64,000 nucleotides of DNA, taken from the NCBI RefSeq assembly GCF_014202275.1, contig NZ_JACHGF010000005.1, positions 186,001 through 250,000 of the forward strand. Direction: 5' to 3'. This DNA is from Rhabdobacter roseus (GTDB taxonomy: Bacteria; Bacteroidota; Bacteroidia; Cytophagales; Spirosomataceae). Positions within the stretch are counted from its first letter, which is position 1. The number at the start of each line of letters is the position of its first letter. Below are positions 1 through 64,000 of the stretch, piece by piece. The notes under the pieces were generated by a model. That model had not been told where the DNA came from. It made no database searches and was given only the letters and a program-made list of their open reading frames with translations. Both the position numbers and the translations under genes were made by a program.

Positions 1-2
1 CT

Positions 3-158
<156 letters not shown>

Positions 159-172
159 TAATGCTAAGCGTA

Positions 173-224
173 GGGGAGCCAAAAAAAGACGCGGTAGTTG
201 TACCGCGTCTTTTTTTGGCTCCCC
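173..224. terminator. Bidirectional terminator hairpin after atpG
   Basis: A perfect 24-bp inverted repeat (173-196 and 201-224) with a GTTG loop. The stem contains an A7 tract on the left arm and a T7 tract on the right arm, so inner GC stems (GACGCGGTA/TACCGCGTC) followed by T-runs are present on both strands. Confidence 0.9.
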
Positions 225-392
225 ATTCATATGAATAGAGTTCCAATTCAACTGCTCTTCGAACCGTCCGCGTAGTTTTTCCAAACAAAAGATATGATTT
301 TGCACTTAGTCATCTATATTCAGGGATTCTTTGCTCACCTTATTTCTTTTTTGCATTGTTACTCAGTTATTCAATCCATTCCCAAACCAATC

Positions 393-1127
393 ATGCGTAA
401 TTATTTAATGATCCGGCTTCTTTGTGTCGCGCTGCTCGCGACCGCCCTCCGTACGGCTTCGGCGCAAACCGTTGATGAGGTGATCGATAAGCACATTGCC
501 GCCATGGGCGGAGCCAGCAAGCTTGCTAGTTTGAAAAGTATGAAGATGGAAGCCGCCGCCCAAGTGATGGGAATGGAATTCCCGTCTTCGACCACCGTAG
601 TGCAGGGCCGCGGCCTGCGCAGTGAAACAACCGTGCAGGGCATGACCATCGTGAACGCACTCGATGGCGATAAAGGCTGGATGATCAACCCCATGGCGGG
701 CCAGAATACGGCCGTTGCCCTACCCGAGGAACAAGTAAAGCTCTCAGCAGGGCAATTAGATCTGACTGGCCTTTACAATTACAAGCAAAAAGGTCACACC
801 GCTCAATTGGCGGGGGAAGATAAGGTCAATGGCGCTCCGGTATACGTAGTAAAGGTAAAGCTCAACAACGGTATGGAGACCACTCATTACATTTCCAAGG
901 AAACTAACTACATTCTGAAGACAGCCACGAACGTGCAGGCTGAGGGGCAGAATATGGTTGTGAACACCTCCTTTTCCAATTTCAAGCAAGTGGATGGGCT
1001 TACGCTCCCCTTCACCACCGAAATTGAGTCGGCAGCGATGCCTGGCGGAGCCATGACTATGACTATCAAGTCCGTGCAGGTGAATCCTACCGTCGATGAA
1101 AGCATCTTTGCCATGCCTAAAAACTAG
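393..1127 (+). CDS. Secreted LolA-like outer membrane lipoprotein-sorting family protein
   Basis: A 244-residue protein from ATG 393. An in-frame ATG at 294 would add 33 residues of unlikely leader, so 393 is preferred because it opens a clean signal peptide (MRNYLMIRLLCVALLATALR, cleavage after ASA-Q). The mature part starts TVDEVIDKHIAAMGG and has alternating short beta strands (WMINPMAG, YVVKVKLNNGMETTHYIS, NYILKTAT, LPFTTEIES). This pattern is usual for periplasmic LolA/DUF4292-type beta-sheet proteins of Bacteroidota. Whether it carries lipoproteins or only shares the fold cannot be told. It is a single gene between two terminators. Confidence 0.65.
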   Translation: MRNYLMIRLLCVALLATALRTASAQTVDEVIDKHIAAMGGASKLASLKSMKMEAAAQVMGMEFPSSTTVVQGRGLRSETTVQGMTIVNALDGDKGWMINPMAGQNTAVALPEEQVKLSAGQLDLTGLYNYKQKGHTAQLAGEDKVNGAPVYVVKVKLNNGMETTHYISKETNYILKTATNVQAEGQNMVVNTSFSNFKQVDGLTLPFTTEIESAAMPGGAMTMTIKSVQVNPTVDESIFAMPKN

Positions 1128-1152
1128 GTACCTGGCTAATCTTTTTTTTAAG

Positions 1153-1187
1153 ACAAAAGGCCTTCCTAAGTAGCGGAGGCCTTTGTG
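1153..1187 (+). terminator. Hairpin terminator
   Basis: Inverted repeat ACAAAAGGCCTT...AGGCCTTTGTG about 25 bases after the stop of the LolA-like gene; a T-rich run lies just 5' of it at 1142-1149. Confidence 0.65.
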
Positions 1188-1328
1188 TTAATACAAGCAA
1201 GGCATTCCACATCATCAATAGAAGGAATTCCCCATCCGGCTTAAAGAAGGTACTTTAAAGGTATTGGAATGGTTATTTTGTTCTGAATGAACCAGATAAT
1301 GATTCATTTTACTAAAACTTGATATCTT

Positions 1329-1496
1329 ATGGCACGTCGAAGAGGAGAACCAGCTATACCCGCCACGGGAAAACCCATTATTGAACCCCCGGTGTATCCG
1401 TCCTACCCGACCAATACACCACCTTCATCCCCTCCTACCGTAGTTCCGAACCCGGAAGAGGAAGATGAGCGGGATCAGGATCGTACCAAAAAATAA
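1329..1496 (+). CDS. Small proline-rich charged protein, unknown function
   Basis: A 55-codon frame from ATG 1329 to TAA 1494-1496. It has a basic start (MARRRGEP), a central Pro/Tyr/Thr/Ser stretch (PPVYPSYPTNTPPSSPP) and an acidic then basic end (EEEDERDQDRTKK). There is no signal peptide or membrane segment, so it is probably a disordered cytosolic protein. I do not recognise a family. Support for its being real is positional: it fills the space between two hairpin terminators, ends 25 bases before its own hairpin plus T-run, and keeps a protein-like composition throughout. No strong ribosome binding site is visible, which is normal in this group. Confidence 0.55.
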   Translation: MARRRGEPAIPATGKPIIEPPVYPSYPTNTPPSSPPTVVPNPEEEDERDQDRTKK

Positions 1497-1521
1497 AAAT
1501 TACCTTCTAAGTACCTATGGG

Positions 1522-1558
1522 TCCGATCTTGAACTCAGCGAGATCGGATCTTTTTTTT
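1522..1558 (+). terminator. Rho-independent terminator
   Basis: Stem TCCGATCT (1522-1529) pairs with AGATCGGA (1541-1548), followed by TC and a run of eight T. Confidence 0.85.
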
Positions 1559-1635
1559 AGGAAGCGAAACTTTTCTATGCGGATACATGTATATACATTA
1601 AATGTAAAAACATAAATCTTAAACAAAAATACACT

Positions 1636-2178
1636 ATGGCAACCGCAACCAAAACCGTATGGTCTGTTGATCCCACGCATTCCGAAATCCAGTTCAAGGT
1701 AAAACACTTAGTGATTTCCACAGTTACGGGCTACTTCCGACAATTTGAAGGGACCGTAGAAACCGAAGGCGAAGATTTTGAAACGGCCAAAATCCAGTTT
1801 TCGGCCGACGTGACCAGCGTAGATACCAACATGGAGCAGCGCGACCAGCACCTGCGCTCCGCCGATTTCTTCGATGCCGAAAAGTACCCCAAGCTCAGCT
1901 TTACGTCAACGAACGTTACAAAAACCGGGGAAGATACCTACAAGATTCTGGGCGATTTGACAATCAAGGACGTTACTAAACCCGTGGAGTTGAAAGCCGA
2001 ATACGGCGGCAGCATGGTGGATTTTTATGGTAACCACAAAGCTGGATTTGAATTAACCGGCAAGATAAACCGCAAAGAGTTTGGTCTTAGCTGGCATGCT
2101 GTAACCGAAGCCGGTGGCATAGTCGTAGCAGACGATGTAAAATTGGCCATTAATGTTCAGGTAGCTAAGCCCGCCTAA
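1636..2178 (+). CDS. YceI family lipocalin-like protein
   Basis: A 180-residue protein beginning MATATKTVWSVDPTHSEIQF. The opening W-x-VDPTHSxIxFxVKHL, the middle FSADVTSVDTNMEQRDQHLRS and the LTIKDVTKPVEL segment are the hallmark strands of the YceI beta-barrel, which binds long isoprenoid-type or fatty amphiphiles. There is no signal peptide, so unlike E. coli YceI this one should stay in the cytoplasm, which is common among Bacteroidota YceI proteins. Family length is 170-200 residues, so it is complete. It stands alone, with an AT-rich upstream region and a strong terminator downstream. Confidence 0.92.
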   Translation: MATATKTVWSVDPTHSEIQFKVKHLVISTVTGYFRQFEGTVETEGEDFETAKIQFSADVTSVDTNMEQRDQHLRSADFFDAEKYPKLSFTSTNVTKTGEDTYKILGDLTIKDVTKPVELKAEYGGSMVDFYGNHKAGFELTGKINRKEFGLSWHAVTEAGGIVVADDVKLAINVQVAKPA

Positions 2179-2196
2179 GACTTACGATTGCCTTCT

Positions 2197-2244
2197 TGCC
2201 AAAAATGCGCTCTTCTTTCCAGCAATCAGGGCGCATTTTTGGCA
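2197..2244. terminator. Bidirectional terminator hairpin after the YceI gene
   Basis: Arms TGCCAAAAATGCGC (2197-2210) and GCGCATTTTTGGCA (2231-2244) are perfect complements of 14 bp with an A/T tract in the stem. Confidence 0.85.
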
Positions 2245-2757
2245 TAATTTTTGCGCCTACTTTTATATACATGCAATAACCCTTTTTGTTAATTTGGTCT
2301 AGGCTTAGAAAAAAATAATTAAATAATAAATAGCAATTATTACTTGCATTTATGTTTATACAACAGTATATTTGGTTACTTAAAAAATAGAATCAAAGAA
2401 AATCTTTCTATTGTACAATAATAAGTATTATATTTGTAACCATTATTAGTATTTGCAGATTACTCAGAAGTTCATTTTACTCAACGTTATTTTTATTTCA
2501 TGACAAAAAGCGATCTACTCTTTCATTACTCCCTCGTAGGAAGTGTCTTTTTCACTCCTACGGGGGAGTAATTGCCCGTAGCTACAAAATTGGCACTCTA
2601 TTTGCTACGCCGACTATCGTCTACTTCCATGCCCGTAAGTCCCTTAAGGATACCCTCATACGGTACCGGCTACTTTATAGGATACAATATTTTCTTAAAG
2701 TCACCGTTTATTTATTAAAGTTAATTCCATTTAGGCACCATTAGGTACCTAGCTGCA
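2245..2757. other. AT-rich intergenic region with an inverted repeat and a 23-codon frame
   Basis: About 510 bases without a normal-sized gene, much lower in GC than its surroundings. It holds a long imperfect inverted repeat at 2528-2569 (arms ACTCCCTCGTAGGAAGTG and CACTCCTACGGGGGAGT around TCTTTTT). A 23-codon frame from ATG 2500 to TAA 2569-2571 spans exactly this repeat. No known RNA family was recognised. The kinase gene to the right ends here on the - strand. Confidence 0.5.
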
Positions 2758-3864
2758 TTACAAGCGTGATTTCATTCTTTTGAAAACCATATTAGTATAG
2801 TGTGATGTAGTAAAGAGCCGGGCATTTTGTTCGGCTCTTTCTTTTTGTTCGGCCCAGGGTACCCGCACTTCAAAGTTTGTTTCCGACTCCACGATCTCCA
2901 CTTTCTCCTTGCTGAGGTAGGTATATAACGCCTGCAAATTTTGTAGTCCCTGCTGGTTGGAGGTATCGGGCTGCTGCCGGTGGAGCGTAGAATTACTTAC
3001 GTAAAGAAACCGGTCGTCGGCCCTGATCCTGATCTCCAGGGGGTATTGGGTACTTACGGTGTTGTGCTTGATGGCATTTTCAATCAAAACTTGCAAAGTA
3101 ACGGGAACAATGAGCCGCTCGTAGGCCTTCTCCTCAATCGCCATGCTTACCCGCAAGGCCCCTTCGAAGCGGGTTTCGAGCAGTAAGATGTAGTTCTTGA
3201 CGAATTCCACTTCGGTTTCCAGGGTCACGACGCCTTGCTCCTGGCTTTGCAACACGTATCGGTATACTTTGGAAAGCTGGCGCAAAAAATTCCGGGCTAG
3301 TAGCGGATTTTCCTGAATGAGGCCGTCCAGTGAAGCCAGGCTATTGAACAGAAAATGCGGATTGACCTGGTTTTTCAGGTTATCAAACTGTACCTGCGTT
3401 TTTTCACGCTCCAGGTGAGCGGCGCGTAAGGCGTTTTCTTTCCAACGCTTAAAAAAATGGTTGGCAATGAACCCCACATTCATCAGGGTACTTCCAAAAA
3501 AAGCCGTCAGTGCGATGAATATAAGGTTTAGCTTATTAAATTGAATGGCGTCAGGCGGGACAAAGTATACCAAAAAGAAAGTACCTACGATCAGCATGAA
3601 TACCTTTAAAGTACCCCACCCAATGATGACCTGTAGCGCAATTCGCCTGGTCGTGCTCTTCTCGTAGGGCAAAATTTTATTTAAAGTATAATCGAGCCAG
3701 TAGTAGAAAGTCCAGATCAGATTGAGGATGGCGAACTGGACGAAAAAGTGAAAAATATGTTCCCTGAGTGTGATTTGCGGAATGGCCCAGTAGCGCGCCA
3801 CAAAGCCCCCCAAGGACAACAATAGGAAGCCCGCCTCGACGTACTTATTGAACGGAATTTTCAT
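2758..3864 (-). CDS. LytS-type membrane sensor histidine kinase
   Basis: A 368-residue protein if started at MKIPFNKYVEAG (3864); longer in-frame starts at 3888 and 3924 lie deeper inside the upstream ABC gene. Four hydrophobic segments fill residues 8-135, then a short coiled coil leads into the His_kinase (PF06580) box QVNPHFLFNSLAS with the likely phospho-His at residue 170. The ATP-binding N box is VLIENAIKHN. There is no periplasmic sensor domain, so the membrane part itself must sense. It overlaps the 3' end of the ABC ATPase gene by about 20 bases, so the two are translationally coupled. Kinases of this class normally pair with LytTR regulators, but none is encoded nearby. Confidence 0.88.
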   Translation of the reverse strand: MKIPFNKYVEAGFLLLSLGGFVARYWAIPQITLREHIFHFFVQFAILNLIWTFYYWLDYTLNKILPYEKSTTRRIALQVIIGWGTLKVFMLIVGTFFLVYFVPPDAIQFNKLNLIFIALTAFFGSTLMNVGFIANHFFKRWKENALRAAHLEREKTQVQFDNLKNQVNPHFLFNSLASLDGLIQENPLLARNFLRQLSKVYRYVLQSQEQGVVTLETEVEFVKNYILLLETRFEGALRVSMAIEEKAYERLIVPVTLQVLIENAIKHNTVSTQYPLEIRIRADDRFLYVSNSTLHRQQPDTSNQQGLQNLQALYTYLSKEKVEIVESETNFEVRVPWAEQKERAEQNARLFTTSHYTNMVFKRMKSRL

Positions 3865-4597
3865 GGCCGTGCGAAATAATAGCTCCATCTGACATTTCAA
3901 TGATGCGGTCTCCCCCGGCGGCAAAGTCGGGGTCGTGGGTCACGGTGATGATCGTCTGGCCGTTTTCGCGGGCTATTTCCTTGAAAATATCAAAGACCAT
4001 CTGGCTATTTTTTTTGTCCAGGTTGCCCGTAGGTTCGTCGCCCATCACGATGGTGGGGTCGTTGATCAGGGCCCGGGCAATGGCCACCCGCTGCTGCTGC
4101 CCCCCCGAAAGCTTGGCCGAGGCCTTGAGGGCGTGCTCCTGCATATCAACGAGCTTAAGCTTTTCGTAGGCCCGGTGCTCGACCTCCTTGCGGGGGTACT
4201 TTCCCAGCTTCAGGGCCGGCAGCATGACGTTCTGCAAAACCGAAAACTCGGGCAGCAGAAAATGAAACTGAAACACAAAGCCCAGGTGCTCGTTGCGAAA
4301 AGCCGCCAATGTATCCTGGCTGAGGCCCGTCAGCCGTTGCCCGTTCATCTCGATGGTCCCTTCGTAGTCGGTGTCCATGGTAGATAAAATGTATAACAGC
4401 GTCGATTTTCCACAACCCGACTTGCCCACGATGGACAAAAACTCGCCTCTTTGCACCTCGAACGTAATTTCTTTGAGTACCTGAAAACGCACCGGATCGG
4501 TAAAGTACTTGTTGACGTTCGTGGCGCTAAGCACCACGGGGCTTTTTTTCTCTGGACTCATTTTGGCGCTCATAGCGTTTGTACTTTTAGTGGTCAA
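3845..4597 (-). CDS. ABC transporter ATP-binding protein, LolD/MacB type
   Basis: A 250-residue ATPase with Walker A GKSGCGKST (residues 58-66), Q-loop FVFQFHFLLP, signature LSGGQQQR, Walker B IVMGDEP and H-loop TVTHD. The order and spacing match the LolD/MacB/FtsE group that powers mechanotransmission-type exporters without moving substrate through the membrane. It lies one base after the permease gene and overlaps the kinase gene. The partner permease and adaptor upstream indicate a MacAB-like tripartite efflux pump. A few extra residues (MTTKSTNAMSAKMSPEKK) precede the domain, and later Met codons at positions 9 or 13 are possible starts. Confidence 0.93.
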   Translation of the reverse strand: MTTKSTNAMSAKMSPEKKSPVVLSATNVNKYFTDPVRFQVLKEITFEVQRGEFLSIVGKSGCGKSTLLYILSTMDTDYEGTIEMNGQRLTGLSQDTLAAFRNEHLGFVFQFHFLLPEFSVLQNVMLPALKLGKYPRKEVEHRAYEKLKLVDMQEHALKASAKLSGGQQQRVAIARALINDPTIVMGDEPTGNLDKKNSQMVFDIFKEIARENGQTIITVTHDPDFAAGGDRIIEMSDGAIISHGHENSVQ

Positions 4598-4598
4598 A

Positions 4599-5849
4599 CT
4601 ACCCCCTCAAAACCGCAACGGGGTCAATTTTAGCAGCTTTTTTGGAGGGAAAGTACCCCGCCAGGACCGTGGTAATAACCCCGAAAGCGACTCCCAGCAG
4701 GTAGTAGCCGACGTCAAATTTCACCGGAAAGGTATCGATGGCCAGAAAATCGCCGGAATCGAACGGGGTGACCGACAGCAGGTAGCTTAGCGAGAAGCCA
4801 ATCGTAACGCCCAGGATGGCTCCCAGAAGTCCGATAATCATGGATTGGATCAAGAATACCGCCACGACATCCCGGCCGTTGAAACCCGTTGCTTTCAGGA
4901 TGGCGATGTCCTTCATTTTGTTGATTACGTTCATATTCATGATGTTGTAAATCCCGAAGCCCGCTACCACCAGCAGCGTAAAGGATACCACAAACGTCAT
5001 GACGCCCCGGATTTGCTCCCCCGCCAGAATGGCCTGATTGGCCGCGGCCCAGTCTTCTACCTTGTAGTCGTACTGCCGCGCCAGCTGCTTCCCAAAGTCA
5101 ATGGCCTGCAAGGGGTCTTTCATTTTGATGTGCAGGTCGGTGATGTAGTTGGCGTCCTTCTGGATCAGCTCCTGTACTTTGGGCATATTGACGTAGCCGC
5201 GGGCGTCGTCGACGGTCTGGATGCCGAAGCTAAAAACGCCTACTACCCGCAGCAGGGCCGTTCCGCCCGTAGAGGAGGTGACGTTCACCTTGTCGCCCAC
5301 CTTCAGGTTGAGCTTCCGGGCCAGTAGTCTACCCAGAATCACACCGTTGGCGTTGGCGCGGAGGTCTTCGATGTTTCCGGACTTCATGCGCTGGCTGAGG
5401 CGGTAAAGCTTCTCCTCGCGCAGTACATCCACCCCGGCCAAAGTACCCGGAATGGGCACCGAGCCCACGTTGAAAAAAACCTGGGTACTTACCTGCGGCG
5501 ATACGCCCAGTACCTGCGGCTGCGCCTCGATGTGCCGGGCTATCACCAGGCCATTCTTGATTTTGGCGAGCTCCTGCTTGGGTTTTTGGTGGTGAATGAC
5601 GTTGAAGCCGTCGGGGCGGAGGGTTTCGATTAGGCTGGGGCGGTCGGAGGTCAGCTGCTTGTAGATCCGGACGTGCGGCGAGGCATCCAGGGCGGAGTCT
5701 TCCAGAAACTGGTTGACGCCCTGCATGAAGCTAATCATGACGATGAACATCGCAATACCAAACGTAACGCCCAGCATGGCCACCAGGGTTTGCTTTTTCT
5801 TAGAAAGCAGGTGCGTTTGGGCAATGGTGTAGGCTATTTTCAGATCCAT
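4599..5849 (-). CDS. ABC transporter permease, MacB/FtsX type
   Basis: A 416-residue protein with the MacB topology: one N-terminal membrane helix (LVAMLGVTFGIAMFIVMISFMQGV), a large periplasmic MacB_PCD domain (about residues 45-270), then three C-terminal helices (VSFTLLVVAGFGIYNIMNMNVINKM, FLIQSMIIGLLGAILGVTIGF, YYLLGVAFGVITTVLAGYFPS). The ending PSKKAAKIDPVAVLRG is the conserved FtsX-family tail. Unlike true MacB it has no fused ATPase; that subunit is the next gene. It is the third gene of a five-gene - strand operon. Confidence 0.93.
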   Translation of the reverse strand: MDLKIAYTIAQTHLLSKKKQTLVAMLGVTFGIAMFIVMISFMQGVNQFLEDSALDASPHVRIYKQLTSDRPSLIETLRPDGFNVIHHQKPKQELAKIKNGLVIARHIEAQPQVLGVSPQVSTQVFFNVGSVPIPGTLAGVDVLREEKLYRLSQRMKSGNIEDLRANANGVILGRLLARKLNLKVGDKVNVTSSTGGTALLRVVGVFSFGIQTVDDARGYVNMPKVQELIQKDANYITDLHIKMKDPLQAIDFGKQLARQYDYKVEDWAAANQAILAGEQIRGVMTFVVSFTLLVVAGFGIYNIMNMNVINKMKDIAILKATGFNGRDVVAVFLIQSMIIGLLGAILGVTIGFSLSYLLSVTPFDSGDFLAIDTFPVKFDVGYYLLGVAFGVITTVLAGYFPSKKAAKIDPVAVLRG

Positions 5850-5932
5850 CTTGTCATTCGTATTTTAAGTACTTCAATCGCTAACTACCCGGCGGGGAAA
5901 GTACCCCGCTCAGGTACCTTGCATCGCTTTGC

Positions 5933-7024
5933 TCAGGGCTTGAAAAGCAACGTTTGCTCGGTAAGGCCACCCTTTACCTCCACCAGATCCAGGTTTTCGG
6001 TTCCTTTTACAAACCGTATTTTCTTTTTTTCACCGTCCTGCTCCACCCACACGCTATCGTTGCCAACCACGTACGACTTCGGGATCGTCAGCGCGCGCGG
6101 GTTGTGCGACACCACAATGTTGGCCTCCACGGTGAGGCCGTAGTAGCCGTCAGGTACCTCGTCGGTAAAGTGCGCATCGACGCGGAACGTCTGATCCAGC
6201 TTATTGATCGAAGGATAGAGCTTGGCTACCTGGGCTTTGTACACTTTCTGGTCAAAGGCATCTACCTTGATCAGTATCTCCTGCCCTACTTTTACTTTGG
6301 TAAAATCGCTCTCATCCACGGCCATCTGTACGTAAGCTTCCTTGCCGCTACCCAGCAGCGCCATCGCTTCGGTGCGCCGCACCAGCTCGCCGGGCTTTTT
6401 ATAGATTTCGTACACCTTTCCCGCTTCAAAGCTGCGCATCCGGAAGTTGCGCGCGTCTTCGGCCGTGACACGGTACTGGCTCCGGGCGTTTTGTAGCTCT
6501 ACGTACAGCTGATTGCGCGTGCGTTGCAGGGTTTGCTGCCGGGCGGCCACGTCATTGCGGGTCGTTTGGTAGGCCAGCTCTGCCCGCTCGAACTCGGCGC
6601 GGGAGGTCGCATTCTTTTCGTACAAATCTTTCTGTCGCAGGTAGTTGATGGAGTCGTTGGCCAGGCGCGTGCGGGCGTTTCGTACCTGCACCTCCAGCTC
6701 CGTCAGCGCCGCCGAGTTGGTTGACAAGTTCGCTTCGGACTGCCGGTATACGTTGGTAGCGGCCTGCGAGCGGGCTTCCATCGCGCCGCTTTCCAGCACA
6801 AAAAGCAGCTGATTTTGACCTACGGAATCCCCTTCGTTGACCAGTTGCTGCGTCAGTACCCCGTCGGCCTGGGCAAAAAGCTTGTATTCGTTTTGGGGGT
6901 ACACGTTGCCCGAGGCGTACACGGCCTCGGTGAGTTCCTTGTAGGCAGGGTGAATGCCCTCCTCGCCCGAGCCGCAGGCGACCAACGTAAGGGCTAGCAT
7001 ACTGAATAGGTACTTGGCTTTCAT
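5933..7024 (-). CDS. Periplasmic adaptor (membrane fusion) lipoprotein, MacA/HlyD type
   Basis: A 363-residue protein with a lipoprotein signal (MKAKYLFSMLALTLVACGSG, lipidated Cys at residue 17). Behind it come a biotinyl-lipoyl half (NEYKLFAQADGVLTQQLVNEGDSV), a long alpha-hairpin coiled coil (about residues 75-175, rich in Q, N, A and R), the second lipoyl half (YKKPGELVRRTEAM) and a beta-barrel domain. The coiled-coil tip should dock on the TolC-like protein encoded just upstream, while the barrel contacts the permease encoded downstream. The lipid anchor, in place of a membrane helix, is common in Bacteroidota adaptors. Confidence 0.92.
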   Translation of the reverse strand: MKAKYLFSMLALTLVACGSGEEGIHPAYKELTEAVYASGNVYPQNEYKLFAQADGVLTQQLVNEGDSVGQNQLLFVLESGAMEARSQAATNVYRQSEANLSTNSAALTELEVQVRNARTRLANDSINYLRQKDLYEKNATSRAEFERAELAYQTTRNDVAARQQTLQRTRNQLYVELQNARSQYRVTAEDARNFRMRSFEAGKVYEIYKKPGELVRRTEAMALLGSGKEAYVQMAVDESDFTKVKVGQEILIKVDAFDQKVYKAQVAKLYPSINKLDQTFRVDAHFTDEVPDGYYGLTVEANIVVSHNPRALTIPKSYVVGNDSVWVEQDGEKKKIRFVKGTENLDLVEVKGGLTEQTLLFKP

Positions 7025-7082
7025 GGAATACGCTTTTGAAAATAAACTGAATGGCTAGAAAGACTAAACGGAGGTACTTGGG

Positions 7083-8390
7083 CTACTGCCGGGTACGCAG
7101 CAGCGCCCCGTAGATCATGCCGTCGGCCAGGGTGCGCAGGTACCGGTTTTGGGCCTGTAGGTTTTCGTTAAAAATGTTTAGGTACTGGTCGTAGGTATAC
7201 ACGCCCGCCTGGTACTTGATCAGGGCCAGATCCACGTTTTGGGTAGCCAGTTCCATATTTTCCCGGTTCAGCGTCAGCGACCGGCTGGCCTGGGTAAACG
7301 ACGCCAGCCACTCGTCGTCCTGGGCCTGCTGGCGTTTTTGCTCCGCTTCGAGCTCCGTACGGGCCACGAGGGTACGTACCCTGGCACGTTCCACGCTGCG
7401 CAGCCGTTGGCCCCCGTTGAAGATAGGTACATCCAACCGCACGCCCACCAGCCCAATGGTAAACCAGGGTTCACCAACGTTCAGGAAATTGAACGCATCG
7501 CGCTGCGCTTGCACCGTGTGCCGCCCGTAGAGCGACAGCTGCGGCAGGCGCGTGGCCTGCTCCCGGCGCGTCATGGCCTCGTAGTAGCTTAGCTGGCTGG
7601 TGCGCAGCCTGACCTGGGGGTAGCTGTCGAGGGTACCTAGCCGCTCTTGCGGCGGCCCCAGCTCCGTCCAGCGCTGGGCGGCCTCGGCGGGTACCTCTAC
7701 CTCCTGCCCTACCAGCAGGCTTAGCTGGCGGCGGTTGTTGAGGTAGGCCAGCTGGTTTTGCTCCAGCTGGTCGGCCAGCGACAGGCGGGTACTTCTGATT
7801 CGGTTCAGGTCCAGCTGCTCGATGACCCCGGCGCGGTAGCGCTCGTTGGCCAGAGTGAGCAGGGTATCGGTACTTTGTAGATTTTCTTCCGAAATACGCA
7901 CCGCTTCGCGGCTAAGGGCCGTGAGGTAGTAGGCCCGTATGACCTGCGTGCTAAGCTGCTCCTGCTGGGCTTGGGCCTGGAGGTCGGCGGTTTGGCGGTT
8001 GAGGTCGGCCAGGCGTACCTCGTGGCCCAGTACCGGGTTCCAGAGGGCGTAGTTGGCCTCTACGGCCGCCGAAAGAATGTACGGCAGGCCAAAGCGCAGC
8101 TTTTGGTACTCGCCCGGCGGCCCGCCCAGAAACTCGGCCGGTACCAGCTGCACGGGCAGCGCGTAGTTAAAGTCCAGGGAGCTGTAGGCCCTCAGCGTAG
8201 GCAAGCGCCCGGCCCTGGCTACCTCTACCGCCCCGGCCTGCCACTGCGCCGTTTGGCGGGCCGCGCGCAGGTCAGGGTTGTGCTGCTCGGCCAGCGTAAG
8301 GGCTTCCTCTACGCTACGAAGGGTACTTTGGGCCTGGATTCGATGCCCGAAAAGAAAGACGAAAAGCAAAAAAAAGGAAAGTCGTTTCAT
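7083..8390 (-). CDS. TolC family outer membrane efflux protein
   Basis: A 435-residue protein starting MKRLSFFLLFVFLFGHRIQAQ, a clear signal peptide; an upstream in-frame ATG at 8531 would add 47 residues ahead of the signal and is rejected. The mature sequence has the two-fold OEP pattern: VEEALTLAEQHNPDLRAARQ near the start and repeated long helices ending in the second copy (YQAGVYTYDQYLNIFNENLQAQNRYL). The motif YRAGVIEQLDLNRIRS matches the equivalent site in copy one. It is the first gene of the exporter operon and supplies the outer membrane duct for the adaptor and permease. Confidence 0.93.
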   Translation of the reverse strand: MKRLSFFLLFVFLFGHRIQAQSTLRSVEEALTLAEQHNPDLRAARQTAQWQAGAVEVARAGRLPTLRAYSSLDFNYALPVQLVPAEFLGGPPGEYQKLRFGLPYILSAAVEANYALWNPVLGHEVRLADLNRQTADLQAQAQQEQLSTQVIRAYYLTALSREAVRISEENLQSTDTLLTLANERYRAGVIEQLDLNRIRSTRLSLADQLEQNQLAYLNNRRQLSLLVGQEVEVPAEAAQRWTELGPPQERLGTLDSYPQVRLRTSQLSYYEAMTRREQATRLPQLSLYGRHTVQAQRDAFNFLNVGEPWFTIGLVGVRLDVPIFNGGQRLRSVERARVRTLVARTELEAEQKRQQAQDDEWLASFTQASRSLTLNRENMELATQNVDLALIKYQAGVYTYDQYLNIFNENLQAQNRYLRTLADGMIYGALLRTRQ

Positions 8391-8540
8391 GGTATTGGCA
8401 AAGCTAGGGGCGCGTGATTCCCGGCCCGATTGGCTTCCCAAAAGTCCGGCAAAGTACCCAAACCAGAAAAAGAATAGAGACGAACCGCCAAAAAACCGGG
8501 ATGAAACGGCCGCCGGGAAGTATCGTATCACGCCAGCTAC

Positions 8541-9086
8541 CTACCGGGCCCAGGCCGGGACCCCCGTAGCGGCGTTGAAAAGCTCGTCGAGGTAGTAGTC
8601 GCGGCGGGAGCGGCGGTCGCAGTCGGAGGTGTTGTCGATGGGGTAGGCGCAGGGTTCGTACGGGCCGTTCAGGCGCGTAGTCATGAGGCTGGCCGGGGCG
8701 GCGTTGGGGAGGAGGTCGTTGCGGTGCTCGCGACCCAGGAAGCAGTGCGCCAGCTCATGAAATACCAGCGCTTCGCGGTTCTGGTCGTAGGTACCCATCC
8801 AGCAGGCGCTGCTTTCTACCAGCGTGATGCGCCGCTGCCCACCCGGCCGCGCTGGCTTGAAGTAGGCACCGCATACGTCGTCCCCGCCCGGCGGCTGGGC
8901 CTGCAAGCTAACGATGAGGTTATCGAGCGTAACAACGACGCCCCGCTTTTGGCCCTCTTCCACAAAACGCGCCACGTAGGGCGCTACCGAGGTAGGTACT
9001 TCGTACCGCGTGGGTTCGGGCGGTTCTTTGCCGGCGCAGGCGGCCAATCCCAAAAGCAGCAGGTAGGTAAGGTACTTGATCATCAT
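8541..9086 (-). CDS. Putative metallopeptidase-like lipoprotein
   Basis: A 181-residue protein with a lipobox (MMIKYLTYLLLLGLAACAGK); two tandem ATG codons make the exact start uncertain by one residue. The middle carries HELAHCFLGREH, a zinc-protease-like HExxH helix followed by a third His. The spacing to the third His is one residue longer than the metzincin pattern HExxHxxGxxH, although a Gly stands just ahead of it. Several Cys (DDVCGAYF, SSACWMG, YEPCAYP, TSDCDRR) suggest disulfides. It may act on peptides in the periplasm or at the surface, but the substrate cannot be inferred. Confidence 0.6.
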   Translation of the reverse strand: MMIKYLTYLLLLGLAACAGKEPPEPTRYEVPTSVAPYVARFVEEGQKRGVVVTLDNLIVSLQAQPPGGDDVCGAYFKPARPGGQRRITLVESSACWMGTYDQNREALVFHELAHCFLGREHRNDLLPNAAPASLMTTRLNGPYEPCAYPIDNTSDCDRRSRRDYYLDELFNAATGVPAWAR

Positions 9087-9146
9087 TTCAAGCTGGTTAT
9101 AAAAAGGATTGAAACTAAATCAAGCACCTGATTATCAACAGCACTA

Positions 9147-9413
9147 CTACTCTCCTTTTTTCTTATTGGAGAAAAGTCTTTTGTAACGGTACTTGGCTCC
9201 GTAAATGGGAATGAAGGACAGCAAAAATTCCTTTCCCGACATGCCCAAGTACCGCATCCGTATGATGGCCAGGATGGGGATGAAGAGAATAATAAGCAGT
9301 GTGCCGCCCATTTCCATGACCTTCTCGGCATACCCTTCGGGCACGATCAATGAAAGTAGGCCCAGCGAAACCGCCCCGCCGATCAGTAGTCCGAGGTACT
9401 TTGCTCTTGTCAT
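9147..9413 (-). CDS. Small two-helix membrane protein, unknown
   Basis: 88 residues from ATG 9413 (MTRAKYLGLLIGGAVSLGLL); an in-frame ATG at 9464 would only prepend a poorly structured stretch. Two hydrophobic helices (YLGLLIGGAVSLGLLSLIV and MGGTLLIILFIPILAIIRM) are followed by FLLSFIPIYGAKYRYKRLF and a basic tail SNKKKGE. No family is recognised. It lies between the DUF2961 gene and the metalloprotease-like lipoprotein gene on the same strand. Confidence 0.6.
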   Translation of the reverse strand: MTRAKYLGLLIGGAVSLGLLSLIVPEGYAEKVMEMGGTLLIILFIPILAIIRMRYLGMSGKEFLLSFIPIYGAKYRYKRLFSNKKKGE

Positions 9414-9507
9414 CTTTTTAGTTGAATAGAGGTGAATGGATACCAGCAGGCGGGTACTTCCCACCGCTTCTTTTGCTCTTAAAAGTACGTATTTTCTCTA
9501 AACTACC

Positions 9508-10488
9508 CTACCAGCTATACACCCACACGTAGGTAGTGTAGCGGGTGGGAGGTGGATCGTGAAAGGCCCGGTCGCCGATTTTCTCACCCACGCGGTTGGT
9601 GAGCCGTAAGCCTTTTTGAAAAAAGATCGGGTCATCCTCGTGGAAGCGGTAGGCCGAGAAGGCGTTCGTCTCGGCGTTGAAGTGCGTCAGCCCCGCTACG
9701 GGGTTGTGGTAGCGCCCCTTGTGGAAGTAGTACGTACCCAGAAAATAATCTTCCAGGCCCGACGACAGGAACATCGGCTGGCTGGCGCCGTTGAGGTAGG
9801 CACGCACGCAGGCTTCCTGGTAGCTGAGGTCTTTCCAGCGGTCGTTGGGGTTGGGCAGGGTACGTAGCCCCTGGGCGGCCATCGTCACGAGGTAGAGCGC
9901 TCCGGCCCCTTTGACGTCACATAGGGCAAATTCCTCAAACGGCTGAAACACCTGCTCCTGTACTTTGTAGAGCTTGAGGCGAGCCTTGTCTGGCAGGCGT
10001 ACGCCGCCCAGCTCCACCGGCAGGTGTTCGGTACCCCGGATGATCCACCAGAAGGACGGGTTGTCCTCGGCCTCCGGCGCGCGCTGGGCCGTGACCCGAA
10101 TCTTTTTTCCAAAAGGAATCCGAAAGGTATTGTACACGCCGCTCTTGTCGCCCGTTTTGCCCATGCGGGCCACGCCCCAGGGAGCATCGCTGTCGTTGAA
10201 GCCGATGCCGTGTCCCAGAAACAGCTCCATCTCAATGGAAGCCGTGGTTTCGTTGTCGACGTACACCCGAATCAGGGTTTGCTCCACGCCTTTGAAAGCT
10301 CCGCCAAACCACATGTGGGTGAGGCAACCTTGGCCCTGGTACTGAAAGAGCTCGGCCTCCACGCCTTTTCCAAGTACCTTTTCCTCCTTGCCCATGGTCC
10401 CGAAGGTCTTGAGCGTACTGAACGACTGCGCATAGCTGCCAGGTACCCTAAGGACCAAGAGCAGCACCAGTACTCTCCATTTTGTCAT
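9508..10488 (-). CDS. Secreted DUF2961 (GH172-type) protein
   Basis: A 326-residue protein with a signal peptide (MTKWRVLVLLLVLRVPGSYAQ). The sequence has the DUF2961 jelly-roll pattern: GCLTHMWFGG, RVYVDNE, the FRIPFGKKIRVTAQ strand, FWWIIRGTE, FLSSGLEDYFLGTYYF and SAYRFHEDDPIFFQKGL. In characterised GH172 enzymes (fructo- and arabinofuranosidases) conserved Glu residues in such a GxED-type loop and nearby are catalytic, so a furanoside hydrolase role is possible, but no substrate-specific neighbour supports it. It sits 18 bases after the thioredoxin-fold gene, so co-transcription is likely. Confidence 0.82.
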   Translation of the reverse strand: MTKWRVLVLLLVLRVPGSYAQSFSTLKTFGTMGKEEKVLGKGVEAELFQYQGQGCLTHMWFGGAFKGVEQTLIRVYVDNETTASIEMELFLGHGIGFNDSDAPWGVARMGKTGDKSGVYNTFRIPFGKKIRVTAQRAPEAEDNPSFWWIIRGTEHLPVELGGVRLPDKARLKLYKVQEQVFQPFEEFALCDVKGAGALYLVTMAAQGLRTLPNPNDRWKDLSYQEACVRAYLNGASQPMFLSSGLEDYFLGTYYFHKGRYHNPVAGLTHFNAETNAFSAYRFHEDDPIFFQKGLRLTNRVGEKIGDRAFHDPPPTRYTTYVWVYSW

Positions 10489-10506
10489 GGTTTTATTTTT
10501 TGTAAA

Positions 10507-11634
10507 TTAATAGTATCTGCCCACGTACTTATTCTCCACAATCGCCTTGCGCATTGGGTAGGGATCAATGGTACCTTGCCTGGCGTAGACAATCTTGCCG
10601 CCGGGCTCGACCAGGATCGTGTACGGCAGCGCGCCCTGCCAGTTGGGATCGATGGCCTCGATGAGCTTGTACTTGTCCTCAAAGCTGATGAGGTAGTTTT
10701 TCGTGGAAGCCATTTTCCCCTGCAAGAACTTAAGTACCTTGTCGCGCTTATCGGGCGTGTCGGCGCTGATGGTCACGAGCTCGAAGTCACGCTGGCGGTA
10801 CATGTGGTGGATCGTCATGAAGTCAGGAAACTCCGTGACGCAGGGCCCGCACCAGGTAGCCCACACGTTGATGAGCCGCAGCTTATCCGACTTGTTCTGG
10901 AGCAGCTCCCGGATGCCCGCCTCGTCGATCATCTCCACGGCCACAGGCTCTTTGGCCCAGGCTTTTTTCTCGTCCTCTACGCTCGGGCGTTTGTCGGCCC
11001 ATTTCAGGGAGCAGCCAAAGGTCTTGGTCGTGGCCACGGGTACTTCCTTCCCGGCCAGCAGGGCTTCAAGGGCGTTGCGGGCATCGGTATGGTTGGGCGT
11101 ACCGCTGGGTTTTTCCACGTCGTCGATCCGGCCCTGGTACCTTAGTTTTCGGGCTTTGTCAAAAATAAAAATATGCGGCGTAGCCACGGGGCCGTAGGTT
11201 TGCGCCGTCAGCTGCTTGTCGCCGTCGTAGAGGTAGGGAAAGGGGTACTTTTTCTCCTGGGCGCGCAGCTTCATTTCTTCGTAGGTATCGTTGAGGTCGG
11301 AATATCCCAGCTCATCGAGCCGCACGGCCAGGGGGTCGTTGGGCGAAATGGCTACTACGGCCACGCCCCGGCTTTTGTACTCCTGCGCCAGCTTGATGAG
11401 GCGGTCCTCGTAGGCCTGGGCCGTGGGGCAGTGGTTGCAGGTGAAGACCACCGCCAGCAGCGAGGCGTCCTTGAAAGTACCCAGCGAGTAGGTTTTGCCA
11501 TCGACGCCGGGTAGTTGGAAGTCGGGCGCGGCGGCCCCGATGGCCAGCGGCTGGGCGTGCTCCTGGGCCGTGCTGCTCAGCGCCAGAAGCAGCCAGCCAA
11601 GCAGTAAGGTACTTTGACGAATCCGTGGTATCAT
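10507..11634 (-). CDS. Secreted double thioredoxin-fold protein (redoxin + TlpA-like)
   Basis: A 375-residue protein with a signal peptide (MIPRIRQSTLLLGWLLLALSSTAQ). Two thioredoxin folds follow. The first (about residues 28-190) is an AhpC/TSA-type domain with the unusual site FTCNHCPTAQ in place of a peroxidatic TxxC. The second (about 220-375) is TlpA-like with the canonical ATWCGPC site and a YTILVEPGGKIVYARQG strand. Periplasmic thiol-disulfide exchange or reduction is the likely role. The fusion may hand electrons between the two Cys pairs. It is encoded upstream of the DUF2961 gene. Confidence 0.85.
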   Translation of the reverse strand: MIPRIRQSTLLLGWLLLALSSTAQEHAQPLAIGAAAPDFQLPGVDGKTYSLGTFKDASLLAVVFTCNHCPTAQAYEDRLIKLAQEYKSRGVAVVAISPNDPLAVRLDELGYSDLNDTYEEMKLRAQEKKYPFPYLYDGDKQLTAQTYGPVATPHIFIFDKARKLRYQGRIDDVEKPSGTPNHTDARNALEALLAGKEVPVATTKTFGCSLKWADKRPSVEDEKKAWAKEPVAVEMIDEAGIRELLQNKSDKLRLINVWATWCGPCVTEFPDFMTIHHMYRQRDFELVTISADTPDKRDKVLKFLQGKMASTKNYLISFEDKYKLIEAIDPNWQGALPYTILVEPGGKIVYARQGTIDPYPMRKAIVENKYVGRYY

Positions 11635-11739
11635 GGTTTCATGTAAGGATTTAGTACTGAAAACACTTTACTCCTATTGCTAAAAGGAAGATCTCCGCCT
11701 TCTTACTGCCTGGCAGGTACTTTTATCCAGGACTATCGG

Positions 11740-12528
11740 CTACAAACTACCCGTTTTGCCGCCATCCACGGGCAGGTTCACGCCGCTGATGCTGGCTGCC
11801 GCCGGGCTGCACAGAAAGGCCACCGCTGCCGCTACTTCTTCGGGCTCCGCAAAGCGACCACTGGGAATTTCGGCTTCCATCTGGGCGGCGATCTGCTCCG
11901 GCGTTTTGCCCTGCTGCTCCGAGCGCATGGCCAGTACGGCGTCCAGCCGGGCCGTGCGCGTATAGCCGGGCAGGACGTTATTCACGGTAATGCCGTGTTT
12001 GCCCAGCTCCAGCGAGAGGGTCTTGGCCCAGCTGGCTACCGCGCCCCGAATGGTATTAGACACCCCCAAGCCCACGATAGGCTGCTTCACGGAGGTACTG
12101 ATGATGTTCACGATCCGGCCGAAGCCCGCCTTTTCCATGCTGGGTACTACGGCCTGCACCAGCAGCTGGTTGTTGACGAGGTGCATCCGGAAGGTTTGCA
12201 TAAACTGTTCTACGTCCGCCTCGATGATGGGCCCACCCGCCGGGCCGCCCGTATTATTCACCAGGATATGTACCTCAGGTACCAACCTCAGGTACTCGTC
12301 GATGGCTTTTTTCACGGCTTCGGAGTCTGAAAAATCGGCCACTACGTACCGGTGAAGTTGCCCTTTGGCGGTATCCAGCGTATCTACGGTATCCATTAGT
12401 TTTTGTTCGTCGCGGGCGATCAGCGTCACGTTGGCACCCATTAGCGCTAGCTCCACCGCCGAGGCGTAGCCAATTCCCTGGGTACTTCCGCACACGAGCG
12501 CGGTCTTTCCGGTAAGATCTAGGTTCAT
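11740..12528 (-). CDS. SDR family protein with degenerate active site (BKR-like)
   Basis: A 262-residue Rossmann protein: MNLDLTGKTALVCGSTQGIG holds an altered TGxxxGxG motif (CGSTQGIG), followed by NNTGG and VNIISTS. Where a classical short-chain dehydrogenase has YxxxK, this protein reads SNTIR before GAVASWAKTLSLELGKHGI, so the catalytic Tyr and Lys are both replaced. The C-terminal PVDGGKTGSL tail is standard. It matches the subgroup described as BKR-like SDR-like, which lacks a perfect tetrad. Reductase activity should therefore not be assumed. Confidence 0.85.
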   Translation of the reverse strand: MNLDLTGKTALVCGSTQGIGYASAVELALMGANVTLIARDEQKLMDTVDTLDTAKGQLHRYVVADFSDSEAVKKAIDEYLRLVPEVHILVNNTGGPAGGPIIEADVEQFMQTFRMHLVNNQLLVQAVVPSMEKAGFGRIVNIISTSVKQPIVGLGVSNTIRGAVASWAKTLSLELGKHGITVNNVLPGYTRTARLDAVLAMRSEQQGKTPEQIAAQMEAEIPSGRFAEPEEVAAAVAFLCSPAAASISGVNLPVDGGKTGSL

Positions 12529-12632
12529 ACGAGCTGAAAATAGGTAGTTGGTTTGGTTTATCGGTTCACTCCTACCAATAACCCCGAAAGTACCCCCGTG
12601 GATTTCAAAGGTACCTGGTTTATTTTTTTGTA

Positions 12633-12671
12633 TAAAAAAAACCGCCGGAACCCGGTAGGATACCAGCGGCC
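12633..12671 (-). terminator. Rho-independent terminator of the CBS-domain gene
   Basis: Read on the - strand, CCGCTGG ... CCGGCGG forms a GC stem (one wobble pair) around a TATCCTACCGGGTT loop and is followed by a run of eight T (A-run at 12634-12641 on +). Confidence 0.75.
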
Positions 12672-12705
12672 TGCGCTATGATCTATAGAAGGTACCTGTA
12701 GCTGA

Positions 12706-13140
12706 TCAAATACCCGTAATGTATTGTTCCAGAAACTCGATATGGTGGCCCTGCTCCTGGATCATGGCCATCACGATATCCCCAATGCTCAGCACGCCTA
12801 CTACTTTTCCGTCGTCCAGCACGGGCAGGTGGCGGATTTTGCGCTGAGTCATCAGCTGCATACAATCCTGAATGTTCATGTCCAGCGATACGGTGTATAC
12901 GCGGGGCGTCATTACCTCGGCCACGGGGGTACTTTTGGCTTTGCGGCCCTGCACAATGCCCTTCCGGGCGTAGTCACGTTCCGAAAATACGCCCACGAGG
13001 CGCTCGCCGTCCATGACCAGCACGGCCCCAATGCTCTTTTCGGCCAATAGGTGCAGCGTGTCAATGACCGTGGTATGGGGCGTCACCGACCACACTTCCT
13101 GGTTTACTTTGTCCTTTACGAGTTGCTCTACGGTTATCAT
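12706..13140 (-). CDS. Two-CBS-domain protein
   Basis: A 144-residue stand-alone Bateman module. CBS1 (residues 10-65) includes SVTPHTTVIDTLHLLAEKSIGAVLV and ends GVFSERDYARKGI; CBS2 (75-130) includes TPRVYTVSLDMNIQDCMQLM and RHLPVLDDGKVVGVLSIGDIV. Both end in the G(V)xSxxDh pattern used for adenine nucleotide binding. No enzymatic domain is attached, so a nucleotide-sensing or partner-regulating role is likely, with unknown partner. It is a single gene with its own terminator. Confidence 0.92.
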   Translation of the reverse strand: MITVEQLVKDKVNQEVWSVTPHTTVIDTLHLLAEKSIGAVLVMDGERLVGVFSERDYARKGIVQGRKAKSTPVAEVMTPRVYTVSLDMNIQDCMQLMTQRKIRHLPVLDDGKVVGVLSIGDIVMAMIQEQGHHIEFLEQYITGI

Positions 13141-13303
13141 TGCGGTTTAGGTAAAATAAGGTTTGACAATCAACCAATTACTTTGTATTTTTAATAATTA
13201 AATCTAACGAGAAATTATTTTAATTCAAACACTTGCCGCTAAAATTCTATTAGTAAGAATAAGTACCTCTAGAATTTAGCAACGCATACCAACCCAAAAG
13301 ATC

Positions 13304-13528
13304 ATGTATTTACCCGTCATCCTAGTATCCATAGCGCTTGTTGGCCTGGCCTTTATTTTCATGGGGATTCGGGTACTGCTCGTAAAAAACGGCGAGTTCA
13401 AAGGTACCTGCGCCAATAATAATCCGTTCCTGCAAAAAGAAGGCGTGACCTGCGGCGTCTGTGGTAAGACCGCCGGCGAGCCCTGCGACGAGCAAAAAGA
13501 CACTCAGCCCCTGGTAGCCAGTAGCTAG
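13304..13528 (+). CDS. Small Cys-rich membrane protein, possible NqrM-type maturation factor
   Basis: 74 residues: one N-terminal membrane helix (MYLPVILVSIALVGLAFIF), then FKGTCANNNPFLQKEGVTCGVCGKTAGEPC, a cytoplasmic-side stretch with four Cys, and a short polar tail. Known family: NqrM (DUF539) is a protein of similar size with one helix followed by four Cys, needed for assembling the Fe centre of Na+-NQR. The helix-then-GxC...CxxC...C layout and the position, convergent with and 15 bases from the nqr-apbE operon end, fit that role. Sequence identity to NqrM is not obvious by eye, so this is an inference. Confidence 0.6.
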   Translation: MYLPVILVSIALVGLAFIFMGIRVLLVKNGEFKGTCANNNPFLQKEGVTCGVCGKTAGEPCDEQKDTQPLVASS

Positions 13529-13542
13529 GGTAGTTTTCGCTC

Positions 13543-14574
13543 CTACTCCGGCTCAATCATCCACGGCTCGAAGTCCGGGCTAGCCCGAAAAGTAAGCTGC
13601 CCCGGCGCGTTTTCGTAGATGCACGCAATGGGTAGTTTCAGTTGCTCGGCCAGCGCAAAGGCGCGGTCGGTACCCATCACCAGAAAAGCCGTCGCGAAGG
13701 CATCGGCCGACATGCAGTCGTCGGCCAGGACCGACACGCTCAGCAGCGTGTGCGTAACGGGGTAGCCCGTTTGCGGATCGATGGAGTGGCTGTAGCGCTT
13801 GCCGTCGCGCTCGATAAACTTCCGGTAGTTGCCCGAAGTAGCCAGCGATCGGCCGTCGAGCCGGACCACGGCCTGGAGCGGCCGCCCCGGCGTCTCGCCC
13901 GCCACGGGCTTGTCGATTCCGACGCGCCATACTTCGCCGCGCTCGTTGCGCCCCTGGGCACGTACCTCACCGCCTACTTCTACCAGAAAGTGCCTAACGC
14001 CCTTTTCTATCAGGAAATCGGCCAGGACATCCACCGTGTAACCCTGCGCAATGGCGTTGAAATCGACCTCCATGCGGGGGTCATCAAAAACCACGCGCCC
14101 TGCTACCACACGGGCTTTGAGATACCCTACCTGCTGCCGCAGGCTGTCTACCTGGGACGGCTCGGGCGGAGCGGACTGCTTTTTAAAACTAAAGCCCCAG
14201 GCGCGCACCAGCGGAGCCACGGTGGCGTCGAAAGCGCCGTTGGTCAGCTGTGAGATCTCCTGCGAACGCCGGAATACGGCCAAAAAGTGGGCGTCGGGAA
14301 GTACCCCTGGCTCGTGGTTATTGATCCGGCGAATCACCGACGTGCTGTCCCAGAGCGACATGCTACGGTCAAGTACCCGGAAGAGGCTGTCGATGCTCCC
14401 CGAGAAATCCCGGCCCAGGGAGTCTTTATACGTAATATGAAACGTAGTACCCTGCGCGTCGCCTTCGAGGTAGTTGTAGGATGACGCAGGGGCTTTTTTT
14501 TGACAGGTGCTTAGCCCAAGTACCCCTACTACTACCCAAAGTACCCCCTTCAGCGCCCTAACTACCAAAGTCAT
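13543..14574 (-). CDS. apbE: FAD:protein FMN transferase
   Basis: 343 residues from ATG 14574, which overlaps the nqrF stop by 17 bases; a more upstream ATG (14631) lies further inside nqrF and would spoil the lipoprotein signal (VLWVVVGVLGLSTCQKK). ApbE attaches FMN through a phosphodiester to Thr of NqrB and NqrC in the periplasm. Visible family signatures are GTTFHITYKDS near the N terminus, MEVDFNAIAQGYTVDVLADFL, VGGEVRAQG and HSIDPQTGYPV, the Mg/FAD site. Its place as the last gene of the nqr operon matches its job. Confidence 0.95.
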   Translation of the reverse strand: MTLVVRALKGVLWVVVGVLGLSTCQKKAPASSYNYLEGDAQGTTFHITYKDSLGRDFSGSIDSLFRVLDRSMSLWDSTSVIRRINNHEPGVLPDAHFLAVFRRSQEISQLTNGAFDATVAPLVRAWGFSFKKQSAPPEPSQVDSLRQQVGYLKARVVAGRVVFDDPRMEVDFNAIAQGYTVDVLADFLIEKGVRHFLVEVGGEVRAQGRNERGEVWRVGIDKPVAGETPGRPLQAVVRLDGRSLATSGNYRKFIERDGKRYSHSIDPQTGYPVTHTLLSVSVLADDCMSADAFATAFLVMGTDRAFALAEQLKLPIACIYENAPGQLTFRASPDFEPWMIEPE

Positions 14575-15808
14575 CAAAGGCAATGTTTTCGCGCGGTACG
14601 CCCAGGTTGTCCAGCATTTTTTGCACGGCATCCAGCATCGGCGGCGGGCCGCAGAGGTAGTACTCGATCTCCTCGGGTTCGGGGTGCTGGTCGAGGTAGT
14701 TGTCCAGTACTACCTGGTGAATGAAGCCCTTGTAGCCGTCCCAGTTGTCTTCGGGCAGGGGCTCGGACAGCGCTATGTGGAATTTGAAGTTCGGGAATTC
14801 TTCCTCGATCTTCCGGAAGTCTTCTTCGTAGAAAATCTCCCGCTTGCTGCGCGCGCCGTACCAGTAGGATACTTTGCGGTCGGTTTTGAGGGTATGGAAT
14901 AAATGGAAAATGTGCGAGCGCAGCGGTGCCATCCCGGCTCCTCCGCCGATGTACACCATTTCGCGTTCGGTTTCTTTAATGTGAAACTCGCCAAACGGCC
15001 CGCTGATCGTGACTTTGTCGCCCGGTTTACGCGAAAACACGTAGGACGAACTAATTCCCGGCGACACATCCTTGAAGGCGTTCTTCTCGCGGTCCCAGGG
15101 GGGCGTAGCCAGCCGGATGTTCAGCATGATGATGTTGCCTTCGGCTGGGTGATTGGCCATGGAGTACGCCCGAAACACCGACTCGTCCACGTCCAGCCGC
15201 AGGCCCCAGATGTTAAATTTATCGTAGTCGTCCTTGAAGGTAGGTGTAATGTCGTAGAGATCTTCCTGGAAGCTGATGGACGTAACCGGAATATCGAGCT
15301 GAATGTAGTCACCTGATTTGAACTTGAGGTTTTCGCCCTCGGGTAGTTTCACCACAAATTCCTTGATGAAAGTGGATACGTTATCGTTGGACACGACCTC
15401 GCACTCCCATTTTTTTACGCCAAATACTTCATCGGGCACTCTGATCTCCATGTCTTCCTTCACCTTCACCTGGCACGCCAGCCGTACCTTGTCGGCTACT
15501 TCGCGGCGGTTGAGGTGGTTGGTTTCGGTAGAAAGTACCTCGCCGCCGCCCTCCATGATGTGGCACTTGCACATGGCGCAGGTACCCCCGCCGCCACAGG
15601 CCGAGGCCAGGAAGATGTCGTGCGCCGACAGCGTAGACAGCAGCGAATTACCCGGCTTCACCACCAGGGGCTCGTCCACGTTGCCGTTGATAACCAGCTG
15701 CACGTCGTTCTGCGGGAGGAGCTTGGCTTTGGCTACGATGATGAGCGCCACCAAAAAAAGAATAACGAGAATGAATATAATGACACTGCTTGTGAGTACA
15801 GGGAGCAT
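14558..15808 (-). CDS. nqrF: Na+-translocating NADH:quinone reductase subunit F
   Basis: A 416-residue electron-input subunit. An N-terminal helix (MLPVLTSSVIIFILVILFLV) anchors it; the plant-type ferredoxin domain has Cys in ACGGGGTCAMCKC and a later RLACQVKV for the [2Fe-2S] cluster. The FAD domain shows RAYSMANHPAE and the NADH domain shows YIGGGAGMAPLRS, YGARSKREIFY and YYLCGPPPMLDAV. Length is normal (about 405-420). It oxidises NADH at the cytoplasmic face and passes electrons to the NqrD/E cluster. Confidence 0.97.
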   Translation of the reverse strand: MLPVLTSSVIIFILVILFLVALIIVAKAKLLPQNDVQLVINGNVDEPLVVKPGNSLLSTLSAHDIFLASACGGGGTCAMCKCHIMEGGGEVLSTETNHLNRREVADKVRLACQVKVKEDMEIRVPDEVFGVKKWECEVVSNDNVSTFIKEFVVKLPEGENLKFKSGDYIQLDIPVTSISFQEDLYDITPTFKDDYDKFNIWGLRLDVDESVFRAYSMANHPAEGNIIMLNIRLATPPWDREKNAFKDVSPGISSSYVFSRKPGDKVTISGPFGEFHIKETEREMVYIGGGAGMAPLRSHIFHLFHTLKTDRKVSYWYGARSKREIFYEEDFRKIEEEFPNFKFHIALSEPLPEDNWDGYKGFIHQVVLDNYLDQHPEPEEIEYYLCGPPPMLDAVQKMLDNLGVPRENIAFDDFGS

Positions 15809-15820
15809 AGTTCCGAGAAT

Positions 15821-16435
15821 TTAAAGTTGGATTCCTGAGAAACTTAAAAACGCCAGGGCCATCAGTCCGGTGATGATCATCGCAATGCCCAGCCCCTGTA
15901 GCGGTGCCGGTATGTTGGAGTAGCGCAGCCGCTCACGAATGGAAGCCAGGAGCACAATGGCCAGAAAGAACCCAATGCCCGAGCCGAGCGAAAACACGGT
16001 TGTTTCGGCCATGTTATATTCTCTTTCCTGCATGAAGAGCGAAGTACCAAGGATGGAGCAGTTGACGGTAATCAACGGCAGGAAGATCCCGAGTGCGCCG
16101 TACAGCGCAGGCAGCGACTTCTCGATGATCATCTCCACGAGCTGCACCGCCCCGGCAATGACCGAGATGAACAGGATGAAGGAAAGAAACGTAAGATCGA
16201 CGCTGGCCAGGGAAGGATGGATAAACGACAACGCCCCTTCCTTCAGCATGTAGTTCATGATGAGGTAGTTGAGCGGGGTTGTCAGGACCATCACGAAGAT
16301 CACGGCCAGGCCTAATCCAAAAGCGGTATTGATTTTTTTGGAGACGGCCAAAAACGAACACATGCCCAGAAAGAAGGCAAAGATCACGTTTTCGACAAAG
16401 ATGGCCTTGATGAGAATACTGATGAGATGTTGCAT
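15821..16435 (-). CDS. nqrE: Na+-translocating NADH:quinone reductase subunit E
   Basis: A 204-residue integral membrane protein with six hydrophobic helices. Two Cys within membrane half-helices, in FLGMCSFLAVSKK and ITVNCSILGTSLFM, are the ligands that together with two from NqrD hold the intramembrane Fe centre. The Vibrio and Haemophilus homologues have the same length and the same VNC motif. It is encoded 12 bases upstream of nqrF. Confidence 0.97.
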   Translation of the reverse strand: MQHLISILIKAIFVENVIFAFFLGMCSFLAVSKKINTAFGLGLAVIFVMVLTTPLNYLIMNYMLKEGALSFIHPSLASVDLTFLSFILFISVIAGAVQLVEMIIEKSLPALYGALGIFLPLITVNCSILGTSLFMQEREYNMAETTVFSLGSGIGFFLAIVLLASIRERLRYSNIPAPLQGLGIAMIITGLMALAFLSFSGIQL

Positions 16436-16468
16436 GGTTATAACTTGGATTAATGCCCTACCAACGCG

Positions 16469-17140
16469 TTAGGAGACATTGTTGAGTTTAGGATTACGGC
16501 TACGCTGTACCCAGATGTACACCCCGATGACAAAAAGAGCCGCCGGTGGAAGTACCATCAGTCCGTTGTTTTCGTAGCCCATGTCGTAGGCCCACTGGGG
16601 CACGAGCTGGATGCCAAACAGGCTGCCCGATCCGAAGAACTCCCGGAAAACCGCCACCACGACCAGGATCAAACCATAACCCGCGGCGTTGCCGATACCG
16701 TCCAGCAGCGAGGGCCAGGGCTTTTGGGCCAGGGCAAAGGCTTCCAGCCGTCCCATCACGATGCAGTTGGTGATGATGAGACCCACAAAAACCGAGAGCT
16801 CCTTGCTGACGTCAAACATGAAAGCTTTCAGAAACTGATCCACTACCGTCACGAGCGTGGCAATGATGATCAGCTGCACGATGATCCGGACCCGGTTTGG
16901 GATGGACTTCCGGATCAGCGACGTGATGAGGTTGGCGAATGCCATCACAAACACCACCCCCAGCGACATGATCATGGCGGGCTTTACCTGCACCGTCACG
17001 GCCAGGGCCGAGCAAATCCCAAGTACCTGTACGGTAATGGGGTTGTTGTCGTCCAGGGGATCTTTGATGGTTTTTATATTTTTCTTGGAAAACAAAGGCT
17101 CTGCCTTTTTTTCCTGCGGGGTTGCGGTTTCCGTACTCAT
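16469..17140 (-). CDS. nqrD: Na+-translocating NADH:quinone reductase subunit D
   Basis: 223 residues from ATG 17140 (MSTETATPQEKK); an in-frame ATG at 17194 would run into nqrC and is unlikely. Six membrane helices follow a polar N-terminal tail. The Cys of VQVLGICSALAVT and of IITNCIVMGRLEAF are the NqrE-matching Fe ligands. It is paralogous to NqrE and encoded immediately upstream of it. Confidence 0.96.
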   Translation of the reverse strand: MSTETATPQEKKAEPLFSKKNIKTIKDPLDDNNPITVQVLGICSALAVTVQVKPAMIMSLGVVFVMAFANLITSLIRKSIPNRVRIIVQLIIIATLVTVVDQFLKAFMFDVSKELSVFVGLIITNCIVMGRLEAFALAQKPWPSLLDGIGNAAGYGLILVVVAVFREFFGSGSLFGIQLVPQWAYDMGYENNGLMVLPPAALFVIGVYIWVQRSRNPKLNNVS

Positions 17141-17145
17141 GATGC

Positions 17146-17853
17146 TTATTCGTTTTTCAGGGTTGAAAAATAGGTATAATAAGGTTCGATGCATCGTTGC
17201 AGCATGGCATCCACGCCGCGCGAGGTGATGGTACCTCCCGAGATGGCATCGACCCGGTGCTCCGCCGGGTAGCGGCCCGCTTCGCCGGGCTTCGTGACCC
17301 GCACCGACACAAATTTCTCCTGTTCATCGAGGAGTTTTTTGCCTTCAAACTGTTGCTGAAAAGCATATTCGGATATTTCGGCACCCAGGCCGGGGGTTTC
17401 GCTTTTGTGATCAAAATTGGCCCCGTAGATGGTATTGAAATCATCCTCCAGCGCCACAAAACCCCAAACCGGCCCCCAGAGACCATTGCCATGGACCGGC
17501 ACCACGTAAAAGGAGCGATCCTTGTCGTCCTTGTAGATATACAGCGGAAGCCGACGTTGCTCGGCGGGCTTCATAACTTCTTTTCGAAGATCCACGTCGG
17601 CGGGTTCCTCACCATCCAGGGATTTGCCTTCGGCACTCACCACCATCTCTTCTACCCGCTCGTTGTAGAGCTTCTCGATGCTCTCGGGGTCATCGGAGCT
17701 GAGGCGGAGCGCCTGCAAAATGTTAGACTTGCGGTCGAGCGCTTCGTTGGCCTGTTGGCGGGGCTTGAGGCTAACGGCCATCACCGACAGCAGAAGCGCG
17801 GTAAAGAGCGATATCCCGATGGCGAACAAAAAGGTATATTGGTTGCTATGCAC
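17146..17853 (-). CDS. nqrC: Na+-translocating NADH:quinone reductase subunit C
   Basis: A 235-residue subunit with one N-terminal helix (FLFAIGISLFTALLLSVMAV) and a periplasmic FMN-binding domain. The covalent-flavin motif is DAISGGTITSRGV near residue 215, where the second Thr or first Thr after SGG is the FMN acceptor of the S-G-A/G-T pattern modified by ApbE. The conserved GLWGPVWGFVAL and GLGAEISE strands are present. Its start overlaps the nqrB stop by 8 bases, so translation is coupled. Confidence 0.96.
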   Translation of the reverse strand: MHSNQYTFLFAIGISLFTALLLSVMAVSLKPRQQANEALDRKSNILQALRLSSDDPESIEKLYNERVEEMVVSAEGKSLDGEEPADVDLRKEVMKPAEQRRLPLYIYKDDKDRSFYVVPVHGNGLWGPVWGFVALEDDFNTIYGANFDHKSETPGLGAEISEYAFQQQFEGKKLLDEQEKFVSVRVTKPGEAGRYPAEHRVDAISGGTITSRGVDAMLQRCIEPYYTYFSTLKNE

Positions 17854-19003
17854 GGCTCATTCGTTTTTTGATGTGTTGTTGAATTACCAGATGATCAATC
17901 AGCGGAGCCAGAACGTTCATAAACAGGATACTGAGCATCATACCTTCCGGATAGGCCGGATTGAAGACGCGCAGTACTACCGTAAAGGCTCCAATGAGCA
18001 ACCCATAAATGTACTTCCCGGTCTGGGTATGGGTAGCCGTAACGGGATCGGTAGCCATGTAAACGGCCCCGAAGGCAAATCCACCCATGATGAGGTGGTA
18101 GTAAGCCGGGGTATGCATGGCGTGCAACGGGACGTCCGCCGGAGCGAGGACATTCATGAACAGGCCCATGAGGTACCCCCCGGCAAAAACGGTGAGGACA
18201 ATGCGCCAGCTTCCCACGCCGGTCACGATCAGGATCAGCGCGCCGATCAGGCACGCCAGGGTACTCGTCTCGCCGATGGAGCCCTGAATAGTACCCAAAA
18301 ACATATCGCGGGCGGAGTCCATTTCCAGAAAATTTTCGTCGAAGATGGCCAGGTTGGTAGCGCCCGAATACGCATCGACCACCGCCCGGCCCGGCTCCTG
18401 CGACAGGTCCGTCCAGATCTCGCCGGACATGTAAGCCGGAAACGCAAAAAACAAAAAGGCGCGGGCCAGCAGCGCCGGGTTCATGAAGTTCATGCCCGTA
18501 CCGCCAAAAATCTCCTTGCCCAGCAGGGTACAGAAAATAGCGCCCAACGCCACCATCCAGAGCGGAATCGTAACCGGCACAATGAGCGGAATCAGCAGTC
18601 CGGTGACCAGGTACCCCTCACTGACGGGGTGCTTGCGGAGCACCGCGAATACAAATTCTACCCCCAAACCCGCCGCGTAAGAAACGATGATGATGGGAAG
18701 TACCTTCCAGAAGCCAAAGAGGAAATTATCCAGCAGGCTCACTTCCATGCCGTAGGCCCGGTAGTGTTGGAAGCCCACGTTCCACATGCCAAAAAGCAGG
18801 GTAGGTACCAGGGCGATGATGACCGTCATCATCGTACGTTTCAGGTCCATGGCGTCCCGAATATGCACACCGTGGGAGGTGGTGGTGCCGGGCACAAAAA
18901 GAAACGTTTCGAAGGCATCAAACAGATAGTGGAATTTTTCAAAGCGTCCTCCCTTGCCAAAATTAGGTTTCACTGAATCAACAGTACGTCGAATCCATTT
19001 CAC
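17846..19003 (-). CDS. nqrB: Na+-translocating NADH:quinone reductase subunit B
   Basis: A 385-residue membrane subunit, the main Na+ path of the complex. It has a polar N-terminal arm, about ten hydrophobic helices, and the covalent FMN site DAYSGATNLAIF, where the Thr of SGAT carries FMN. The family segments GMNFMNPALLARAFLFFAFP and GGFAFGAVYMATDPVTATHT are also present. Length fits the Bacteroidota form. Confidence 0.97.
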   Translation of the reverse strand: MKWIRRTVDSVKPNFGKGGRFEKFHYLFDAFETFLFVPGTTTSHGVHIRDAMDLKRTMMTVIIALVPTLLFGMWNVGFQHYRAYGMEVSLLDNFLFGFWKVLPIIIVSYAAGLGVEFVFAVLRKHPVSEGYLVTGLLIPLIVPVTIPLWMVALGAIFCTLLGKEIFGGTGMNFMNPALLARAFLFFAFPAYMSGEIWTDLSQEPGRAVVDAYSGATNLAIFDENFLEMDSARDMFLGTIQGSIGETSTLACLIGALILIVTGVGSWRIVLTVFAGGYLMGLFMNVLAPADVPLHAMHTPAYYHLIMGGFAFGAVYMATDPVTATHTQTGKYIYGLLIGAFTVVLRVFNPAYPEGMMLSILFMNVLAPLIDHLVIQQHIKKRMSRA

Positions 19004-19068
19004 GATAGTAAGTACATTAAGGGTTTGAAAAACGATAAACTACGCTCCTCTGACGGAACGGCGGCCCG

Positions 19069-20415
19069 CTAGGTCTCGGTACGAGCCAGCTCCAGGCCTT
19101 CGGAGATAATGCGCTGCACCTCGATCTTGGAGGTACATATAAATTCGCAAAGCGCAAAGTCCTCCTCCGCCACTTCGTAAATCCCGAGCTGCTCCATCTG
19201 CTCGATGTCCTTGGCCAGAATGGCTTTCAGTAGAACCACCGGCATGATGTTCATGGGAAGTACCTTTTCGTACTGGCCCGTCAGCACAAAGGCTCGTTCT
19301 TCTCCGTGCAGGTTGGTGTCGAGGTCGTAGGTTCTGTTTTTGGCCAGCCACGAGAAGAAGGTCCGCGACAGGCTCAGTTTTTTAAAGCCCGGCAGGAGCC
19401 AGCCCAGAAACTCCGGCTCGTCGCCTTCGGGGATCACCGTCAGCTGGTTGGTGTTAAAGCTCAGGAAGTCTTCGGCAACGGCTTTTTTACCGGATAAAAC
19501 GTTGCCCTGTATGATCCGGCATTTCTCGCCGGTAAGCTGGTCGTTGAGGATGTCCTGGAGCGGCTGGCCCGTCTGCAAGCGGTAGTACTGCGGCTGCTTG
19601 ACGCAACTACCCGTCAAGGCCACGATGCGGTCGGCGCGGTAGCGGCCCTCGCGAAACAAGCGCCCGATGATGAGCAGGTCCTGTGGATGAATGTACCAGA
19701 CGATGTCATCCTTGCGGATGGGGTCTATGTGGTGGATCTGGATGCCCACGTTACCCGCCGGATGCGGCCCGCTTATTTTATGGATGTGTACCTCAGGTAG
19801 CTGCGTCCATACGTCGGAGGTATCATCCGCCCGCACGCCCAGGTGTACATTTTGGCACAGTGCGCGCAATATCTCGAGGCCAGCCTTGAAGCTCTCGGGC
19901 TCCTGCGAGCAAACAAAGGCCAGGTCGGGGGCCAAAGGGGATGAATCAAAGCAGGAAACAAAAATCGCCTTGGGCTGGTCGGCGGTGTTGGCTATGATGG
20001 AAAACGGCCTTTGGCGGAAGTACGACCAGCAGCCGCTTTCAATAAGTATATCCAGGATTTTCTCGCGATCCAGGTTGGTAGTGGGTTTTTCCAGGAAAGT
20101 CAGGTACCTGGTTTCTTTCTGATCCGGCAGAATCCTCACCTCCATGATCCGGCGTTTCTCACCCCGTACGATCTCGGTCACTTCACCGCTGACCGGCGAA
20201 GGAATGCGGAGGTTGGGGTGGTTTCGATCAAAGAACAGAGGGCTACCTGCCTGCACCTCGTCGCCCGTTTCCACGAGTAGCTTGGGAAAGAAAAGCGGAA
20301 AGTCAGGGGGACGAATCGCAATGATATTCGAGAGGGGAAGATCTGTAAGCGTACTGGTTGCTGAACCTACCAATTTGATATCGTAGCCTCGGCGTATTGA
20401 GATCTGTTTAGTCAT
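19069..20415 (-). CDS. nqrA: Na+-translocating NADH:quinone reductase subunit A
   Basis: A 448-residue peripheral subunit and first gene of the operon. It starts MTKQISIRRGYDIKLVG and shows the RnfC/NqrA barrel-sandwich segment PLFFDRNHPNLRIPSPVSGEV, then GSCVKQPQYYR and the typical C-terminal EEDFALCEFICTSKIEVQ. NqrA stabilises the quinone site formed with NqrB. The 183 bases upstream are AT-rich and probably hold the operon promoter, but no exact TAnnTTTG box was found there. Confidence 0.97.
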   Translation of the reverse strand: MTKQISIRRGYDIKLVGSATSTLTDLPLSNIIAIRPPDFPLFFPKLLVETGDEVQAGSPLFFDRNHPNLRIPSPVSGEVTEIVRGEKRRIMEVRILPDQKETRYLTFLEKPTTNLDREKILDILIESGCWSYFRQRPFSIIANTADQPKAIFVSCFDSSPLAPDLAFVCSQEPESFKAGLEILRALCQNVHLGVRADDTSDVWTQLPEVHIHKISGPHPAGNVGIQIHHIDPIRKDDIVWYIHPQDLLIIGRLFREGRYRADRIVALTGSCVKQPQYYRLQTGQPLQDILNDQLTGEKCRIIQGNVLSGKKAVAEDFLSFNTNQLTVIPEGDEPEFLGWLLPGFKKLSLSRTFFSWLAKNRTYDLDTNLHGEERAFVLTGQYEKVLPMNIMPVVLLKAILAKDIEQMEQLGIYEVAEEDFALCEFICTSKIEVQRIISEGLELARTET

Positions 20416-20598
20416 AGGTACTCAAACGTTTTGGTTAAATACTCGCCTTGTAACCGCTTAATTTATTCTTGAATAAAGAAAAGGAATTATAAGATTATAA
20501 TGTACATAGATACAAAAAAAAAATAAAAAAATACTATCCTGGCTGCACAAAGCGCCTTTCTTTGGCTTAATATACATAAATCTAACACGAGGTTCCCC

Positions 20599-21987
20599 TC
20601 AATGTTTGAAAGAAGTTCGGATTCTTAATCGTAATCCCCCCTGAGGCCTTATTGTCACCATAGGTTCCGGGGCCACGTGGTGGCCCGAAGTAAGTAATTG
20701 AAAATCAAATGCACGTACCAGGAGCGCCAGCACAATCTGCATTTCGAGCAGCGCAAAATTATTCCCGATGCACAGCCGGGGGCCGCCGCCAAAGGGTAGG
20801 TAGGCGTAGCTGGGGCGGGCTTTGGAAGCCGCTTCGGAGAAGCGCTCGGGATCAAACACGTCGGGGCGGTCCCAGTAGTTTTGGTTGCGGTGCAGCAGGT
20901 ACGGGCTCACCAGCACGATACCGTCCTTAGGCTGCTCATATTCACCAAAGTAGTCTACTTCCAGGGCGCGCCGCCCCACGATCCAGGCGGGTGGGTACAG
21001 CCGCATGGCCTCCTGTACTACCTGCAAAGTATACGTAAGCCGCCGCGCGCTGTCGAAGGTAGGTACCCCCGCCTCGCCAAGTACCTCGTGGGCTTCGCTG
21101 CGCACGCGGGCAGCCACGTCGGGATGTTGCGCCAGCAGGTACAGCGCCCAGGAAAGTGCGTTGGCCGTGGTTTCGTGGCCCGCCATGAAGATCGTCGTCA
21201 CCTCGTCGCGGAGTTGCTGGTCCGACATGCTTTCGCCCGTTTCCTCGTCGCGGGCGTCCATTAGCATGTCCAGCAAGTCGTCGTAACGCAGCTCCGGGTA
21301 CTTTATCTTTTGCTGGCGTCGGTTCTGGATAATGTCGTAGATGATGGCCTCCACCTTGGCAACGGCCTTTCGAAAGCGAACGTTACGCGGCGTGGGGTAC
21401 TTGAGGGGTACCTGAACAAAACTTTTGAGCGCGTGGTCGGCGTAGTGCATGATGTCGTCGAGGGCCGCCGAAATACCCGCCACCCGCTCGCCGACGTCGG
21501 TACTGAAAAGTGCCCTGGTCACGATGTTGAGCGTCAGGCCCAGCATATCCGCGGAGATGTTACGCGGCTGGGCCGGGTCGTGGGTTTGCCAGTCGGAAAG
21601 GAGCTGCTGGGTCTGCTGCGCCATCATGTCGGCCATGAGGGCCAGCCGCTGCTTGTAAAAAGCCGGTTGCGCCAGCTTGCGTTGCCGCCGCCAGAAGTCG
21701 CCCTCGCTGGTGAGCAGGCCGTTGCCCAGGAAGATCGCCAGTACGCGGTAGGCCTCGCTCTTCTGGTAGTTGCGGTTGTTTTCCTGAAGTACCTGTCGGG
21801 AATCTTCCGCCGTGAAAAGTACCGTAATGTCACGCCCCACCAGGCTTACCCGAACCGCGCGCTCGTACCGGGCCTGAAGCTGGCGCAAAAAGCCCAGCGG
21901 GTCTTTGACAAACTGCCAGGTATTCCCCACCAGGGGGAGCCCCGGATGAGCGGGAAGTCTTCGAAAGGAAGTAGGCGGGGATGACAT
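20599..21987 (-). CDS. Cytochrome P450
   Basis: A 462-residue soluble P450 with the I-helix oxygen-activation motif AGHETT, the K-helix ExxR (EAMRLYPP), and the heme loop FGGGPRLCIG with axial Cys at residue 406. The N terminus (FRRLPAHPGLPLVGNTWQFVKDPLGFL) has a Pro-rich hinge but no membrane anchor. The pattern resembles the CYP102/CYP4-like fatty-acid hydroxylase branch. No redox partner gene is adjacent, so ferredoxin or flavodoxin must come from elsewhere. It diverges from purH. Confidence 0.94.
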   Translation of the reverse strand: MSSPPTSFRRLPAHPGLPLVGNTWQFVKDPLGFLRQLQARYERAVRVSLVGRDITVLFTAEDSRQVLQENNRNYQKSEAYRVLAIFLGNGLLTSEGDFWRRQRKLAQPAFYKQRLALMADMMAQQTQQLLSDWQTHDPAQPRNISADMLGLTLNIVTRALFSTDVGERVAGISAALDDIMHYADHALKSFVQVPLKYPTPRNVRFRKAVAKVEAIIYDIIQNRRQQKIKYPELRYDDLLDMLMDARDEETGESMSDQQLRDEVTTIFMAGHETTANALSWALYLLAQHPDVAARVRSEAHEVLGEAGVPTFDSARRLTYTLQVVQEAMRLYPPAWIVGRRALEVDYFGEYEQPKDGIVLVSPYLLHRNQNYWDRPDVFDPERFSEAASKARPSYAYLPFGGGPRLCIGNNFALLEMQIVLALLVRAFDFQLLTSGHHVAPEPMVTIRPQGGLRLRIRTSFKH

Positions 21988-22015
21988 CGCTTCTATTATT
22001 TAGACAAGATTACAC

Positions 22016-22023
22016 TATCTTTG
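22016..22023 (+). promoter_or_regulatory. Predicted -7 promoter box for purH
   Basis: TATCTTTG matches the Bacteroidota -7 consensus TAnnTTTG in the P450-purH divergent gap. The -33 TTTG partner is weak. A start near 22030 would give a leader of about 80 bases. Confidence 0.5.
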
Positions 22024-22110
22024 CGGCTTCAAAAGCCCAGGCAAGGTACCTGAGCCCGCACCGGATTCGCTGTATGACCATTTTTTCTAAATATCGTCGA
22101 TTTTCTTACA

Positions 22111-23631
22111 ATGTCTAAAAAAATTCACTCTGCGCTCATTTCGGTTTACTACAAGGAAGGGCTCGAACCCATCGTGAAGTTTCTGTACGAGCAAGGCGTA
22201 AGCCTGTACTCCACGGGCGGTACCCAAACGTTCATCGAAGAAATGGGCATTCCGGTTACGGCCGTGGAATCCCTCACTGGCTACCCTTCTATTTTTGGCG
22301 GGCGTGTCAAAACGCTCCACCCGGCTGTTTTTGGAGGAATCCTCTACCGCCGCGACCATGAGGGTGACGTAGCGCAGGCTGCGGAGTTCAACATTCCGGC
22401 TCTGGATATGGTGGTGGTGGATCTGTATCCTTTTGAAGAAACGGTAGCTTCGGGTGCCGACGAGGCCGACATTATCGAGAAAATCGACATTGGCGGGATT
22501 TCGCTCATCCGGGCGGCGGCCAAGAATTTCAAGGATACGCTCATCGTGTCGAGCCGGGAGCAGTACGCCGACGTGCTGCAGCTGCTGGTACAAAAAGAAG
22601 GCACCACCGACCTCGACGACCGCCGTACCTACGCCCAGCGGGCCTTCGCGACGTCGTCGCACTACGACACGGCCATCAACAACTACTTCCTGGGAGCCGA
22701 CGCCATCTACGACTTCCGGAGTGCCCCGGCCCAAAGCCTGCGCTACGGCGAAAACCCCCACCAGAAAGCCACCTACTACGGCGACCTGGACGCGATGTTT
22801 ACCAAGCTACACGGCAAGGAGCTTTCTTACAACAACCTCGTGGATGTGGACGCCTGCGTGAGCCTGATCGACGAATTCCGGGATTCGGGACCTACCTTTG
22901 CCATCATCAAACATACCAACGCCTGCGGCATTGCTACGGCTGAGACGGCCCGCGAAGCCTACCTCAACGCCTTGGCCTGCGACCCGGTGTCGGCCTTCGG
23001 CGGGGTGGTTATTACCAATACCAACGTGGACCGCGAGACCGCCGAAGAGCTCAACAAACTCTTTATGGAAATCCTGATTGCCCCGGCTTATAGCGAAGAG
23101 GCCCTGGAGGTACTTCAGTCCAAGAAAAACCGGATTCTTCTCAAAAGAAAAGAAATAGCCCTGCCCGGCGAAATGTTCAAGACCATCCTGAACGGCGTGC
23201 TGGTGCAGGACAAAGACCTGGCTACCGAAACCGCCGAGCAAATGACGACCGCCACCAACCAGGTACCTACCGAGGCCGAGCTGCGGGCGCTGGAGTTTGC
23301 GCTGAAAGTGTGTAAGCATACCAAGTCCAACACCATCGTGCTGGCCCGCGAAAACCAGCTTCTGGCCAGCGGCACTGGCCAAACCTCGCGCGTGGATGCC
23401 CTGCGGCAAGCCATCGACAAGGCAAATTCGTTTGGCTTTTCCCTCGAAGGGGCCGTCATGGCCTCGGATGCGTTCTTTCCCTTTCCCGACTGCGTCGAGA
23501 TTGCCAAGGAGGCGGGCATTACGGCCGTGGTGCAGCCCGGAGGCTCCATCCGCGACAAGGACTCGATCGACTACTGCAACGCCAACGGCCTGGCTATGGT
23601 CACGACGGGCGTGCGGCATTTCAAGCACTAA
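22111..23631 (+). CDS. purH: Bifunctional AICAR transformylase / IMP cyclohydrolase
   Basis: A 506-residue enzyme for the last two steps of purine synthesis: formylation of AICAR with 10-formyl-THF and ring closure to IMP. The N-terminal IMP cyclohydrolase domain (about 1-195) shows ALISVYYKEGL, LYSTGGT and GGRVKTLHPAVFGGIL. The transformylase domain shows LRYGENPHQKATYY, KHTNACGIAT, CDPVSAFGGV and the C-terminal DAFFPFPDCVEIA plus QPGGSIRDKDSI. Length is normal. It is a single gene with its own hairpin downstream. Confidence 0.98.
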   Translation: MSKKIHSALISVYYKEGLEPIVKFLYEQGVSLYSTGGTQTFIEEMGIPVTAVESLTGYPSIFGGRVKTLHPAVFGGILYRRDHEGDVAQAAEFNIPALDMVVVDLYPFEETVASGADEADIIEKIDIGGISLIRAAAKNFKDTLIVSSREQYADVLQLLVQKEGTTDLDDRRTYAQRAFATSSHYDTAINNYFLGADAIYDFRSAPAQSLRYGENPHQKATYYGDLDAMFTKLHGKELSYNNLVDVDACVSLIDEFRDSGPTFAIIKHTNACGIATAETAREAYLNALACDPVSAFGGVVITNTNVDRETAEELNKLFMEILIAPAYSEEALEVLQSKKNRILLKRKEIALPGEMFKTILNGVLVQDKDLATETAEQMTTATNQVPTEAELRALEFALKVCKHTKSNTIVLARENQLLASGTGQTSRVDALRQAIDKANSFGFSLEGAVMASDAFFPFPDCVEIAKEAGITAVVQPGGSIRDKDSIDYCNANGLAMVTTGVRHFKH

Positions 23632-23662
23632 ACGGCCCTTTGCGGGTATGAGCTACTCCTAT

Positions 23663-23687
23663 CCCTCGCCGTCAGGCGGGGGTTTTT
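23663..23687 (+). terminator. Rho-independent terminator of purH
   Basis: Stem CCCTCGCC / GGCGGGGG (one wobble pair) with GTCA loop, then five T. Confidence 0.75.
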
Positions 23688-23701
23688 CCTGCCCGCTCAT
23701 G

Positions 23702-23730
23702 TTTGAACGCCTTTTATATACGTACTTTTA
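23702..23730 (+). promoter_or_regulatory. Predicted promoter of the plsC-like gene
   Basis: TTTG at 23702-23705, 17-base spacer and TACTTTTA at 23723-23730, one mismatch from the TTTG/TAnnTTTG Bacteroidota consensus, 39 bases ahead of the start codon. The -7 box lies inside a copy of the iterated GTACTT motif. Confidence 0.4.
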
Positions 23731-23768
23731 GTTAAAACGATTCATCACCAGCCGACGGGTACTTTCCT

Positions 23769-24500
23769 ATGCGTTTCCTTTCGCTACTCTACACCGCCTG
23801 GTGCGCTTTATGGTTGGTTACGTTGTTTGCCATACTGTTTCCGTTTACCTACCTTTTTTTACAAAAAGAAGCCTGGAAGCCCTACGCCCACTACCTCAAC
23901 CGGCTGTGGGGAAAATTATTCTTTCCGCTCGTGGGCATTTCGTTTGCCGTAGACTACCGCTTCCGGCCCGAGCCGCGGGGTACTTACGTTTTTTGTGCTA
24001 ACCACTTTTCTTACCTGGACATCGCCGTGATGGGCGTAATCCTACCCCACTACTATGCCTTCGTGGGCAAGCACGGGGTTAAGAAAGTACCCCTGTTTGG
24101 GTACATGTTTTCCAAGCTGCACATTCAGGTAGATCGACAGAAAGGAACCAGCCGCGCCTACTCGCTCAGCAAATGCCTGCGCACGCTGGCCGCGGGCCGA
24201 AGCGTGATGATTTTCCCCGAGGGCGGGATCGCCAGCAAGTACCCCCCGCGGCTGCACTTGCCACTCCAAAAGGGAGCTTTCACGATGGCCATCCAGCGGC
24301 AGGTACCTATATTACCCATTACCCTACTGACCAACCACCAGCTCCTGCCCGACCGCCCCCCGCTCCGGATGCGGCCGGGTACCGTCCGGGCCGTGGTACA
24401 CGAGCCCATCGAAACGGTAGGTTTGACCCAAGCCGATGTACCTACCCTGATGGAGCAATGGCGGCAGGTGGTACAAAGTACCCTGCTGGCAAAGGGTTAA
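23769..24500 (+). CDS. 1-acyl-sn-glycerol-3-phosphate acyltransferase family protein
   Basis: A 243-residue PlsC-type acyltransferase. An N-terminal membrane helix (YTAWCALWLVTLFAILFPFTYLF) precedes the catalytic NHFSYLD (HX4D) box at about residue 80, the glycerol-phosphate motif FPEGGIASKYPP near 158-169 (EGG in place of EGTRS) and the PILPITLLTNH strand. It should acylate lysophosphatidate or a related lysolipid at the cytoplasmic membrane face. It is monocistronic, between a terminator and a structured convergent region. Confidence 0.9.
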   Translation: MRFLSLLYTAWCALWLVTLFAILFPFTYLFLQKEAWKPYAHYLNRLWGKLFFPLVGISFAVDYRFRPEPRGTYVFCANHFSYLDIAVMGVILPHYYAFVGKHGVKKVPLFGYMFSKLHIQVDRQKGTSRAYSLSKCLRTLAAGRSVMIFPEGGIASKYPPRLHLPLQKGAFTMAIQRQVPILPITLLTNHQLLPDRPPLRMRPGTVRAVVHEPIETVGLTQADVPTLMEQWRQVVQSTLLAKG

Positions 24501-24501
24501 T

Positions 24502-24584
24502 GGTTCGGGGCAGGGGGCGCAGGGTACTTTCTCCGCCGGAGAAAGGGCTGGGAATAAAGCCTTTTTAGCCCAATGCCCCGAACC
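24502..24584. repeat. Nested inverted repeats between convergent genes
   Basis: Outer arms GGTTCGGGGCA (24502-24512) and TGCCCCGAACC (24574-24584) are perfect complements. Inside lies a perfect hairpin CTTTCTCC-GCC-GGAGAAAG (24527-24545) and an overlapping GGGCT...AGCCC with CCTTTTT. The structure can act as a two-way terminator for the flanking convergent genes. Confidence 0.65.
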
Positions 24585-24613
24585 CTATGCCCCTTGCAAA
24601 CTCCCCTCTACTT

Positions 24614-25582
24614 TTAGTTAGTTTTTTCTTCTTCAATAAGGTACCTGGCCATTTGTAAGCCCGACTGAAAAGCGCCCTCTACGTTGCCCATGCCGAAGCC
24701 GTCGCCGCCCAGCAGGAGCCGGAAGGGTGTCTGGCACACCAAGTAGGCCTGCGGGTGCCGACGGTCGGCCAGGCTGTAGCGCCAGCGATGTACCTGAAAA
24801 CTCGTGATGGCGTTGGCGGGCAGCCATTCGGCCAGGTAGGTCAGTAGTTTCTCCCCTACTTGGTTCAAATCCCCCTCCAGGTTCTCGCTGCTGTACCTGG
24901 CACTGGCATGAATGGTCACGGTGGGCATCTCGTCGGCGATCCCCTTCTTCTGGTTGTCGGCGGCCCAGCTGATGGGCCCGCTCTCAAACTTGATCATGCC
25001 GGGAAAGGGGATGAGGCTGGGCTGGTTGAGTACCGCTATGACGGCAATGCAGGGCTGGTACGAGATGGACTCAAAGGCCAAAAGCTCCGCCGGGGCCAGG
25101 TCGATCTGGCTGCCTTCCAGCAGCGCGTAGGCCTGCGGGGCCGGAATGGTTAGCAGCAGCGTATCGGCCTGGAAGGTACCTCCCGACTCCGTGTGGACGG
25201 TGCAGCCCTGTCCGGTTTCCTCCAGGCGCACCACGCGCGCTCCCGTATGGATGGTCAGCCCTTCGGCCAGGTACTTGGGTACATCGCTCATGCCCTTCAC
25301 GCCAATGTAGCGCGGATGCGTCACTTCGGCTTCCTGCAGGTTCCATTCTTTCACTACCCCCGCCGCCTGCAGCTGCTTTACGTGCTCCTCAAAGTCGCGG
25401 GTGCGCACCGAGAAGTACTGCGCGCCGTGGTCGGCGCGACTGGGCGGGATCCGGCGGGTGGCCATGCGCCCGCCTACGCCTCGTCCTTTATCCAGGATCG
25501 TGACTTCCCAGCCGTGGTTTTCCAACTCGCGGGCTGCCGTGAGTCCGGCCATGCCGGCCCCAACAATGATACAAGAAGCCAT
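24614..25582 (-). CDS. Renalase-like FAD/NAD(P)-dependent amine oxidoreductase
   Basis: A 322-residue flavoprotein. The N-terminal dinucleotide fold reads IIVGAGMAGLTAARELENHG and continues to DKGRGVGGRMATRR, the FAD Rossmann plus GG motif of the amine oxidase/renalase family. HGAQYFSVR and the C-terminal LLLGGDGFGMGNVEGAFQSG, the second FAD contact, are also present. Known renalases oxidise off-isomers of NAD(P)H; that function would be an inference here. There is no signal peptide, so it is cytosolic. It is convergent with the plsC-like gene. Confidence 0.88.
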   Translation of the reverse strand: MASCIIVGAGMAGLTAARELENHGWEVTILDKGRGVGGRMATRRIPPSRADHGAQYFSVRTRDFEEHVKQLQAAGVVKEWNLQEAEVTHPRYIGVKGMSDVPKYLAEGLTIHTGARVVRLEETGQGCTVHTESGGTFQADTLLLTIPAPQAYALLEGSQIDLAPAELLAFESISYQPCIAVIAVLNQPSLIPFPGMIKFESGPISWAADNQKKGIADEMPTVTIHASARYSSENLEGDLNQVGEKLLTYLAEWLPANAITSFQVHRWRYSLADRRHPQAYLVCQTPFRLLLGGDGFGMGNVEGAFQSGLQMARYLIEEEKTN

Positions 25583-25641
25583 GTGTTATGTTTTTAGATG
25601 AGGTTTTGTAAGTCGAACGTCTTGGCTAACTTGCCGCGTAG

Positions 25642-26559
25642 TTGCTGTCTGCTACTTTTACTCACAACAATAAAAAACTGATTTTGTTGAAGGGTCGCTC
25701 CACATTCCGTCACTGGATCATTCGCTTGGGAAAGTTTCTCCTCGTCGGCCTGCTCGTTACCGTTGTGGGGTACTTTTTTATTTTTCCGCACCTCTTCTAT
25801 TGCCAAACGATCCGCTTTTCGGATTTTGAGAAAATCAACCCTACCCTCTACGTAAGCCCCGGCCTGCCCAAAGCGCAGCGCGTGCCCATCTACCGCGCCA
25901 TCCACGAAAGCCGCCAGCGGGTAGCCAGCCTGTGGGGAGCTCCCGTAGGCCAGCCTACCCTTATTCTATGCAGCAGCCCGCAGGAGTACGAAAAGTACTG
26001 CCACAGCCGCGAGGGGGCGGGCTGTAGCCTGGGTACGCCCTGGGGTACTTCGTACATTGTGCTGAACCCTTACGGGCTCAACGTGGACGTGATCAGCCAC
26101 GAAATGTGCCACGACGAGCTCTTCAGCCGCCTGGGCTGGTGGAAAACCACCACGCAGGTACCCCAGTGGTTCAACGAGGGCCTGGCGCTCATGCTCGACC
26201 GGCGGTTTGTGGAAAGTACCCAGCCCGTGCAGCGCTACCTCGACTACCGCGAAGAGTGGCTCTACCTCACCCACGGTGCCCAGGAAATACTGGAACTGAA
26301 AAACATCGAAAGCATGAAAGGTTTTTTTAACGGAAATCAGCAGCACGTGATGCTCGCGTACGTCACGGCCGGCCTGGAGGTGTCGTACTGGCTGGCGCGG
26401 GCAGGGAAAGAAGGAGTCGCGGCCCTGACGCAGCAACTGGACGCCAGCCAGGTACCTTTTGAAGAGGCCTACGAGGCGGCAGCAACCCACCCCAAGGCCG
26501 CCCGGTTGTCGCCTCAGGTACCCGAAAATCCGCTTCGACCCAAAGTAGTAGCGCCCTGA
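25642..26559 (+). CDS. Membrane-anchored gluzincin-like metallopeptidase
   Basis: A 305-residue protein with one N-terminal helix (LGKFLLVGLLVTVVGYFFIF) and an extracytoplasmic domain. The zinc-site pattern is HEMCHDELFSRLGWW, then PQWFNEGLALML, giving HExxH plus a downstream Glu typical of peptidase MA-like gluzincins. The flanking pieces RVASLWGAPVGQPTLILCSS and NPYGLNVDVISHE fit the same fold. The start is uncertain: ATG 25642 gives a 23-residue polar lead, and a TTG at about 25688 is an alternative. It is divergent from the renalase-like gene by 59 bases. Confidence 0.72.
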   Translation: MLSATFTHNNKKLILLKGRSTFRHWIIRLGKFLLVGLLVTVVGYFFIFPHLFYCQTIRFSDFEKINPTLYVSPGLPKAQRVPIYRAIHESRQRVASLWGAPVGQPTLILCSSPQEYEKYCHSREGAGCSLGTPWGTSYIVLNPYGLNVDVISHEMCHDELFSRLGWWKTTTQVPQWFNEGLALMLDRRFVESTQPVQRYLDYREEWLYLTHGAQEILELKNIESMKGFFNGNQQHVMLAYVTAGLEVSYWLARAGKEGVAALTQQLDASQVPFEEAYEAAATHPKAARLSPQVPENPLRPKVVAP

Positions 26560-26658
26560 GTTAGGCTTTTAGATTCAAACGAGCTCCGCCAACCTCATGA
26601 CCACCCTATCCACAGCCGGTACATTACTAATCCCGTAGACCCTTACCCGACCTACCCC

Positions 26659-28719
26659 ATGGTGCTCAGAGCCTGGTACTTCCTGGCCGGAAGTCTGTTT
26701 TTATTCTTGCTAAAAGTACCCGCCCTGGCCCAGGATACCCTGCGCACGAGCCACTTGCAAACCGAAAGTACCCTTCATTTTACCCAAAATTCTTTTACCG
26801 AAACCACCCAAGTCCCCCCCAGCACCGCCAGGTACCTGCCCGGCTGGGCCGCCGAAGGGCCGCACCGGCTGGCTCACTACTGGCTCCTCAACGACACCGA
26901 CGCCCCCTACACGCTGTACCTGCGCGCGGGTACCTCAGACCCCCTCTACGCCAGCTCCGTGGACCTGCTCCGGATGAAGGCGGGCGTCAACCTGGCGGTG
27001 GTACTTAGCCTGCCGGGCCAGGTACCTCTGCGCAACGGACCAGGGGTACCTGCCTCGCAAAGAGCCTACCCACCCGACCTCCAGGCCATAGCCCTTACGC
27101 TGGCACCGCGCCAGGCCATCCGGGCCGAGGTACTCCTGCCAGGTACTTCCATCAAGCCACTCGACACCCAGCTACGGTGGTTTAGTGCCGAGGGGTACCT
27201 GGCCTTCGGGCAGGCCTACCGCACCGCCACCCAGCCGAGCCTGTACATTTCGCTGGGGTTTCTGGGCTGCCTGCTGGTGATGACGCTGTTCATGCTGCTG
27301 GTGTATTTCCAGAGCCGGGCCGTTAATTTCCTGTACTACGCCGGGTACCTTTTTTTCGTTTTTGGCTTCGTGCTCATTGCCGACTACCCCCTGAAGTACC
27401 ACCGGCTCTTCATCTGGGAATTTCCCGTTTACGGCCTTAATCTAAAGGAAACCTTCGTGTACGGGTACCTGATCTCCTACCAGTTGTTCATCATGCACTT
27501 CCTGGACCTTCGCTACACCGAGCCGACGGTCTTTCGGACGCTACGCGTTGTCAACTACCTCTTTTTCGGCTTCGTGCTCATCAATGTGGGGGTACTTTCG
27601 CTCGGTTTGCCGCTCGGCCAGCAGCACCTGCTTTTTCAGGCCAACAGCTACGTGCTGTACCTCCTGCTGCCGCTCTACGGGTACATCATCTGGCGGCTGG
27701 GGGCGCTGCGGCACCAGCAGTACTACGGCTATATTTTCTGGGGTACTTTATGTTTGTATTTGGGCAACCTGGCCGGTACCCTCACCGAGCTGATGGACTA
27801 CCGGCTGCCGGGCTTATTTCCCAATACCTACACCCAGCTGGGTACTTTTGTGGAGGTGATCTTTTTTTCGCTGGGCCTGGGCCGACAAATGCTCCTGGAA
27901 AGTGAGGAAAAAACCAACGTACAGCAGGCCTACATCCTGGAGCTCAAGCGCAACAAGCAACTCATCCAAGAAGCCAACCGGGAGCTGGAGCAAAAGGTAG
28001 CCGAGCGCACGCAGGAGGTGGTACTCAAAACGCAGCAGCTCGAGCAGGAAAAACAGCAAAAGCTGGAGGCTCAGTACAAGCAGGAGCTCGCGCAGATTCA
28101 GATGATGGCCTTCCAGGCGCAGATGAACCCCCACTTTACTTTCAACTGCCTGAGTGCCATTCGGCTGCTTATTTTACAAGATAAAAAAGAGGCGGCTTCG
28201 GACTACATCGGGAAGTTTGCGCGCCTGATGCGCCTTACCCTCGAAAACTCTCAGAAGCGCTTTGTGGCCCTAAAACAAAACATGGAGTACCTAAGCATGT
28301 ACGTCGAGATGGAGCGCCTGCGCTTCGGGCGGGATTTCCGTTTTACCATCCACTACGAAGGCGAAGAAGCCGACGAAGACCTCCAGATCCCGCCCATGCT
28401 GCTGCAGCCCTTCGTCGAAAATGCCATTTGGCACGGCCTGCTGGACAAAGAGGGCGACAAGTACCTACAGATCACCTTTTGCCAACGCCACGACCACCTG
28501 CTCTGCGAAGTGGAAGACAACGGCATTGGGTACCACGAGTCCCGGCGGCGCAAAAAAAGTACCCACCAGTCGAAGGGGATGTCGATCACGAAGGAGTACT
28601 TCCGGCTTTGGGACCAGCACACCCAGCTTAAGACCGCCTTTGAGGTACTTGACAAAGCCGAGCAGCAAGCGGGCCAAACGGGTACGCTCATCCGCATCAG
28701 TTTGCCGCTGGTATTGTAG
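26659..28719 (+). CDS. 7TM-DISM sensor histidine kinase, LytS type
   Basis: A 686-residue kinase. It has a signal peptide (MVLRAWYFLAGSLFLFLLKVPALAQ), a periplasmic all-beta 7TMR-DISMED-like domain (about 30-190), seven membrane helices (about 195-410), a coiled coil (about 415-475, rich in QE) and a His_kinase domain with QMNPHFTFNCLSA. The likely phospho-His is residue 492. The ATP site is LLQPFVENAIWHGL plus CEVEDNGIGY. This layout is typical of Bacteroidota carbohydrate- or envelope-sensing kinases that signal to LytTR regulators; none is adjacent. The next gene is an SGLT-type symporter. Confidence 0.92.
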   Translation: MVLRAWYFLAGSLFLFLLKVPALAQDTLRTSHLQTESTLHFTQNSFTETTQVPPSTARYLPGWAAEGPHRLAHYWLLNDTDAPYTLYLRAGTSDPLYASSVDLLRMKAGVNLAVVLSLPGQVPLRNGPGVPASQRAYPPDLQAIALTLAPRQAIRAEVLLPGTSIKPLDTQLRWFSAEGYLAFGQAYRTATQPSLYISLGFLGCLLVMTLFMLLVYFQSRAVNFLYYAGYLFFVFGFVLIADYPLKYHRLFIWEFPVYGLNLKETFVYGYLISYQLFIMHFLDLRYTEPTVFRTLRVVNYLFFGFVLINVGVLSLGLPLGQQHLLFQANSYVLYLLLPLYGYIIWRLGALRHQQYYGYIFWGTLCLYLGNLAGTLTELMDYRLPGLFPNTYTQLGTFVEVIFFSLGLGRQMLLESEEKTNVQQAYILELKRNKQLIQEANRELEQKVAERTQEVVLKTQQLEQEKQQKLEAQYKQELAQIQMMAFQAQMNPHFTFNCLSAIRLLILQDKKEAASDYIGKFARLMRLTLENSQKRFVALKQNMEYLSMYVEMERLRFGRDFRFTIHYEGEEADEDLQIPPMLLQPFVENAIWHGLLDKEGDKYLQITFCQRHDHLLCEVEDNGIGYHESRRRKKSTHQSKGMSITKEYFRLWDQHTQLKTAFEVLDKAEQQAGQTGTLIRISLPLVL

Positions 28720-28737
28720 CTATTTCAAAGAATCTTG

Positions 28738-28768
28738 TTGGTAGCTACCTAAGCCTGCACTATTTTTG
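28738..28768 (+). promoter_or_regulatory. Predicted promoter of the symporter gene
   Basis: TTG (28738-28740), 20-base spacer, TATTTTTG (28761-28768), a full match to the -7 consensus TAnnTTTG, 65 bases ahead of the start codon. Confidence 0.55.
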
Positions 28769-28833
28769 GAAAAAAATGTACCTTTCGTTCCGGTTTCCTG
28801 AATCAACCTAACTTTTCTCTATACCAAATCTCT

Positions 28834-30453
28834 ATGCAACAGTTACAAACCCTGGACTACCTGGTTTTTCTCTTCTATTTTGTGGTTGTAGCGGGCTATG
28901 GCTACTGGGTTTACTACCAAAAAAAATCGAAAGAAGCTTCCACCACCGATTTCTTTCTGGCCGAGGGCTCCCTCACCTGGTGGGCCATTGGCGCCTCACT
29001 CATTGCTTCTAACATTTCGGCGGAGCAGTTCATCGGGATGTCGGGCAATGGCTTCTCAATGGGCCTCGCCATCTCTACCTACGAGTGGATGGCCGCGGCT
29101 ACGCTCATCATCGTGGCGGTGTTTTTCATGCCTATCTACCTGAAAAACAAGATCTACACCATGCCGCAGTTCCTCAACCAGCGCTACAACCCCACGGTGA
29201 GCCTCATCATGGCGGTGTTCTGGCTGGGGCTGTACATTCTGGTCAACCTGACCTCCATCCTGTACCTGGGTGCGCTGGCGGTGTCGGGTATTTCGGGGCT
29301 CGATTTTAACCTGTGCATGTGGGGACTGGCGGCGTTTGCCATCATCATCACGGTGGGTGGTATGAAGGTAATCGGCTACACCGACGCCGTGCAGGTACTT
29401 TTCCTGGTAATCGGCGGGCTGGCCACGACCTACCTGGCCGTCAACCTGGTGTCGGGCGAGACGGGTTTGGACGGCCTCATGACGGGCTTTAACATGATGA
29501 CCCAAAACCACGACGATCACTTCCACATGATCTTCAACGAAACCAACCCCTTCTACTCGCAGCTACCGGGCCTAACGGTACTCATCGGCGGGATGTGGAT
29601 CGTGAACCTCAACTACTGGGGCTGTAACCAGTACATTACGCAACGCGCCCTGGGAGCCGACCTCAAAACCGCCCGCAACGGAATCCTGTTCGCGGCTTTC
29701 TTGAAGCTGCTCATGCCCGTGATCGTGGTACTGCCGGGTATTGCGGCCTACGCGCTCTACAGCAAGGGGATGTTCCAGGCCGAAATGACCGGCCCCGACG
29801 GTACCCTCAACGCCGACAAAGCCTATCCCGTGCTGCTCAACCTTCTGCCTGTGGGCCTCAAGGGCCTTTCCTTCGCTGCCCTCACGGCTGCCGTGGTAGC
29901 GTCGCTGGCCGGGAAAGCCAACAGTATCTCGACGATTTTTACGCTGGATATTTTCAAAAAGTACCTGGGCCAAAACAAAACCGAAGCCCAGCTCGTGTAC
30001 ATTGGCCGCATCGTGATCGTGGTCGCCATGGTGCTGGCCATCGTGGTAGCGCCCTACATGGGCATCGACAAGAAGGGTGGTTTTCAGTTTATTCAGGAGA
30101 TGACGGGGCTACTCTCGCCGGGTATCTTCGCGTCGTTCATCATGGGCTTTTTCTGGAAGCGTACCAACTCCGCCGGGGCGCTGTTTGCCATTGTGGGGGG
30201 CTTCGCTGCCGCGCTGGCCATGCACAACGGCTGGCCGCCCTTCACGGGCTGGGAGCAAATCCCCTTCCTCGACCGCATGGGCTGGGTATTCGTGATTTGC
30301 GTGGTAGGTATGGTGGTGCTGGGCCTGGTACTGCCCGACGAAAAGAAAGGCCTCGCCATCGACGCCAGCATGTTCCGTACCAACCGCACCTTCACCGTCG
30401 GAGCCATCATCGTCATTTCTATCATTACCTTCCTGTACGCTTATTACTGGTAA
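28834..30453 (+). CDS. Sodium/solute symporter, SGLT type
   Basis: A 539-residue transporter of the SSS family (TC 2.A.21) with about 14 helices. It starts with YLVFLFYFVVVAGYGYWVYYQKKSKEASTTDFFLAEGSLTWW and has ASNISAEQFIGMSG, TMPQFLNQRYN, and the signature NYWGCNQYITQRALGA with LLMPVIVVLPGIAAY, all close to Vibrio SGLT. It should couple Na+ influx to uptake of a sugar or similar polyol. The Na+ gradient could be made by the Na+-NQR encoded in this window. It sits alone between a promoter and a terminator, after a sensor kinase. Confidence 0.93.
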   Translation: MQQLQTLDYLVFLFYFVVVAGYGYWVYYQKKSKEASTTDFFLAEGSLTWWAIGASLIASNISAEQFIGMSGNGFSMGLAISTYEWMAAATLIIVAVFFMPIYLKNKIYTMPQFLNQRYNPTVSLIMAVFWLGLYILVNLTSILYLGALAVSGISGLDFNLCMWGLAAFAIIITVGGMKVIGYTDAVQVLFLVIGGLATTYLAVNLVSGETGLDGLMTGFNMMTQNHDDHFHMIFNETNPFYSQLPGLTVLIGGMWIVNLNYWGCNQYITQRALGADLKTARNGILFAAFLKLLMPVIVVLPGIAAYALYSKGMFQAEMTGPDGTLNADKAYPVLLNLLPVGLKGLSFAALTAAVVASLAGKANSISTIFTLDIFKKYLGQNKTEAQLVYIGRIVIVVAMVLAIVVAPYMGIDKKGGFQFIQEMTGLLSPGIFASFIMGFFWKRTNSAGALFAIVGGFAAALAMHNGWPPFTGWEQIPFLDRMGWVFVICVVGMVVLGLVLPDEKKGLAIDASMFRTNRTFTVGAIIVISIITFLYAYYW

Positions 30454-30469
30454 GGAGGGTACTTTCTAT

Positions 30470-30504
30470 CCCCGCCAGAGCTTTTATTTAGAGTTCTGGC
30501 GGGG
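30470..30504 (+). terminator. Terminator of the symporter gene
   Basis: Perfect 10-bp stem CCCCGCCAGA / TCTGGCGGGG with a T-rich loop about 17 bases after the stop; only a short weak T-run follows. Confidence 0.75.
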
Positions 30505-30648
30505 GTAGTTTATGGTGATTTGTGGTTGTTTGAAAATGGGAAAGTGACTTATATCTCTTTATACTTTTTAAGATTGGGTGATTGAAACCCGCTTCTAGTG
30601 CTTCTAGTCGTATACATTTAATTAGTAGTCAAAATATTAAAAGAAAAA

Positions 30649-31167
30649 ATGCACAGGAAATATTTCCTTGTTTGTATTCTTTTACTTCCGCTTCAAGCCT
30701 GTAACTTCTCGGTTAAAGTTTTAGGAAGAGTTTTTGACAAAGAGACAGGGCTTCCATTAGCAAGAACTACCGTTAATCTACTAGAGGGGAAGGATATAAA
30801 AAAAACAAACACCAATGGATATTTTGAAGTTTCTTCTGATACCCGCCCTTTTCAGAACCCAATCATTCTTATAACAAAAGACGGATATAAGCCCTTTCAG
30901 CTTAAAATTAAGGAGAGAAATGGAGACGCAACAAGTTATATTGTTAAGTCAGAATCCATATTTATCGACTATGAGAAGCCCGTTTATCCTGATCCGAATA
31001 ACCGTGGGACATTTATAACAGGAACTTGGATTGACAAGTGGAGTAAAGAATTCAAGACAGGGGATACGTTAAGTATCTACTTAGCAAAAGAGGATACAAA
31101 AACAGAGATTGAAAAGATCAGGAAGGGAATAGAAGGGAAATCATCTGCTTTATCACCAGTGCCTTAG
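30649..31167 (+). CDS. Lipoprotein with carboxypeptidase-regulatory-like domain, low GC
   Basis: A 172-residue protein with a lipobox (MHRKYFLVCILLLPLQACNF). The next segment, VLGRVFDKETGLPLARTTVNLL then NTNGYFEVSSDTR, is the CarboxypepD_reg/CNA-B-like beta-sandwich found in many Bacteroidota surface proteins. The C-terminal half (about 95-172) has no recognisable domain. The gene and its flanks (about 30510-31340) are far more AT-rich than neighbours and contain no GTAC, a motif frequent elsewhere in the window, which suggests recent acquisition. It has no co-directional partner. Confidence 0.72.
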   Translation: MHRKYFLVCILLLPLQACNFSVKVLGRVFDKETGLPLARTTVNLLEGKDIKKTNTNGYFEVSSDTRPFQNPIILITKDGYKPFQLKIKERNGDATSYIVKSESIFIDYEKPVYPDPNNRGTFITGTWIDKWSKEFKTGDTLSIYLAKEDTKTEIEKIRKGIEGKSSALSPVP

Positions 31168-31317
31168 AAATAAAAAGGCAAAATGTTTATCAAATTCAGG
31201 TTAACTAAACCGAATTTCCCCTTTTGAGCCTATAGAAATGGACCGCGTGGGGTCTGCTGGAAGTTTTAAGTGAAGCAAACTGTAAAACTTAGCTCGCAAA
31301 ACCCAGCACATCCCTCC

Positions 31318-31374
31318 CCAAAAACGCGCAAGTCCGAGCCAGGGTACTTCCCAGCTCGGACTTGTGCGTTTTTT
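31318..31374. terminator. Bidirectional terminator hairpin 3' of the cyclophilin gene
   Basis: Arms AAAACGCGCAAGTCCGAGC and GCTCGGACTTGTGCGTTTT pair over 19 bp with one mismatch. A-runs on the left and T-runs on the right serve both strands; the loop carries GGGTACTTC. Confidence 0.85.
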
Positions 31375-31392
31375 ACAAAGTACCTTTACAGG

Positions 31393-31836
31393 CTACGCCT
31401 CTTCCTCGATGATGGTGATCTTCTGGATCTTGTCGCCCTGACGGATGTCGTCAATGACTTCCAGGCCCTCCACTACTTTGCCAAAGCAGGTGTGGTTGCG
31501 GTCGAGGTGGGCGGTGTTTTGGCGGCTGTGGCAGATAAAAAACTGCGAGCCGCCCGTGTTGCGCCCGGCGTGAGCCATTGAAAGTACCCCCCGGTCGTGG
31601 TGCTGCTTCTCGCCGTCGAGCTCGCAGTTGATCTTGTAGCCGGGGCCGCCGCGTCCGGTACCTTCCGGGCACCCGCCCTGAATCATGAAGTTGGGGATGA
31701 CCCGGTGGAAGTTCAGGCCGTCGTAGTAGCCTTTTTTAGAAAGCTCCACGAAATTTTTAACGGTATTGGGGGCGTCATCGTCGTAGAATTCAACTTGCAT
31801 GGTACCCTTGTCGGTCACTATTTCTGCCTTTGTCAT
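31393..31836 (-). CDS. Cyclophilin-type peptidyl-prolyl cis-trans isomerase
   Basis: A 147-residue single-domain cyclophilin without a signal peptide, so it is cytosolic. Active-site pieces are FHRVIPNFMIQGG (catalytic Arg in FHRV), GVLSMAHAG, GGSQFFICH and LDRNHTCFGKVVEG. The position usually occupied by Trp that governs cyclosporin binding is His here (LDRNHTCFG). It catalyses proline isomerisation during folding. It is monocistronic and divergent from the tricorn-like gene. Confidence 0.96.
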   Translation of the reverse strand: MTKAEIVTDKGTMQVEFYDDDAPNTVKNFVELSKKGYYDGLNFHRVIPNFMIQGGCPEGTGRGGPGYKINCELDGEKQHHDRGVLSMAHAGRNTGGSQFFICHSRQNTAHLDRNHTCFGKVVEGLEVIDDIRQGDKIQKITIIEEEA

Positions 31837-32002
31837 AAGGATAAAAACGAATTATGGGGTGATAAAGAAAAACCGCTCGCACTACTTAGCGAGCCGTTCG
31901 TCAACAAAGGTACGCAGGAGCGATTGGGATTTGCAACCATATTGCTAATTTACGGAGCTGTTGCATGATCCAATCCCTCTACCCATTCGCTCTTTTTTCC
32001 CT

Positions 32003-35000
32003 ATGAACAAAAGTACCCTAGCCAAAATAGGTAGCCTGGTAGCCTGGCTGCTGAGTAGCACCGCCTGGGCTCAGTCCGGCGAAGTGTATTTCGCTTCCTA
32101 CCCTACCCTCACCCCCGACGGCCAAACCGTCATTTTCAGCTACGAGTCGGACCTCTGGAAAGCCGACGTGCGCACCGGCCAGGCCACGCGCCTGACGGCC
32201 ATGCAAGGCAACGAAACCCACCCGCACGTGTCGCCTGACGGCCAGTGGGTGGCTTTTTCGGGTACCGAAAACGGCAATCCGGATGTGTACCTGATGCCCG
32301 TAGCGGGCGGGGTGATTCGTCAACTGACCTTCCATAGTACCTATGATTTGGTGGAGAGCTGGTCCTGGGACTCGCGAACGATCTACTTTGAATCCGGGGC
32401 TCAGAACGGCGGTACTACCTACTCGGTGGCCATCTCGGGAGGTACCCCGCAGCGGCTTTTGGGCCACTACTTCAACCGCCTCCATAACGTAGCGCTGGCC
32501 CCCAACGGTGAGCTGTTCTTCAACGACACCTGGGAGAGCGATTACCAGGCCATGCGCAAAAACTATAAGGGTGACTTTAATCCCGACGTGCAGTCGTACA
32601 ACCTGCTGACCAAGGAATACAAGCGCTACACCGACTACCGGGGCAAGGACATGTGGGCCACCGTGGACCGCAACAACAAGCTCTACTTCGTGTCGGACGA
32701 GGCCAACGGGCAGTATAACCTGTACACCTTTGAAGGTACCTCCAAAGTACCCCTTACCAGCTTTCAGGAGTCCATCAAGCGGCCCCAGGTGAGCGCCAAC
32801 GGGAATTTGGTGGTGTTTGAGAAAGATTACCAGCTCTGGCTGTACGACGTCCCCACCCGAAGTACCCGCCCGCTGCGCCTGAGCCTGGCGCGCCATTTTA
32901 CCTTGCCCAAGGCCCAGGACTTCGACGTAAAGGGCAACATCTCGGCCTTTGACGTAGCGCCCGACAATAAAAAACTGGCGTTTGTATCCAGGGGCGAGCT
33001 GTTTGTGTCGGACGTGGAAGGTACCTTCGTGAAGCAGCTACGTACCCGGCCCAACGAGCGGGTACTGGAAGTAAAGTGGCTGGCCGACAGCCTGACGCTG
33101 CTCTACAGCCAGACGGTAGCGGGCTACCCCAACTGGTTTACGCTCCGGGCCGACGGCAAGGGCACCGAAAAGCAGCTCACCACCGACACCCAGAGCAACC
33201 GCAACCTCAGCCTCAATAAAGACCGTAGCCTGGGCGTGTACCTGAGCGGCCGCAGCGAGGTACGTACCATGGACCTCAAGACCTTTGAAAGCAAAACGCT
33301 GCTGAAGGAAGAGCTCTGGGCTTTTTACAACGATGTACCCTACTTTTCGCCCAACGACGAGTACGTGGTCTTTACCGCCTACCGGGACTTTGAGCGGGAT
33401 ATTTTCCTGCATCATCTCAAGAAAAACGAAACCACCAACCTCACCCAAACCGGCGTCAGCGAAAGTGAGCCCGTTTGGTCGGCCGACGGCAAGTACCTGT
33501 TTTTTGCCTGCGACCGCCTGAACCCCAGCTATCCCTTTGGTAGCCGGAACCAGAAAATCTACCGGCTCCCGCTCACCAAGCTCGATGAGCCCTACCGCGC
33601 CGATAAATTAGACGAGCTCTTTAAACCCGAAGAGAAAAAAGAAGAACCCAAAGCGGAAGAAAAACCAAAGAAAAAAGGAAAAGCGAGCGCCAAAAAAACC
33701 GCAGAAAAAGAAAAACCAGCCGAGCCGCTGGAGCTAGACTTAGACCGCCTTTTGGACCGCATGGAGCTGATCAGCCCGTCTTTTGGGGAGCAGGGGACGC
33801 CCTACGTGATTCAGAAAGACGATAAAACGTATATTTTTTACGTATCTAACCACCAAGAAGGCAAGACGTCGCTCTGGCGAACGACCTACGAGCCTTTCAA
33901 AGAGCCCAAAACCGAGAAGGTCACTGACGATGTATACGGCTACGAAGTGGCCCGCGCGGGCGAAACCTACTACCTGCTGGCCAAAGGGCAGCTGCATAAG
34001 CTAGACTACGAGAAAGGCAAAGCCGAGCCCATCGAAATAGCGTATACTTTTCGGCGCAATATGGAAAGCGAGTTTCAGCAGATGTTTTACGAAGCCTGGG
34101 CGGGCGTGGAGGAAAATTTCTACGACGAAACCTTCCACGGCAACGACTGGAAAGCCCTGCGCGACAAGTACGTGACCTTCCTGCCTTACCTGACCAACCG
34201 CGGCGACTTCCGGACGCTCTTCAACGACCTGCTGGGTGAGCTCAATGCCTCGCACCTGGGTTTTTATTCCAATGGGCCCGAAGAGCGGGTATTTTACAAG
34301 CAGGCCACGGCCGAAACGGGCATCCTGTTTGACAACCAGCGCCCCTACGTGGTACAGCGGGTAGTAAAGCGGAGCGCCGCCGACAAGCACGAGAAAAACA
34401 TCCTGCCCGGCGACCGCCTCACGCACGTCAATCAGGTAGCCGTAGATACCACGCAAAACCGCGACCGGTACTTTACCCAGCCCTCGCGTGACGAGGAAAT
34501 GCAGCTGACCTTCTTGCGCCACAAGGTCGATACTACCTACACCGTACGGCTGCACCCGCAGTCGTCGCTGGACGGAAACCTCTACGACGAATGGCAGGAC
34601 TGGAACCAGGATTACGTAGACAAGGCCAGCAACAAACGGATTGCCTACGTACACATGAAAAACATGGGCATGGGCGAGTACGAAGACTTTGTGGTAGACA
34701 TGACCCGCGACTGGTACCAGAAAGACGCGCTCATTCTGGACCTTCGCTACAATACCGGCGGAAATGTGCACGACCTGGTGCTGGACTTTCTTTCGCGGCG
34801 CCCCTACCTACAGTGGAAATACCGCGAGGGTAAGCCTACGCCCCAGCCCAACTTCGGCGTGGCCGCCAAGCCCATGGTACTGCTCATTAACGAGCAATCG
34901 CTCTCCGACGCCGAGATGACCGCCACCGGCTTCAAGGCACTTCAACTTGGCAAAATCATCGGGACCGAAACCTACCGTTGGATTATCTTCACTTCGGGCA

Positions 35001-35188
35001 AAGGGCTGGTGGATGGCTCCTTCTACCGGCTGCCCTCCTGGGGTTGCTACACGCTGGACGGAAAAGACATTGAAAAAGAAGGCGTAACGCCGGATATTTA
35101 CGTCAAACAAACCTTCATGCACCGGCTGAACGAGCAAGACCCTCAGCTCGACAAAGCCATTGAAGAAATCATGAAATCGCTAAAATAG
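32003..35188 (+). CDS. Secreted tricorn-like S41 protease
   Basis: 1061 residues from ATG 32003 (MNKSTLAKIGSLVAWLLSSTAWAQ, a signal peptide); a start at 31961 would put 14 residues before it. Repeated WD40-like/TolB propeller blades (GQTVIFSYESDLW, DGQWVAFSGTENG, DNKKLAFVSRGEL, DGKYLFFACDRLN) fill the first 700 residues, broken by a Lys/Glu-rich linker (about 545-590). A PDZ-type segment and the S41 catalytic domain follow. Likely catalytic residues match tricorn numbering closely: His751 in NASHLGF, Ser968-Asp969 in SLSDAEM, Glu1026 in EKEGVTPDI. It should trim peptides in the periplasm or at the surface. Confidence 0.93.
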   Translation: MNKSTLAKIGSLVAWLLSSTAWAQSGEVYFASYPTLTPDGQTVIFSYESDLWKADVRTGQATRLTAMQGNETHPHVSPDGQWVAFSGTENGNPDVYLMPVAGGVIRQLTFHSTYDLVESWSWDSRTIYFESGAQNGGTTYSVAISGGTPQRLLGHYFNRLHNVALAPNGELFFNDTWESDYQAMRKNYKGDFNPDVQSYNLLTKEYKRYTDYRGKDMWATVDRNNKLYFVSDEANGQYNLYTFEGTSKVPLTSFQESIKRPQVSANGNLVVFEKDYQLWLYDVPTRSTRPLRLSLARHFTLPKAQDFDVKGNISAFDVAPDNKKLAFVSRGELFVSDVEGTFVKQLRTRPNERVLEVKWLADSLTLLYSQTVAGYPNWFTLRADGKGTEKQLTTDTQSNRNLSLNKDRSLGVYLSGRSEVRTMDLKTFESKTLLKEELWAFYNDVPYFSPNDEYVVFTAYRDFERDIFLHHLKKNETTNLTQTGVSESEPVWSADGKYLFFACDRLNPSYPFGSRNQKIYRLPLTKLDEPYRADKLDELFKPEEKKEEPKAEEKPKKKGKASAKKTAEKEKPAEPLELDLDRLLDRMELISPSFGEQGTPYVIQKDDKTYIFYVSNHQEGKTSLWRTTYEPFKEPKTEKVTDDVYGYEVARAGETYYLLAKGQLHKLDYEKGKAEPIEIAYTFRRNMESEFQQMFYEAWAGVEENFYDETFHGNDWKALRDKYVTFLPYLTNRGDFRTLFNDLLGELNASHLGFYSNGPEERVFYKQATAETGILFDNQRPYVVQRVVKRSAADKHEKNILPGDRLTHVNQVAVDTTQNRDRYFTQPSRDEEMQLTFLRHKVDTTYTVRLHPQSSLDGNLYDEWQDWNQDYVDKASNKRIAYVHMKNMGMGEYEDFVVDMTRDWYQKDALILDLRYNTGGNVHDLVLDFLSRRPYLQWKYREGKPTPQPNFGVAAKPMVLLINEQSLSDAEMTATGFKALQLGKIIGTETYRWIIFTSGKGLVDGSFYRLPSWGCYTLDGKDIEKEGVTPDIYVKQTFMHRLNEQDPQLDKAIEEIMKSLK

Positions 35189-35214
35189 GTACCTGGTAAG
35201 GCAGGTACCTATTT
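35183..35214. repeat. Hairpin built from two GGTACC copies
   Basis: AAATAGGTACCTG / CAGGTACCTATTT is a perfect 13-bp stem with a GTAAGG loop. It begins inside the stop codon region of the tricorn-like gene and ends just ahead of a second hairpin. Confidence 0.75.
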
Positions 35215-35219
35215 CAAAC

Positions 35220-35256
35220 AGAAGCCCTTTCTCAGGTACTTTGAGAAAGGGCTTCT
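35220..35256. terminator. Terminator between convergent tricorn-like and lytic transglycosylase genes
   Basis: Perfect 15-bp stem AGAAGCCCTTTCTCA / TGAGAAAGGGCTTCT around GGTACTT; usable on both strands. Confidence 0.75.
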
Positions 35257-35280
35257 TGGTATAATGGAGGTACTTACCAG

Positions 35281-36081
35281 CTAATAGGAGCCAAAATCGG
35301 CTTCGGCGATCACTTTTTGGCTGGCTTCCTCAAAAACCTTTTGCAAGCGGTCAATTTCTGCCACGCGGGCAAAAACCGTATCGTCAGTCCACTCAAGGCA
35401 ACGCGTCGGATTCGTAAACCACTCCTTCACGGCCACCAGCTTAAAGACGTACTTGGTCGTTTCGGGATTCAGGCGCAGGTCGTAGTAGTCTTCCTTGCCC
35501 TGCTCATCCATGCGCCGCTGGATGCGGGTAGGGCCCGCGTTGTAAGCCGCCGCTACGAGCGTCCAGGAGCCCAGCTGGCGGTGCAGGCGGCGCAGGTACT
35601 TGCAGGCCGCGTGCGTGGACTTAACCAGGTTGTTGCGTTCGTCCACCGTTTCGTCTACGGTCAATCCCAGTGAACGGGCCGTTTCGGGCATAAATTGCCA
35701 GTAACCAGCGGCCCCGCGGGGCGAGGTGGTCGAGGGGCTCATCGCACTTTCGATAATAGGAACGTACTTGAAGTCGGACGGGATTCCGTACCTTTTCAGG
35801 ATGGGCTCAATGACCTTCATGTCCCGGCGGGAGCGAGCCCTCATGCGACGGAAGGTCGGGTTGTCGTAGCTCTTAATCATGTTCTGATAGCGTCGGGCTA
35901 CGTATGTCTCTTGTAAGGGAATTGTATCACCGCAAAAGTGAATGGCGATCAACTCAACCTCGGTTGGCTTAACAGGATAGGCAACTTCTTCCTCTACTTT
36001 TACTTCTTTTTTCTCACGCTTGCCTACTGTAAAAACGCCCAAAGACATAATCGAAATTACTAAAAACAGAATTCGAATCAT
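35281..36081 (-). CDS. Lytic transglycosylase, SLT domain (MltD-like)
   Basis: A 266-residue exported enzyme with an N-terminal helix or signal (MIRILFLVISIMSLGVFTV). The SLT domain shows the catalytic Glu in YVPIIESAMSPST, then SPRGAAGYWQFMPETARSLGL and LVAAAYNAGPTRIQRRM, the three standard motifs of family 1 lytic transglycosylases. It cleaves peptidoglycan glycan strands to 1,6-anhydro ends during wall remodelling. No LysM domain is present, unlike E. coli MltD. It is convergent with the tricorn-like gene. Confidence 0.95.
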   Translation of the reverse strand: MIRILFLVISIMSLGVFTVGKREKKEVKVEEEVAYPVKPTEVELIAIHFCGDTIPLQETYVARRYQNMIKSYDNPTFRRMRARSRRDMKVIEPILKRYGIPSDFKYVPIIESAMSPSTTSPRGAAGYWQFMPETARSLGLTVDETVDERNNLVKSTHAACKYLRRLHRQLGSWTLVAAAYNAGPTRIQRRMDEQGKEDYYDLRLNPETTKYVFKLVAVKEWFTNPTRCLEWTDDTVFARVAEIDRLQKVFEEASQKVIAEADFGSY

Positions 36082-36510
36082 GCATGGTTTCGTTCGTTCT
36101 ACATTTATTTATAATGAACAAGTATAACGCAATAGAAATAAAAAAGTTTTACCGTTCACTAAAAAACTGATTAACAGGAGGAACACTATCCACACTATGG
36201 TACTTACTGAAGTACACCAAGGAGTCTCATATCTCTATTGTACAAATGGAGATAAATTCTAAAGAAAAGGTACCTGGCCAAATAATCGTTTACCGGAGTT
36301 TCGGCAGGTCAGTCCGAATTTTGAAGAGGGGTGGGCTGCGGAAATAAAGCTAATTCCAAATTTTGGAACGAATGATTGGCGCAAACAAGTATATTCACAC
36401 GCTAAATATCTTCCTCAGTTAGTATACAAAAACGCTTTAAAAGGTACCTAAGCCAGTAGGCGGCGTATCTTGATTAATGCCTTTGCCCTGATTAACCTTG
36501 CTCTATCACG
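36082..36510. other. Intergenic region with a startless open frame
   Basis: 429 bases with no complete gene. From 36263 to TAA 36449-36451 (+) runs a 62-codon open frame without ATG, GTG or TTG start. Its conceptual product has protein-like pieces (FRQVSPNFEEGWAAEIKL, NFGTNDWRKQVYSHAKYL), so it may be the 3' remnant of a lost gene at the edge of the polysaccharide cluster. Chance is not excluded. Two GGTACC copies bracket the frame. Confidence 0.3.
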
Positions 36511-37425
36511 ATGGATTCCCCCCTTATCTCGATTATTTTAGCTACCTACAATCGAAGTAATGTCCTATTCTTTACCATTTGCTCCATCATCGAGCAGTCT
36601 TACTCCAACTGGGAGCTGATCGTGGTTGGCGACTGCTGCACCGACAATACCCAAGAGGTAGTTTCCGCCTTTGAGGATAGCCGGATTCAGTTCATCAACC
36701 TTCCCGAAAACTTTGGTGAGCAGTCGGGCCCCAATAACGAAGGATTAAAAAAGGCCCGGGGTCCTTTTATCGCTTTCATGAATCACGATGACCTTTGGTT
36801 TCAGGATCACCTTCAGGTTTGTCTGGATAGTCTAAGGCAAAAACAGGCCGATCTGATGCTGGCCGCAGGCATCATCGATTACACTGACGGAAAAAAATTT
36901 GACATTAGCGGGCTACCTTCCCGGCAGCACGGGTTTCATCCTGCCCGGCTGTTTGTACCCGCTTCCAACTGGCTTTTTCGGAAAGAACTGATTCAGGAAG
37001 TAGGTTTCTGGCGCCCCGCCCGGGACCTCTACCTGGTTCCCTCCCACGACTGGCTGGAAAGGGTACACAAACTAGGTAAAAAAATTGCCTTTACGGAACA
37101 AATTACCGTACTCGCCCTGCCTTCCAGCTCACGCCGAAATGCCTACCTTGACCGCGCCTACCTCGAAAACGAAAAGTACTATCAGCAAGTAAAGCACAAC
37201 TCGCGCTTCCGGGAGCAGCTCCTGACGCAAATCCTGTTTGAGTGGGGGCAAGATCACTACTATGACGAAAAGGTATACCTCCGCCGCTTTTTTCGCCGGA
37301 AAATAAAATCTTTACTAATTAGCTTCGGAATTAACTCTACCGAACTACGAAGTCGCTATACCTTTGGGAAAGGTGGCATCTTGAGGCTCTACCGCCAACG
37401 ACGCGGCCTGGCACCCAAGGATTAA
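36511..37425 (+). CDS. Glycosyltransferase family 2
   Basis: A 304-residue GT-A enzyme. The nucleotide-sugar part (1-120) has SIILATYNRSNVLFFTICSIIEQ, ELIVVGDCCTDNTQE and a metal-binding FMNHDDLWF in place of DxD. The rest carries SHDWLERVHKLGKK and a basic C terminus (FFRRKIKSLL). It should add a sugar to a surface polysaccharide or lipid-linked oligosaccharide at the inner membrane. It is the first gene of a + strand cluster of five with a similar theme. Confidence 0.9.
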   Translation: MDSPLISIILATYNRSNVLFFTICSIIEQSYSNWELIVVGDCCTDNTQEVVSAFEDSRIQFINLPENFGEQSGPNNEGLKKARGPFIAFMNHDDLWFQDHLQVCLDSLRQKQADLMLAAGIIDYTDGKKFDISGLPSRQHGFHPARLFVPASNWLFRKELIQEVGFWRPARDLYLVPSHDWLERVHKLGKKIAFTEQITVLALPSSSRRNAYLDRAYLENEKYYQQVKHNSRFREQLLTQILFEWGQDHYYDEKVYLRRFFRRKIKSLLISFGINSTELRSRYTFGKGGILRLYRQRRGLAPKD

Positions 37426-37468
37426 TAGCGAGTCCTCAAAACGTTTAACACAATAAAACACCCCCTTT

Positions 37469-37990
37469 ATGAACTGGAATTTACCCGGTACCGAAAAAGA
37501 TCCCCAGAGTATCACCGCTGACTGGACGCCCTCCGCGCTCACGCTAATTGAAGGCGTACAGGTGAAGGAAGTAAAAAATGTATTGAAGAATAACGGCTAC
37601 CTGACCGAAATCTACCGGAAGGAGTGGGAGGTTGATGGCTTGCCTGTGGATCAGGTGTTTCAGGTTACCCTGCTTCCCAAGGGTATTTCGGCCTGGCACG
37701 CTCACCAATTTACGACTGACCGTATTTTTGTCAATGTAGGCTCCATCAAAGTGGTACTTTACGACGGCCGCGAAGGCTCCCCAACCTATGGCATGATCAA
37801 CGAATTCCGTGGCGGCACGCTACGCCCCATGCTGATTATCGTGCCGCCCCAGGTATGGCACGGTGTGCAAAACTACACCGATACTACAGCCAGCCTGCTT
37901 AATATCGTCGATCAGGCGTACCAGTACGAAGATCCGGACCATTGGCGAATTCCGGGCAATACCCCGCACATTCCCTATCAATTTTCCTAA
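37469..37990 (+). CDS. dTDP-4-dehydrorhamnose 3,5-epimerase-like cupin
   Basis: A 173-residue RmlC-fold protein. The catalytic-type segment is GISAWHAHQFTTDRIFVNVGSIKVVLYD, with the H-x-H that in RmlC includes the base His, followed by MLIIVPPQVWHGVQNYTD. True RmlC reads VxRGLHxQ; here the opening is divergent, so 3,5-epimerisation of a dTDP-sugar is likely but not certain. It lies 43 bases after the first glycosyltransferase and 9 bases before the flippase gene. Confidence 0.8.
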   Translation: MNWNLPGTEKDPQSITADWTPSALTLIEGVQVKEVKNVLKNNGYLTEIYRKEWEVDGLPVDQVFQVTLLPKGISAWHAHQFTTDRIFVNVGSIKVVLYDGREGSPTYGMINEFRGGTLRPMLIIVPPQVWHGVQNYTDTTASLLNIVDQAYQYEDPDHWRIPGNTPHIPYQFS

Positions 37991-37999
37991 CCGAGCTGT

Positions 38000-39526
38000 A
38001 TGCAAATCGAGAACGAGCGGGCGAGTAGTGCCAGCCGCCGCCTCGAACGATCGATCCAATCCGGAATCCGGTGGAATTTGGTGGCTTCGCTACTGGGTCA
38101 GGCTATTAACGTTGTTTTTACCCTATGGCTTAGTCGGCTACTCCTCCCTAAAGATTACGGAGTAGTAGCCATTGCCCTGGCCTTTTCGAGCGTCGTTGAT
38201 TTACTGGGACAGCTAGGAAGTACCGCCGCCCTCACGCAAAGGCCCACGCTGAACGATAAATACTACACGGCGGCTTTCGTGATCATGGGTATTACGGGCA
38301 GCACCGCTATGCTCCTGATGTGGGTCGCAGCGCCCCTGGTGGCTTCTTTTTACCAGCAGGCCGAAATTCAGTGGATTCTGTACGCTTTTGCCCTTACGCT
38401 GCCGTTCGGGCTAGTGCGGTCGGTCCCGGTGGCCTTGCTGCAACGCTCCCTGCATTTCAACCGTATCGCTGTCATTGATTTTATAAGTACCTTTCTGTCT
38501 GGAATATTGGCGGTATACCTGGCTAGTCAGGGCCTAGGCTGGAAAGCCCTGGTCGCTAAATCCATTGCTTTTCAATTGATACAGACCATCAGCTATTGTT
38601 TTTTGGCCTGGCCGCGTTTCAGGTGGGAGTTAGGGTGGGCGGAAATAAAAGAATTGCTCCGCTTTGGCATTCCCCAATCGCTCACGCAGCTGGTGCTGCT
38701 GGTTGGCCGCCGGATCGACGACGTAATGATTGGCAAGTGGATCGGGACCACCAGCCTGGGAATATACAGCATGGCTTATAGCTTATACTTATGGCCCTTG
38801 GCTAACATCAAGGGCCGCATTGCGCAGGTTTCGTTTGCGGCCCTGACCAAGGTACAGCACGATCCTCAGGCCATTAGTCGGTATTACTTAAAGCTTACGT
38901 CGCTAACTGCCTACCTCTCTTTTCCCGTCATTATTGGTTTTGGAGCCACAAGTGACCTGGTGGTGCAGCTCGTCATGGGAGAGCAATGGCGGGAGGTGGT
39001 GCCGGTGCTCCGGCTTCTGGGGCTGGCCTCCCTGTTTGAAGTGTGTATTTCTCCCGGCTCCGTGTATCAGGCTGTAGGCCGGACAGACCTCTTCTTTCGG
39101 GCCATGCTGGCTACCCGCTTCTTAACCATTCTGGGTATTCTCGTAGCATTACCCTTTGGATTGATCGGAGTGGCCGTTAGTTTGGTTGTCAGCGGTATGC
39201 TTAATTTCTTTCTCTTCAACTACTTCGTAGGGCAACTCATCCCGCTCACCAACCGGGCCGTTTTCGGGGCCATTTCGAAGAGTTCCGCTTTTAGCTTCAT
39301 CTTGCTCGTAGCCGTCGTTGGTATCCGGTACCTTATTACCTCCTACGTAGCAGACGAAGCCGAGCTTATCATTACGGTTCTGACGGGCCTCACTACCTAC
39401 CTCACGCTCATCTATTGGTTTGACCGCAAGCTCTATTGGCGTTTGCTAATTTGGGTAAGGCAGAAAAAAATAGCCGGTATTTTAGCTCGTACCGGTAGTC
39501 CCAAGCGTCGAAAAAATCAACGTTAA
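38000..39526 (+). CDS. Lipopolysaccharide/O-unit flippase, WzxC-like
   Basis: A 508-residue membrane protein of the polysaccharide transporter (MVF/MOP) group with about 12-14 hydrophobic helices after a cytosolic N-terminal arm. Family pieces are NLVASLLGQAINVVFTLWLSRLLLPKDYGVVAIALAFS shared among WzxC/TuaB proteins, AALTQRPTLNDKYYTAAFVI, LQRSLHFNRIAVIDF and LLVGRRIDDVMIGKWIG. It should flip an undecaprenyl-linked unit across the inner membrane. The position, after two sugar genes and before two more, marks a polysaccharide export locus. Confidence 0.92.
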   Translation: MQIENERASSASRRLERSIQSGIRWNLVASLLGQAINVVFTLWLSRLLLPKDYGVVAIALAFSSVVDLLGQLGSTAALTQRPTLNDKYYTAAFVIMGITGSTAMLLMWVAAPLVASFYQQAEIQWILYAFALTLPFGLVRSVPVALLQRSLHFNRIAVIDFISTFLSGILAVYLASQGLGWKALVAKSIAFQLIQTISYCFLAWPRFRWELGWAEIKELLRFGIPQSLTQLVLLVGRRIDDVMIGKWIGTTSLGIYSMAYSLYLWPLANIKGRIAQVSFAALTKVQHDPQAISRYYLKLTSLTAYLSFPVIIGFGATSDLVVQLVMGEQWREVVPVLRLLGLASLFEVCISPGSVYQAVGRTDLFFRAMLATRFLTILGILVALPFGLIGVAVSLVVSGMLNFFLFNYFVGQLIPLTNRAVFGAISKSSAFSFILLVAVVGIRYLITSYVADEAELIITVLTGLTTYLTLIYWFDRKLYWRLLIWVRQKKIAGILARTGSPKRRKNQR

Positions 39527-39560
39527 ACCTACCTATAAAGCACCCTCAACTACCTAACTT

Positions 39561-40772
39561 ATGAAAGAAAAAGCGCTAATTCTCGGAGCCGGTATTCAAG
39601 GCATTGCCTGTGCTCTTGCTCTACAAACCAAAGGATACGATGTAACGCTCATTGATAAATGTTCCGAACTTTTTAACCGGGCCAGCCTCCGCAATGAGGG
39701 CAAGATTCACATGGGTTTTGTGTATGCCAACGACCCTAGCTTTCAAACGGCCTCCCTGATGCTGGAGTCATCTTTATTATTTGCGCCCTTGCTGGAAGAA
39801 TGGTCCTGCGAAAAAATTGACTGGAACCGGCTTATATCCAATAAGTTTACTTATGTTATTCATAAAGATTCGATGGTCCCGCTGGATCAGCTGCTGGGGC
39901 ACTACCAAGCCTTGCAGGACTACTACCAGGCGTACAAAACACCCTACCATCACTACCTGGGGGGACGCCCCGACGCGCTCTGGCAAAAGCCCGAGCGCTC
40001 CCACCGGCTCATGAATAAGAACGCCGTGACAAGTACCCTTCAAACCGAGGAGCTCGCCATTGATTTACGTAAATTTAAAGCGCTACTTACGCAGATTGTT
40101 CAAAGCAAAAAAATAAAGATAGAAGCCAACCGAACGGTCAAAGCCGTGCAAAAGACATCGTTTGGGTTTCGGGTAGAGGGTGAGACCCACGAGGGAAAGG
40201 CCTGGACCGAAGACGCGGGCATCATTGTAAATTGCCTCTGGGACAATCGGCTCCAAATCGATGCCACGCTAGGCTTAGCCCCTACCAAGCCAAAGTGGAT
40301 TTATCGCCTTAAGTACCGCCTGCTGGGGCAACTTCCTGCGCATCTATCCTCTATTCAGTCGTACACCTTTGTGCTGGGGCCCTTCGGTGATATCGTCACG
40401 TACCCTACCGGCCTCACGTACCTTTCGTGGTACCCATCTTGTATGCGCGGCTGGTCGGAGGAAGTATCGCCTCCAAAACAATGGGAAGATGCCTGCCGGG
40501 GCTTATCCAGCTTTGATGAGCACCAGGATTGGGCCCAAGAAGCCCTGCAAGGCCTTACTACCTTCTTCCCGGGGATGGATCAGTTTAAGATACAACATAT
40601 CGACGCTGGTACTATTTTTTCTTGGGGCAATACCGACATCGACGACCACGGCAGCGAACTGCACCGCCGTTTTAAAATCGGTATCCATGCGCATGATGGC
40701 TATTACTCAATAGATACAGGAAAATTTACCTCCGCACCATTTTTTGCCCATCAGTTATTGGAAAAAATATAG
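39561..40772 (+). CDS. FAD-dependent oxidoreductase in polysaccharide cluster
   Basis: A 403-residue flavoprotein of the DAO/GlpO fold: ALILGAGIQGIACALALQTKGYDVTLIDK binds FAD, and RASLRNEGKIHMGFVYAND resembles the DAO substrate/FAD loop. The C-terminal KIGIHAHDGYYSIDTGKFTSAPFFAHQL closes the FAD site. There is no signal peptide. The substrate is unknown; the location between a flippase and a glycosyltransferase suggests modification of a sugar or a lipid-linked intermediate. It ends 3 bases before the last glycosyltransferase gene. Confidence 0.85.
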   Translation: MKEKALILGAGIQGIACALALQTKGYDVTLIDKCSELFNRASLRNEGKIHMGFVYANDPSFQTASLMLESSLLFAPLLEEWSCEKIDWNRLISNKFTYVIHKDSMVPLDQLLGHYQALQDYYQAYKTPYHHYLGGRPDALWQKPERSHRLMNKNAVTSTLQTEELAIDLRKFKALLTQIVQSKKIKIEANRTVKAVQKTSFGFRVEGETHEGKAWTEDAGIIVNCLWDNRLQIDATLGLAPTKPKWIYRLKYRLLGQLPAHLSSIQSYTFVLGPFGDIVTYPTGLTYLSWYPSCMRGWSEEVSPPKQWEDACRGLSSFDEHQDWAQEALQGLTTFFPGMDQFKIQHIDAGTIFSWGNTDIDDHGSELHRRFKIGIHAHDGYYSIDTGKFTSAPFFAHQLLEKI

Positions 40773-40775
40773 CCC

Positions 40776-41702
40776 ATGGTACCTAATGCCCCCCTCGTTT
40801 CAGTAGCCATCCCGCTCTACCGATCGAAACGGTTTGTGCGCGTCATCAAGCATAACGTACGCAGGCTTCGCCTACCCAACGTGGAAATCCTTATTTCTGA
40901 TCGACACAGTGAAGATGATGCCCTTGATTTATTACGTCAGGAACTCGGGGATGATCCTCGCATTCGATTCTTACAAACCAACGATGGTATCGGCTGGGTA
41001 GATCACTACAATGCCTTGCTTCAACAGGCTTCGGGGAGGTACTTTATGTGGATGCCCCACGACGACACCTTTCCCGCTGGCTACGTAGCTGATTTGGTAC
41101 ATGATCTGGAGCGCCATCCCGAAGCCTGGCTAAGCTTTGGCAATATGTATGCTATTCATAAGGAAAAAAAAACAAAATTACTCTCCTACCTACCCGACAA
41201 CCTCAACTACAATCATAAGCCTTGGCACCCCCTACATAGCGTTCGGCTGGCGGCGACCTACAATCCGGGTATTGCCTTTCGGGGTGTCTTTCGACGAGAC
41301 CGGGTACTTGCGCATAATCTGCTGATCCGTCACTCCACTCCGAATGATCAGTATGCGGACTTGTATTGGGTATTTGCACTGGGACTACACGGCAAGCTCT
41401 TTTACAATACGCGCCAGCTGTGCGTAAAGCTACACTACACAAATAGCACCCATTATCACTGGAAATCAACCAATTACTATTCAAGAAGATCCTATCGGAC
41501 GGTTCGAGAATACATTCAATATGCTCCTTTATCAGCTACGAAAAAAACAGCCGTATACGCTGCGCTTGGGGGTACTTACATGCTAAAAAAAATCCTGAAG
41601 CTCTTTCCTTTAGCTTTAAAAGAGCCTCTTAAAAAATGGGTTGGCATTAAGCTTTTTTACCGCTCAACCGCCAAGCAAGAAAGAATAGGGTCCAGCGAGT
41701 AA
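40776..41702 (+). CDS. Glycosyltransferase family 2
   Basis: A 308-residue GT-A protein. Pieces are SVAIPLYRSKRFVRVIKHNV, VEILISDRHSEDDALDLL and RYFMWMPHDDTFPAGYV, where PHDD takes the place of the metal-binding DxD. The C terminus is basic and hydrophobic (YMLKKILKLFPLALKEPLKKW), suggesting membrane association. It is the last gene of the polysaccharide cluster and converges on the moeB-like gene. Confidence 0.88.
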   Translation: MVPNAPLVSVAIPLYRSKRFVRVIKHNVRRLRLPNVEILISDRHSEDDALDLLRQELGDDPRIRFLQTNDGIGWVDHYNALLQQASGRYFMWMPHDDTFPAGYVADLVHDLERHPEAWLSFGNMYAIHKEKKTKLLSYLPDNLNYNHKPWHPLHSVRLAATYNPGIAFRGVFRRDRVLAHNLLIRHSTPNDQYADLYWVFALGLHGKLFYNTRQLCVKLHYTNSTHYHWKSTNYYSRRSYRTVREYIQYAPLSATKKTAVYAALGGTYMLKKILKLFPLALKEPLKKWVGIKLFYRSTAKQERIGSSE

Positions 41703-41721
41703 AGCGCCCCGCAAGTACCCC

Positions 41722-42801
41722 TCACGCCCAGGCACCCACCCCGCCTCGCAGGTGGCGAAGGCTGTGCTCAGGAAATTCCTTGGCCAGCAGCTCGGCCGCC
41801 TGACGGCTGCGCACGCCCGACTGGCAGCAAAGTACGATGTCGGGATGGCTAAGTAGTTCCGGCAAGTGCTGGGGTAGGGTTTTGAGCGGCCAGTTTTCGC
41901 CGCCCAGGTTGAAGCGGTCGTACTCGTGGGGTTCGCGTACGTCGATGAAAAAAGGCGGATTTTCACTTTCCAGAAGCTCCAGAAGCTCATCGTAGGTCAC
42001 TTCTTCGATCTCGGTAGCCAACGGCGCGGCGCACTGGAGGCCGTAGTCGGCGCGCAGGCCGCGCTCCTGCCGCGTAGTCGGATTGGCCGCAAACCGAAAC
42101 GTCTGGAACGAAGCCCGCAGGGCGTCATAGACCAGGATTTTCCCGCTAAGTACCTCCCCAATCCCCGTAAGTACCTTGATGGCTTCCACGGCTTGCAACG
42201 TACCTACTACGCCCGGCAGCACCCCAAGTACCCCTATTTCGGCGCAGTTGGGTACTTCGTGCTCGGCGGGCGGCACGGGGTACAGGCAGCGGTAGGTGGG
42301 GCCGTTTTGGTAGTTGAAGACGCTCACCTGCCCCTCAAATTTGAATATAGAACCAAACACCAGCGGCTTGTTCAACAGCAGGCAGGCGTCGTTGACCAGG
42401 TAACGGGTCGGGAAGTTGTCGGAGCCATCTACGATGAGGTCGTAGTCGGCAAAGAGGCGCAGGACGTTGTCGGGCGTGAGGGCTTCGGTATAGGCTTTCA
42501 ACCGGATGTTTGGGTTCAAAGTACCCAGCCGCTCCGCCGCCACTTCGGCTTTGGGCCGTCCTACGTCGGCCACCGAAAAAAGTACCTGCCGGTGCAGATT
42601 ACTGATTTCCACCCGATCAAAATCAATGACACCCAAAGTACCTACCCCCGCTCCGGCCAGGTACGTCAGCACCGGGCAACCCAGTCCGCCCGCCCCAATC
42701 ACCAGTACACTGGCCTCCTGGAGGCGTTGCTGTCCTTCGGTTCCAAACTCAGGAAGCGAGATCTGACGGGCGTAAAAGGAGCGGTCGGCGGAAGTAAGCA
42801 T
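41722..42801 (-). CDS. moeB: ThiF/MoeB adenylyltransferase with C-terminal rhodanese domain
   Basis: 359 residues from ATG 42801 (MLTSADRSFYARQISLPEFG); an upstream in-frame ATG at 43065 would lie inside moeA and is rejected. The E1-like part (1-250) has VLVIGAGGLGCPVLTYLAGAG, DFDRVEISNLHRQ and DGSDNFPTRYLVNDACL, the ATP and Mg sites of MoeB. The rhodanese part (about 265-359) shows FIDVREPHEYDRFNLGGE and active Cys in IVLCCQSGVRSRQAAELL. It should adenylate the GG terminus of MoaD, and the rhodanese could supply the sulfur. It is divergent from moeA. Confidence 0.92.
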   Translation of the reverse strand: MLTSADRSFYARQISLPEFGTEGQQRLQEASVLVIGAGGLGCPVLTYLAGAGVGTLGVIDFDRVEISNLHRQVLFSVADVGRPKAEVAAERLGTLNPNIRLKAYTEALTPDNVLRLFADYDLIVDGSDNFPTRYLVNDACLLLNKPLVFGSIFKFEGQVSVFNYQNGPTYRCLYPVPPAEHEVPNCAEIGVLGVLPGVVGTLQAVEAIKVLTGIGEVLSGKILVYDALRASFQTFRFAANPTTRQERGLRADYGLQCAAPLATEIEEVTYDELLELLESENPPFFIDVREPHEYDRFNLGGENWPLKTLPQHLPELLSHPDIVLCCQSGVRSRQAAELLAKEFPEHSLRHLRGGVGAWA

Positions 42802-42891
42802 GGCGTAACGTAAAATTGATAGAATCGTTCGTAGGCATTCCGGGTTGAGGTACGTAAATTTCGGCTTCCATCCACCCGTAAACAGCAGCGC

Positions 42892-44088
42892 ATGGTCACT
42901 GTTCAGGAAGCAAAACAAAAGGTACTGGAAAATACGTTCCCGCTGCCGCCGGAAGATCGCGCCGTAACGGAGGCCGTGGGCTACGTGCTGGCCGAGGAGG
43001 TACTTTCGCCTTTGGCGCTCCCTGCGTTCCGGCAGTCGTCGATGGATGGCTACGCGGTTCATCACGAAGACATTACGCCGTCAGGTACCTGGCTGCCTTT
43101 GGTGGCGGAGTCGCGGGCAGGTACTTCGCAGCCGCTGACGCTGGCGCGCGGCACGGCCATCCGGATCTTCACCGGTGCGCCGGTGCCCGAGGGTGCCACG
43201 GCCATCGTGATTCAGGAAAAAACCGAACTCCAGGATGGCTCCGTGCACATTCAGGAGTACCCCGTGGCCGCCGGGCAGCACATCCGGAACGTAGGCCAGC
43301 AGATCCGTGAGGGCGACCTGGCCATGCCCGCAGGTACTTTTCTTACGCCCGGCTCGGTGGGTTTTTTGCTGGGTATGAACGTGCTGCACGTAAAGGTACA
43401 TCGCCAGCCCAGCGTGGGTATCCTCGTCACGGGCGACGAGCTCATTCAGCCGGGCGAAGGGCTGCGCTTTGGGCAAGTTTACGAATCCAACTCGGCCATG
43501 CTGGTAGCCACGCTCCTGCAGGAAGGCATCACGCAGGTGAGTGTGCAGCGCGTGCTCGATGACCCCCAGGCCACCCGGCAGGCGCTGGAGCAACTCACCG
43601 AGCAGCATGATGTGGTGCTGGCCACGGGCGGCGTGTCGGTGGGAGAGTACGACTTTGTGGGCACGGCGCTGGGTCAGGTAGGTGTCGAAACGATTTTCTA
43701 TAAAGTGCGGCAGCGCCCCGGCAAGCCGCTGCTCTTTGGCAAAAAAGGGGAGAAACTTTTTTTTGCGCTTCCGGGCAATCCCGCCGCCTCGCTGGTCTGT
43801 TTTTACGAGTACGTACTACCGGCGCTACGCCGACTCACGGGCCGTACCGACTGTTTTTTGCCTACCTTCCAGCTCCCCATTACGCACCCGTACTCGTTTC
43901 GGGGCGAGCGCGACGAGCTGCTCAAAGCCACCGCCACGCCCACGGGCGTCACACCGCTGGAAGGCCAGGAATCGTTCATACTCCGCTCCTTTGCCGTAGC
44001 CAACGCCCTCATCTACCTTCCGGCCTCGCAGCCATCGGTGCAGCCGGGTGAGCTCGTGGAGGTACATTTGCTCCCGTTTTTTTGTTAA
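42892..44088 (+). CDS. moeA: Molybdopterin molybdenumtransferase
   Basis: A 398-residue enzyme inserting molybdate into adenylated molybdopterin. Motifs: LPAFRQSSMDGYAVH, GTAIRIFTGAPVPEGATAIV, GTFLTPGSVGFLLGMN, GILVTGDELIQPGE, LATGGVSVGEYDFVG, RPGKPLLFGKKGEKLFFALPGNPAASLVCF. All domains (N-terminal, MoCF_biosynth, C-terminal) are present. It is first in the + strand molybdenum cofactor operon, 58 bases ahead of moaD. Confidence 0.97.
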   Translation: MVTVQEAKQKVLENTFPLPPEDRAVTEAVGYVLAEEVLSPLALPAFRQSSMDGYAVHHEDITPSGTWLPLVAESRAGTSQPLTLARGTAIRIFTGAPVPEGATAIVIQEKTELQDGSVHIQEYPVAAGQHIRNVGQQIREGDLAMPAGTFLTPGSVGFLLGMNVLHVKVHRQPSVGILVTGDELIQPGEGLRFGQVYESNSAMLVATLLQEGITQVSVQRVLDDPQATRQALEQLTEQHDVVLATGGVSVGEYDFVGTALGQVGVETIFYKVRQRPGKPLLFGKKGEKLFFALPGNPAASLVCFYEYVLPALRRLTGRTDCFLPTFQLPITHPYSFRGERDELLKATATPTGVTPLEGQESFILRSFAVANALIYLPASQPSVQPGELVEVHLLPFFC

Positions 44089-44146
44089 AGGAAAAATAAT
44101 CCGTTGGCGTTTTTAGTTTTACTTCATCAATACACCAGAAAAATTT

Positions 44147-44386
44147 ATGTTGGTCAACGTACTTTATTTTGGAATGCTCGCCGAAGCCACGGGCCTCCCG
44201 CTCGAAAGCTGGGAAGTACCTCCGGCGGCCTCGGTTCGAAAACTTCGGGAACAGATCCTGGACAAGTACCCCGCCCTGCGCGACCGGAAGTTTAAAATCG
44301 CCGTCAACCAGCAAATGGTGGACGAAACGCTGCTGCTACCGCCCCTGGCCGAGGTTGCGCTCCTGCCTCCTTTTGCGGGCGGCTAG
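44147..44386 (+). CDS. moaD: Molybdopterin synthase small (sulfur carrier) subunit
   Basis: A 79-residue ubiquitin-fold protein ending LLPPFAGG. The C-terminal Gly-Gly is the site of adenylation by MoeB and thiocarboxylation. Other fold elements are LVNVLYFGMLAEATG and ILDKYPALRDRKFKIAVNQ. It pairs with MoaE encoded 52 bases downstream. Confidence 0.94.
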   Translation: MLVNVLYFGMLAEATGLPLESWEVPPAASVRKLREQILDKYPALRDRKFKIAVNQQMVDETLLLPPLAEVALLPPFAGG

Positions 44387-44438
44387 CTAACGGAGGGGTA
44401 CTTTTGAGTCGTTCTTTATCTTTAACACACGTCATTTC

Positions 44439-44882
44439 ATGATTCATAAACCCAAAAAAGTGTTTGTCGACGGCCCCATTAGTCCGCAGTTCATTGCCGA
44501 CTCCATCGCCAAGCACCAGAGCAAGACTACCATCGGCGCGCATAATATCTTTCTGGGCCAAATCCGGGCCGACGAAAAAGCAGGAGGTACCGTGACGGGT
44601 ATCGAGTACACGGCCTATACCGACATGGCCGAGCAAGCCTTCCACGACATCCGCGAAGCGGCTTTTGCGCGCTTTAAACTCACGTGTATGCACATTTACC
44701 ACAGCCTGGGCCTGGTACCAACGGGCGAAATCAGCCTGTTTGTGTTTGTGTCTTCGCCCCACCGCCGGGCTACCTTCGAGGCGCTGGAGTTTATTGTGGA
44801 GGAAATCAAGGCCAAAGTACCTATCTTCGGCAAGGAGCTGGTAGGCCAAGCCGGTGACTACACCTGGAAAGAAAACAAGTAG
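44439..44882 (+). CDS. moaE: Molybdopterin synthase catalytic subunit
   Basis: A 147-residue MoaE converting cPMP to molybdopterin with MoaD thiocarboxylate. Family marks are GAHNIFLGQIRADE, VTGIEYTAYTDMAEQAF, MHIYHSLGLVPTGEISLFVFVSSPHRRATFEAL and the Lys-bearing KAKVPIFGKEL. The end of the protein (DYTWKENK) is typical. A TACTTTTG box at 44399-44406 might give an internal promoter, though it also fits the iterated GTACTT motif. Confidence 0.96.
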   Translation: MIHKPKKVFVDGPISPQFIADSIAKHQSKTTIGAHNIFLGQIRADEKAGGTVTGIEYTAYTDMAEQAFHDIREAAFARFKLTCMHIYHSLGLVPTGEISLFVFVSSPHRRATFEALEFIVEEIKAKVPIFGKELVGQAGDYTWKENK

Positions 44883-44883
44883 G

Positions 44884-45789
44884 ATGGTTGACATTACGCA
44901 CAAAACCCATACGTTACGCATCGCTACGGCCCAGGCGCTGGTGCTGGTGAGCAAGCCCGAAACCATCGAGGCGATTGAAAACCGAAAGGTACCTAAGGGC
45001 GACGTATTTGAGATGGCCAAGGCCGCCGGGCTGCTGGCCGTCAAGAAAACCCCCGACCTGCTGCCCGACTGCCACCCGCTCCCGATCGAGTACACGGGGA
45101 TCAACTACCGCATCGAAGGGCTCACGATCGTGATCGAGATGACCGTCAAGACGATCTACAAAACCGGCGTGGAAGTAGAAGCCATGCACGGAGCGTCGGT
45201 GGTAGCCCTGACGATGTACGACATGCTGAAGCCCATCGACAAAGGCGTGGAGATTCAGCGGATTCGGTTGTTGGAAAAAAAGGGTGGCAAAAGCGACCGC
45301 AAAAGTACCCCCGCCGACCTGAAAACGGCCGTCATCGTGTGTTCGGATAGTATTTCCAGGGGCATCGGTGAAGACCGCTCCGGCCAGCGCATCATCGAGA
45401 AGTTGCAGCCGCTTCAGATCACCGTCAGCGACTATAGCATTATCCCGGATGAGAAAAGTACCATTCAGGAAAAAATAAAAAGCCTATGTGCGCTGGGCTA
45501 CCGGCTCATCCTGCTCACGGGCGGGACGGGCCTCTCGCCCCGTGACGTCACGCCCGAGGCCGTGCAGGAGCTCCTGGACCGCGAAATTCCCGGCATTGCC
45601 GAAACCGCCCGGCAATACGGCCAGCAACGCATCCCCACCGCCCTGCTGTCGCGCGCGGTGGCCGGGCTCATCGGCGACACCCTCGTGATCACGATGCCGG
45701 GTAGTACCGGCGGCGTGACGGAGTACCTCGACGCGCTCTTTCCGCACGTATTGCACGTTTTTAGCGTTATGGAAGGAGCTAAACATTGA
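44884..45789 (+). CDS. moaCB: Bifunctional MoaC-MoaB molybdenum cofactor protein
   Basis: 301 residues from ATG 44884, one base after the moaE stop; an upstream ATG inside moaE (44854) is less likely. Residues 1-145 are MoaC, which forms cPMP from the MoaA product, with LLPDCHPLPIEYTGI, KTGVEVEAMHGASVVALTMYDMLKPIDKG and KKGGKSDR. Residues about 150-301 are MoaB/MogA, which adenylates molybdopterin, with VIVCSDSISRGIGEDRSG, LLTGGTGLSPRDVTPEAV and VITMPGSTGGVTEYLDAL. The fusion is known from Bacteroidota and replaces separate moaC and mogA genes. Confidence 0.96.
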   Translation: MVDITHKTHTLRIATAQALVLVSKPETIEAIENRKVPKGDVFEMAKAAGLLAVKKTPDLLPDCHPLPIEYTGINYRIEGLTIVIEMTVKTIYKTGVEVEAMHGASVVALTMYDMLKPIDKGVEIQRIRLLEKKGGKSDRKSTPADLKTAVIVCSDSISRGIGEDRSGQRIIEKLQPLQITVSDYSIIPDEKSTIQEKIKSLCALGYRLILLTGGTGLSPRDVTPEAVQELLDREIPGIAETARQYGQQRIPTALLSRAVAGLIGDTLVITMPGSTGGVTEYLDALFPHVLHVFSVMEGAKH

Positions 45790-45842
45790 TCTAGAACAAC
45801 ATGGCCTCGCAAGCGGCCATGGAAGCAACCCAGCACCACCGC

Positions 45843-46835
45843 ATGAGTCAACCCATTACCGATCGTTTCGGGCGCGTTCATAACTACCTCCGCATCTCCC
45901 TGACGGACAAGTGCAACCTCCGCTGCAACTACTGTATGCCGCAGGAGGATATGCAGTTTATGCCGTCGGCCTGGCTGATGTCGGCGGAGGAGATTGAGAC
46001 GCTGGCCCGGATCTTCGTGGAGATGGGCGTGGAAAAAATACGCCTGACGGGCGGTGAGCCGCTGGTGCGCAAAGACGTAGGTACCATCATCACGGCGCTG
46101 GGCCAACTACCTACTTCGCTGACCCTCACGACCAACGCCGTTTTTGTGGATCAGTACCTGGAGGTACTTAAAGAGGCGGGCGTACGCTCGCTCAACATCA
46201 GCCTGGATACGCTGCACGAGGAGCGCTTCCGGAGCATCACCAAGCGTGATCATTTCTCTAAAACCTTAGCCAATGTACGGCTGCTGCTCCGCGAGGGCTT
46301 CAGCGTGAAGCTCAACATGGTGGTGATGCGCGATGTCAACGAGGAGGAAGTGAGTGATTTTGTACGGCTGACGCTCGATGAGCCCAACCTGCACGTGCGC
46401 TTCATCGAGTTCATGCCCTTCAACGGCAACCAGTGGGACATGTCCAAGATCGTTACGTACCAAAACCTACTGGATCGGATCGGCCAGGACTTTGTCTATG
46501 AACCCGTTACGGGCGAGAAAAACGACACGGCGCGGGTCTTCCGGGCCCAGGGCGGGCAGGGTACTTTTGGGATCATCAGTACCATCACCAACCACTTCTG
46601 CGCGGGCTGTAACCGCATCCGCCTCACGGCCGACGGCAAGCTCAAAAACTGTCTTTTTGATACCTCCGAGGTGGATTTGCTCGCGCCCCTGCGCCGGGGC
46701 GAGGACGTCCGGCCGCTCATTTACGCGCACTTCCAGCGCAAACACTTCGCCCACGGCGGCCACACCGAATTTACCAACCAGGACGCCAAAGCCGAATACG
46801 AGCAAAACCGCCGCATGATTTCCATCGGGGGGTAG
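45843..46835 (+). CDS. moaA: GTP 3',8-cyclase
   Basis: 330 residues from ATG 45843 (MSQPITDRFGRVHNYLRISLT), which fits the family start; ATG 45801 would prepend 14 unlikely residues. The radical-SAM cluster is TDKCNLRCNYCMP, the SAM site includes RLTGGEPLVRKD, and the C-terminal [4Fe-4S] cluster uses FCAGCNRIRLTADGKLKNCLF. The protein ends in SIGG, the conserved Gly-Gly tail needed for activity. It catalyses the first step of cofactor synthesis from GTP and is the last gene of the operon. Confidence 0.97.
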   Translation: MSQPITDRFGRVHNYLRISLTDKCNLRCNYCMPQEDMQFMPSAWLMSAEEIETLARIFVEMGVEKIRLTGGEPLVRKDVGTIITALGQLPTSLTLTTNAVFVDQYLEVLKEAGVRSLNISLDTLHEERFRSITKRDHFSKTLANVRLLLREGFSVKLNMVVMRDVNEEEVSDFVRLTLDEPNLHVRFIEFMPFNGNQWDMSKIVTYQNLLDRIGQDFVYEPVTGEKNDTARVFRAQGGQGTFGIISTITNHFCAGCNRIRLTADGKLKNCLFDTSEVDLLAPLRRGEDVRPLIYAHFQRKHFAHGGHTEFTNQDAKAEYEQNRRMISIGG

Positions 46836-46999
46836 TTTAGCATAAAGTACCCCTTATCTTCTCCGATGATTTTTTAGGTAAATTTCTGTTTCTGGAATCT
46901 ACCGGCTCTATTATTATATGGATCTCCCGTGCGATCACGCTGTGGTCGGCTGTATCTGGCTTATTCCTTTTCCTAATAAACATTTGACTGCGCCTCGCC

Positions 47000-47020
47000 G
47001 ACCGCTCTGCGGTCCTTTTT
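47000..47020 (+). terminator. Rho-independent terminator after moaA
   Basis: GACCGC-TCT-GCGGTC followed by CTTTTT, 165 bases past the moaA stop and 80 bases before the next gene. Confidence 0.65.
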
Positions 47021-47056
47021 GGTTAAAAAAACTCTTAATCCCTTTTCGAAACAGAG

Positions 47057-47101
47057 AAAGTATTACTTTATGCATTATTTTTGTGCACAAAGTAATACTT
47101 T
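47057..47101 (+). promoter_or_regulatory. Twin palindromes abutting the DUF4143 ATPase start
   Basis: AAAGTATTACTTT (47057-47069) and AAAGTAATACTTT (47089-47101) are each near-palindromic and exact reverse complements of each other. Each is followed by ATG; the second ATG is the gene start. A central GTGCAC palindrome lies between them. This looks like an operator or a hairpin that hides the start codon. Confidence 0.55.
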
Positions 47102-48289
47102 ATGATACAAAGAGCAGCCTATAAAGCCCTGGAAGAACATTTGAGCTCACGCCATATTACGGTGATTACGGGCCTACGCCGGGTGGGAAAAACCACGGCG
47201 CTTCGTTTCTTGCTAGACAAAATCGCCCATCAAAATAAGCTTTATCTGGATTTTGAGAAGGCTGAAAACCGGCTACTCTTTAACCAGACGTTATACGGAG
47301 ACATCGAACTGGGCTTACAGGCATTAGGGCTTAATTTACAAGCAGAGGCCGTGCTGGCCCTGGACGAAATCCAGCTGGTACCCAACGCGCCCAGCATTAT
47401 CAAGTACCTCTACGATACGTACAGCGTCAAATTTTTACTAACGGGCTCTAGTTCTTACTACCTCAAAAATCATTTTACGGAAAGTCTGGCGGGCCACAAG
47501 CGCATCTTCGAGCTATTTCCGCTGGATTTTCGGGAGTTTCTTCTTTTCAAAGGGTATCAATCTTCCCAATTTGAGCCTTTTAGGCAAAAGCCGTACTTTC
47601 CCATTTATTACCAAACTTTTAAAAAAGAGTACGAAGAATACGTACGCTTTGGCGGGTTTCCGGAGGTAGTGCTGGCGGCTACGCAACCAGATAAGACGGC
47701 CTTTCTGAAAGACATCGTCAATGCCTACATTGAGCTGGATATTAAGCTACTATCCGACTTCAAGGTGAGTGACGACCTGTACCGACTTTGCCAACTGTTG
47801 GCAGCACATACCGGGAGCTTGCTGGATACCGTCAAGCTGAGTAGCATCTTGGGTATTAACCGGAATAAAATAAACGAGTACCTAAGTCTCTTTGAATACA
47901 CGTACTTTATTCAGCGCATTCCGGCCTTTACACGAAATAAGGACCGGGAGCTCTCACTTAAAAAGAAGGTATACCTGGCCGACACGGGACTACTCTCCGT
48001 ACTGGCCCAGGTTAGCAGCGGACAAGTCTTTGAAAACGCGATAGCCCTGCAACTAGCCCGGCTGGGATCGGTGCAGTACTATCAGCGTAAAACCGGACAA
48101 GAAATCGACTTTGTCCTTGACCAAACAATTGCCGTAGAAGTAAAGGAAACCCCAACGCCTTATGATCTAAGGGTACTTACCCAACGCGCCACTAAACTTG
48201 ACCTTACTACAACTTGGCTGGTGGGCCTTACAGCTCCCGGAAGCGAATTCAGAGACTGGTACTGGGGAGGCAGCCTACTACCCGGTTAG
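47102..48289 (+). CDS. AAA_14/DUF4143 ATPase
   Basis: A 395-residue protein of the AAA_14 plus DUF4143 group. Walker A is GLRRVGKTTAL, Walker B VLALDEIQLVP, sensor-type LLTGSSSYYLKNHFTESLAG, then FPLDFREFLLFKGY. The DUF4143 half contains a PD-(D/E)xK-like strand near the end (QEIDFVLDQTIAVEVKETPT), so nuclease activity is conceivable. Such genes are widespread in mobile and defence-rich regions, but the biological role is unknown. The start codon lies at the edge of twin palindromes that may control expression. Confidence 0.88.
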   Translation: MIQRAAYKALEEHLSSRHITVITGLRRVGKTTALRFLLDKIAHQNKLYLDFEKAENRLLFNQTLYGDIELGLQALGLNLQAEAVLALDEIQLVPNAPSIIKYLYDTYSVKFLLTGSSSYYLKNHFTESLAGHKRIFELFPLDFREFLLFKGYQSSQFEPFRQKPYFPIYYQTFKKEYEEYVRFGGFPEVVLAATQPDKTAFLKDIVNAYIELDIKLLSDFKVSDDLYRLCQLLAAHTGSLLDTVKLSSILGINRNKINEYLSLFEYTYFIQRIPAFTRNKDRELSLKKKVYLADTGLLSVLAQVSSGQVFENAIALQLARLGSVQYYQRKTGQEIDFVLDQTIAVEVKETPTPYDLRVLTQRATKLDLTTTWLVGLTAPGSEFRDWYWGGSLLPG

Positions 48290-48298
48290 CGCTCGTAG

Positions 48299-48922
48299 CT
48301 ATACTTTAGTCTTCAAATACGCCACCAGTACCTCCAGGCCGCGGTCGAAGCGGTGGTGGTTGTTGATGATGATGTCGGCGTCGGCGCGCAGGGGTTTGAT
48401 GTACTTTTCGTAGGTAGGGGCCACGTGGTGCTCCCAGCGGTAGAGCACGTCGTCGAGGTCGTAGCCGCGCTCGGTATTGTCGCGGATGATCCGCCGCTTG
48501 ATCTTGACGTGCTCCTTGGCATCGACAAAAATCTTCAGGTCAATGAGCTTGGCTACTTCGGGAAAGTAGTACACGAAGATCCCCTCCACCACCACAATGG
48601 GCGTGGGCATGAAGGTAAGTACCTTGGGCTCCAGCAGGGGGTTGTTGAAGGTATATTCCTTTTGTTGCACCGCCCGGCCCGCGCGCAGCTCGGCAATGTG
48701 CCGGGCAAACTGATGGTGGTCGATGGTCTCGGGGAGGTCGAAGTTATGGACGCCGTTTTCGTCCAGGGCAATCTCGTGGATGGGCCGGTAGTAGTTATCC
48801 TGCGAAATACGGCAGATCTCCTCGTCGTTAAACGAATCCAGCAGGTTTTTCATGAAATAGGTTTTCCCGGAGGCGCTACCGCCCGTGATGCCAATGATGA
48901 AAGGGTGCTGCTGACTGGCCAT
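48299..48922 (-). CDS. udk: Uridine kinase
   Basis: 207 residues from ATG 48922 (MASQQHPFIIGITGGSASGKT), which gives the normal family length; the open frame extends upstream to 49123 but without homology-like content. P-loop GGSASGKT, the SQDNYYRP substrate loop, NFDLPETIDHH, VVVEGIFVYYF and the lid IKRRIIRDNTERGYDLDDVLYRW mark a uridine/cytidine kinase of the pyrimidine salvage pathway. Convergent with the ATPase gene, 9 bases apart. Confidence 0.95.
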   Translation of the reverse strand: MASQQHPFIIGITGGSASGKTYFMKNLLDSFNDEEICRISQDNYYRPIHEIALDENGVHNFDLPETIDHHQFARHIAELRAGRAVQQKEYTFNNPLLEPKVLTFMPTPIVVVEGIFVYYFPEVAKLIDLKIFVDAKEHVKIKRRIIRDNTERGYDLDDVLYRWEHHVAPTYEKYIKPLRADADIIINNHHRFDRGLEVLVAYLKTKV

Positions 48923-49037
48923 GCCGTTTGGATTGATGAAGGTTTTGGCTACAAAAGTAGGAAGTGCAGCCGGAAGCACCGTTCTAAGTACCCTAAAGTT
49001 TTCGTTTTTTAACCCAAGGAAGTAGGGCAAGGGTACT

Positions 49038-50855
49038 TTATTCAATAATAGCCAGCTTACTGGCCAGACTTTCGCTGCCATCGGGGGCAACGAGCAAAAC
49101 CAGGTAGATACCACCCCGCGCACGCCGCCCGGTGTAGTCGTGCAGGCTCCAGGAAGCCGTGCCGCCCTGCGAGCGCGTTTCGTACACGAGCCGTCCCGCC
49201 AGGTCGGTGATTTTCACCGTGGTGTTGTCTACCAGGCCTTTGATTCCCACCACGCCGTCGTACTCGGGCCGCACGGGGTTGGGAAACACCAGTACCGACG
49301 AAAGGGTACTTTCAGGCGTGGAGGCGTCGCTCCGGTACGACACCAGCCCGTGGGAGGTATCGACGTAGAGCAGGCCACTGGCCTCGTCGAAGCGCAGAGC
49401 TCTGATGCTATTGGAAGGAAGCGGGCTATCCTGCGCCGTAAACTGCCGCACGAGCTCCGTGCCGTCGGCATTGAAGAGGTACAGACCACTCTGGGTAGCG
49501 ATCCACTTGCGGTTGCCGGGCTCCACGGCCAGGGCCGTCGCGCGCTCGTTGGCTAGCAGGCGGCGCTGCCCAAAAATAGGCAACAAGGCGTCGATCCGTC
49601 CGCCGGAAAGTACCCCTTCGGGCACAAAGTACCCCACACCCCGGTCGGTGGCGAACCAGATCAACCCGTCTTTATCCAAAACCAAACTACTGACCGTCGA
49701 GGAAGGCAGACCGCCGCTTCCCGCGCCCGTCGAAAGGTACCTTTGCTGGCCCGTGGCCGGATCGGTAACCCGAATGCCCCCACCGAGGTAGTCGGGCTGG
49801 CGGGCCCAGCGCAGGCCGTTTCGGTCGGTAACTACCGAGTCGGTTCGGACGGCAATGGCCGTGTCGGCCTGGGTGGGTGGACTGTAGGCGCGGAAAGTAC
49901 CTTGGGCATTACCGACTAGCCCATTTTGGCGGTCGGCTACCCAAAGGTACCCTAACGGGTCCAGGATACTTTGCTGAGGAGCGGCCAGGAGCGCATCCCG
50001 AAAGACCGTCGGCGAAGTACCTAGAAGTACCACCTCGTTGGCCAGGGAAGCGATGAGTTGCCCCTGGCTCGTATTCAGGTCCAGGTAGGTACTTGGGGTG
50101 GAATAGATCGTTTGCCAGGTACCGCTTTGGCGGCGAACGACCCCTTGCCCTGCACCGCCAGCGTACAAGTACCCCTGGTAGGCCGCCAAGGTACTAACGG
50201 GAAAAGGCGCAGGTATAAGTACCCAATTGCCAAAGTACTGCCGGTTGACGGATTCGCTCAGCGAAGTACCTAAAGTACCCTGAGACGTGGCGGCAAAAAG
50301 ACTGTCTTGGGTGAAGGCAACGCCGTAGACCGTCACCTCGGCCCCCGCCGCCCCAATGTAGCGGTAGGTTTCGCGTACTTCGCGCCGGGCGGGGTCCAGC
50401 ACCACAATCCCGAAATCGGTACTCAGGTAGGCTAATTCTTCGTGAAATACCACCTGCCGGATACGGCGACTGAGTGGGAGGTCGGCGGCATCGCGGATCA
50501 GCGGCCAGTTGACGATCTGCTCCGGCTCAGTCTGTGCATCCAGGTACATCAGGTCCAGGTTGCCGTTGCGGTAGGCCAGCAGCAGCAGGGTACTTGCTTC
50601 GTGGTAGGCCAGGCTACTCACGCCCACGTCGCTCAAGCCGTTGATCTTGGAATACTGCGTTGTGGTACCGTCGGCGGGGAGGTAGCTAAAGAGGCCGTTG
50701 TGCGTGGCGACGTACAGCCGCTCTCCAGCCCGCACCACGCTATGCGCCGACTGGTAGTTGAAGTGCGTTTGCCAACCTCCCACGGGTATTTCCTGCGCCC
50801 ACAGCGAGTGCATGAGCAAGCTACCAAGTACCCCCAGCAGTAGCGCTTTGCTCAT
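49038..50855 (-). CDS. porZ: Type IX secretion system protein PorZ
   Basis: A 605-residue exported protein (signal MSKALLLGVLGSLLMHSLWAQ) with two beta-propeller halves. Typical PorZ text is IPVGGWQTHFNYQSAHSVV and YVATHNGLFSY at the start, blades such as NRKWIATQSGLYLFNADG, and a C-terminal secretion domain (FPNPVRPEYDGVVGIKGL ... VKITDLAGRLVYET). PorZ is part of the surface attachment complex that delivers A-LPS to cargo in Porphyromonas. It overlaps the yjbQ-like stop by 4 bases (ATGA), so the two are translationally coupled. Confidence 0.9.
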   Translation of the reverse strand: MSKALLLGVLGSLLMHSLWAQEIPVGGWQTHFNYQSAHSVVRAGERLYVATHNGLFSYLPADGTTTQYSKINGLSDVGVSSLAYHEASTLLLLAYRNGNLDLMYLDAQTEPEQIVNWPLIRDAADLPLSRRIRQVVFHEELAYLSTDFGIVVLDPARREVRETYRYIGAAGAEVTVYGVAFTQDSLFAATSQGTLGTSLSESVNRQYFGNWVLIPAPFPVSTLAAYQGYLYAGGAGQGVVRRQSGTWQTIYSTPSTYLDLNTSQGQLIASLANEVVLLGTSPTVFRDALLAAPQQSILDPLGYLWVADRQNGLVGNAQGTFRAYSPPTQADTAIAVRTDSVVTDRNGLRWARQPDYLGGGIRVTDPATGQQRYLSTGAGSGGLPSSTVSSLVLDKDGLIWFATDRGVGYFVPEGVLSGGRIDALLPIFGQRRLLANERATALAVEPGNRKWIATQSGLYLFNADGTELVRQFTAQDSPLPSNSIRALRFDEASGLLYVDTSHGLVSYRSDASTPESTLSSVLVFPNPVRPEYDGVVGIKGLVDNTTVKITDLAGRLVYETRSQGGTASWSLHDYTGRRARGGIYLVLLVAPDGSESLASKLAIIE

Positions 50856-51274
50856 AGTCCGTAGGCCGTAAGTACCAGGTGGCGCCCCGCGGCGTGGTCG
50901 CGGTGCTCGCAGAGGTAGATACCCTGCCAGGTACCTACGTTGAGCTGTCCGTTGGTAATGGGTACCGTCACCGAGCTACCCAGCAAGGCCGCTTTGATGT
51001 GCGCGGGCATGTCGTCGTCGCCTTCGTAGTTGTGGCGGTAGTAGGGAGCCCGCTCGGGTACCATGATGTTAAAATGACTCTCGAAGTCCTGCCGGACCGT
51101 CGCATCGGCGTTTTCGTTGAGCGTAAGGCTGGCCGAGGTATGCTGGATGAATACGTGCAGCAGCCCCGCCCGGATCTGCCGGAGCTCGGGGATTTCCTTC
51201 AGCACGCGATCGGTGATGAGGTGAAATCCGCGCCGGAACGGCGGCAGGGTACATTCTTTTTGGAATACCAGCAT
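50852..51274 (-). CDS. YjbQ/UPF0047 family protein
   Basis: 140 residues from ATG 51274 (MLVFQKECTLPPFRRGF); an ATG at 51313 would overlap the regulator gene upstream. The family core is FIQHTSASLTLNENADATVRQDFE, then DMPAHIKAALLGSSVTVPITNG and GTWQGIYLCEHRDH. Members have weak thiamin-phosphate synthase activity, and the true role is unsettled. The 4-base overlap with porZ suggests a single transcript. Confidence 0.93.
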   Translation of the reverse strand: MLVFQKECTLPPFRRGFHLITDRVLKEIPELRQIRAGLLHVFIQHTSASLTLNENADATVRQDFESHFNIMVPERAPYYRHNYEGDDDMPAHIKAALLGSSVTVPITNGQLNVGTWQGIYLCEHRDHAAGRHLVLTAYGL

Positions 51275-51302
51275 GAAGTACTGCTTTAAAATACAAGCCC
51301 GG

Positions 51303-51890
51303 TCAGGCCACAAGCGGAGGCTGATTACCCGACATTTCCTGCAAATAGCTTTTCAGCTCCGAAGGAGCCAGGCGCAGGTAGGACGCCATCGCTTGCAAGG
51401 GCAAGGTTTCCATCAGCCCGGGGTACTCTTCCCGGAAGCTATTAAGCCGAAGCGGCACCGGCTGGGAGGTCATCCACCGCCCCAGCGCGCGTTGTCGTTG
51501 TACTTCGTCCACGAGTTTTTGCACCAGGCGGCCCCAGGCCGGAATCTCCGCAAAAAGTTTGTTCATGTCTTCGTAGCGAAGCAGGCACAGCTTCGTGTGG
51601 GTCACGGCCTGGATATTCTCGGTAGAGGGGGCCTGGTACCGAAAGCTGTCGGGCAGTACGGCGATATTTCCCTGCGGAATAAAGTAGCGCGTCACTTCGT
51701 CGCCCCGGTCAAAATGAAGTACCCGCAAAGTACCTTCGATCACAAATCCAATGGTACGGCATACATTCCCTTCGCGCAGGAAGTAGTCCCCCGGACTGAG
51801 CTCTACTTCTTTTAAATAAGTAGACAACAATTCAAACTGAGCATTGGTAAGCGTCATGTACCGGGAAAGGTACGAATGTAGTGGTTCCAT
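51303..51890 (-). CDS. Crp/Fnr family transcriptional regulator
   Basis: 195 residues from ATG 51890 (MEPLHSYLSRYM). The cNMP-binding fold covers residues 10-125 (LSPGDYFLREGNVCRTIGFVIEGTLRVL, with RYFIPQGNIAVLPDSF). The C-terminal part has a short helix-turn-helix (LPLQAMASYLRLAPSELKSYLQ). The usual cAMP Arg is not obvious, so ligand is unknown. Common Bacteroidota members of this type act on nearby envelope or detoxification genes. It precedes yjbQ-porZ on the same strand and may regulate them. Confidence 0.9.
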   Translation of the reverse strand: MEPLHSYLSRYMTLTNAQFELLSTYLKEVELSPGDYFLREGNVCRTIGFVIEGTLRVLHFDRGDEVTRYFIPQGNIAVLPDSFRYQAPSTENIQAVTHTKLCLLRYEDMNKLFAEIPAWGRLVQKLVDEVQRQRALGRWMTSQPVPLRLNSFREEYPGLMETLPLQAMASYLRLAPSELKSYLQEMSGNQPPLVA

Positions 51891-51962
51891 AGTGTATACA
51901 AAACACACTTAAGCTTCGGGTTGTTGCTTAGTTAAAATAAAAAATTTACGCTTTATATTCCT

Positions 51963-53813
51963 TTATCTTTCTACTTTGATCGTAGCCGATCCCCGGCTGG
52001 TACCTACCCCACAGGCATTTTTCAGCGAACTCAGCGTAAATTCGGTGGTAGTGGTAGGCGAGACCGTGATCAGGTACGGGTTGAGGAAAGTACCCTGCAC
52101 GGTAGTACCATCCGAAAGCGTAAACGACCAGGGCGGAAGTCCGTTCTTGAAGCGCAGCCGGATACGCGTCGAGCCCCCAGCCGCAATAGTTCCTTGCCCC
52201 GACACCTCGCCCACGGCCGCGTTGGGAGCAATCACGCTGATTTCCTTGGTCTCGCTGATTACGCCCGGAGCCGTGGCCATAATCCGAATGCGCTGTATAC
52301 TAATGGTATCGCGCTGGGAAGTGGGCGTAATTTTGACCTTCAGCGGGCTTTCCTTGCCCGTGGTGGGTAGGTCTACGTAGTTGCCCTTTCCGTCTTCAAT
52401 TTGCACAATAAACTTATTGGCGGCGTAGAAACGGCCCACGGCCGTGTAAGGTATGTCTATTTCGGTGCCCGCGCAGATGGTCGTTTGTGAAGGGGTGCCC
52501 ATCGTGATGCGGGAAGGCGGTAGCTCGACGGCCGCGTAGGCGGTGCCTGAGAAATCCCCCACGCCACACAGGCCACCGGCGGAGGTGATCTGGTAGCGCG
52601 TGTTGTTGTAAGGCGTTACCTTCAGAGTATGTGGCGACATGAGGATGTTATTCTCGTAAGTACCATCCGACAGCAGCACAAACCAGGGTCCACCGCCCTG
52701 GAAACGTACGGTAAGCTCCCCGCTTCCGCCCTCTTTGAGGCGCAGGGTGTCGTTTTGAAGTATGGCTTGCGTGGCGGCGGCCACCACGATGGTGGTGGTA
52801 TCGCTGAACAGCACGGGCGAGGAGGACGCTACGCGCAGCCGGTACTGGCCCGGACGAATACTCATCGGGATCTGCGCCAGGATGGGGGCCATGGTATCGG
52901 CAGAGGAGACGGTTCTGAACACCCCGTCCCGATCGGCGATTTGCACCACGAAGTTATTGCCGCTGCGGTAGCGGCCTGTGGCACTAAAGGCTACCTGAAA
53001 GGGCGTGTTAGTACACACCCGAAGCCCCTTTTCGGTGTCTTTGAGCGCCAGCCGAGGCTCCGGATTGGGGTCTACGTTCACGATGACATTGCCCGCTACG
53101 GTGCCACTTCCGCAGGCATTGCTCACGCCCAGCAGGGTATAGGCCTGAATGCGGTCGGGTTTTACCCGGAAGTAGTAGGGGTTCGAGAGGGTTTGGCGCA
53201 CGATAGTACCATCCGACAGCTGAAACGTCCAGGGGCCACTTCCGCTCAGGTTTACGCGTAGCTGCGCTTCCTGGCCGGGCATAATCCGGGCCGAGGTGGA
53301 GCCGTCGGCGGTTTCGAGGCGGGCGTGGGGCCGGGGCATCAGCCGCAGGGGTACTTCCTCGCTCTGCATTTTAGGGTTGCTGGCTATGATCCGGAGTCGG
53401 TACAGGAGCCCGCCTTTTTTATCGGGTGGAATGACGATCTCGATGGGACCCTTGTCCACCAGGTCCGACACGATGATGAAATTGCCGGTAGCATCTACCA
53501 GCTGCACCGAAAAGGCGTTGTCGTTGCCGAAAGTACCTTCGGTGGTAAAAGGTACCAACAGGGTACTTCCCGGACACACCTCCCAGTGAGAAATATCGCC
53601 TAGTATAATCCGGGGCCCGCGGGTGCTGTCCAGGCTCTGCGTCGTATCCGGGTTTGACTCAATGATGGTGATGCGTTCGGGCTCCAGGGGTGCCGCGCCG
53701 GGACGGCGGGAAAGCGTGGTATCTGACTGCGGTACGTTGGTAAGTACCTGCGCCGATACCGGTCCGAGGAGTGCGAGCCAGCCTGCAATGAATAATAAAT
53801 AGTTTTTTAACAT
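51963..53813 (-). CDS. Secreted protein with three bipartite Ig-like repeats
   Basis: A 616-residue exported protein (signal MLKNYLLFIAGWLALLGPVSAQ). After a Pro/Thr-rich lead (25-70) come three copies of a unit of about 185 residues. Each unit opens with a Cys (80, 267, 447) in xCxGTxxxVPF, continues with NxFxVQxxDxxGxF, then a PWxxxLSDGT strand (PW at 194, 376, 561) and ends with a CGxGT box (Cys 234, 416, 601). Cys pairing within each unit is plausible. No T9SS C-terminal domain is evident. The role is unknown; architecture suggests a surface or periplasmic adhesion or binding scaffold. Confidence 0.72.
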   Translation of the reverse strand: MLKNYLLFIAGWLALLGPVSAQVLTNVPQSDTTLSRRPGAAPLEPERITIIESNPDTTQSLDSTRGPRIILGDISHWEVCPGSTLLVPFTTEGTFGNDNAFSVQLVDATGNFIIVSDLVDKGPIEIVIPPDKKGGLLYRLRIIASNPKMQSEEVPLRLMPRPHARLETADGSTSARIMPGQEAQLRVNLSGSGPWTFQLSDGTIVRQTLSNPYYFRVKPDRIQAYTLLGVSNACGSGTVAGNVIVNVDPNPEPRLALKDTEKGLRVCTNTPFQVAFSATGRYRSGNNFVVQIADRDGVFRTVSSADTMAPILAQIPMSIRPGQYRLRVASSSPVLFSDTTTIVVAAATQAILQNDTLRLKEGGSGELTVRFQGGGPWFVLLSDGTYENNILMSPHTLKVTPYNNTRYQITSAGGLCGVGDFSGTAYAAVELPPSRITMGTPSQTTICAGTEIDIPYTAVGRFYAANKFIVQIEDGKGNYVDLPTTGKESPLKVKITPTSQRDTISIQRIRIMATAPGVISETKEISVIAPNAAVGEVSGQGTIAAGGSTRIRLRFKNGLPPWSFTLSDGTTVQGTFLNPYLITVSPTTTTEFTLSSLKNACGVGTSRGSATIKVER

Positions 53814-53998
53814 AGTAAAAGGTTATGCCACTTTTGCTTTCCACGCCAGGCTCCCGGAGCTGGGTACTTGCGTGTATCATTCTCTTTTTACCTCTGAAAC
53901 TTCACCGGGCAGGGTACTTCAAGGTACTTTACGGATGCGATGCTACCTACCAACGAAAAAAAAGCAAAGACCGGTTAAAAATTCGTGCGATCAGCCCC

Positions 53999-54709
53999 TT
54001 AATCTATGGAGACCAGCGCTCCACCCCGCAAAACGGGTACCACGTCGTAGAGGTCGGTCTGTAACGAAAAGGCAATGTCTTTCTGAATGCCCAGGCGCTG
54101 TAGCCGACGCACGTGCGATGAATTCGCGACAAACGACAGTAAATTATCTTTTCCCTGCTGGTACAAACGCTGCGCCATCAAAACGCTGTCTTCCATGAGC
54201 ATGAATTCGTCCTGGAGCGCTTCGGCCAGGGCACCCGCAAAAAGGGTATCTTCCAGGTTGGGGCGGCCTTTCCAGCCCGCGCACAGCACCAGCACGTCGT
54301 ACTGCTCGGAGCGCAGCTGGTTGACGAGCGCGCCCAGGTTCAGGAAAGCACCCACCATGATTTTTACCGCCGAAGGTCGGGCTTTGGCAATAGACAGGGT
54401 ACCGTTGGTGGTCGTCATGGCTACCTTAGCCCCGATCAGGCGTTCGTCCATGTAGCTAAAAGGCGAATTGTCCAGTTCGAAGCCCTCTACTTTCTGCGCA
54501 TTCCGCTCGGCGGCGGCAATGTAGCCTTTGTCCTGAAGTACCTTGCACTCCTCCACCGTGGCTACGGGCGTAATGCTCTGGATACCATAGGCCAGGCCTG
54601 TCACCATGCAGGAGGTAGCCCGGAAAATATCCGCCACGACCACAATGCTATTTTCCAGCTTGTGCAGATGAAGCAGGTCGGGGGTAAGGCAAACGTCAAG
54701 TTGTTTCAT
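53999..54709 (-). CDS. 2-phosphosulfolactate phosphatase family (ComB-like)
   Basis: A 236-residue protein of the ComB family: VVVADIFRATSCMVTGLAYGI holds the acidic residue and Arg for metal/phosphosulfolactate, followed by ERNAQKVEGFELDNSPFSY, AMTTTNGTLSIAKA, VLCAGWKGRPNLEDTLFAGALAEAL. In archaea ComB hydrolyses 2-phosphosulfolactate in coenzyme M synthesis. Bacteroidota do not make coenzyme M, so here it may serve sulfonate or sulfonolipid metabolism, which is an inference. Upstream, gcvT is on the same strand. Confidence 0.88.
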   Translation of the reverse strand: MKQLDVCLTPDLLHLHKLENSIVVVADIFRATSCMVTGLAYGIQSITPVATVEECKVLQDKGYIAAAERNAQKVEGFELDNSPFSYMDERLIGAKVAMTTTNGTLSIAKARPSAVKIMVGAFLNLGALVNQLRSEQYDVLVLCAGWKGRPNLEDTLFAGALAEALQDEFMLMEDSVLMAQRLYQQGKDNLLSFVANSSHVRRLQRLGIQKDIAFSLQTDLYDVVPVLRGGALVSID

Positions 54710-54776
54710 GAGGGCAATCGGGGTCGTTTAGTATCAGCCGTCAGGCGGTGCGCCGGGCAAATCAAGTTTTATTTCT

Positions 54777-55865
54777 TTATTTGACAAAAGGTAGTTTCAC
54801 CACCTGGGCTTTGAGGAGGCGGTCGCGTACCTTCACGTACAGCTCTGTGCCGGGTTTGCTGTAAGCCAGGGGTACATAGCCCATCCCGATGCCTTTCTGC
54901 AAGGTAGGTGACTGCGTCCCCGACGTTACTTCCCCGATCGCGTTTCCTTCGGCGTCGGTCAGAGTATAGTGGCTGCGCGGAATTCCCCGATCTATCATTT
55001 CAAAACCCACCAGCTTACGCTGCAGGCCTGCTTCCTTCTGCGCTTTCAGCTGCTCGGCGTTGACAAAGTCTTTCGTAAACTTCGTCACCCAGCCCAGCCC
55101 TGCTTCCAGCGGCGAGGTGGTATCGTCAATGTCGTTGCCGTACAGGCAATACCCCATCTCGAGGCGCAGCGTATCGCGGGCACCCAGGCCCACGGGTTTG
55201 ATGCCGAACTCGGCCCCGGCTTCAAAAATAGCCTCCCATAGCGCGCGCGCCTTTTCGTTCTTGACGTATAACTCAAAGCCCCCCGCGCCGGTGTAGCCCG
55301 TGGCCGACACGATCACGTCGTCGATGCCCGCTACGGTACCCGTCCGGAAGGAGTAGTATTCGATATTCGTTAAATCCAGATCCGTTAGTTTTTGGATCGT
55401 GGCCAAGGCCTTGGGGCCCTGTACCGCCAGCAGGCACAGCCGGTCCGAGAGGTTCTCCATCTCCACCCCGTCGGTATTGTGGCTCATGATCCAGTTCCAG
55501 TCTTTCTCGATGTTGGACGCATTCACCACCAGGTAGTACTCGCTGGCATGGGAGCGGTATACCAGCAGGTCGTCCACCACACCACCCTGGTGGTTGGGCA
55601 GGTAGCTGTACTGCACCTTGCCGTCGTAGAGCAGCGAGGCGTCGTTGGCCGATACCCGCTGGATGAGCTCGAGCGCGCCGGGCCCCCGCAGCACAAACTC
55701 ACCCATGTGCGATACGTCAAAAACGCCCACACCCTGGCGTACCGTATGGTGCTCCTCGAGGTCAGATGTGTAGCGAACGGGCATCTCGAAGCCAGCAAAA
55801 GGTACTATCTTAGCGCCCAGGCTCTGGTGCAGTTCGTGAAGGGGTACGGTTTTCATTTCGGCCAT
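54777..55865 (-). CDS. gcvT: Aminomethyltransferase (glycine cleavage T protein)
   Basis: A 362-residue T protein: [29 protein letters not shown] at the N terminus, [11 protein letters not shown], the folate/substrate segment [32 protein letters not shown] and [19 protein letters not shown], then [17 protein letters not shown]. It transfers the methylene of glycine to tetrahydrofolate together with P, H and L proteins encoded elsewhere. Full length. Confidence 0.97.
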
Positions 55866-56027
55866 GTTTTAGCGGTCCAGGGTGCAAAAGTAGGAAATGA
55901 GAACAAAAGGAAGCTAACATATAAAAACATTAGGTACTTTTAGCTCAATTTTGTGAGCATGAACCCGCTCAGGTACCTTTATACTCCGAAATCTATTTAT
56001 CCTACTACTCATCAGGCGCTGCTCTTC

Positions 56028-56486
56028 ATGAACAAGGCTTACGTACTTTTGCTGTGGCTAGGGCTGGGAAGTACCCTGGCTCCCGCCCAGACACGCATCA
56101 TCCGGACCGACCAGGCCCCGACGCCCGTGGGTCCTTACAGCCAGGCCGTAGAGGCCAACGGATTTCTTTTTGTGGCGGGGCAGGTGGGGCTCAACCCCGC
56201 TACGGGCAAGCTGGTGGAAGGGGGGATTGAGCAGGAGGTACCCCAGATCATGAAAAATATTGAAGCAATTCTGAAAGCCGCGGGTACCGACCTGACGCAC
56301 ATCGTGAATACGACTATTTTTATGAAAGACCTAAAGCAGTTCGGCACCGTCAATGAACTGTACAGCCGGTACTTCAGCCAAAACTACCCCGCCCGCACCA
56401 CCGTGGGTGCCGCCGAGCTACCCGCCGGAGGAGCCATCGAAATTGCCGTAGTGGCCGCTTTACCGCGCCGAAAGGGCAAAAAATAA
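56028..56486 (+). CDS. Exported RidA family protein
   Basis: 152 residues from ATG 56028 (MNKAYVLLLWLGLGSTLAPAQ), a signal peptide ahead of a whole RidA domain; ATG 55953 would give a long N-terminal extension. Family text: IIRTDQAPTPVGPYSQAVEANGFLFVAGQVGLNP, IVNTTIFMKDLKQF and NYPARTTVGAAELPAGG, where the Arg of ARTTV is the key imine-hydrolysis residue. Cytosolic RidA clears enamines made by PLP enzymes; an exported copy is a common Bacteroidota variant of unclear substrate. Confidence 0.88.
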   Translation: MNKAYVLLLWLGLGSTLAPAQTRIIRTDQAPTPVGPYSQAVEANGFLFVAGQVGLNPATGKLVEGGIEQEVPQIMKNIEAILKAAGTDLTHIVNTTIFMKDLKQFGTVNELYSRYFSQNYPARTTVGAAELPAGGAIEIAVVAALPRRKGKK

Positions 56487-56517
56487 GGACGAGATCATAG
56501 TACCTACTACCCGTCCT
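56477..56517 (-). terminator. Putative terminator of the acyl carrier protein gene
   Basis: On the - strand AGGACG...CGTCCT (6-bp stem, about 20-base loop containing GTAC) is followed by TATTTTTT. It also overlaps the ridA-like stop. Confidence 0.45.
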
Positions 56518-56543
56518 CAGTAAATCTTGAATAGAAACAGTGA

Positions 56544-56783
56544 TTAAGCCTCTACCGCCTGATGCTCTTCCAGGTAGGACATGAGGCTACGTATGGTCGT
56601 GATTTTGGCGTAGTCTTCGTCGGGAATAACGATGGCAAATTCCTGCTCAAGCTGCATCATTAAGTCAACCGTATCCAGGCTATCGAAGCCCAGGTCTTTA
56701 ATGAAGTGTGCCTCTTCGGTAACGGCAGTAGGTTCAACTCCGAAGTTTTTCAGAAGGTTAATAATACGCTGCTTCATGGTCAC
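56544..56783 (-). CDS. Acyl carrier protein
   Basis: A 79-residue helical ACP with the phosphopantetheine Ser in LGFDSLDTVDLMMQLEQEF and an acidic helix II. The N terminus is MTMKQRIINLLKNFGVEPTAVTEE. It is shorter and more divergent than the usual FabD/FabF-linked AcpP. No fatty acid or polyketide synthase gene is adjacent, so it could be a dedicated carrier for a special lipid or amino acid derivative. It is monocistronic. Confidence 0.9.
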   Translation of the reverse strand: MTMKQRIINLLKNFGVEPTAVTEEAHFIKDLGFDSLDTVDLMMQLEQEFAIVIPDEDYAKITTIRSLMSYLEEHQAVEA

Positions 56784-57220
56784 ATGTTAGTTATAGTAGC
56801 AATTGGGTAATGGCTGGGTACTATTTGGTTTAAACGAAAATGATTTAGAGATAGTACCCTAAAAAAGTCCAAATTGTTCCAACAATTCTAATTAATTTTT
56901 AATCGGTTCGTTTTCACAGAATAATCCCTATTTAATCTTGGAATGGAACAACAGCTGGCTTCAAAGTAACTTTGTTTATTACAAAAAAACATCATTAATT
57001 ACACGAAACGGCCCTATTTTGGTACCAAGCCTACCAAAGAGCTGATGAACAGCAAGGCTAACCAAGAGAGTCTCTTTTTATTCAAATAGTTGTATTCGCT
57101 CAAACAAAAATTTATGCCAGGCTACGGACTCTTCCTTACCCATGAGTAGAAATCGTCCATCTCTTGTTTACAGTAGTAGCGTATTTACTACCATTTCAAT
57201 TTTTTTGTTCAAACTAAAAT
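56784..57220. other. AT-rich intergenic region
   Basis: About 437 bases between the divergent acp and NIPSNAP genes, strongly AT-rich. No complete gene, hairpin terminator or clear TAnnTTTG box is seen; a 14-codon frame at 57043 is too short to support. Confidence 0.4.
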
Positions 57221-57985
57221 ATGAAGACATCTCTGCTCCTGACGGGTGGCCTTTTGTTAAGCAGCTTTCTTTTGTTAGCTCTGCGCTCCCACCCCGCTAC
57301 GCCTCCCAGCGAAGACACGCGCCTGTACGAGCTCCGTACCTATTACTGCGAAACGGGCCGACTTGATGCACTACTCGCTCGCTTTCGTAACCACACCACC
57401 CAGCTTTTTGAAAAACACGGCATGACCAACGTGGGCTACTGGGTACCCATCGACAACCCCGACAACAAGCTCGTGTACGTACTTTCGTACCCCAACAAGG
57501 AAGCACGCGAGGCCGCCTGGAAGGCATTCGGCAGCGACCCGGTCTGGAAAAAAGCCCAGGCCGACTCCGAGAAAGATGGCAAAATAGTGGCCAAGGTAGA
57601 GCGGGTTTTTATGCAGGCGGCTGACTTCTCGGTACCCATCCAAAGCTCCGTTGAGCCGAAGGGGCGGGTCTTTGAAATGCGTACTTACACCACCTACCCC
57701 AACAAACTACCCGACTTGCTGGCCCGCTTCCGCAACCATACCGTGAAGCTTTTTTCCAAGCAGGGCATGGCGCACATTGGCTACTGGGTACCTGAGGAGC
57801 CCGCCAATACGCTGGTGTATATCCTGGCGCACCCCAGCGAAGAAGCGGGTAAGAAGGCTTTCGACGCTTTCCGGGCCGACCCGGATTGGATTAAAGCCCG
57901 CGACGAATCGGAGCGCAACGGAAAATTGGCCGAAAAGGTGGAGTCCGTTTACATGAAAGCCACCGATTTTTCTGCCATTCGGTAA
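57221..57985 (+). CDS. Exported two-domain NIPSNAP protein
   Basis: A 254-residue protein with a signal peptide (MKTSLLLTGGLLLSSFLLLALRSHP). Two tandem NIPSNAP domains follow: copy one opens RLYELRTYYCETGRLDALLARFRNHT and has YWVPIDNPDNKLVYVLSYPN; copy two opens VFEMRTYTTYPNKLPDLLARFRNHT and has YWVPEEPANTLVYILAHPS. NIPSNAP is a ferredoxin-like alpha-beta barrel related to ABM monooxygenases; function in bacteria is unknown. The internal duplication is conspicuous. Confidence 0.9.
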   Translation: MKTSLLLTGGLLLSSFLLLALRSHPATPPSEDTRLYELRTYYCETGRLDALLARFRNHTTQLFEKHGMTNVGYWVPIDNPDNKLVYVLSYPNKEAREAAWKAFGSDPVWKKAQADSEKDGKIVAKVERVFMQAADFSVPIQSSVEPKGRVFEMRTYTTYPNKLPDLLARFRNHTVKLFSKQGMAHIGYWVPEEPANTLVYILAHPSEEAGKKAFDAFRADPDWIKARDESERNGKLAEKVESVYMKATDFSAIR

Positions 57986-58115
57986 AGTACCCTTTTTGCT
58001 TTACCCAGCTATTTCTTTGTACTTTATAGCGATGAAAGGGGCTTTTTTCTGGCAGATTTTCAAATTCTTTGCTAGGTTTACTTATTAATTGTGAATGATA
58101 CACGTATTCCCTCTG

Positions 58116-59831
58116 ATGAAGCTTTTCTGCCGCGTATTTCTATCGCTCCTTTTGGTGCTTCCCGGCGCGTCCTGGGCGCAATCGGGCAACTACATCCTGC
58201 TTCCCTTGCAGGATCTTTCCGCTTTTGAGCAAGGTACTTCCAACTGGTCGATCAAGGGTGGCCTCGCCGTATCGCCAGCGAAGGGAGCCACGCCTCAGCC
58301 CGGCACGGGGGTACTGGTCGGTACACCTGGGGCGGTACTTCAAACCCGCGTGAAAGCGCAGGATTTGCGGTTACGGCTGGAGTTTATCCTCTCTCCCGGA
58401 GCCGAAGCGTACCTGGGCCTTCCCGGCGGCCAGCGCGTACGGTTGTCTGACAGCTGGCAGCAGGCCGCCCTCAACGCCCAAACTTCCGGGTACATAGGTC
58501 AATTTCCTACGCAAAATGCCGCCAAAGCCCCTGGGTTATGGCAAACGGTAGAGCTGGCGTTTGACGCTTCGGTACCGGCCCAAGCAGGGTTTTCTCAGCT
58601 AAATCATCTAGCGCTCAATGGGGTCACGGTGCAGCAAAGCGTGTATTTACCCCTAGCAAAAGCCATCAGCGGAGCCCAGCCGCTTAGCCTGGAGGTACGT
58701 AAAGGTACCGTGGGCTTTCGGAATATAGGCTACCAACTTCTGGCCAACAGCAAGCCCCTCAGGATTGAGACCATGGCGTATAAGCTATACAGCGACGCCT
58801 GGGACGCCACCAACCTGACCAAGCTGGTAAAAGAGGAGAAAACCACTAACCTGACGCAGGAGGTGGGCACCGGCATGAGGGAATTCCAGGTAGTTTACGA
58901 GGGTACTTTGGTCGTAGACGAAGCGGGCGAGTACCGCTTCACCAGCCTTTACTCCGGTCCCAGGTTCCTGCTGGACATTGACGGTAAGAGCGTACTGGCC
59001 ACCGGTGAAAGTACCTCTCAGGATGCCCACTCGGCTTCGGCTACCCTGACCAAAGGCGCGCACCCGTTCCGGCTCACCTACTCGCGCTTTCCGTGGCGGC
59101 CCGCCGCGCTGGGGCTGCGCGTAGAGACCGCCGGTGTACGGCCCTACGACTTGCATTCGCTTTCGTCGCTTCCCGTACCGGCCCCTAAGCCTTATCTTGA
59201 TGTGGCACCGACCACTCGTCCCGAGTTGGTTCGCTCGTTTATTTTATTGGAAGGCGAAAAGCAAAAACGTACCCACTGCCTGTCGGTGGGCAACCCGGCG
59301 GGCTGGCACTATACCGTAGACCTAAACCGCGGTGCGCTGCTCCAGGCCTGGCGGGGGCAGTTTGCCAACGTTACCGAAATGTGGTACGAACGCGGAGAGC
59401 CGCAACTGCTTTTCACGGCCGGCCTCACCATTCCGCTGTCGGGCAAGAGCAGCCTCGCTGTGCTGCCAAGTACCCGTGCCGCCTGGCCCGACTCCGCCAA
59501 CCTGAACTACCTGGGATACCGGCTCGACGCCCAGGGGGTACCTACCCTGCGCTACCAGATGGGCACCGCCACGGTGAGCGACCAAGTAGTAGCCCGGCCC
59601 GACGGCCTCGTCAGGACCGTCCGGACGGAAGGTACCCCGGACGGCCCGCTGTACGCGCTCCTGGCGGCAGGAAGTACCATCACGTTGGTAGAAAAGGGGC
59701 TTTACGAAGTAGATAACCGGTACTTTGTGCGGGTAGACGCTAAAGCCAGGGCACTCGTACGGGACTCGGCCGGGCAAAAAGAATTGTTGCTGCCCGTCAG
59801 CGGTACTGCCAGCTATACGTTGTTCTGGTAA
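58116..59831 (+). CDS. Secreted PA14-domain protein with N-terminal DUF1080-like part
   Basis: 571 residues from ATG 58116 (MKLFCRVFLSLLLVLPGASWAQ). An N-terminal laminin-G-like DUF1080-type domain (about 22-210, with FEQGTSNWSIKGGLAV and LWQTVELAFDAS) is followed by a PA14-like carbohydrate-binding domain (215-345, EYRFTSLYSGPRFLLDIDGKSVL and KGAHPFRLTYSRFP). The C-terminal part (about 370-571) opens THCLSVGNPAGWHYTVDLNRGALLQAWRGQF, a module often seen beside glucose/sorbosone-dehydrogenase-like proteins. No catalytic residues are obvious. The next gene, 56 bases on, is such a dehydrogenase. Confidence 0.8.
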   Translation: MKLFCRVFLSLLLVLPGASWAQSGNYILLPLQDLSAFEQGTSNWSIKGGLAVSPAKGATPQPGTGVLVGTPGAVLQTRVKAQDLRLRLEFILSPGAEAYLGLPGGQRVRLSDSWQQAALNAQTSGYIGQFPTQNAAKAPGLWQTVELAFDASVPAQAGFSQLNHLALNGVTVQQSVYLPLAKAISGAQPLSLEVRKGTVGFRNIGYQLLANSKPLRIETMAYKLYSDAWDATNLTKLVKEEKTTNLTQEVGTGMREFQVVYEGTLVVDEAGEYRFTSLYSGPRFLLDIDGKSVLATGESTSQDAHSASATLTKGAHPFRLTYSRFPWRPAALGLRVETAGVRPYDLHSLSSLPVPAPKPYLDVAPTTRPELVRSFILLEGEKQKRTHCLSVGNPAGWHYTVDLNRGALLQAWRGQFANVTEMWYERGEPQLLFTAGLTIPLSGKSSLAVLPSTRAAWPDSANLNYLGYRLDAQGVPTLRYQMGTATVSDQVVARPDGLVRTVRTEGTPDGPLYALLAAGSTITLVEKGLYEVDNRYFVRVDAKARALVRDSAGQKELLLPVSGTASYTLFW

Positions 59832-59887
59832 GGAATCAACCCTAAGGTACTTCATCCTCAAGATATTGTTTTTCAGCCTACCTTATT

Positions 59888-61882
59888 ATGAAAAAAAGTG
59901 CATTGATTACCCTTCTGACGCTCGGCTTTGGCTTCGTACAGGCCCAGAACCGTCCGATGACCGAAGATGACTACTACCGCATTGTTACCATTCCCATTCC
60001 CGAACAGATCGAGATGGAGGTAGGCGGACTGGCGGTACTGCCCGACGGACGCCTGGCGGCTTCGACCCGCCGGGGCGAAGTATGGATGATCAGCAACCCT
60101 TACCTCAAAGGCAACGGACAGCCTACTTTCCGGCGCTTTGCCTCGGGCCTGCATGAGCCGCTGGGGCTGCACTACCGCGGCGATCATTTTCTCATTACGC
60201 AGCGCGGTGAAGTAACCAAGCTCGTGGATACCGACCAGGACGGTGTGGCCGACGTCTACGATTCGTTTGCGCGCTGGCCGCTTTCGGGCAACTACCACCA
60301 GTACTCCTACGGCCCCGTGCCGCTACCCAACGGCGAAATGATCGTCACCCTGAACCTCGACTGGATCGGGCGCGGCGCGAGCCAGTCGCAGTGGCGGGGC
60401 TGGATGCTCAAGCTGGGTAACGACGGCAAGCTCACTCCCTGGGCTACCGGCCTGCGCTCTCCGGCGGGCTTCGGCTCCTACCAGGGCGATATTTTTTATA
60501 CCGAAAACCAGGGCGACTGGGTAGGTTCGGGCCGGATGACGCACCTGGCCCAGGGCGACTTTGCCGGAAACCCCGCCGGGCTACGCTGGAGCAACAGCCC
60601 CGAGTCGCCCGTAAAGCTGCGGCCCGAGGACATCCCCGACACCGGTGAGCCCCTCTACGACGTAGCCCAGCGCGTGCCGGGCATCAAGCCACCCGCTGTG
60701 TGGTTTCCGCACACGCTGATGGGCATCTCTACGTCCGATCTCAAAGAAGACACTACGGGGGGTACTTTTGGGCCCTTTAAAGGTCAGCTTTTTGTGGGCG
60801 ACCAGGGCCATAGCAAGATCATGCGCGTTAATATGGAAAAAGTCAATGGCGTATGGCAAGGGGCTTGCTTTCTCTTCCGGGAAGGCTTCCAGTCGGGCAT
60901 TATCCGGATGGTGTGGGGCCTCGACGGCTCCATGTTTGTAGGCCAAACCAGCCGGGGCTGGTCGGCAACGGGGAAATCTCCCTTCGGGATTCAGCGGCTG
61001 GTGTGGACGGGCGCCACGCCGTTTGAGATGCACAGCATCCGCTCCACCTCCGACGGCTTCGAGATTACCTTCACCCAACCCGCCGACAAAGCCACCGCGG
61101 GCAACCCTGCTTCTTACCAGCTCAATAGCTTCAACTACAAGTACCACCATACCTACGGCAGCCCCATCATCAACGCCCAGGAACTACCCCTCAAAGGCAT
61201 TGTGCTCTCCGATGACGGCCTGAAAGCCCGCCTGGTGCTGGACGAGTCGGCGCTGCGCAAAGGGTACATTCACGAGCTAAAAGCCGAAGGTGTACGCTCC
61301 GCGGCGGGGCTCAGCCTGCTGCACAACGTAGGGTATTATACCCTCAACGAAATCGCCTCCGGTAGCCGCGCCGACGCCGCCCAGTTCACGGCCAGCAGCC
61401 GAAGTACCCCCGCGGCCAGCCACGCCAACCATACCATGCCCACCGAGGCCATGCCTTCGGCGTCCTCCGCCAAGCGCATCAACGAGCAGCCCGCTGCCTG
61501 GACCAACGGCCCCGACCAGGTCGTGACGCTGGGTACCAAGCCGGGGCTCAAATTTGATCTACCCGAAGTACAGGTTAAAGCCGGGAGCCGCGTGAAGTGG
61601 GTTTTTAATAATAACGACGACATGCTGCACAACTGCGTCATTACCAAGCCCGGCGCGGCCAACCCCGTGGGTGAAGCCGCCCTGGGACTGGGACTCAAGG
61701 GTGCCGAGCTCAACTACATTCCTCCTACCGACAACGTGCTGTACCACACGGGCCTCATGCAGCCCGAGAGCAGCGAAGCCATCTACTTCGTGGCGCCTAC
61801 CCGCCCTGGCGACTACCAGTACGTATGTACCTTCCCCGGCCACCACACGCTGATGCAGGGAAAACTCAAGGTAGTGAAGTAG
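59888..61882 (+). CDS. Secreted glucose/sorbosone dehydrogenase-like protein with azurin-like copper domain
   Basis: A 664-residue exported protein (signal MKKSALITLLTLGFGFVQAQ). Residues about 45-400 form a propeller of the GSDH/PQQ type (GGLAVLPDGRLAASTRRGEVW, YSYGPVPLPNGEM, GLRSPAGFGSYQGDIFYTEN, GTFGPFKGQLFVGDQGHSKI). The last 130 residues are a cupredoxin: His581 in MLHNCVI, then Cys647, His652 and Met656 in CTFPGHHTLMQG, the exact azurin type 1 copper layout. Electrons from sugar or alcohol oxidation could leave through copper in the same chain. It is paired with the PA14 protein upstream. Confidence 0.88.
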   Translation: MKKSALITLLTLGFGFVQAQNRPMTEDDYYRIVTIPIPEQIEMEVGGLAVLPDGRLAASTRRGEVWMISNPYLKGNGQPTFRRFASGLHEPLGLHYRGDHFLITQRGEVTKLVDTDQDGVADVYDSFARWPLSGNYHQYSYGPVPLPNGEMIVTLNLDWIGRGASQSQWRGWMLKLGNDGKLTPWATGLRSPAGFGSYQGDIFYTENQGDWVGSGRMTHLAQGDFAGNPAGLRWSNSPESPVKLRPEDIPDTGEPLYDVAQRVPGIKPPAVWFPHTLMGISTSDLKEDTTGGTFGPFKGQLFVGDQGHSKIMRVNMEKVNGVWQGACFLFREGFQSGIIRMVWGLDGSMFVGQTSRGWSATGKSPFGIQRLVWTGATPFEMHSIRSTSDGFEITFTQPADKATAGNPASYQLNSFNYKYHHTYGSPIINAQELPLKGIVLSDDGLKARLVLDESALRKGYIHELKAEGVRSAAGLSLLHNVGYYTLNEIASGSRADAAQFTASSRSTPAASHANHTMPTEAMPSASSAKRINEQPAAWTNGPDQVVTLGTKPGLKFDLPEVQVKAGSRVKWVFNNNDDMLHNCVITKPGAANPVGEAALGLGLKGAELNYIPPTDNVLYHTGLMQPESSEAIYFVAPTRPGDYQYVCTFPGHHTLMQGKLKVVK

Positions 61883-61902
61883 GTACTTTGGTTTATTCTT
61901 TC

Positions 61903-61951
61903 AAGGCTCGTAGGTACTTTATGGAAGGTACCTGCGAGTCTTCAGTTTTTG
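61903..61951 (+). terminator. Hairpin terminator built from GGTAC motifs
   Basis: AAGGCTCGTAGGTACTT and AAGGTACCTGCGAGTCTT pair (wobble pairs included) around TATGG, followed by CAG and five T. Both arms carry the iterated GGTAC element. Confidence 0.7.
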
Positions 61952-62051
61952 GGGTACTTTAATTGACTACCCCAAAAAAATCGTAGTTCCCTCGGTAGCA
62001 AAAGCCTACGTAAAAATTTATTATATTTGTACGTATAACTTAATTGTGAAG

Positions 62052-62303
62052 ATGATGAATACGAAGCTGACGTTAAATCTTGACAAGGCTATTATTGAGC
62101 AGGCGAAAGACTACGCAAAAAATAATAAAGTGAGCTTATCTAAACTGATTGAGAACTACTTAAGCTCTTTGACCAAGTCTGAAAAGACAGAATCTCCTAG
62201 AATCAGTCCTCTGGTAGAAAGCCTGACCGGCGTCATTCCCAATGAGAATCTGGATAACTACCGTGAAAAGCATAGTCACTACCTGAACAAGAAATATTCC
62301 TGA
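62052..62303 (+). CDS. Antitoxin of a VapBC-type pair, DUF6364-like
   Basis: 83 residues from ATG 62052; a GTG at 62046 and an ATG at 62055 are alternatives. The N terminus MNTKLTLNLDKAIIEQAKDYAKNNKVSLSKLIENYLSS is a ribbon-helix-helix DNA-binding fold; the C-terminal half (ESLTGVIPNENLDNYREKHSHYLNKKYS) should wrap the toxin. Its stop and the toxin start share one base (TGATG), the usual coupling of antitoxin and toxin. The pair is much lower in GC than its neighbours. Confidence 0.82.
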   Translation: MMNTKLTLNLDKAIIEQAKDYAKNNKVSLSKLIENYLSSLTKSEKTESPRISPLVESLTGVIPNENLDNYREKHSHYLNKKYS

Positions 62304-62713
62304 TGGATAAGTTGCTGGTCGATACCAACATTGTCATTGACCTTTTGGCCAAACGGGAGTATTTCTACCAGGAAGCTCAGGAATTATTCACTCTAGCCGA
62401 TACTAACCAAGCCGAACTTCACCTATCGGCTTTAACCGTTGCCGATACCCATTACCTATTGGCAAGCCACTACAAGCTAAATGAGACAAGAAAAATTCTC
62501 TTGAAATTTAAAGTCCTCGTTACGGTTCTGCCCATCGATGACACCATCCTTGAGCTGGCTTTAACTTCCGATTTTAAAGATTTTGAGGACGCCGTTCAAT
62601 ACTACGTGGCGCTAAAAAACAACGTAGAGATGATCATCACGCGGAATAAAAAAGACTTCAAGAATTCTTCTTTGCCCGTACTGACGGCCCGGGAATACTT
62701 AAATAGTAAATAG
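62303..62713 (+). CDS. PIN domain toxin, VapC family
   Basis: A 136-residue PIN protein. Acidic active-site residues are visible in MDKLLVDTNIVIDLL (first Asp), SALTVADTHYLLA, and DFKDFEDAVQYYVAL (Glu-Asp), with TRNKKDFKNS closing the fold, as in VapC ribonucleases that cut tRNA or rRNA. Expression is coupled to the antitoxin by the one-base overlap. Low GC and the near absence of the GTAC motif suggest acquisition by transfer. Confidence 0.9.
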   Translation: MDKLLVDTNIVIDLLAKREYFYQEAQELFTLADTNQAELHLSALTVADTHYLLASHYKLNETRKILLKFKVLVTVLPIDDTILELALTSDFKDFEDAVQYYVALKNNVEMIITRNKKDFKNSSLPVLTAREYLNSK

Positions 62714-62881
62714 TATAAGAGGTACCTTCGCTCCCGCCAGCTTGCAACGGGTGTGGGAAATAATCAGACAAGTCTTTGACTTGTTCAGCGTGCGTTGCGT
62801 AGCCAATGGTGCCCCGCTCCAAACGTACAAGAGCGGTAAAATTCTAAAAAACTCAGGGTACTTGTAAAGGCTACGGGGTAC

Positions 62882-63370
62882 TTATGGTAGCCTTCTAAAA
62901 TTGACATCTCCACCCGCATCATTGTAGGAGTTTACCAACATCAGGCACTGCCCGGAGGTACTTAGCCGAAGGATGCTAACCCCTGTCAACTCTTTCTTTT
63001 CGGCATCCAAGTACCTTACGGTCAGGACGTCATCTACGGTATTGGTACCCTCGCCCCAGTACTTGATCTCGTAGAGTTGCGCTTTTACCAACGCGTTATT
63101 CTCAAAAATCTTTAGCGTATCACGTCCAAATTCAAAGACTCGGCTGTGCTGGGTCGTGGTGGGAGTTTGGGTGCTGAGGTCGGCACCTCTGGTTAGGTAG
63201 GTTGTTTTGAGCCAGTTCCATCGGCCAATGATCAGTTCCTGGGCGGTTTCTTTACGTTTGACCTCGTCCTCGACGGAACAAGTTTCCTCCTGGGCCTGCA
63301 CATCCATATCCTTCGTACAACGGCTCATAAGTAACAGTATCCCGATAAAAAATAACATTTGTAGTCTCAT
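62882..63370 (-). CDS. Hypothetical lipoprotein, lipocalin-like
   Basis: A 162-residue protein with a signal ending LLLMSRCTKD (lipidation Cys at residue 18). A short Glu/Lys-rich linker precedes ELIIGRWNWLKTTYLTRG, a G-x-W opening like lipocalin-type domains of Bacteroidota. The body is beta-rich (RVFEFGRDTLKIF, AQLYEIKYWGEG, VLTVRYLDAEKKEL). Start codons at residue 1 or 5 are both possible. No function can be given. Confidence 0.7.
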   Translation of the reverse strand: MRLQMLFFIGILLLMSRCTKDMDVQAQEETCSVEDEVKRKETAQELIIGRWNWLKTTYLTRGADLSTQTPTTTQHSRVFEFGRDTLKIFENNALVKAQLYEIKYWGEGTNTVDDVLTVRYLDAEKKELTGVSILRLSTSGQCLMLVNSYNDAGGDVNFRRLP

Positions 63371-63581
63371 CTGAACGCAGGGTTGGGTATTTTTGAAAAA
63401 GAGCTTTCTTTGAGAAAATAGGTTGTAATGGATGAGGCTTATTTTTCAAAAGTACCCCTTTATTACCAAAGTACTTGTCCACAAGCGAGTCCATTCACCC
63501 TTCCCGTAAGATTCAGGCCCCTACTTGATTGAACCTCGACCCATACATTTTGGCCCAGCAATCGGTATAGGGTAGCTGGCT

Positions 63582-63998
63582 TCATGCCTCTATCCAGCTG
63601 AACTTATCCTGTATAATCGTCTGTTTCTCTCGTTTAAGGTAGTCCAGGAAAGCTACCGCCACCGGCGATAGGTTCTTGTTTTTCATCCACACCAGCTGCC
63701 AGGTAGAGCTAATGGGAAAACCCTTCACCGGGATGATCCGCAGGTCCTGGTTGCGAAGTTCGTTCTTTAGCCCAATGATGGGCATGATGGAGCAACCCAG
63801 CCCGGCTAGTACGGCCTGCTTTACCGCCTCATTGGAAGTAAGCTCCAGCTTTTTGCGCAGCTTGATGCCACTGCTGTCAAAGAACTTCTCCATCACACTA
63901 CGAGTACCGGAGCCTTTCTCCCGGTAGATGAGCGGGAGCGTTTCGAAGACGCTCCAGTCGTAGGGCTGGCCGGGGTACTTGGTATCCGTGTTGGCTAC
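63582..63998 (-). CDS. LysR family transcriptional regulator, C-terminal part (truncated by window)
   Basis: The frame runs open to the window edge (to 63998) and ends at 63582, about 138 residues of the periplasmic-binding-like effector domain. The text PLIYREKGSGTRSVMEKFF matches the REpGSGTR effector-site strand of CysB/CbbR-type LysR regulators, followed by LELTSNEAVKQAVLAGLGCSIMPIIGL. The N-terminal helix-turn-helix lies beyond the window. Target genes are unknown. Confidence 0.9.
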   Translation of the reverse strand, partial: VANTDTKYPGQPYDWSVFETLPLIYREKGSGTRSVMEKFFDSSGIKLRKKLELTSNEAVKQAVLAGLGCSIMPIIGLKNELRNQDLRIIPVKGFPISSTWQLVWMKNKNLSPVAVAFLDYLKREKQTIIQDKFSWIEA

Positions 63999-64000
63999 CA

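Follow-up and report, generated by a model that had tools for sequence, protein, structure and literature searches.

A small four-cysteine membrane protein encoded beside nqr-apbE: a candidate NqrM-type maturation factor of Bacteroidota NQR

A gene for a small membrane protein with four cysteines, located in the window (the whole stretch of DNA that was analysed, 64,000 nucleotides), probably encodes an NqrM-type iron or iron-sulphur maturation factor of the Bacteroidota NQR. A helper role in the insertion of iron into NQR is probable because the protein family occurs almost only where NQR occurs; the protein would then be a divergent counterpart of proteobacterial NqrM. Among gene-bearing genomes, nqrE was found over cut-off in 17/17 of the window's own family, 45/46 of a phylum sample and 143/146 of family f7, so that the co-occurrence with nqr in Bacteroidota predicted by an earlier note on this DNA holds strongly. 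The same searches revealed one near-complete genome that carries the gene although no nqr was found in it, and two further protein variants, one in family f16 and one in Bacteroidales, all of which are considered below.

The open reading frame encodes 74 amino acids with no internal stop (Table 1), and its translation is MYLPVILVSIALVGLAFIFMGIRVLLVKNGEFKGTCANNNPFLQKEGVTCGVCGKTAGEPCDEQKDTQPLVASS. The cysteines, at positions 36, 50, 53 and 61, are arranged as GTC-x13-CxxCG-x6-C. AlphaFold predicted a single long helix spanning residues 3-27, with block-mean pLDDT values of 92, 95 and 80 over residues 1-30. Outside the helix the protein was poorly determined (mean pLDDT 73.9, pTM 0.41) and the model of the cysteine part is weak. 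Basic residues lie at or behind the helix end (R23, K28 and K33) and, under the positive-inside rule, their placement suggests a cytoplasmic C-terminus. Translation and predicted helix together uphold the description given in the earlier note of a 74-residue protein with one helix and four cysteines. A search of solved structures with the protein returned three weak matches only (E 0.11-0.42), and a scan for promoters and terminators at the gene detected one promoter-like and one terminator-like site, approximately as many as in shuffled sequences.

The small gene is convergent with nqrA-F-apbE. Its position on the opposite strand, also proposed in the earlier note, was confirmed with apbE, nqrF, nqrE and nqrD assigned by family models; the spacing to apbE required correction, as the two stop codons are separated by 14 bases (13529-13542) rather than 15. 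NqrE and NqrD are described as each carrying part of an intramembrane iron site (PMC6209661). On its other side, the small gene is divergent from a gene encoding a two-CBS-domain protein, an arrangement seen in 15/17 own-family loci, including four with non-adjacent nqr. A CBS gene is present also in some Rhodobacterales nqr/apbE/nqrM loci, and the Leisingera CBS protein shares 32% identity (E=6e-22) with the two-CBS-domain protein of the window.

Table 1. Coordinates of features in the window and of related proteins in other loci (locus prefix given where outside the window).
Feature	Position	Strand	Basis or remark
Candidate NqrM-type NQR maturation factor, small membrane protein	13304..13528	+	Open frame, conserved family, nqrE co-occurrence
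Predicted transmembrane helix, codons 3-27	13310..13384	+	AlphaFold
Four conserved Cys codons (C36, C50, C53, C61)	13409..13486	+	Alignments
Two-CBS-domain protein, divergent from small gene	12706..13140	-	Pfam CBS E=9e-26
apbE, FMN transferase	13543..14631	-	Pfam ApbE E=5.2e-83; start unrefined, overlaps nqrF as listed
nqrF	14558..15808	-	TIGR01941 615.5 bits, cut-off 295
nqrE	15821..16435	-	TIGR01940 293.3 bits, cut-off 247.55
nqrD	16469..17194	-	TIGR01939 297.9 bits, cut-off 244.85
nqrC	17146..17781	-	Position and tblastn, 10/10 other nqr loci; start unrefined
nqrB	17846..18850	-	Position and tblastn, 10/10 other nqr loci; ORF from first ATG, start unrefined
nqrA	19069..20415	-	Matches site in L210 that Parabacteroides NqrA also matches
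CCGGGxC protein	L202:3649-3861	-	f16 locus
CCGGGxC protein	L203:12831-13058	+	f16 locus
CCGGGxC protein	L204:11563-11778	+	f16 locus
CCGGGxC protein	L205:5534-5740	-	f16 locus
CCGGGxC protein	L206:11030-11233	+	f16 locus
One-Cys homologue	L192:1501-1734		A2 HMM
One-Cys homologue	L193:1501-1734		A2 HMM
One-Cys homologue	L231:3941-4159		A2 HMM
One-Cys homologue	L232:3944-4177		A2 HMM

Protein searches matched the family in 17/61 genomes of the window's own family, the window's genome included. The other 16 proteins are 43-64% identical to the 74-residue protein and share 13 invariant columns with it; a chance open reading frame was rejected because these homologues align as a conserved family with all four cysteines invariant. 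A profile of the own-family proteins (A1) detected further members in a phylum sample of 296 genomes, and 30 family sequences were aligned (A2). The four cysteine columns are invariant in 17/17 and 30/30 aligned proteins, and a loose cysteine pattern, drawn up after viewing the alignment, fits 100/100 distinct proteins of A1, A2 and A6 (CxxC in 99, CxC in one), counts to be read with the collection scan itself having sought FxGTC and with one-cysteine homologues standing outside all three sets. Four cysteines were also present in 29/29 loci read from the phylum sample, for which 30/46 loci had been fetched and L054, with an unresolved reading frame, was left out.

Scanning 84,980 species genomes with A2 yielded 590 relatives. 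The best 80 of these 590 were examined and are apparently all from Bacteroidota (Cytophagales, Cyclobacteriaceae, Flavobacteriales, Saprospiraceae and others); since the scan used a single FxGTC-based pattern and the best 80 of 590, it supports no inference on other phyla. After L145 and duplicates were left out, 78 were kept, 69 of which are in A6. Among 30 members scanned, no convincing Pfam or NCBIfam model was identified. That the family resides chiefly on mobile DNA was rejected, the plasmid collection having given no match. One stretch of the viral contigs fitted the family pattern, yet was no relative.

Within the window's own family of 61 genomes, the 17 with nqrE over cut-off are identical to the 17 that bear the gene (Fisher p=3e-14, relatedness ignored). 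One incomplete genome (G034, 63% complete) has nqrE just below cut-off at a contig end, plus nqrB, and the small gene was not found in it. Across the phylum sample, where the gene profile matched 46/296 genomes and nqrE exceeded its cut-off in 54/296, 45 genomes had both, one the gene only, nine nqrE only and 241 neither (Fisher p=6e-43, relatedness again ignored). The single gene-only genome (G151) is dubious: its match (E=6e-4) contains an internal stop, and A2 gives E=0.2 at another place. Two of the 45 double-positive genomes (G289 and G297) carry a divergent one-cysteine homologue. The gene was present in 0/21 genomes of the 296 with sub-cut-off NqrE matches only, which were read as RNF. 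Family f7 (n=149: 143 with both, three with the gene and no nqrE over cut-off, two with nqrE only, one with neither) is non-discriminating by itself because nearly all of its genomes have both (Fisher p=0.08). Of the three with the gene and no nqrE over cut-off, G494 has nqrF and G463 has nqrB, and thus both of these incomplete genomes bear nqr. Presence of nqr without the small gene was recorded in 9/54 genomes of the phylum sample and 2/145 of f7; the latter two, G409 (80% complete) and G432 (66%), hold nqrE and nqrF, with the small gene not found.

A homologue in a genome without nqr, which the earlier note had named as counting against its reading, does occur once in a near-complete genome. 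This sole clear exception, G485 (99% complete, about 130 contigs), carries the small gene at G485:C50:9382-9582, and searches of it for nqrB, nqrE and nqrF gave nothing over cut-off. On the same 53.4-kb contig, five ORFs at 30.5-37.2 kb match a region near nqr in G448. Beyond these ORFs to the contig end there is no match to G448, and the stretch matched none of four other relatives (E<=1e-25); the contig thus diverges from nqr-bearing G448 ahead of the nqr position. Either an assembly gap or a loss of NQR that left the gene orphaned may account for the pattern.

Comparison with DUF539, the check proposed in the earlier note, had a divided outcome: membership in the Pfam NqrM family PF04400 was not borne out, and comparisons of the full-length profiles speak for distant relatedness. 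PF04400 matched neither the 74-residue protein (E<=10) nor any of 30 family members (E<=1). It had no match in the window's own genome and exceeded its cut-off in 0/296 genomes of the phylum sample; sub-cut-off matches at E<=1 in 98/296 genomes, the best of 21.1 bits (G341), were treated as noise. As controls, the search found NqrM in 3/3 records with annotated nqrM, all three annotated proteins exceeded the cut-off (3/3), and 0/14 control genomes did so. A separate DUF539 gene elsewhere in the genome, which the earlier note had named as refuting its reading, was not found by this search.

For profile comparison, we aligned 12 of 13 NqrM proteins obtained from plasmid-collection records (A3), leaving out the short L186 (54 aa). 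Alignment of A2 with A3 by hhalign gave a probability of 96.1%, E=3.6e-9 and a score of 47.8. This probability alone means little because controls in which the helix was kept reach 95.8%. By score, 100/100 controls with both parts of A3 permuted were lower (maximum 27.6), as were 100/100 in which only the part outside the helix was permuted (maximum 45.9). The helix alone gave 89%, and much of the signal is therefore helix; the cysteine part alone scored 11.5, within the range of its controls (maximum 14.0).

Searched against 7,341 targets, the A2 HMM placed 11/12 NqrM at ranks 3-16 (best E=7e-5) and the twelfth at rank 31. Ranks 1 and 2 were taken by L192 and L193, one-cysteine members of the family, and 8/12 NqrM scored above all 7,329 decoys except these two. 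Before the search, 119 ORFs showing a family-like pattern were taken out of the decoy set, as were all ORFs of NqrM-bearing records; three decoys, ranked 11, 13 and 14, came from loci fetched as weak A2 matches. The thirteenth NqrM, L186, scored 7.9 bits (E=1), giving 11/13 in the top 16 overall, a signal that depends on helix and cysteines in combination. In the reverse search, the NqrM HMM returned a family member first (E=6e-6) and a CCGGG protein second (1.1e-4), with further family members from 0.007 mixed with decoys. Judged from these alignments, the case that the small-protein family and NqrM share descent is fair but not final. An independently evolved small cysteine membrane protein, performing the same NQR iron insertion with descent unrelated to NqrM, would agree with the absence of a PF04400 match in 30/30 members, with L186 at E=1 and with the behaviour of the C-terminal part alone, which gives no signal above permuted controls and ranks the best NqrM only 67th. 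Such an origin is rather unlikely, as the full-length family HMM lifts nearly all NqrM into its top 16, the layout of helix, basic flank and G-[S/T]-C is shared, and CxxC is found in Rhodobacterales NqrM too.

Gene order was compared across loci. The small gene is not beside nqr in 4/17 own-family genomes (G003, G011, G013 and G017), with distances of 1.7 Mb, 0.64 Mb and 14.6 kb and, in G013, placement on separate short contigs; the shared presence of gene and nqr therefore goes beyond mere linkage. An apbE gene lies between the small gene and nqrF in 13/17 own-family loci. When the window (L001) is set aside, apbE and nqrF are convergent beside the small gene in 12/16. Among the best 80 of the 590 loci, with flanks of <=6 kb and many contigs stopping earlier, ApbE was found in the flank of 14 (13 convergent, one codirectional) and NqrF in that of nine (eight convergent, one codirectional). 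A codirectional nqrF-apbE-gene order, the same as in annotated Providencia, was observed in L061 and L160. These arrangements bear on whether the protein is instead an accessory (seventh) subunit or regulator that stays in the Bacteroidota NQR. Co-occurrence alone would look identical for a subunit, and the cysteine cluster could house a redox centre; nonetheless, the small gene frequently lies away from nqr or in the opposite orientation, whereas the structural nqr genes lie together in the loci compared, and the low-confidence tail of the AlphaFold model is, if weakly, more in keeping with a carrier than with a fixed subunit. We consider a subunit improbable. That the protein serves a different membrane enzyme, or a metal pathway, whose ecology simply coincides with that of NQR is very improbable, for although single members among the 30 weakly match FixS (E=0.015), CcoS (0.017) and FeoB_associated (0.099), and weak zinc-ribbon matches extend to PF25144 in 22/30 members (best 7e-4) and PF24623 in 8/30 (best 0.006), both zinc-finger families were rejected for the 74-residue protein with scores under cut-off, and presence of the gene tracks nqr even within genus g23, where G022 and G046 carry gene and nqr and G060 neither.

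Of the nine nqr genomes of the 296 that have no small gene, one is G326 and the other eight belong to family f16. The loci of five f16 genomes were read (those other than G111, G176 and G130), and each holds a small one-helix 'CCGGGxC' protein. In 4/5 loci apbE is immediately upstream of its gene and has the same orientation; in the fifth (L204), it is about 1.1 kb behind nqrF, with no ApbE match. Against the five proteins, the NqrM HMM gave E=1.1e-4 for one and 0.06-0.5 for the other four, and the A2 profile does not find them (E>1 or ranks 26 to 1,356). The f16 protein is probably another NqrM-like variant beyond reach of the Pfam model. Within f17, G326 (L207, G326:C25) alone among the sampled genomes has nqrE over cut-off, and neither the + strand ORFs that follow its nqrF nor the listed top targets of the HMM include an NqrM-like protein. 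Contamination of G326 is 3%, and a foreign contig is possible.

Four homologues from Bacteroidales or near (L192, L193, L231 and L232), two of which fall within the 45 genomes with both gene and nqrE, keep the helix and retain the second cysteine alone, with E values of 5e-9 to 8e-8 against the A2 HMM for 7,341 targets. L192 and L193 are called Bacteroidales-like because the NqrE of G297 is 74% identical to that of Parabacteroides. In Bacteroides finegoldii, apbE lies about 0.7 kb from the gene for the one-cysteine homologue and is convergent with it; in Parabacteroides, no apbE is near. It is possible, if doubtful, that Bacteroidota hold an older set of proteins of their own for NQR iron insertion (GTC, CCGGG and one-cysteine forms) of which proteobacterial NqrM is only one branch, and that the cysteine cluster is dispensable in strict anaerobes. 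If so, the one-cysteine form of Bacteroidales would have shed its presumed iron ligands. The origin of NQR itself has been placed in the Chlorobi/Bacteroidetes group (PMC4014512).

As an NqrM-type maturation factor, the GTC protein is predicted to be anchored in the inner membrane by its single helix, with the C-terminus in the cytoplasm. Its four cysteines (GTC, CxxC and the last Cys) may bind an iron ion or iron-sulphur unit, which would be handed on to the iron site shared by NqrD and NqrE, and the neighbouring ApbE would attach FMN to NQR subunits. A membrane-anchored cytoplasmic carrier with four cysteines fits the job of NqrM, with topology, metal binding and delivery all putative. With NQR in 54/296 genomes of the phylum sample and Pfam NqrM over cut-off in none, the family would fill a gap, and a large family lacking a convincing Pfam or NCBIfam model among the 30 members scanned would gain a name. 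The finding also suggests a gene to co-express for making Bacteroidota NQR in E. coli. No description of a Bacteroidota NqrM was found in the literature searched, which mostly excludes subscription papers, such that a description may exist in print. Only one review treats NqrM together with Bacteroidetes among the matches listed, and the same literature gave nothing that joins Na+-NQR, ApbE and Flavobacteri, or 'membrane or secreted protein' and nqrF.

CcoS/FixS is a small one-helix maturation protein of the cbb3 oxidase; it is weakly matched by one member each among 30, whereas the small-protein family follows nqr. The CCGGG protein resembles the GTC family in its one helix, basic flank, Cys-rich tail and location beside nqr, and differs in its CCGGGxC motif. 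NqrM was reportedly found by Kostyrko et al. in 2016 to be required for NQR assembly, with its first cysteine essential. The size and layout that the earlier note likened to NqrM agree with the NqrM alignment, in which the 12 aligned proteins have about 66-82 aa and one helix, as against 61-83 aa for the small-protein family. Both have an N-terminal helix, a basic flank, then G-[S/T]-C, and four cysteines, and Rhodobacterales NqrM also has CxxC. In contrast, G-S-C-G-G is invariant in 12/12 NqrM, where the small-protein family has G-[T/S]-C-[A/S/G] and, further on, CxxCG (CxC in one of 100). Gene order differs as well: nqrM lies behind apbE in Leisingera and Providencia and directly behind nqrF in Klebsiella, whereas the small-protein gene is convergent with nqr or non-adjacent in most loci read.
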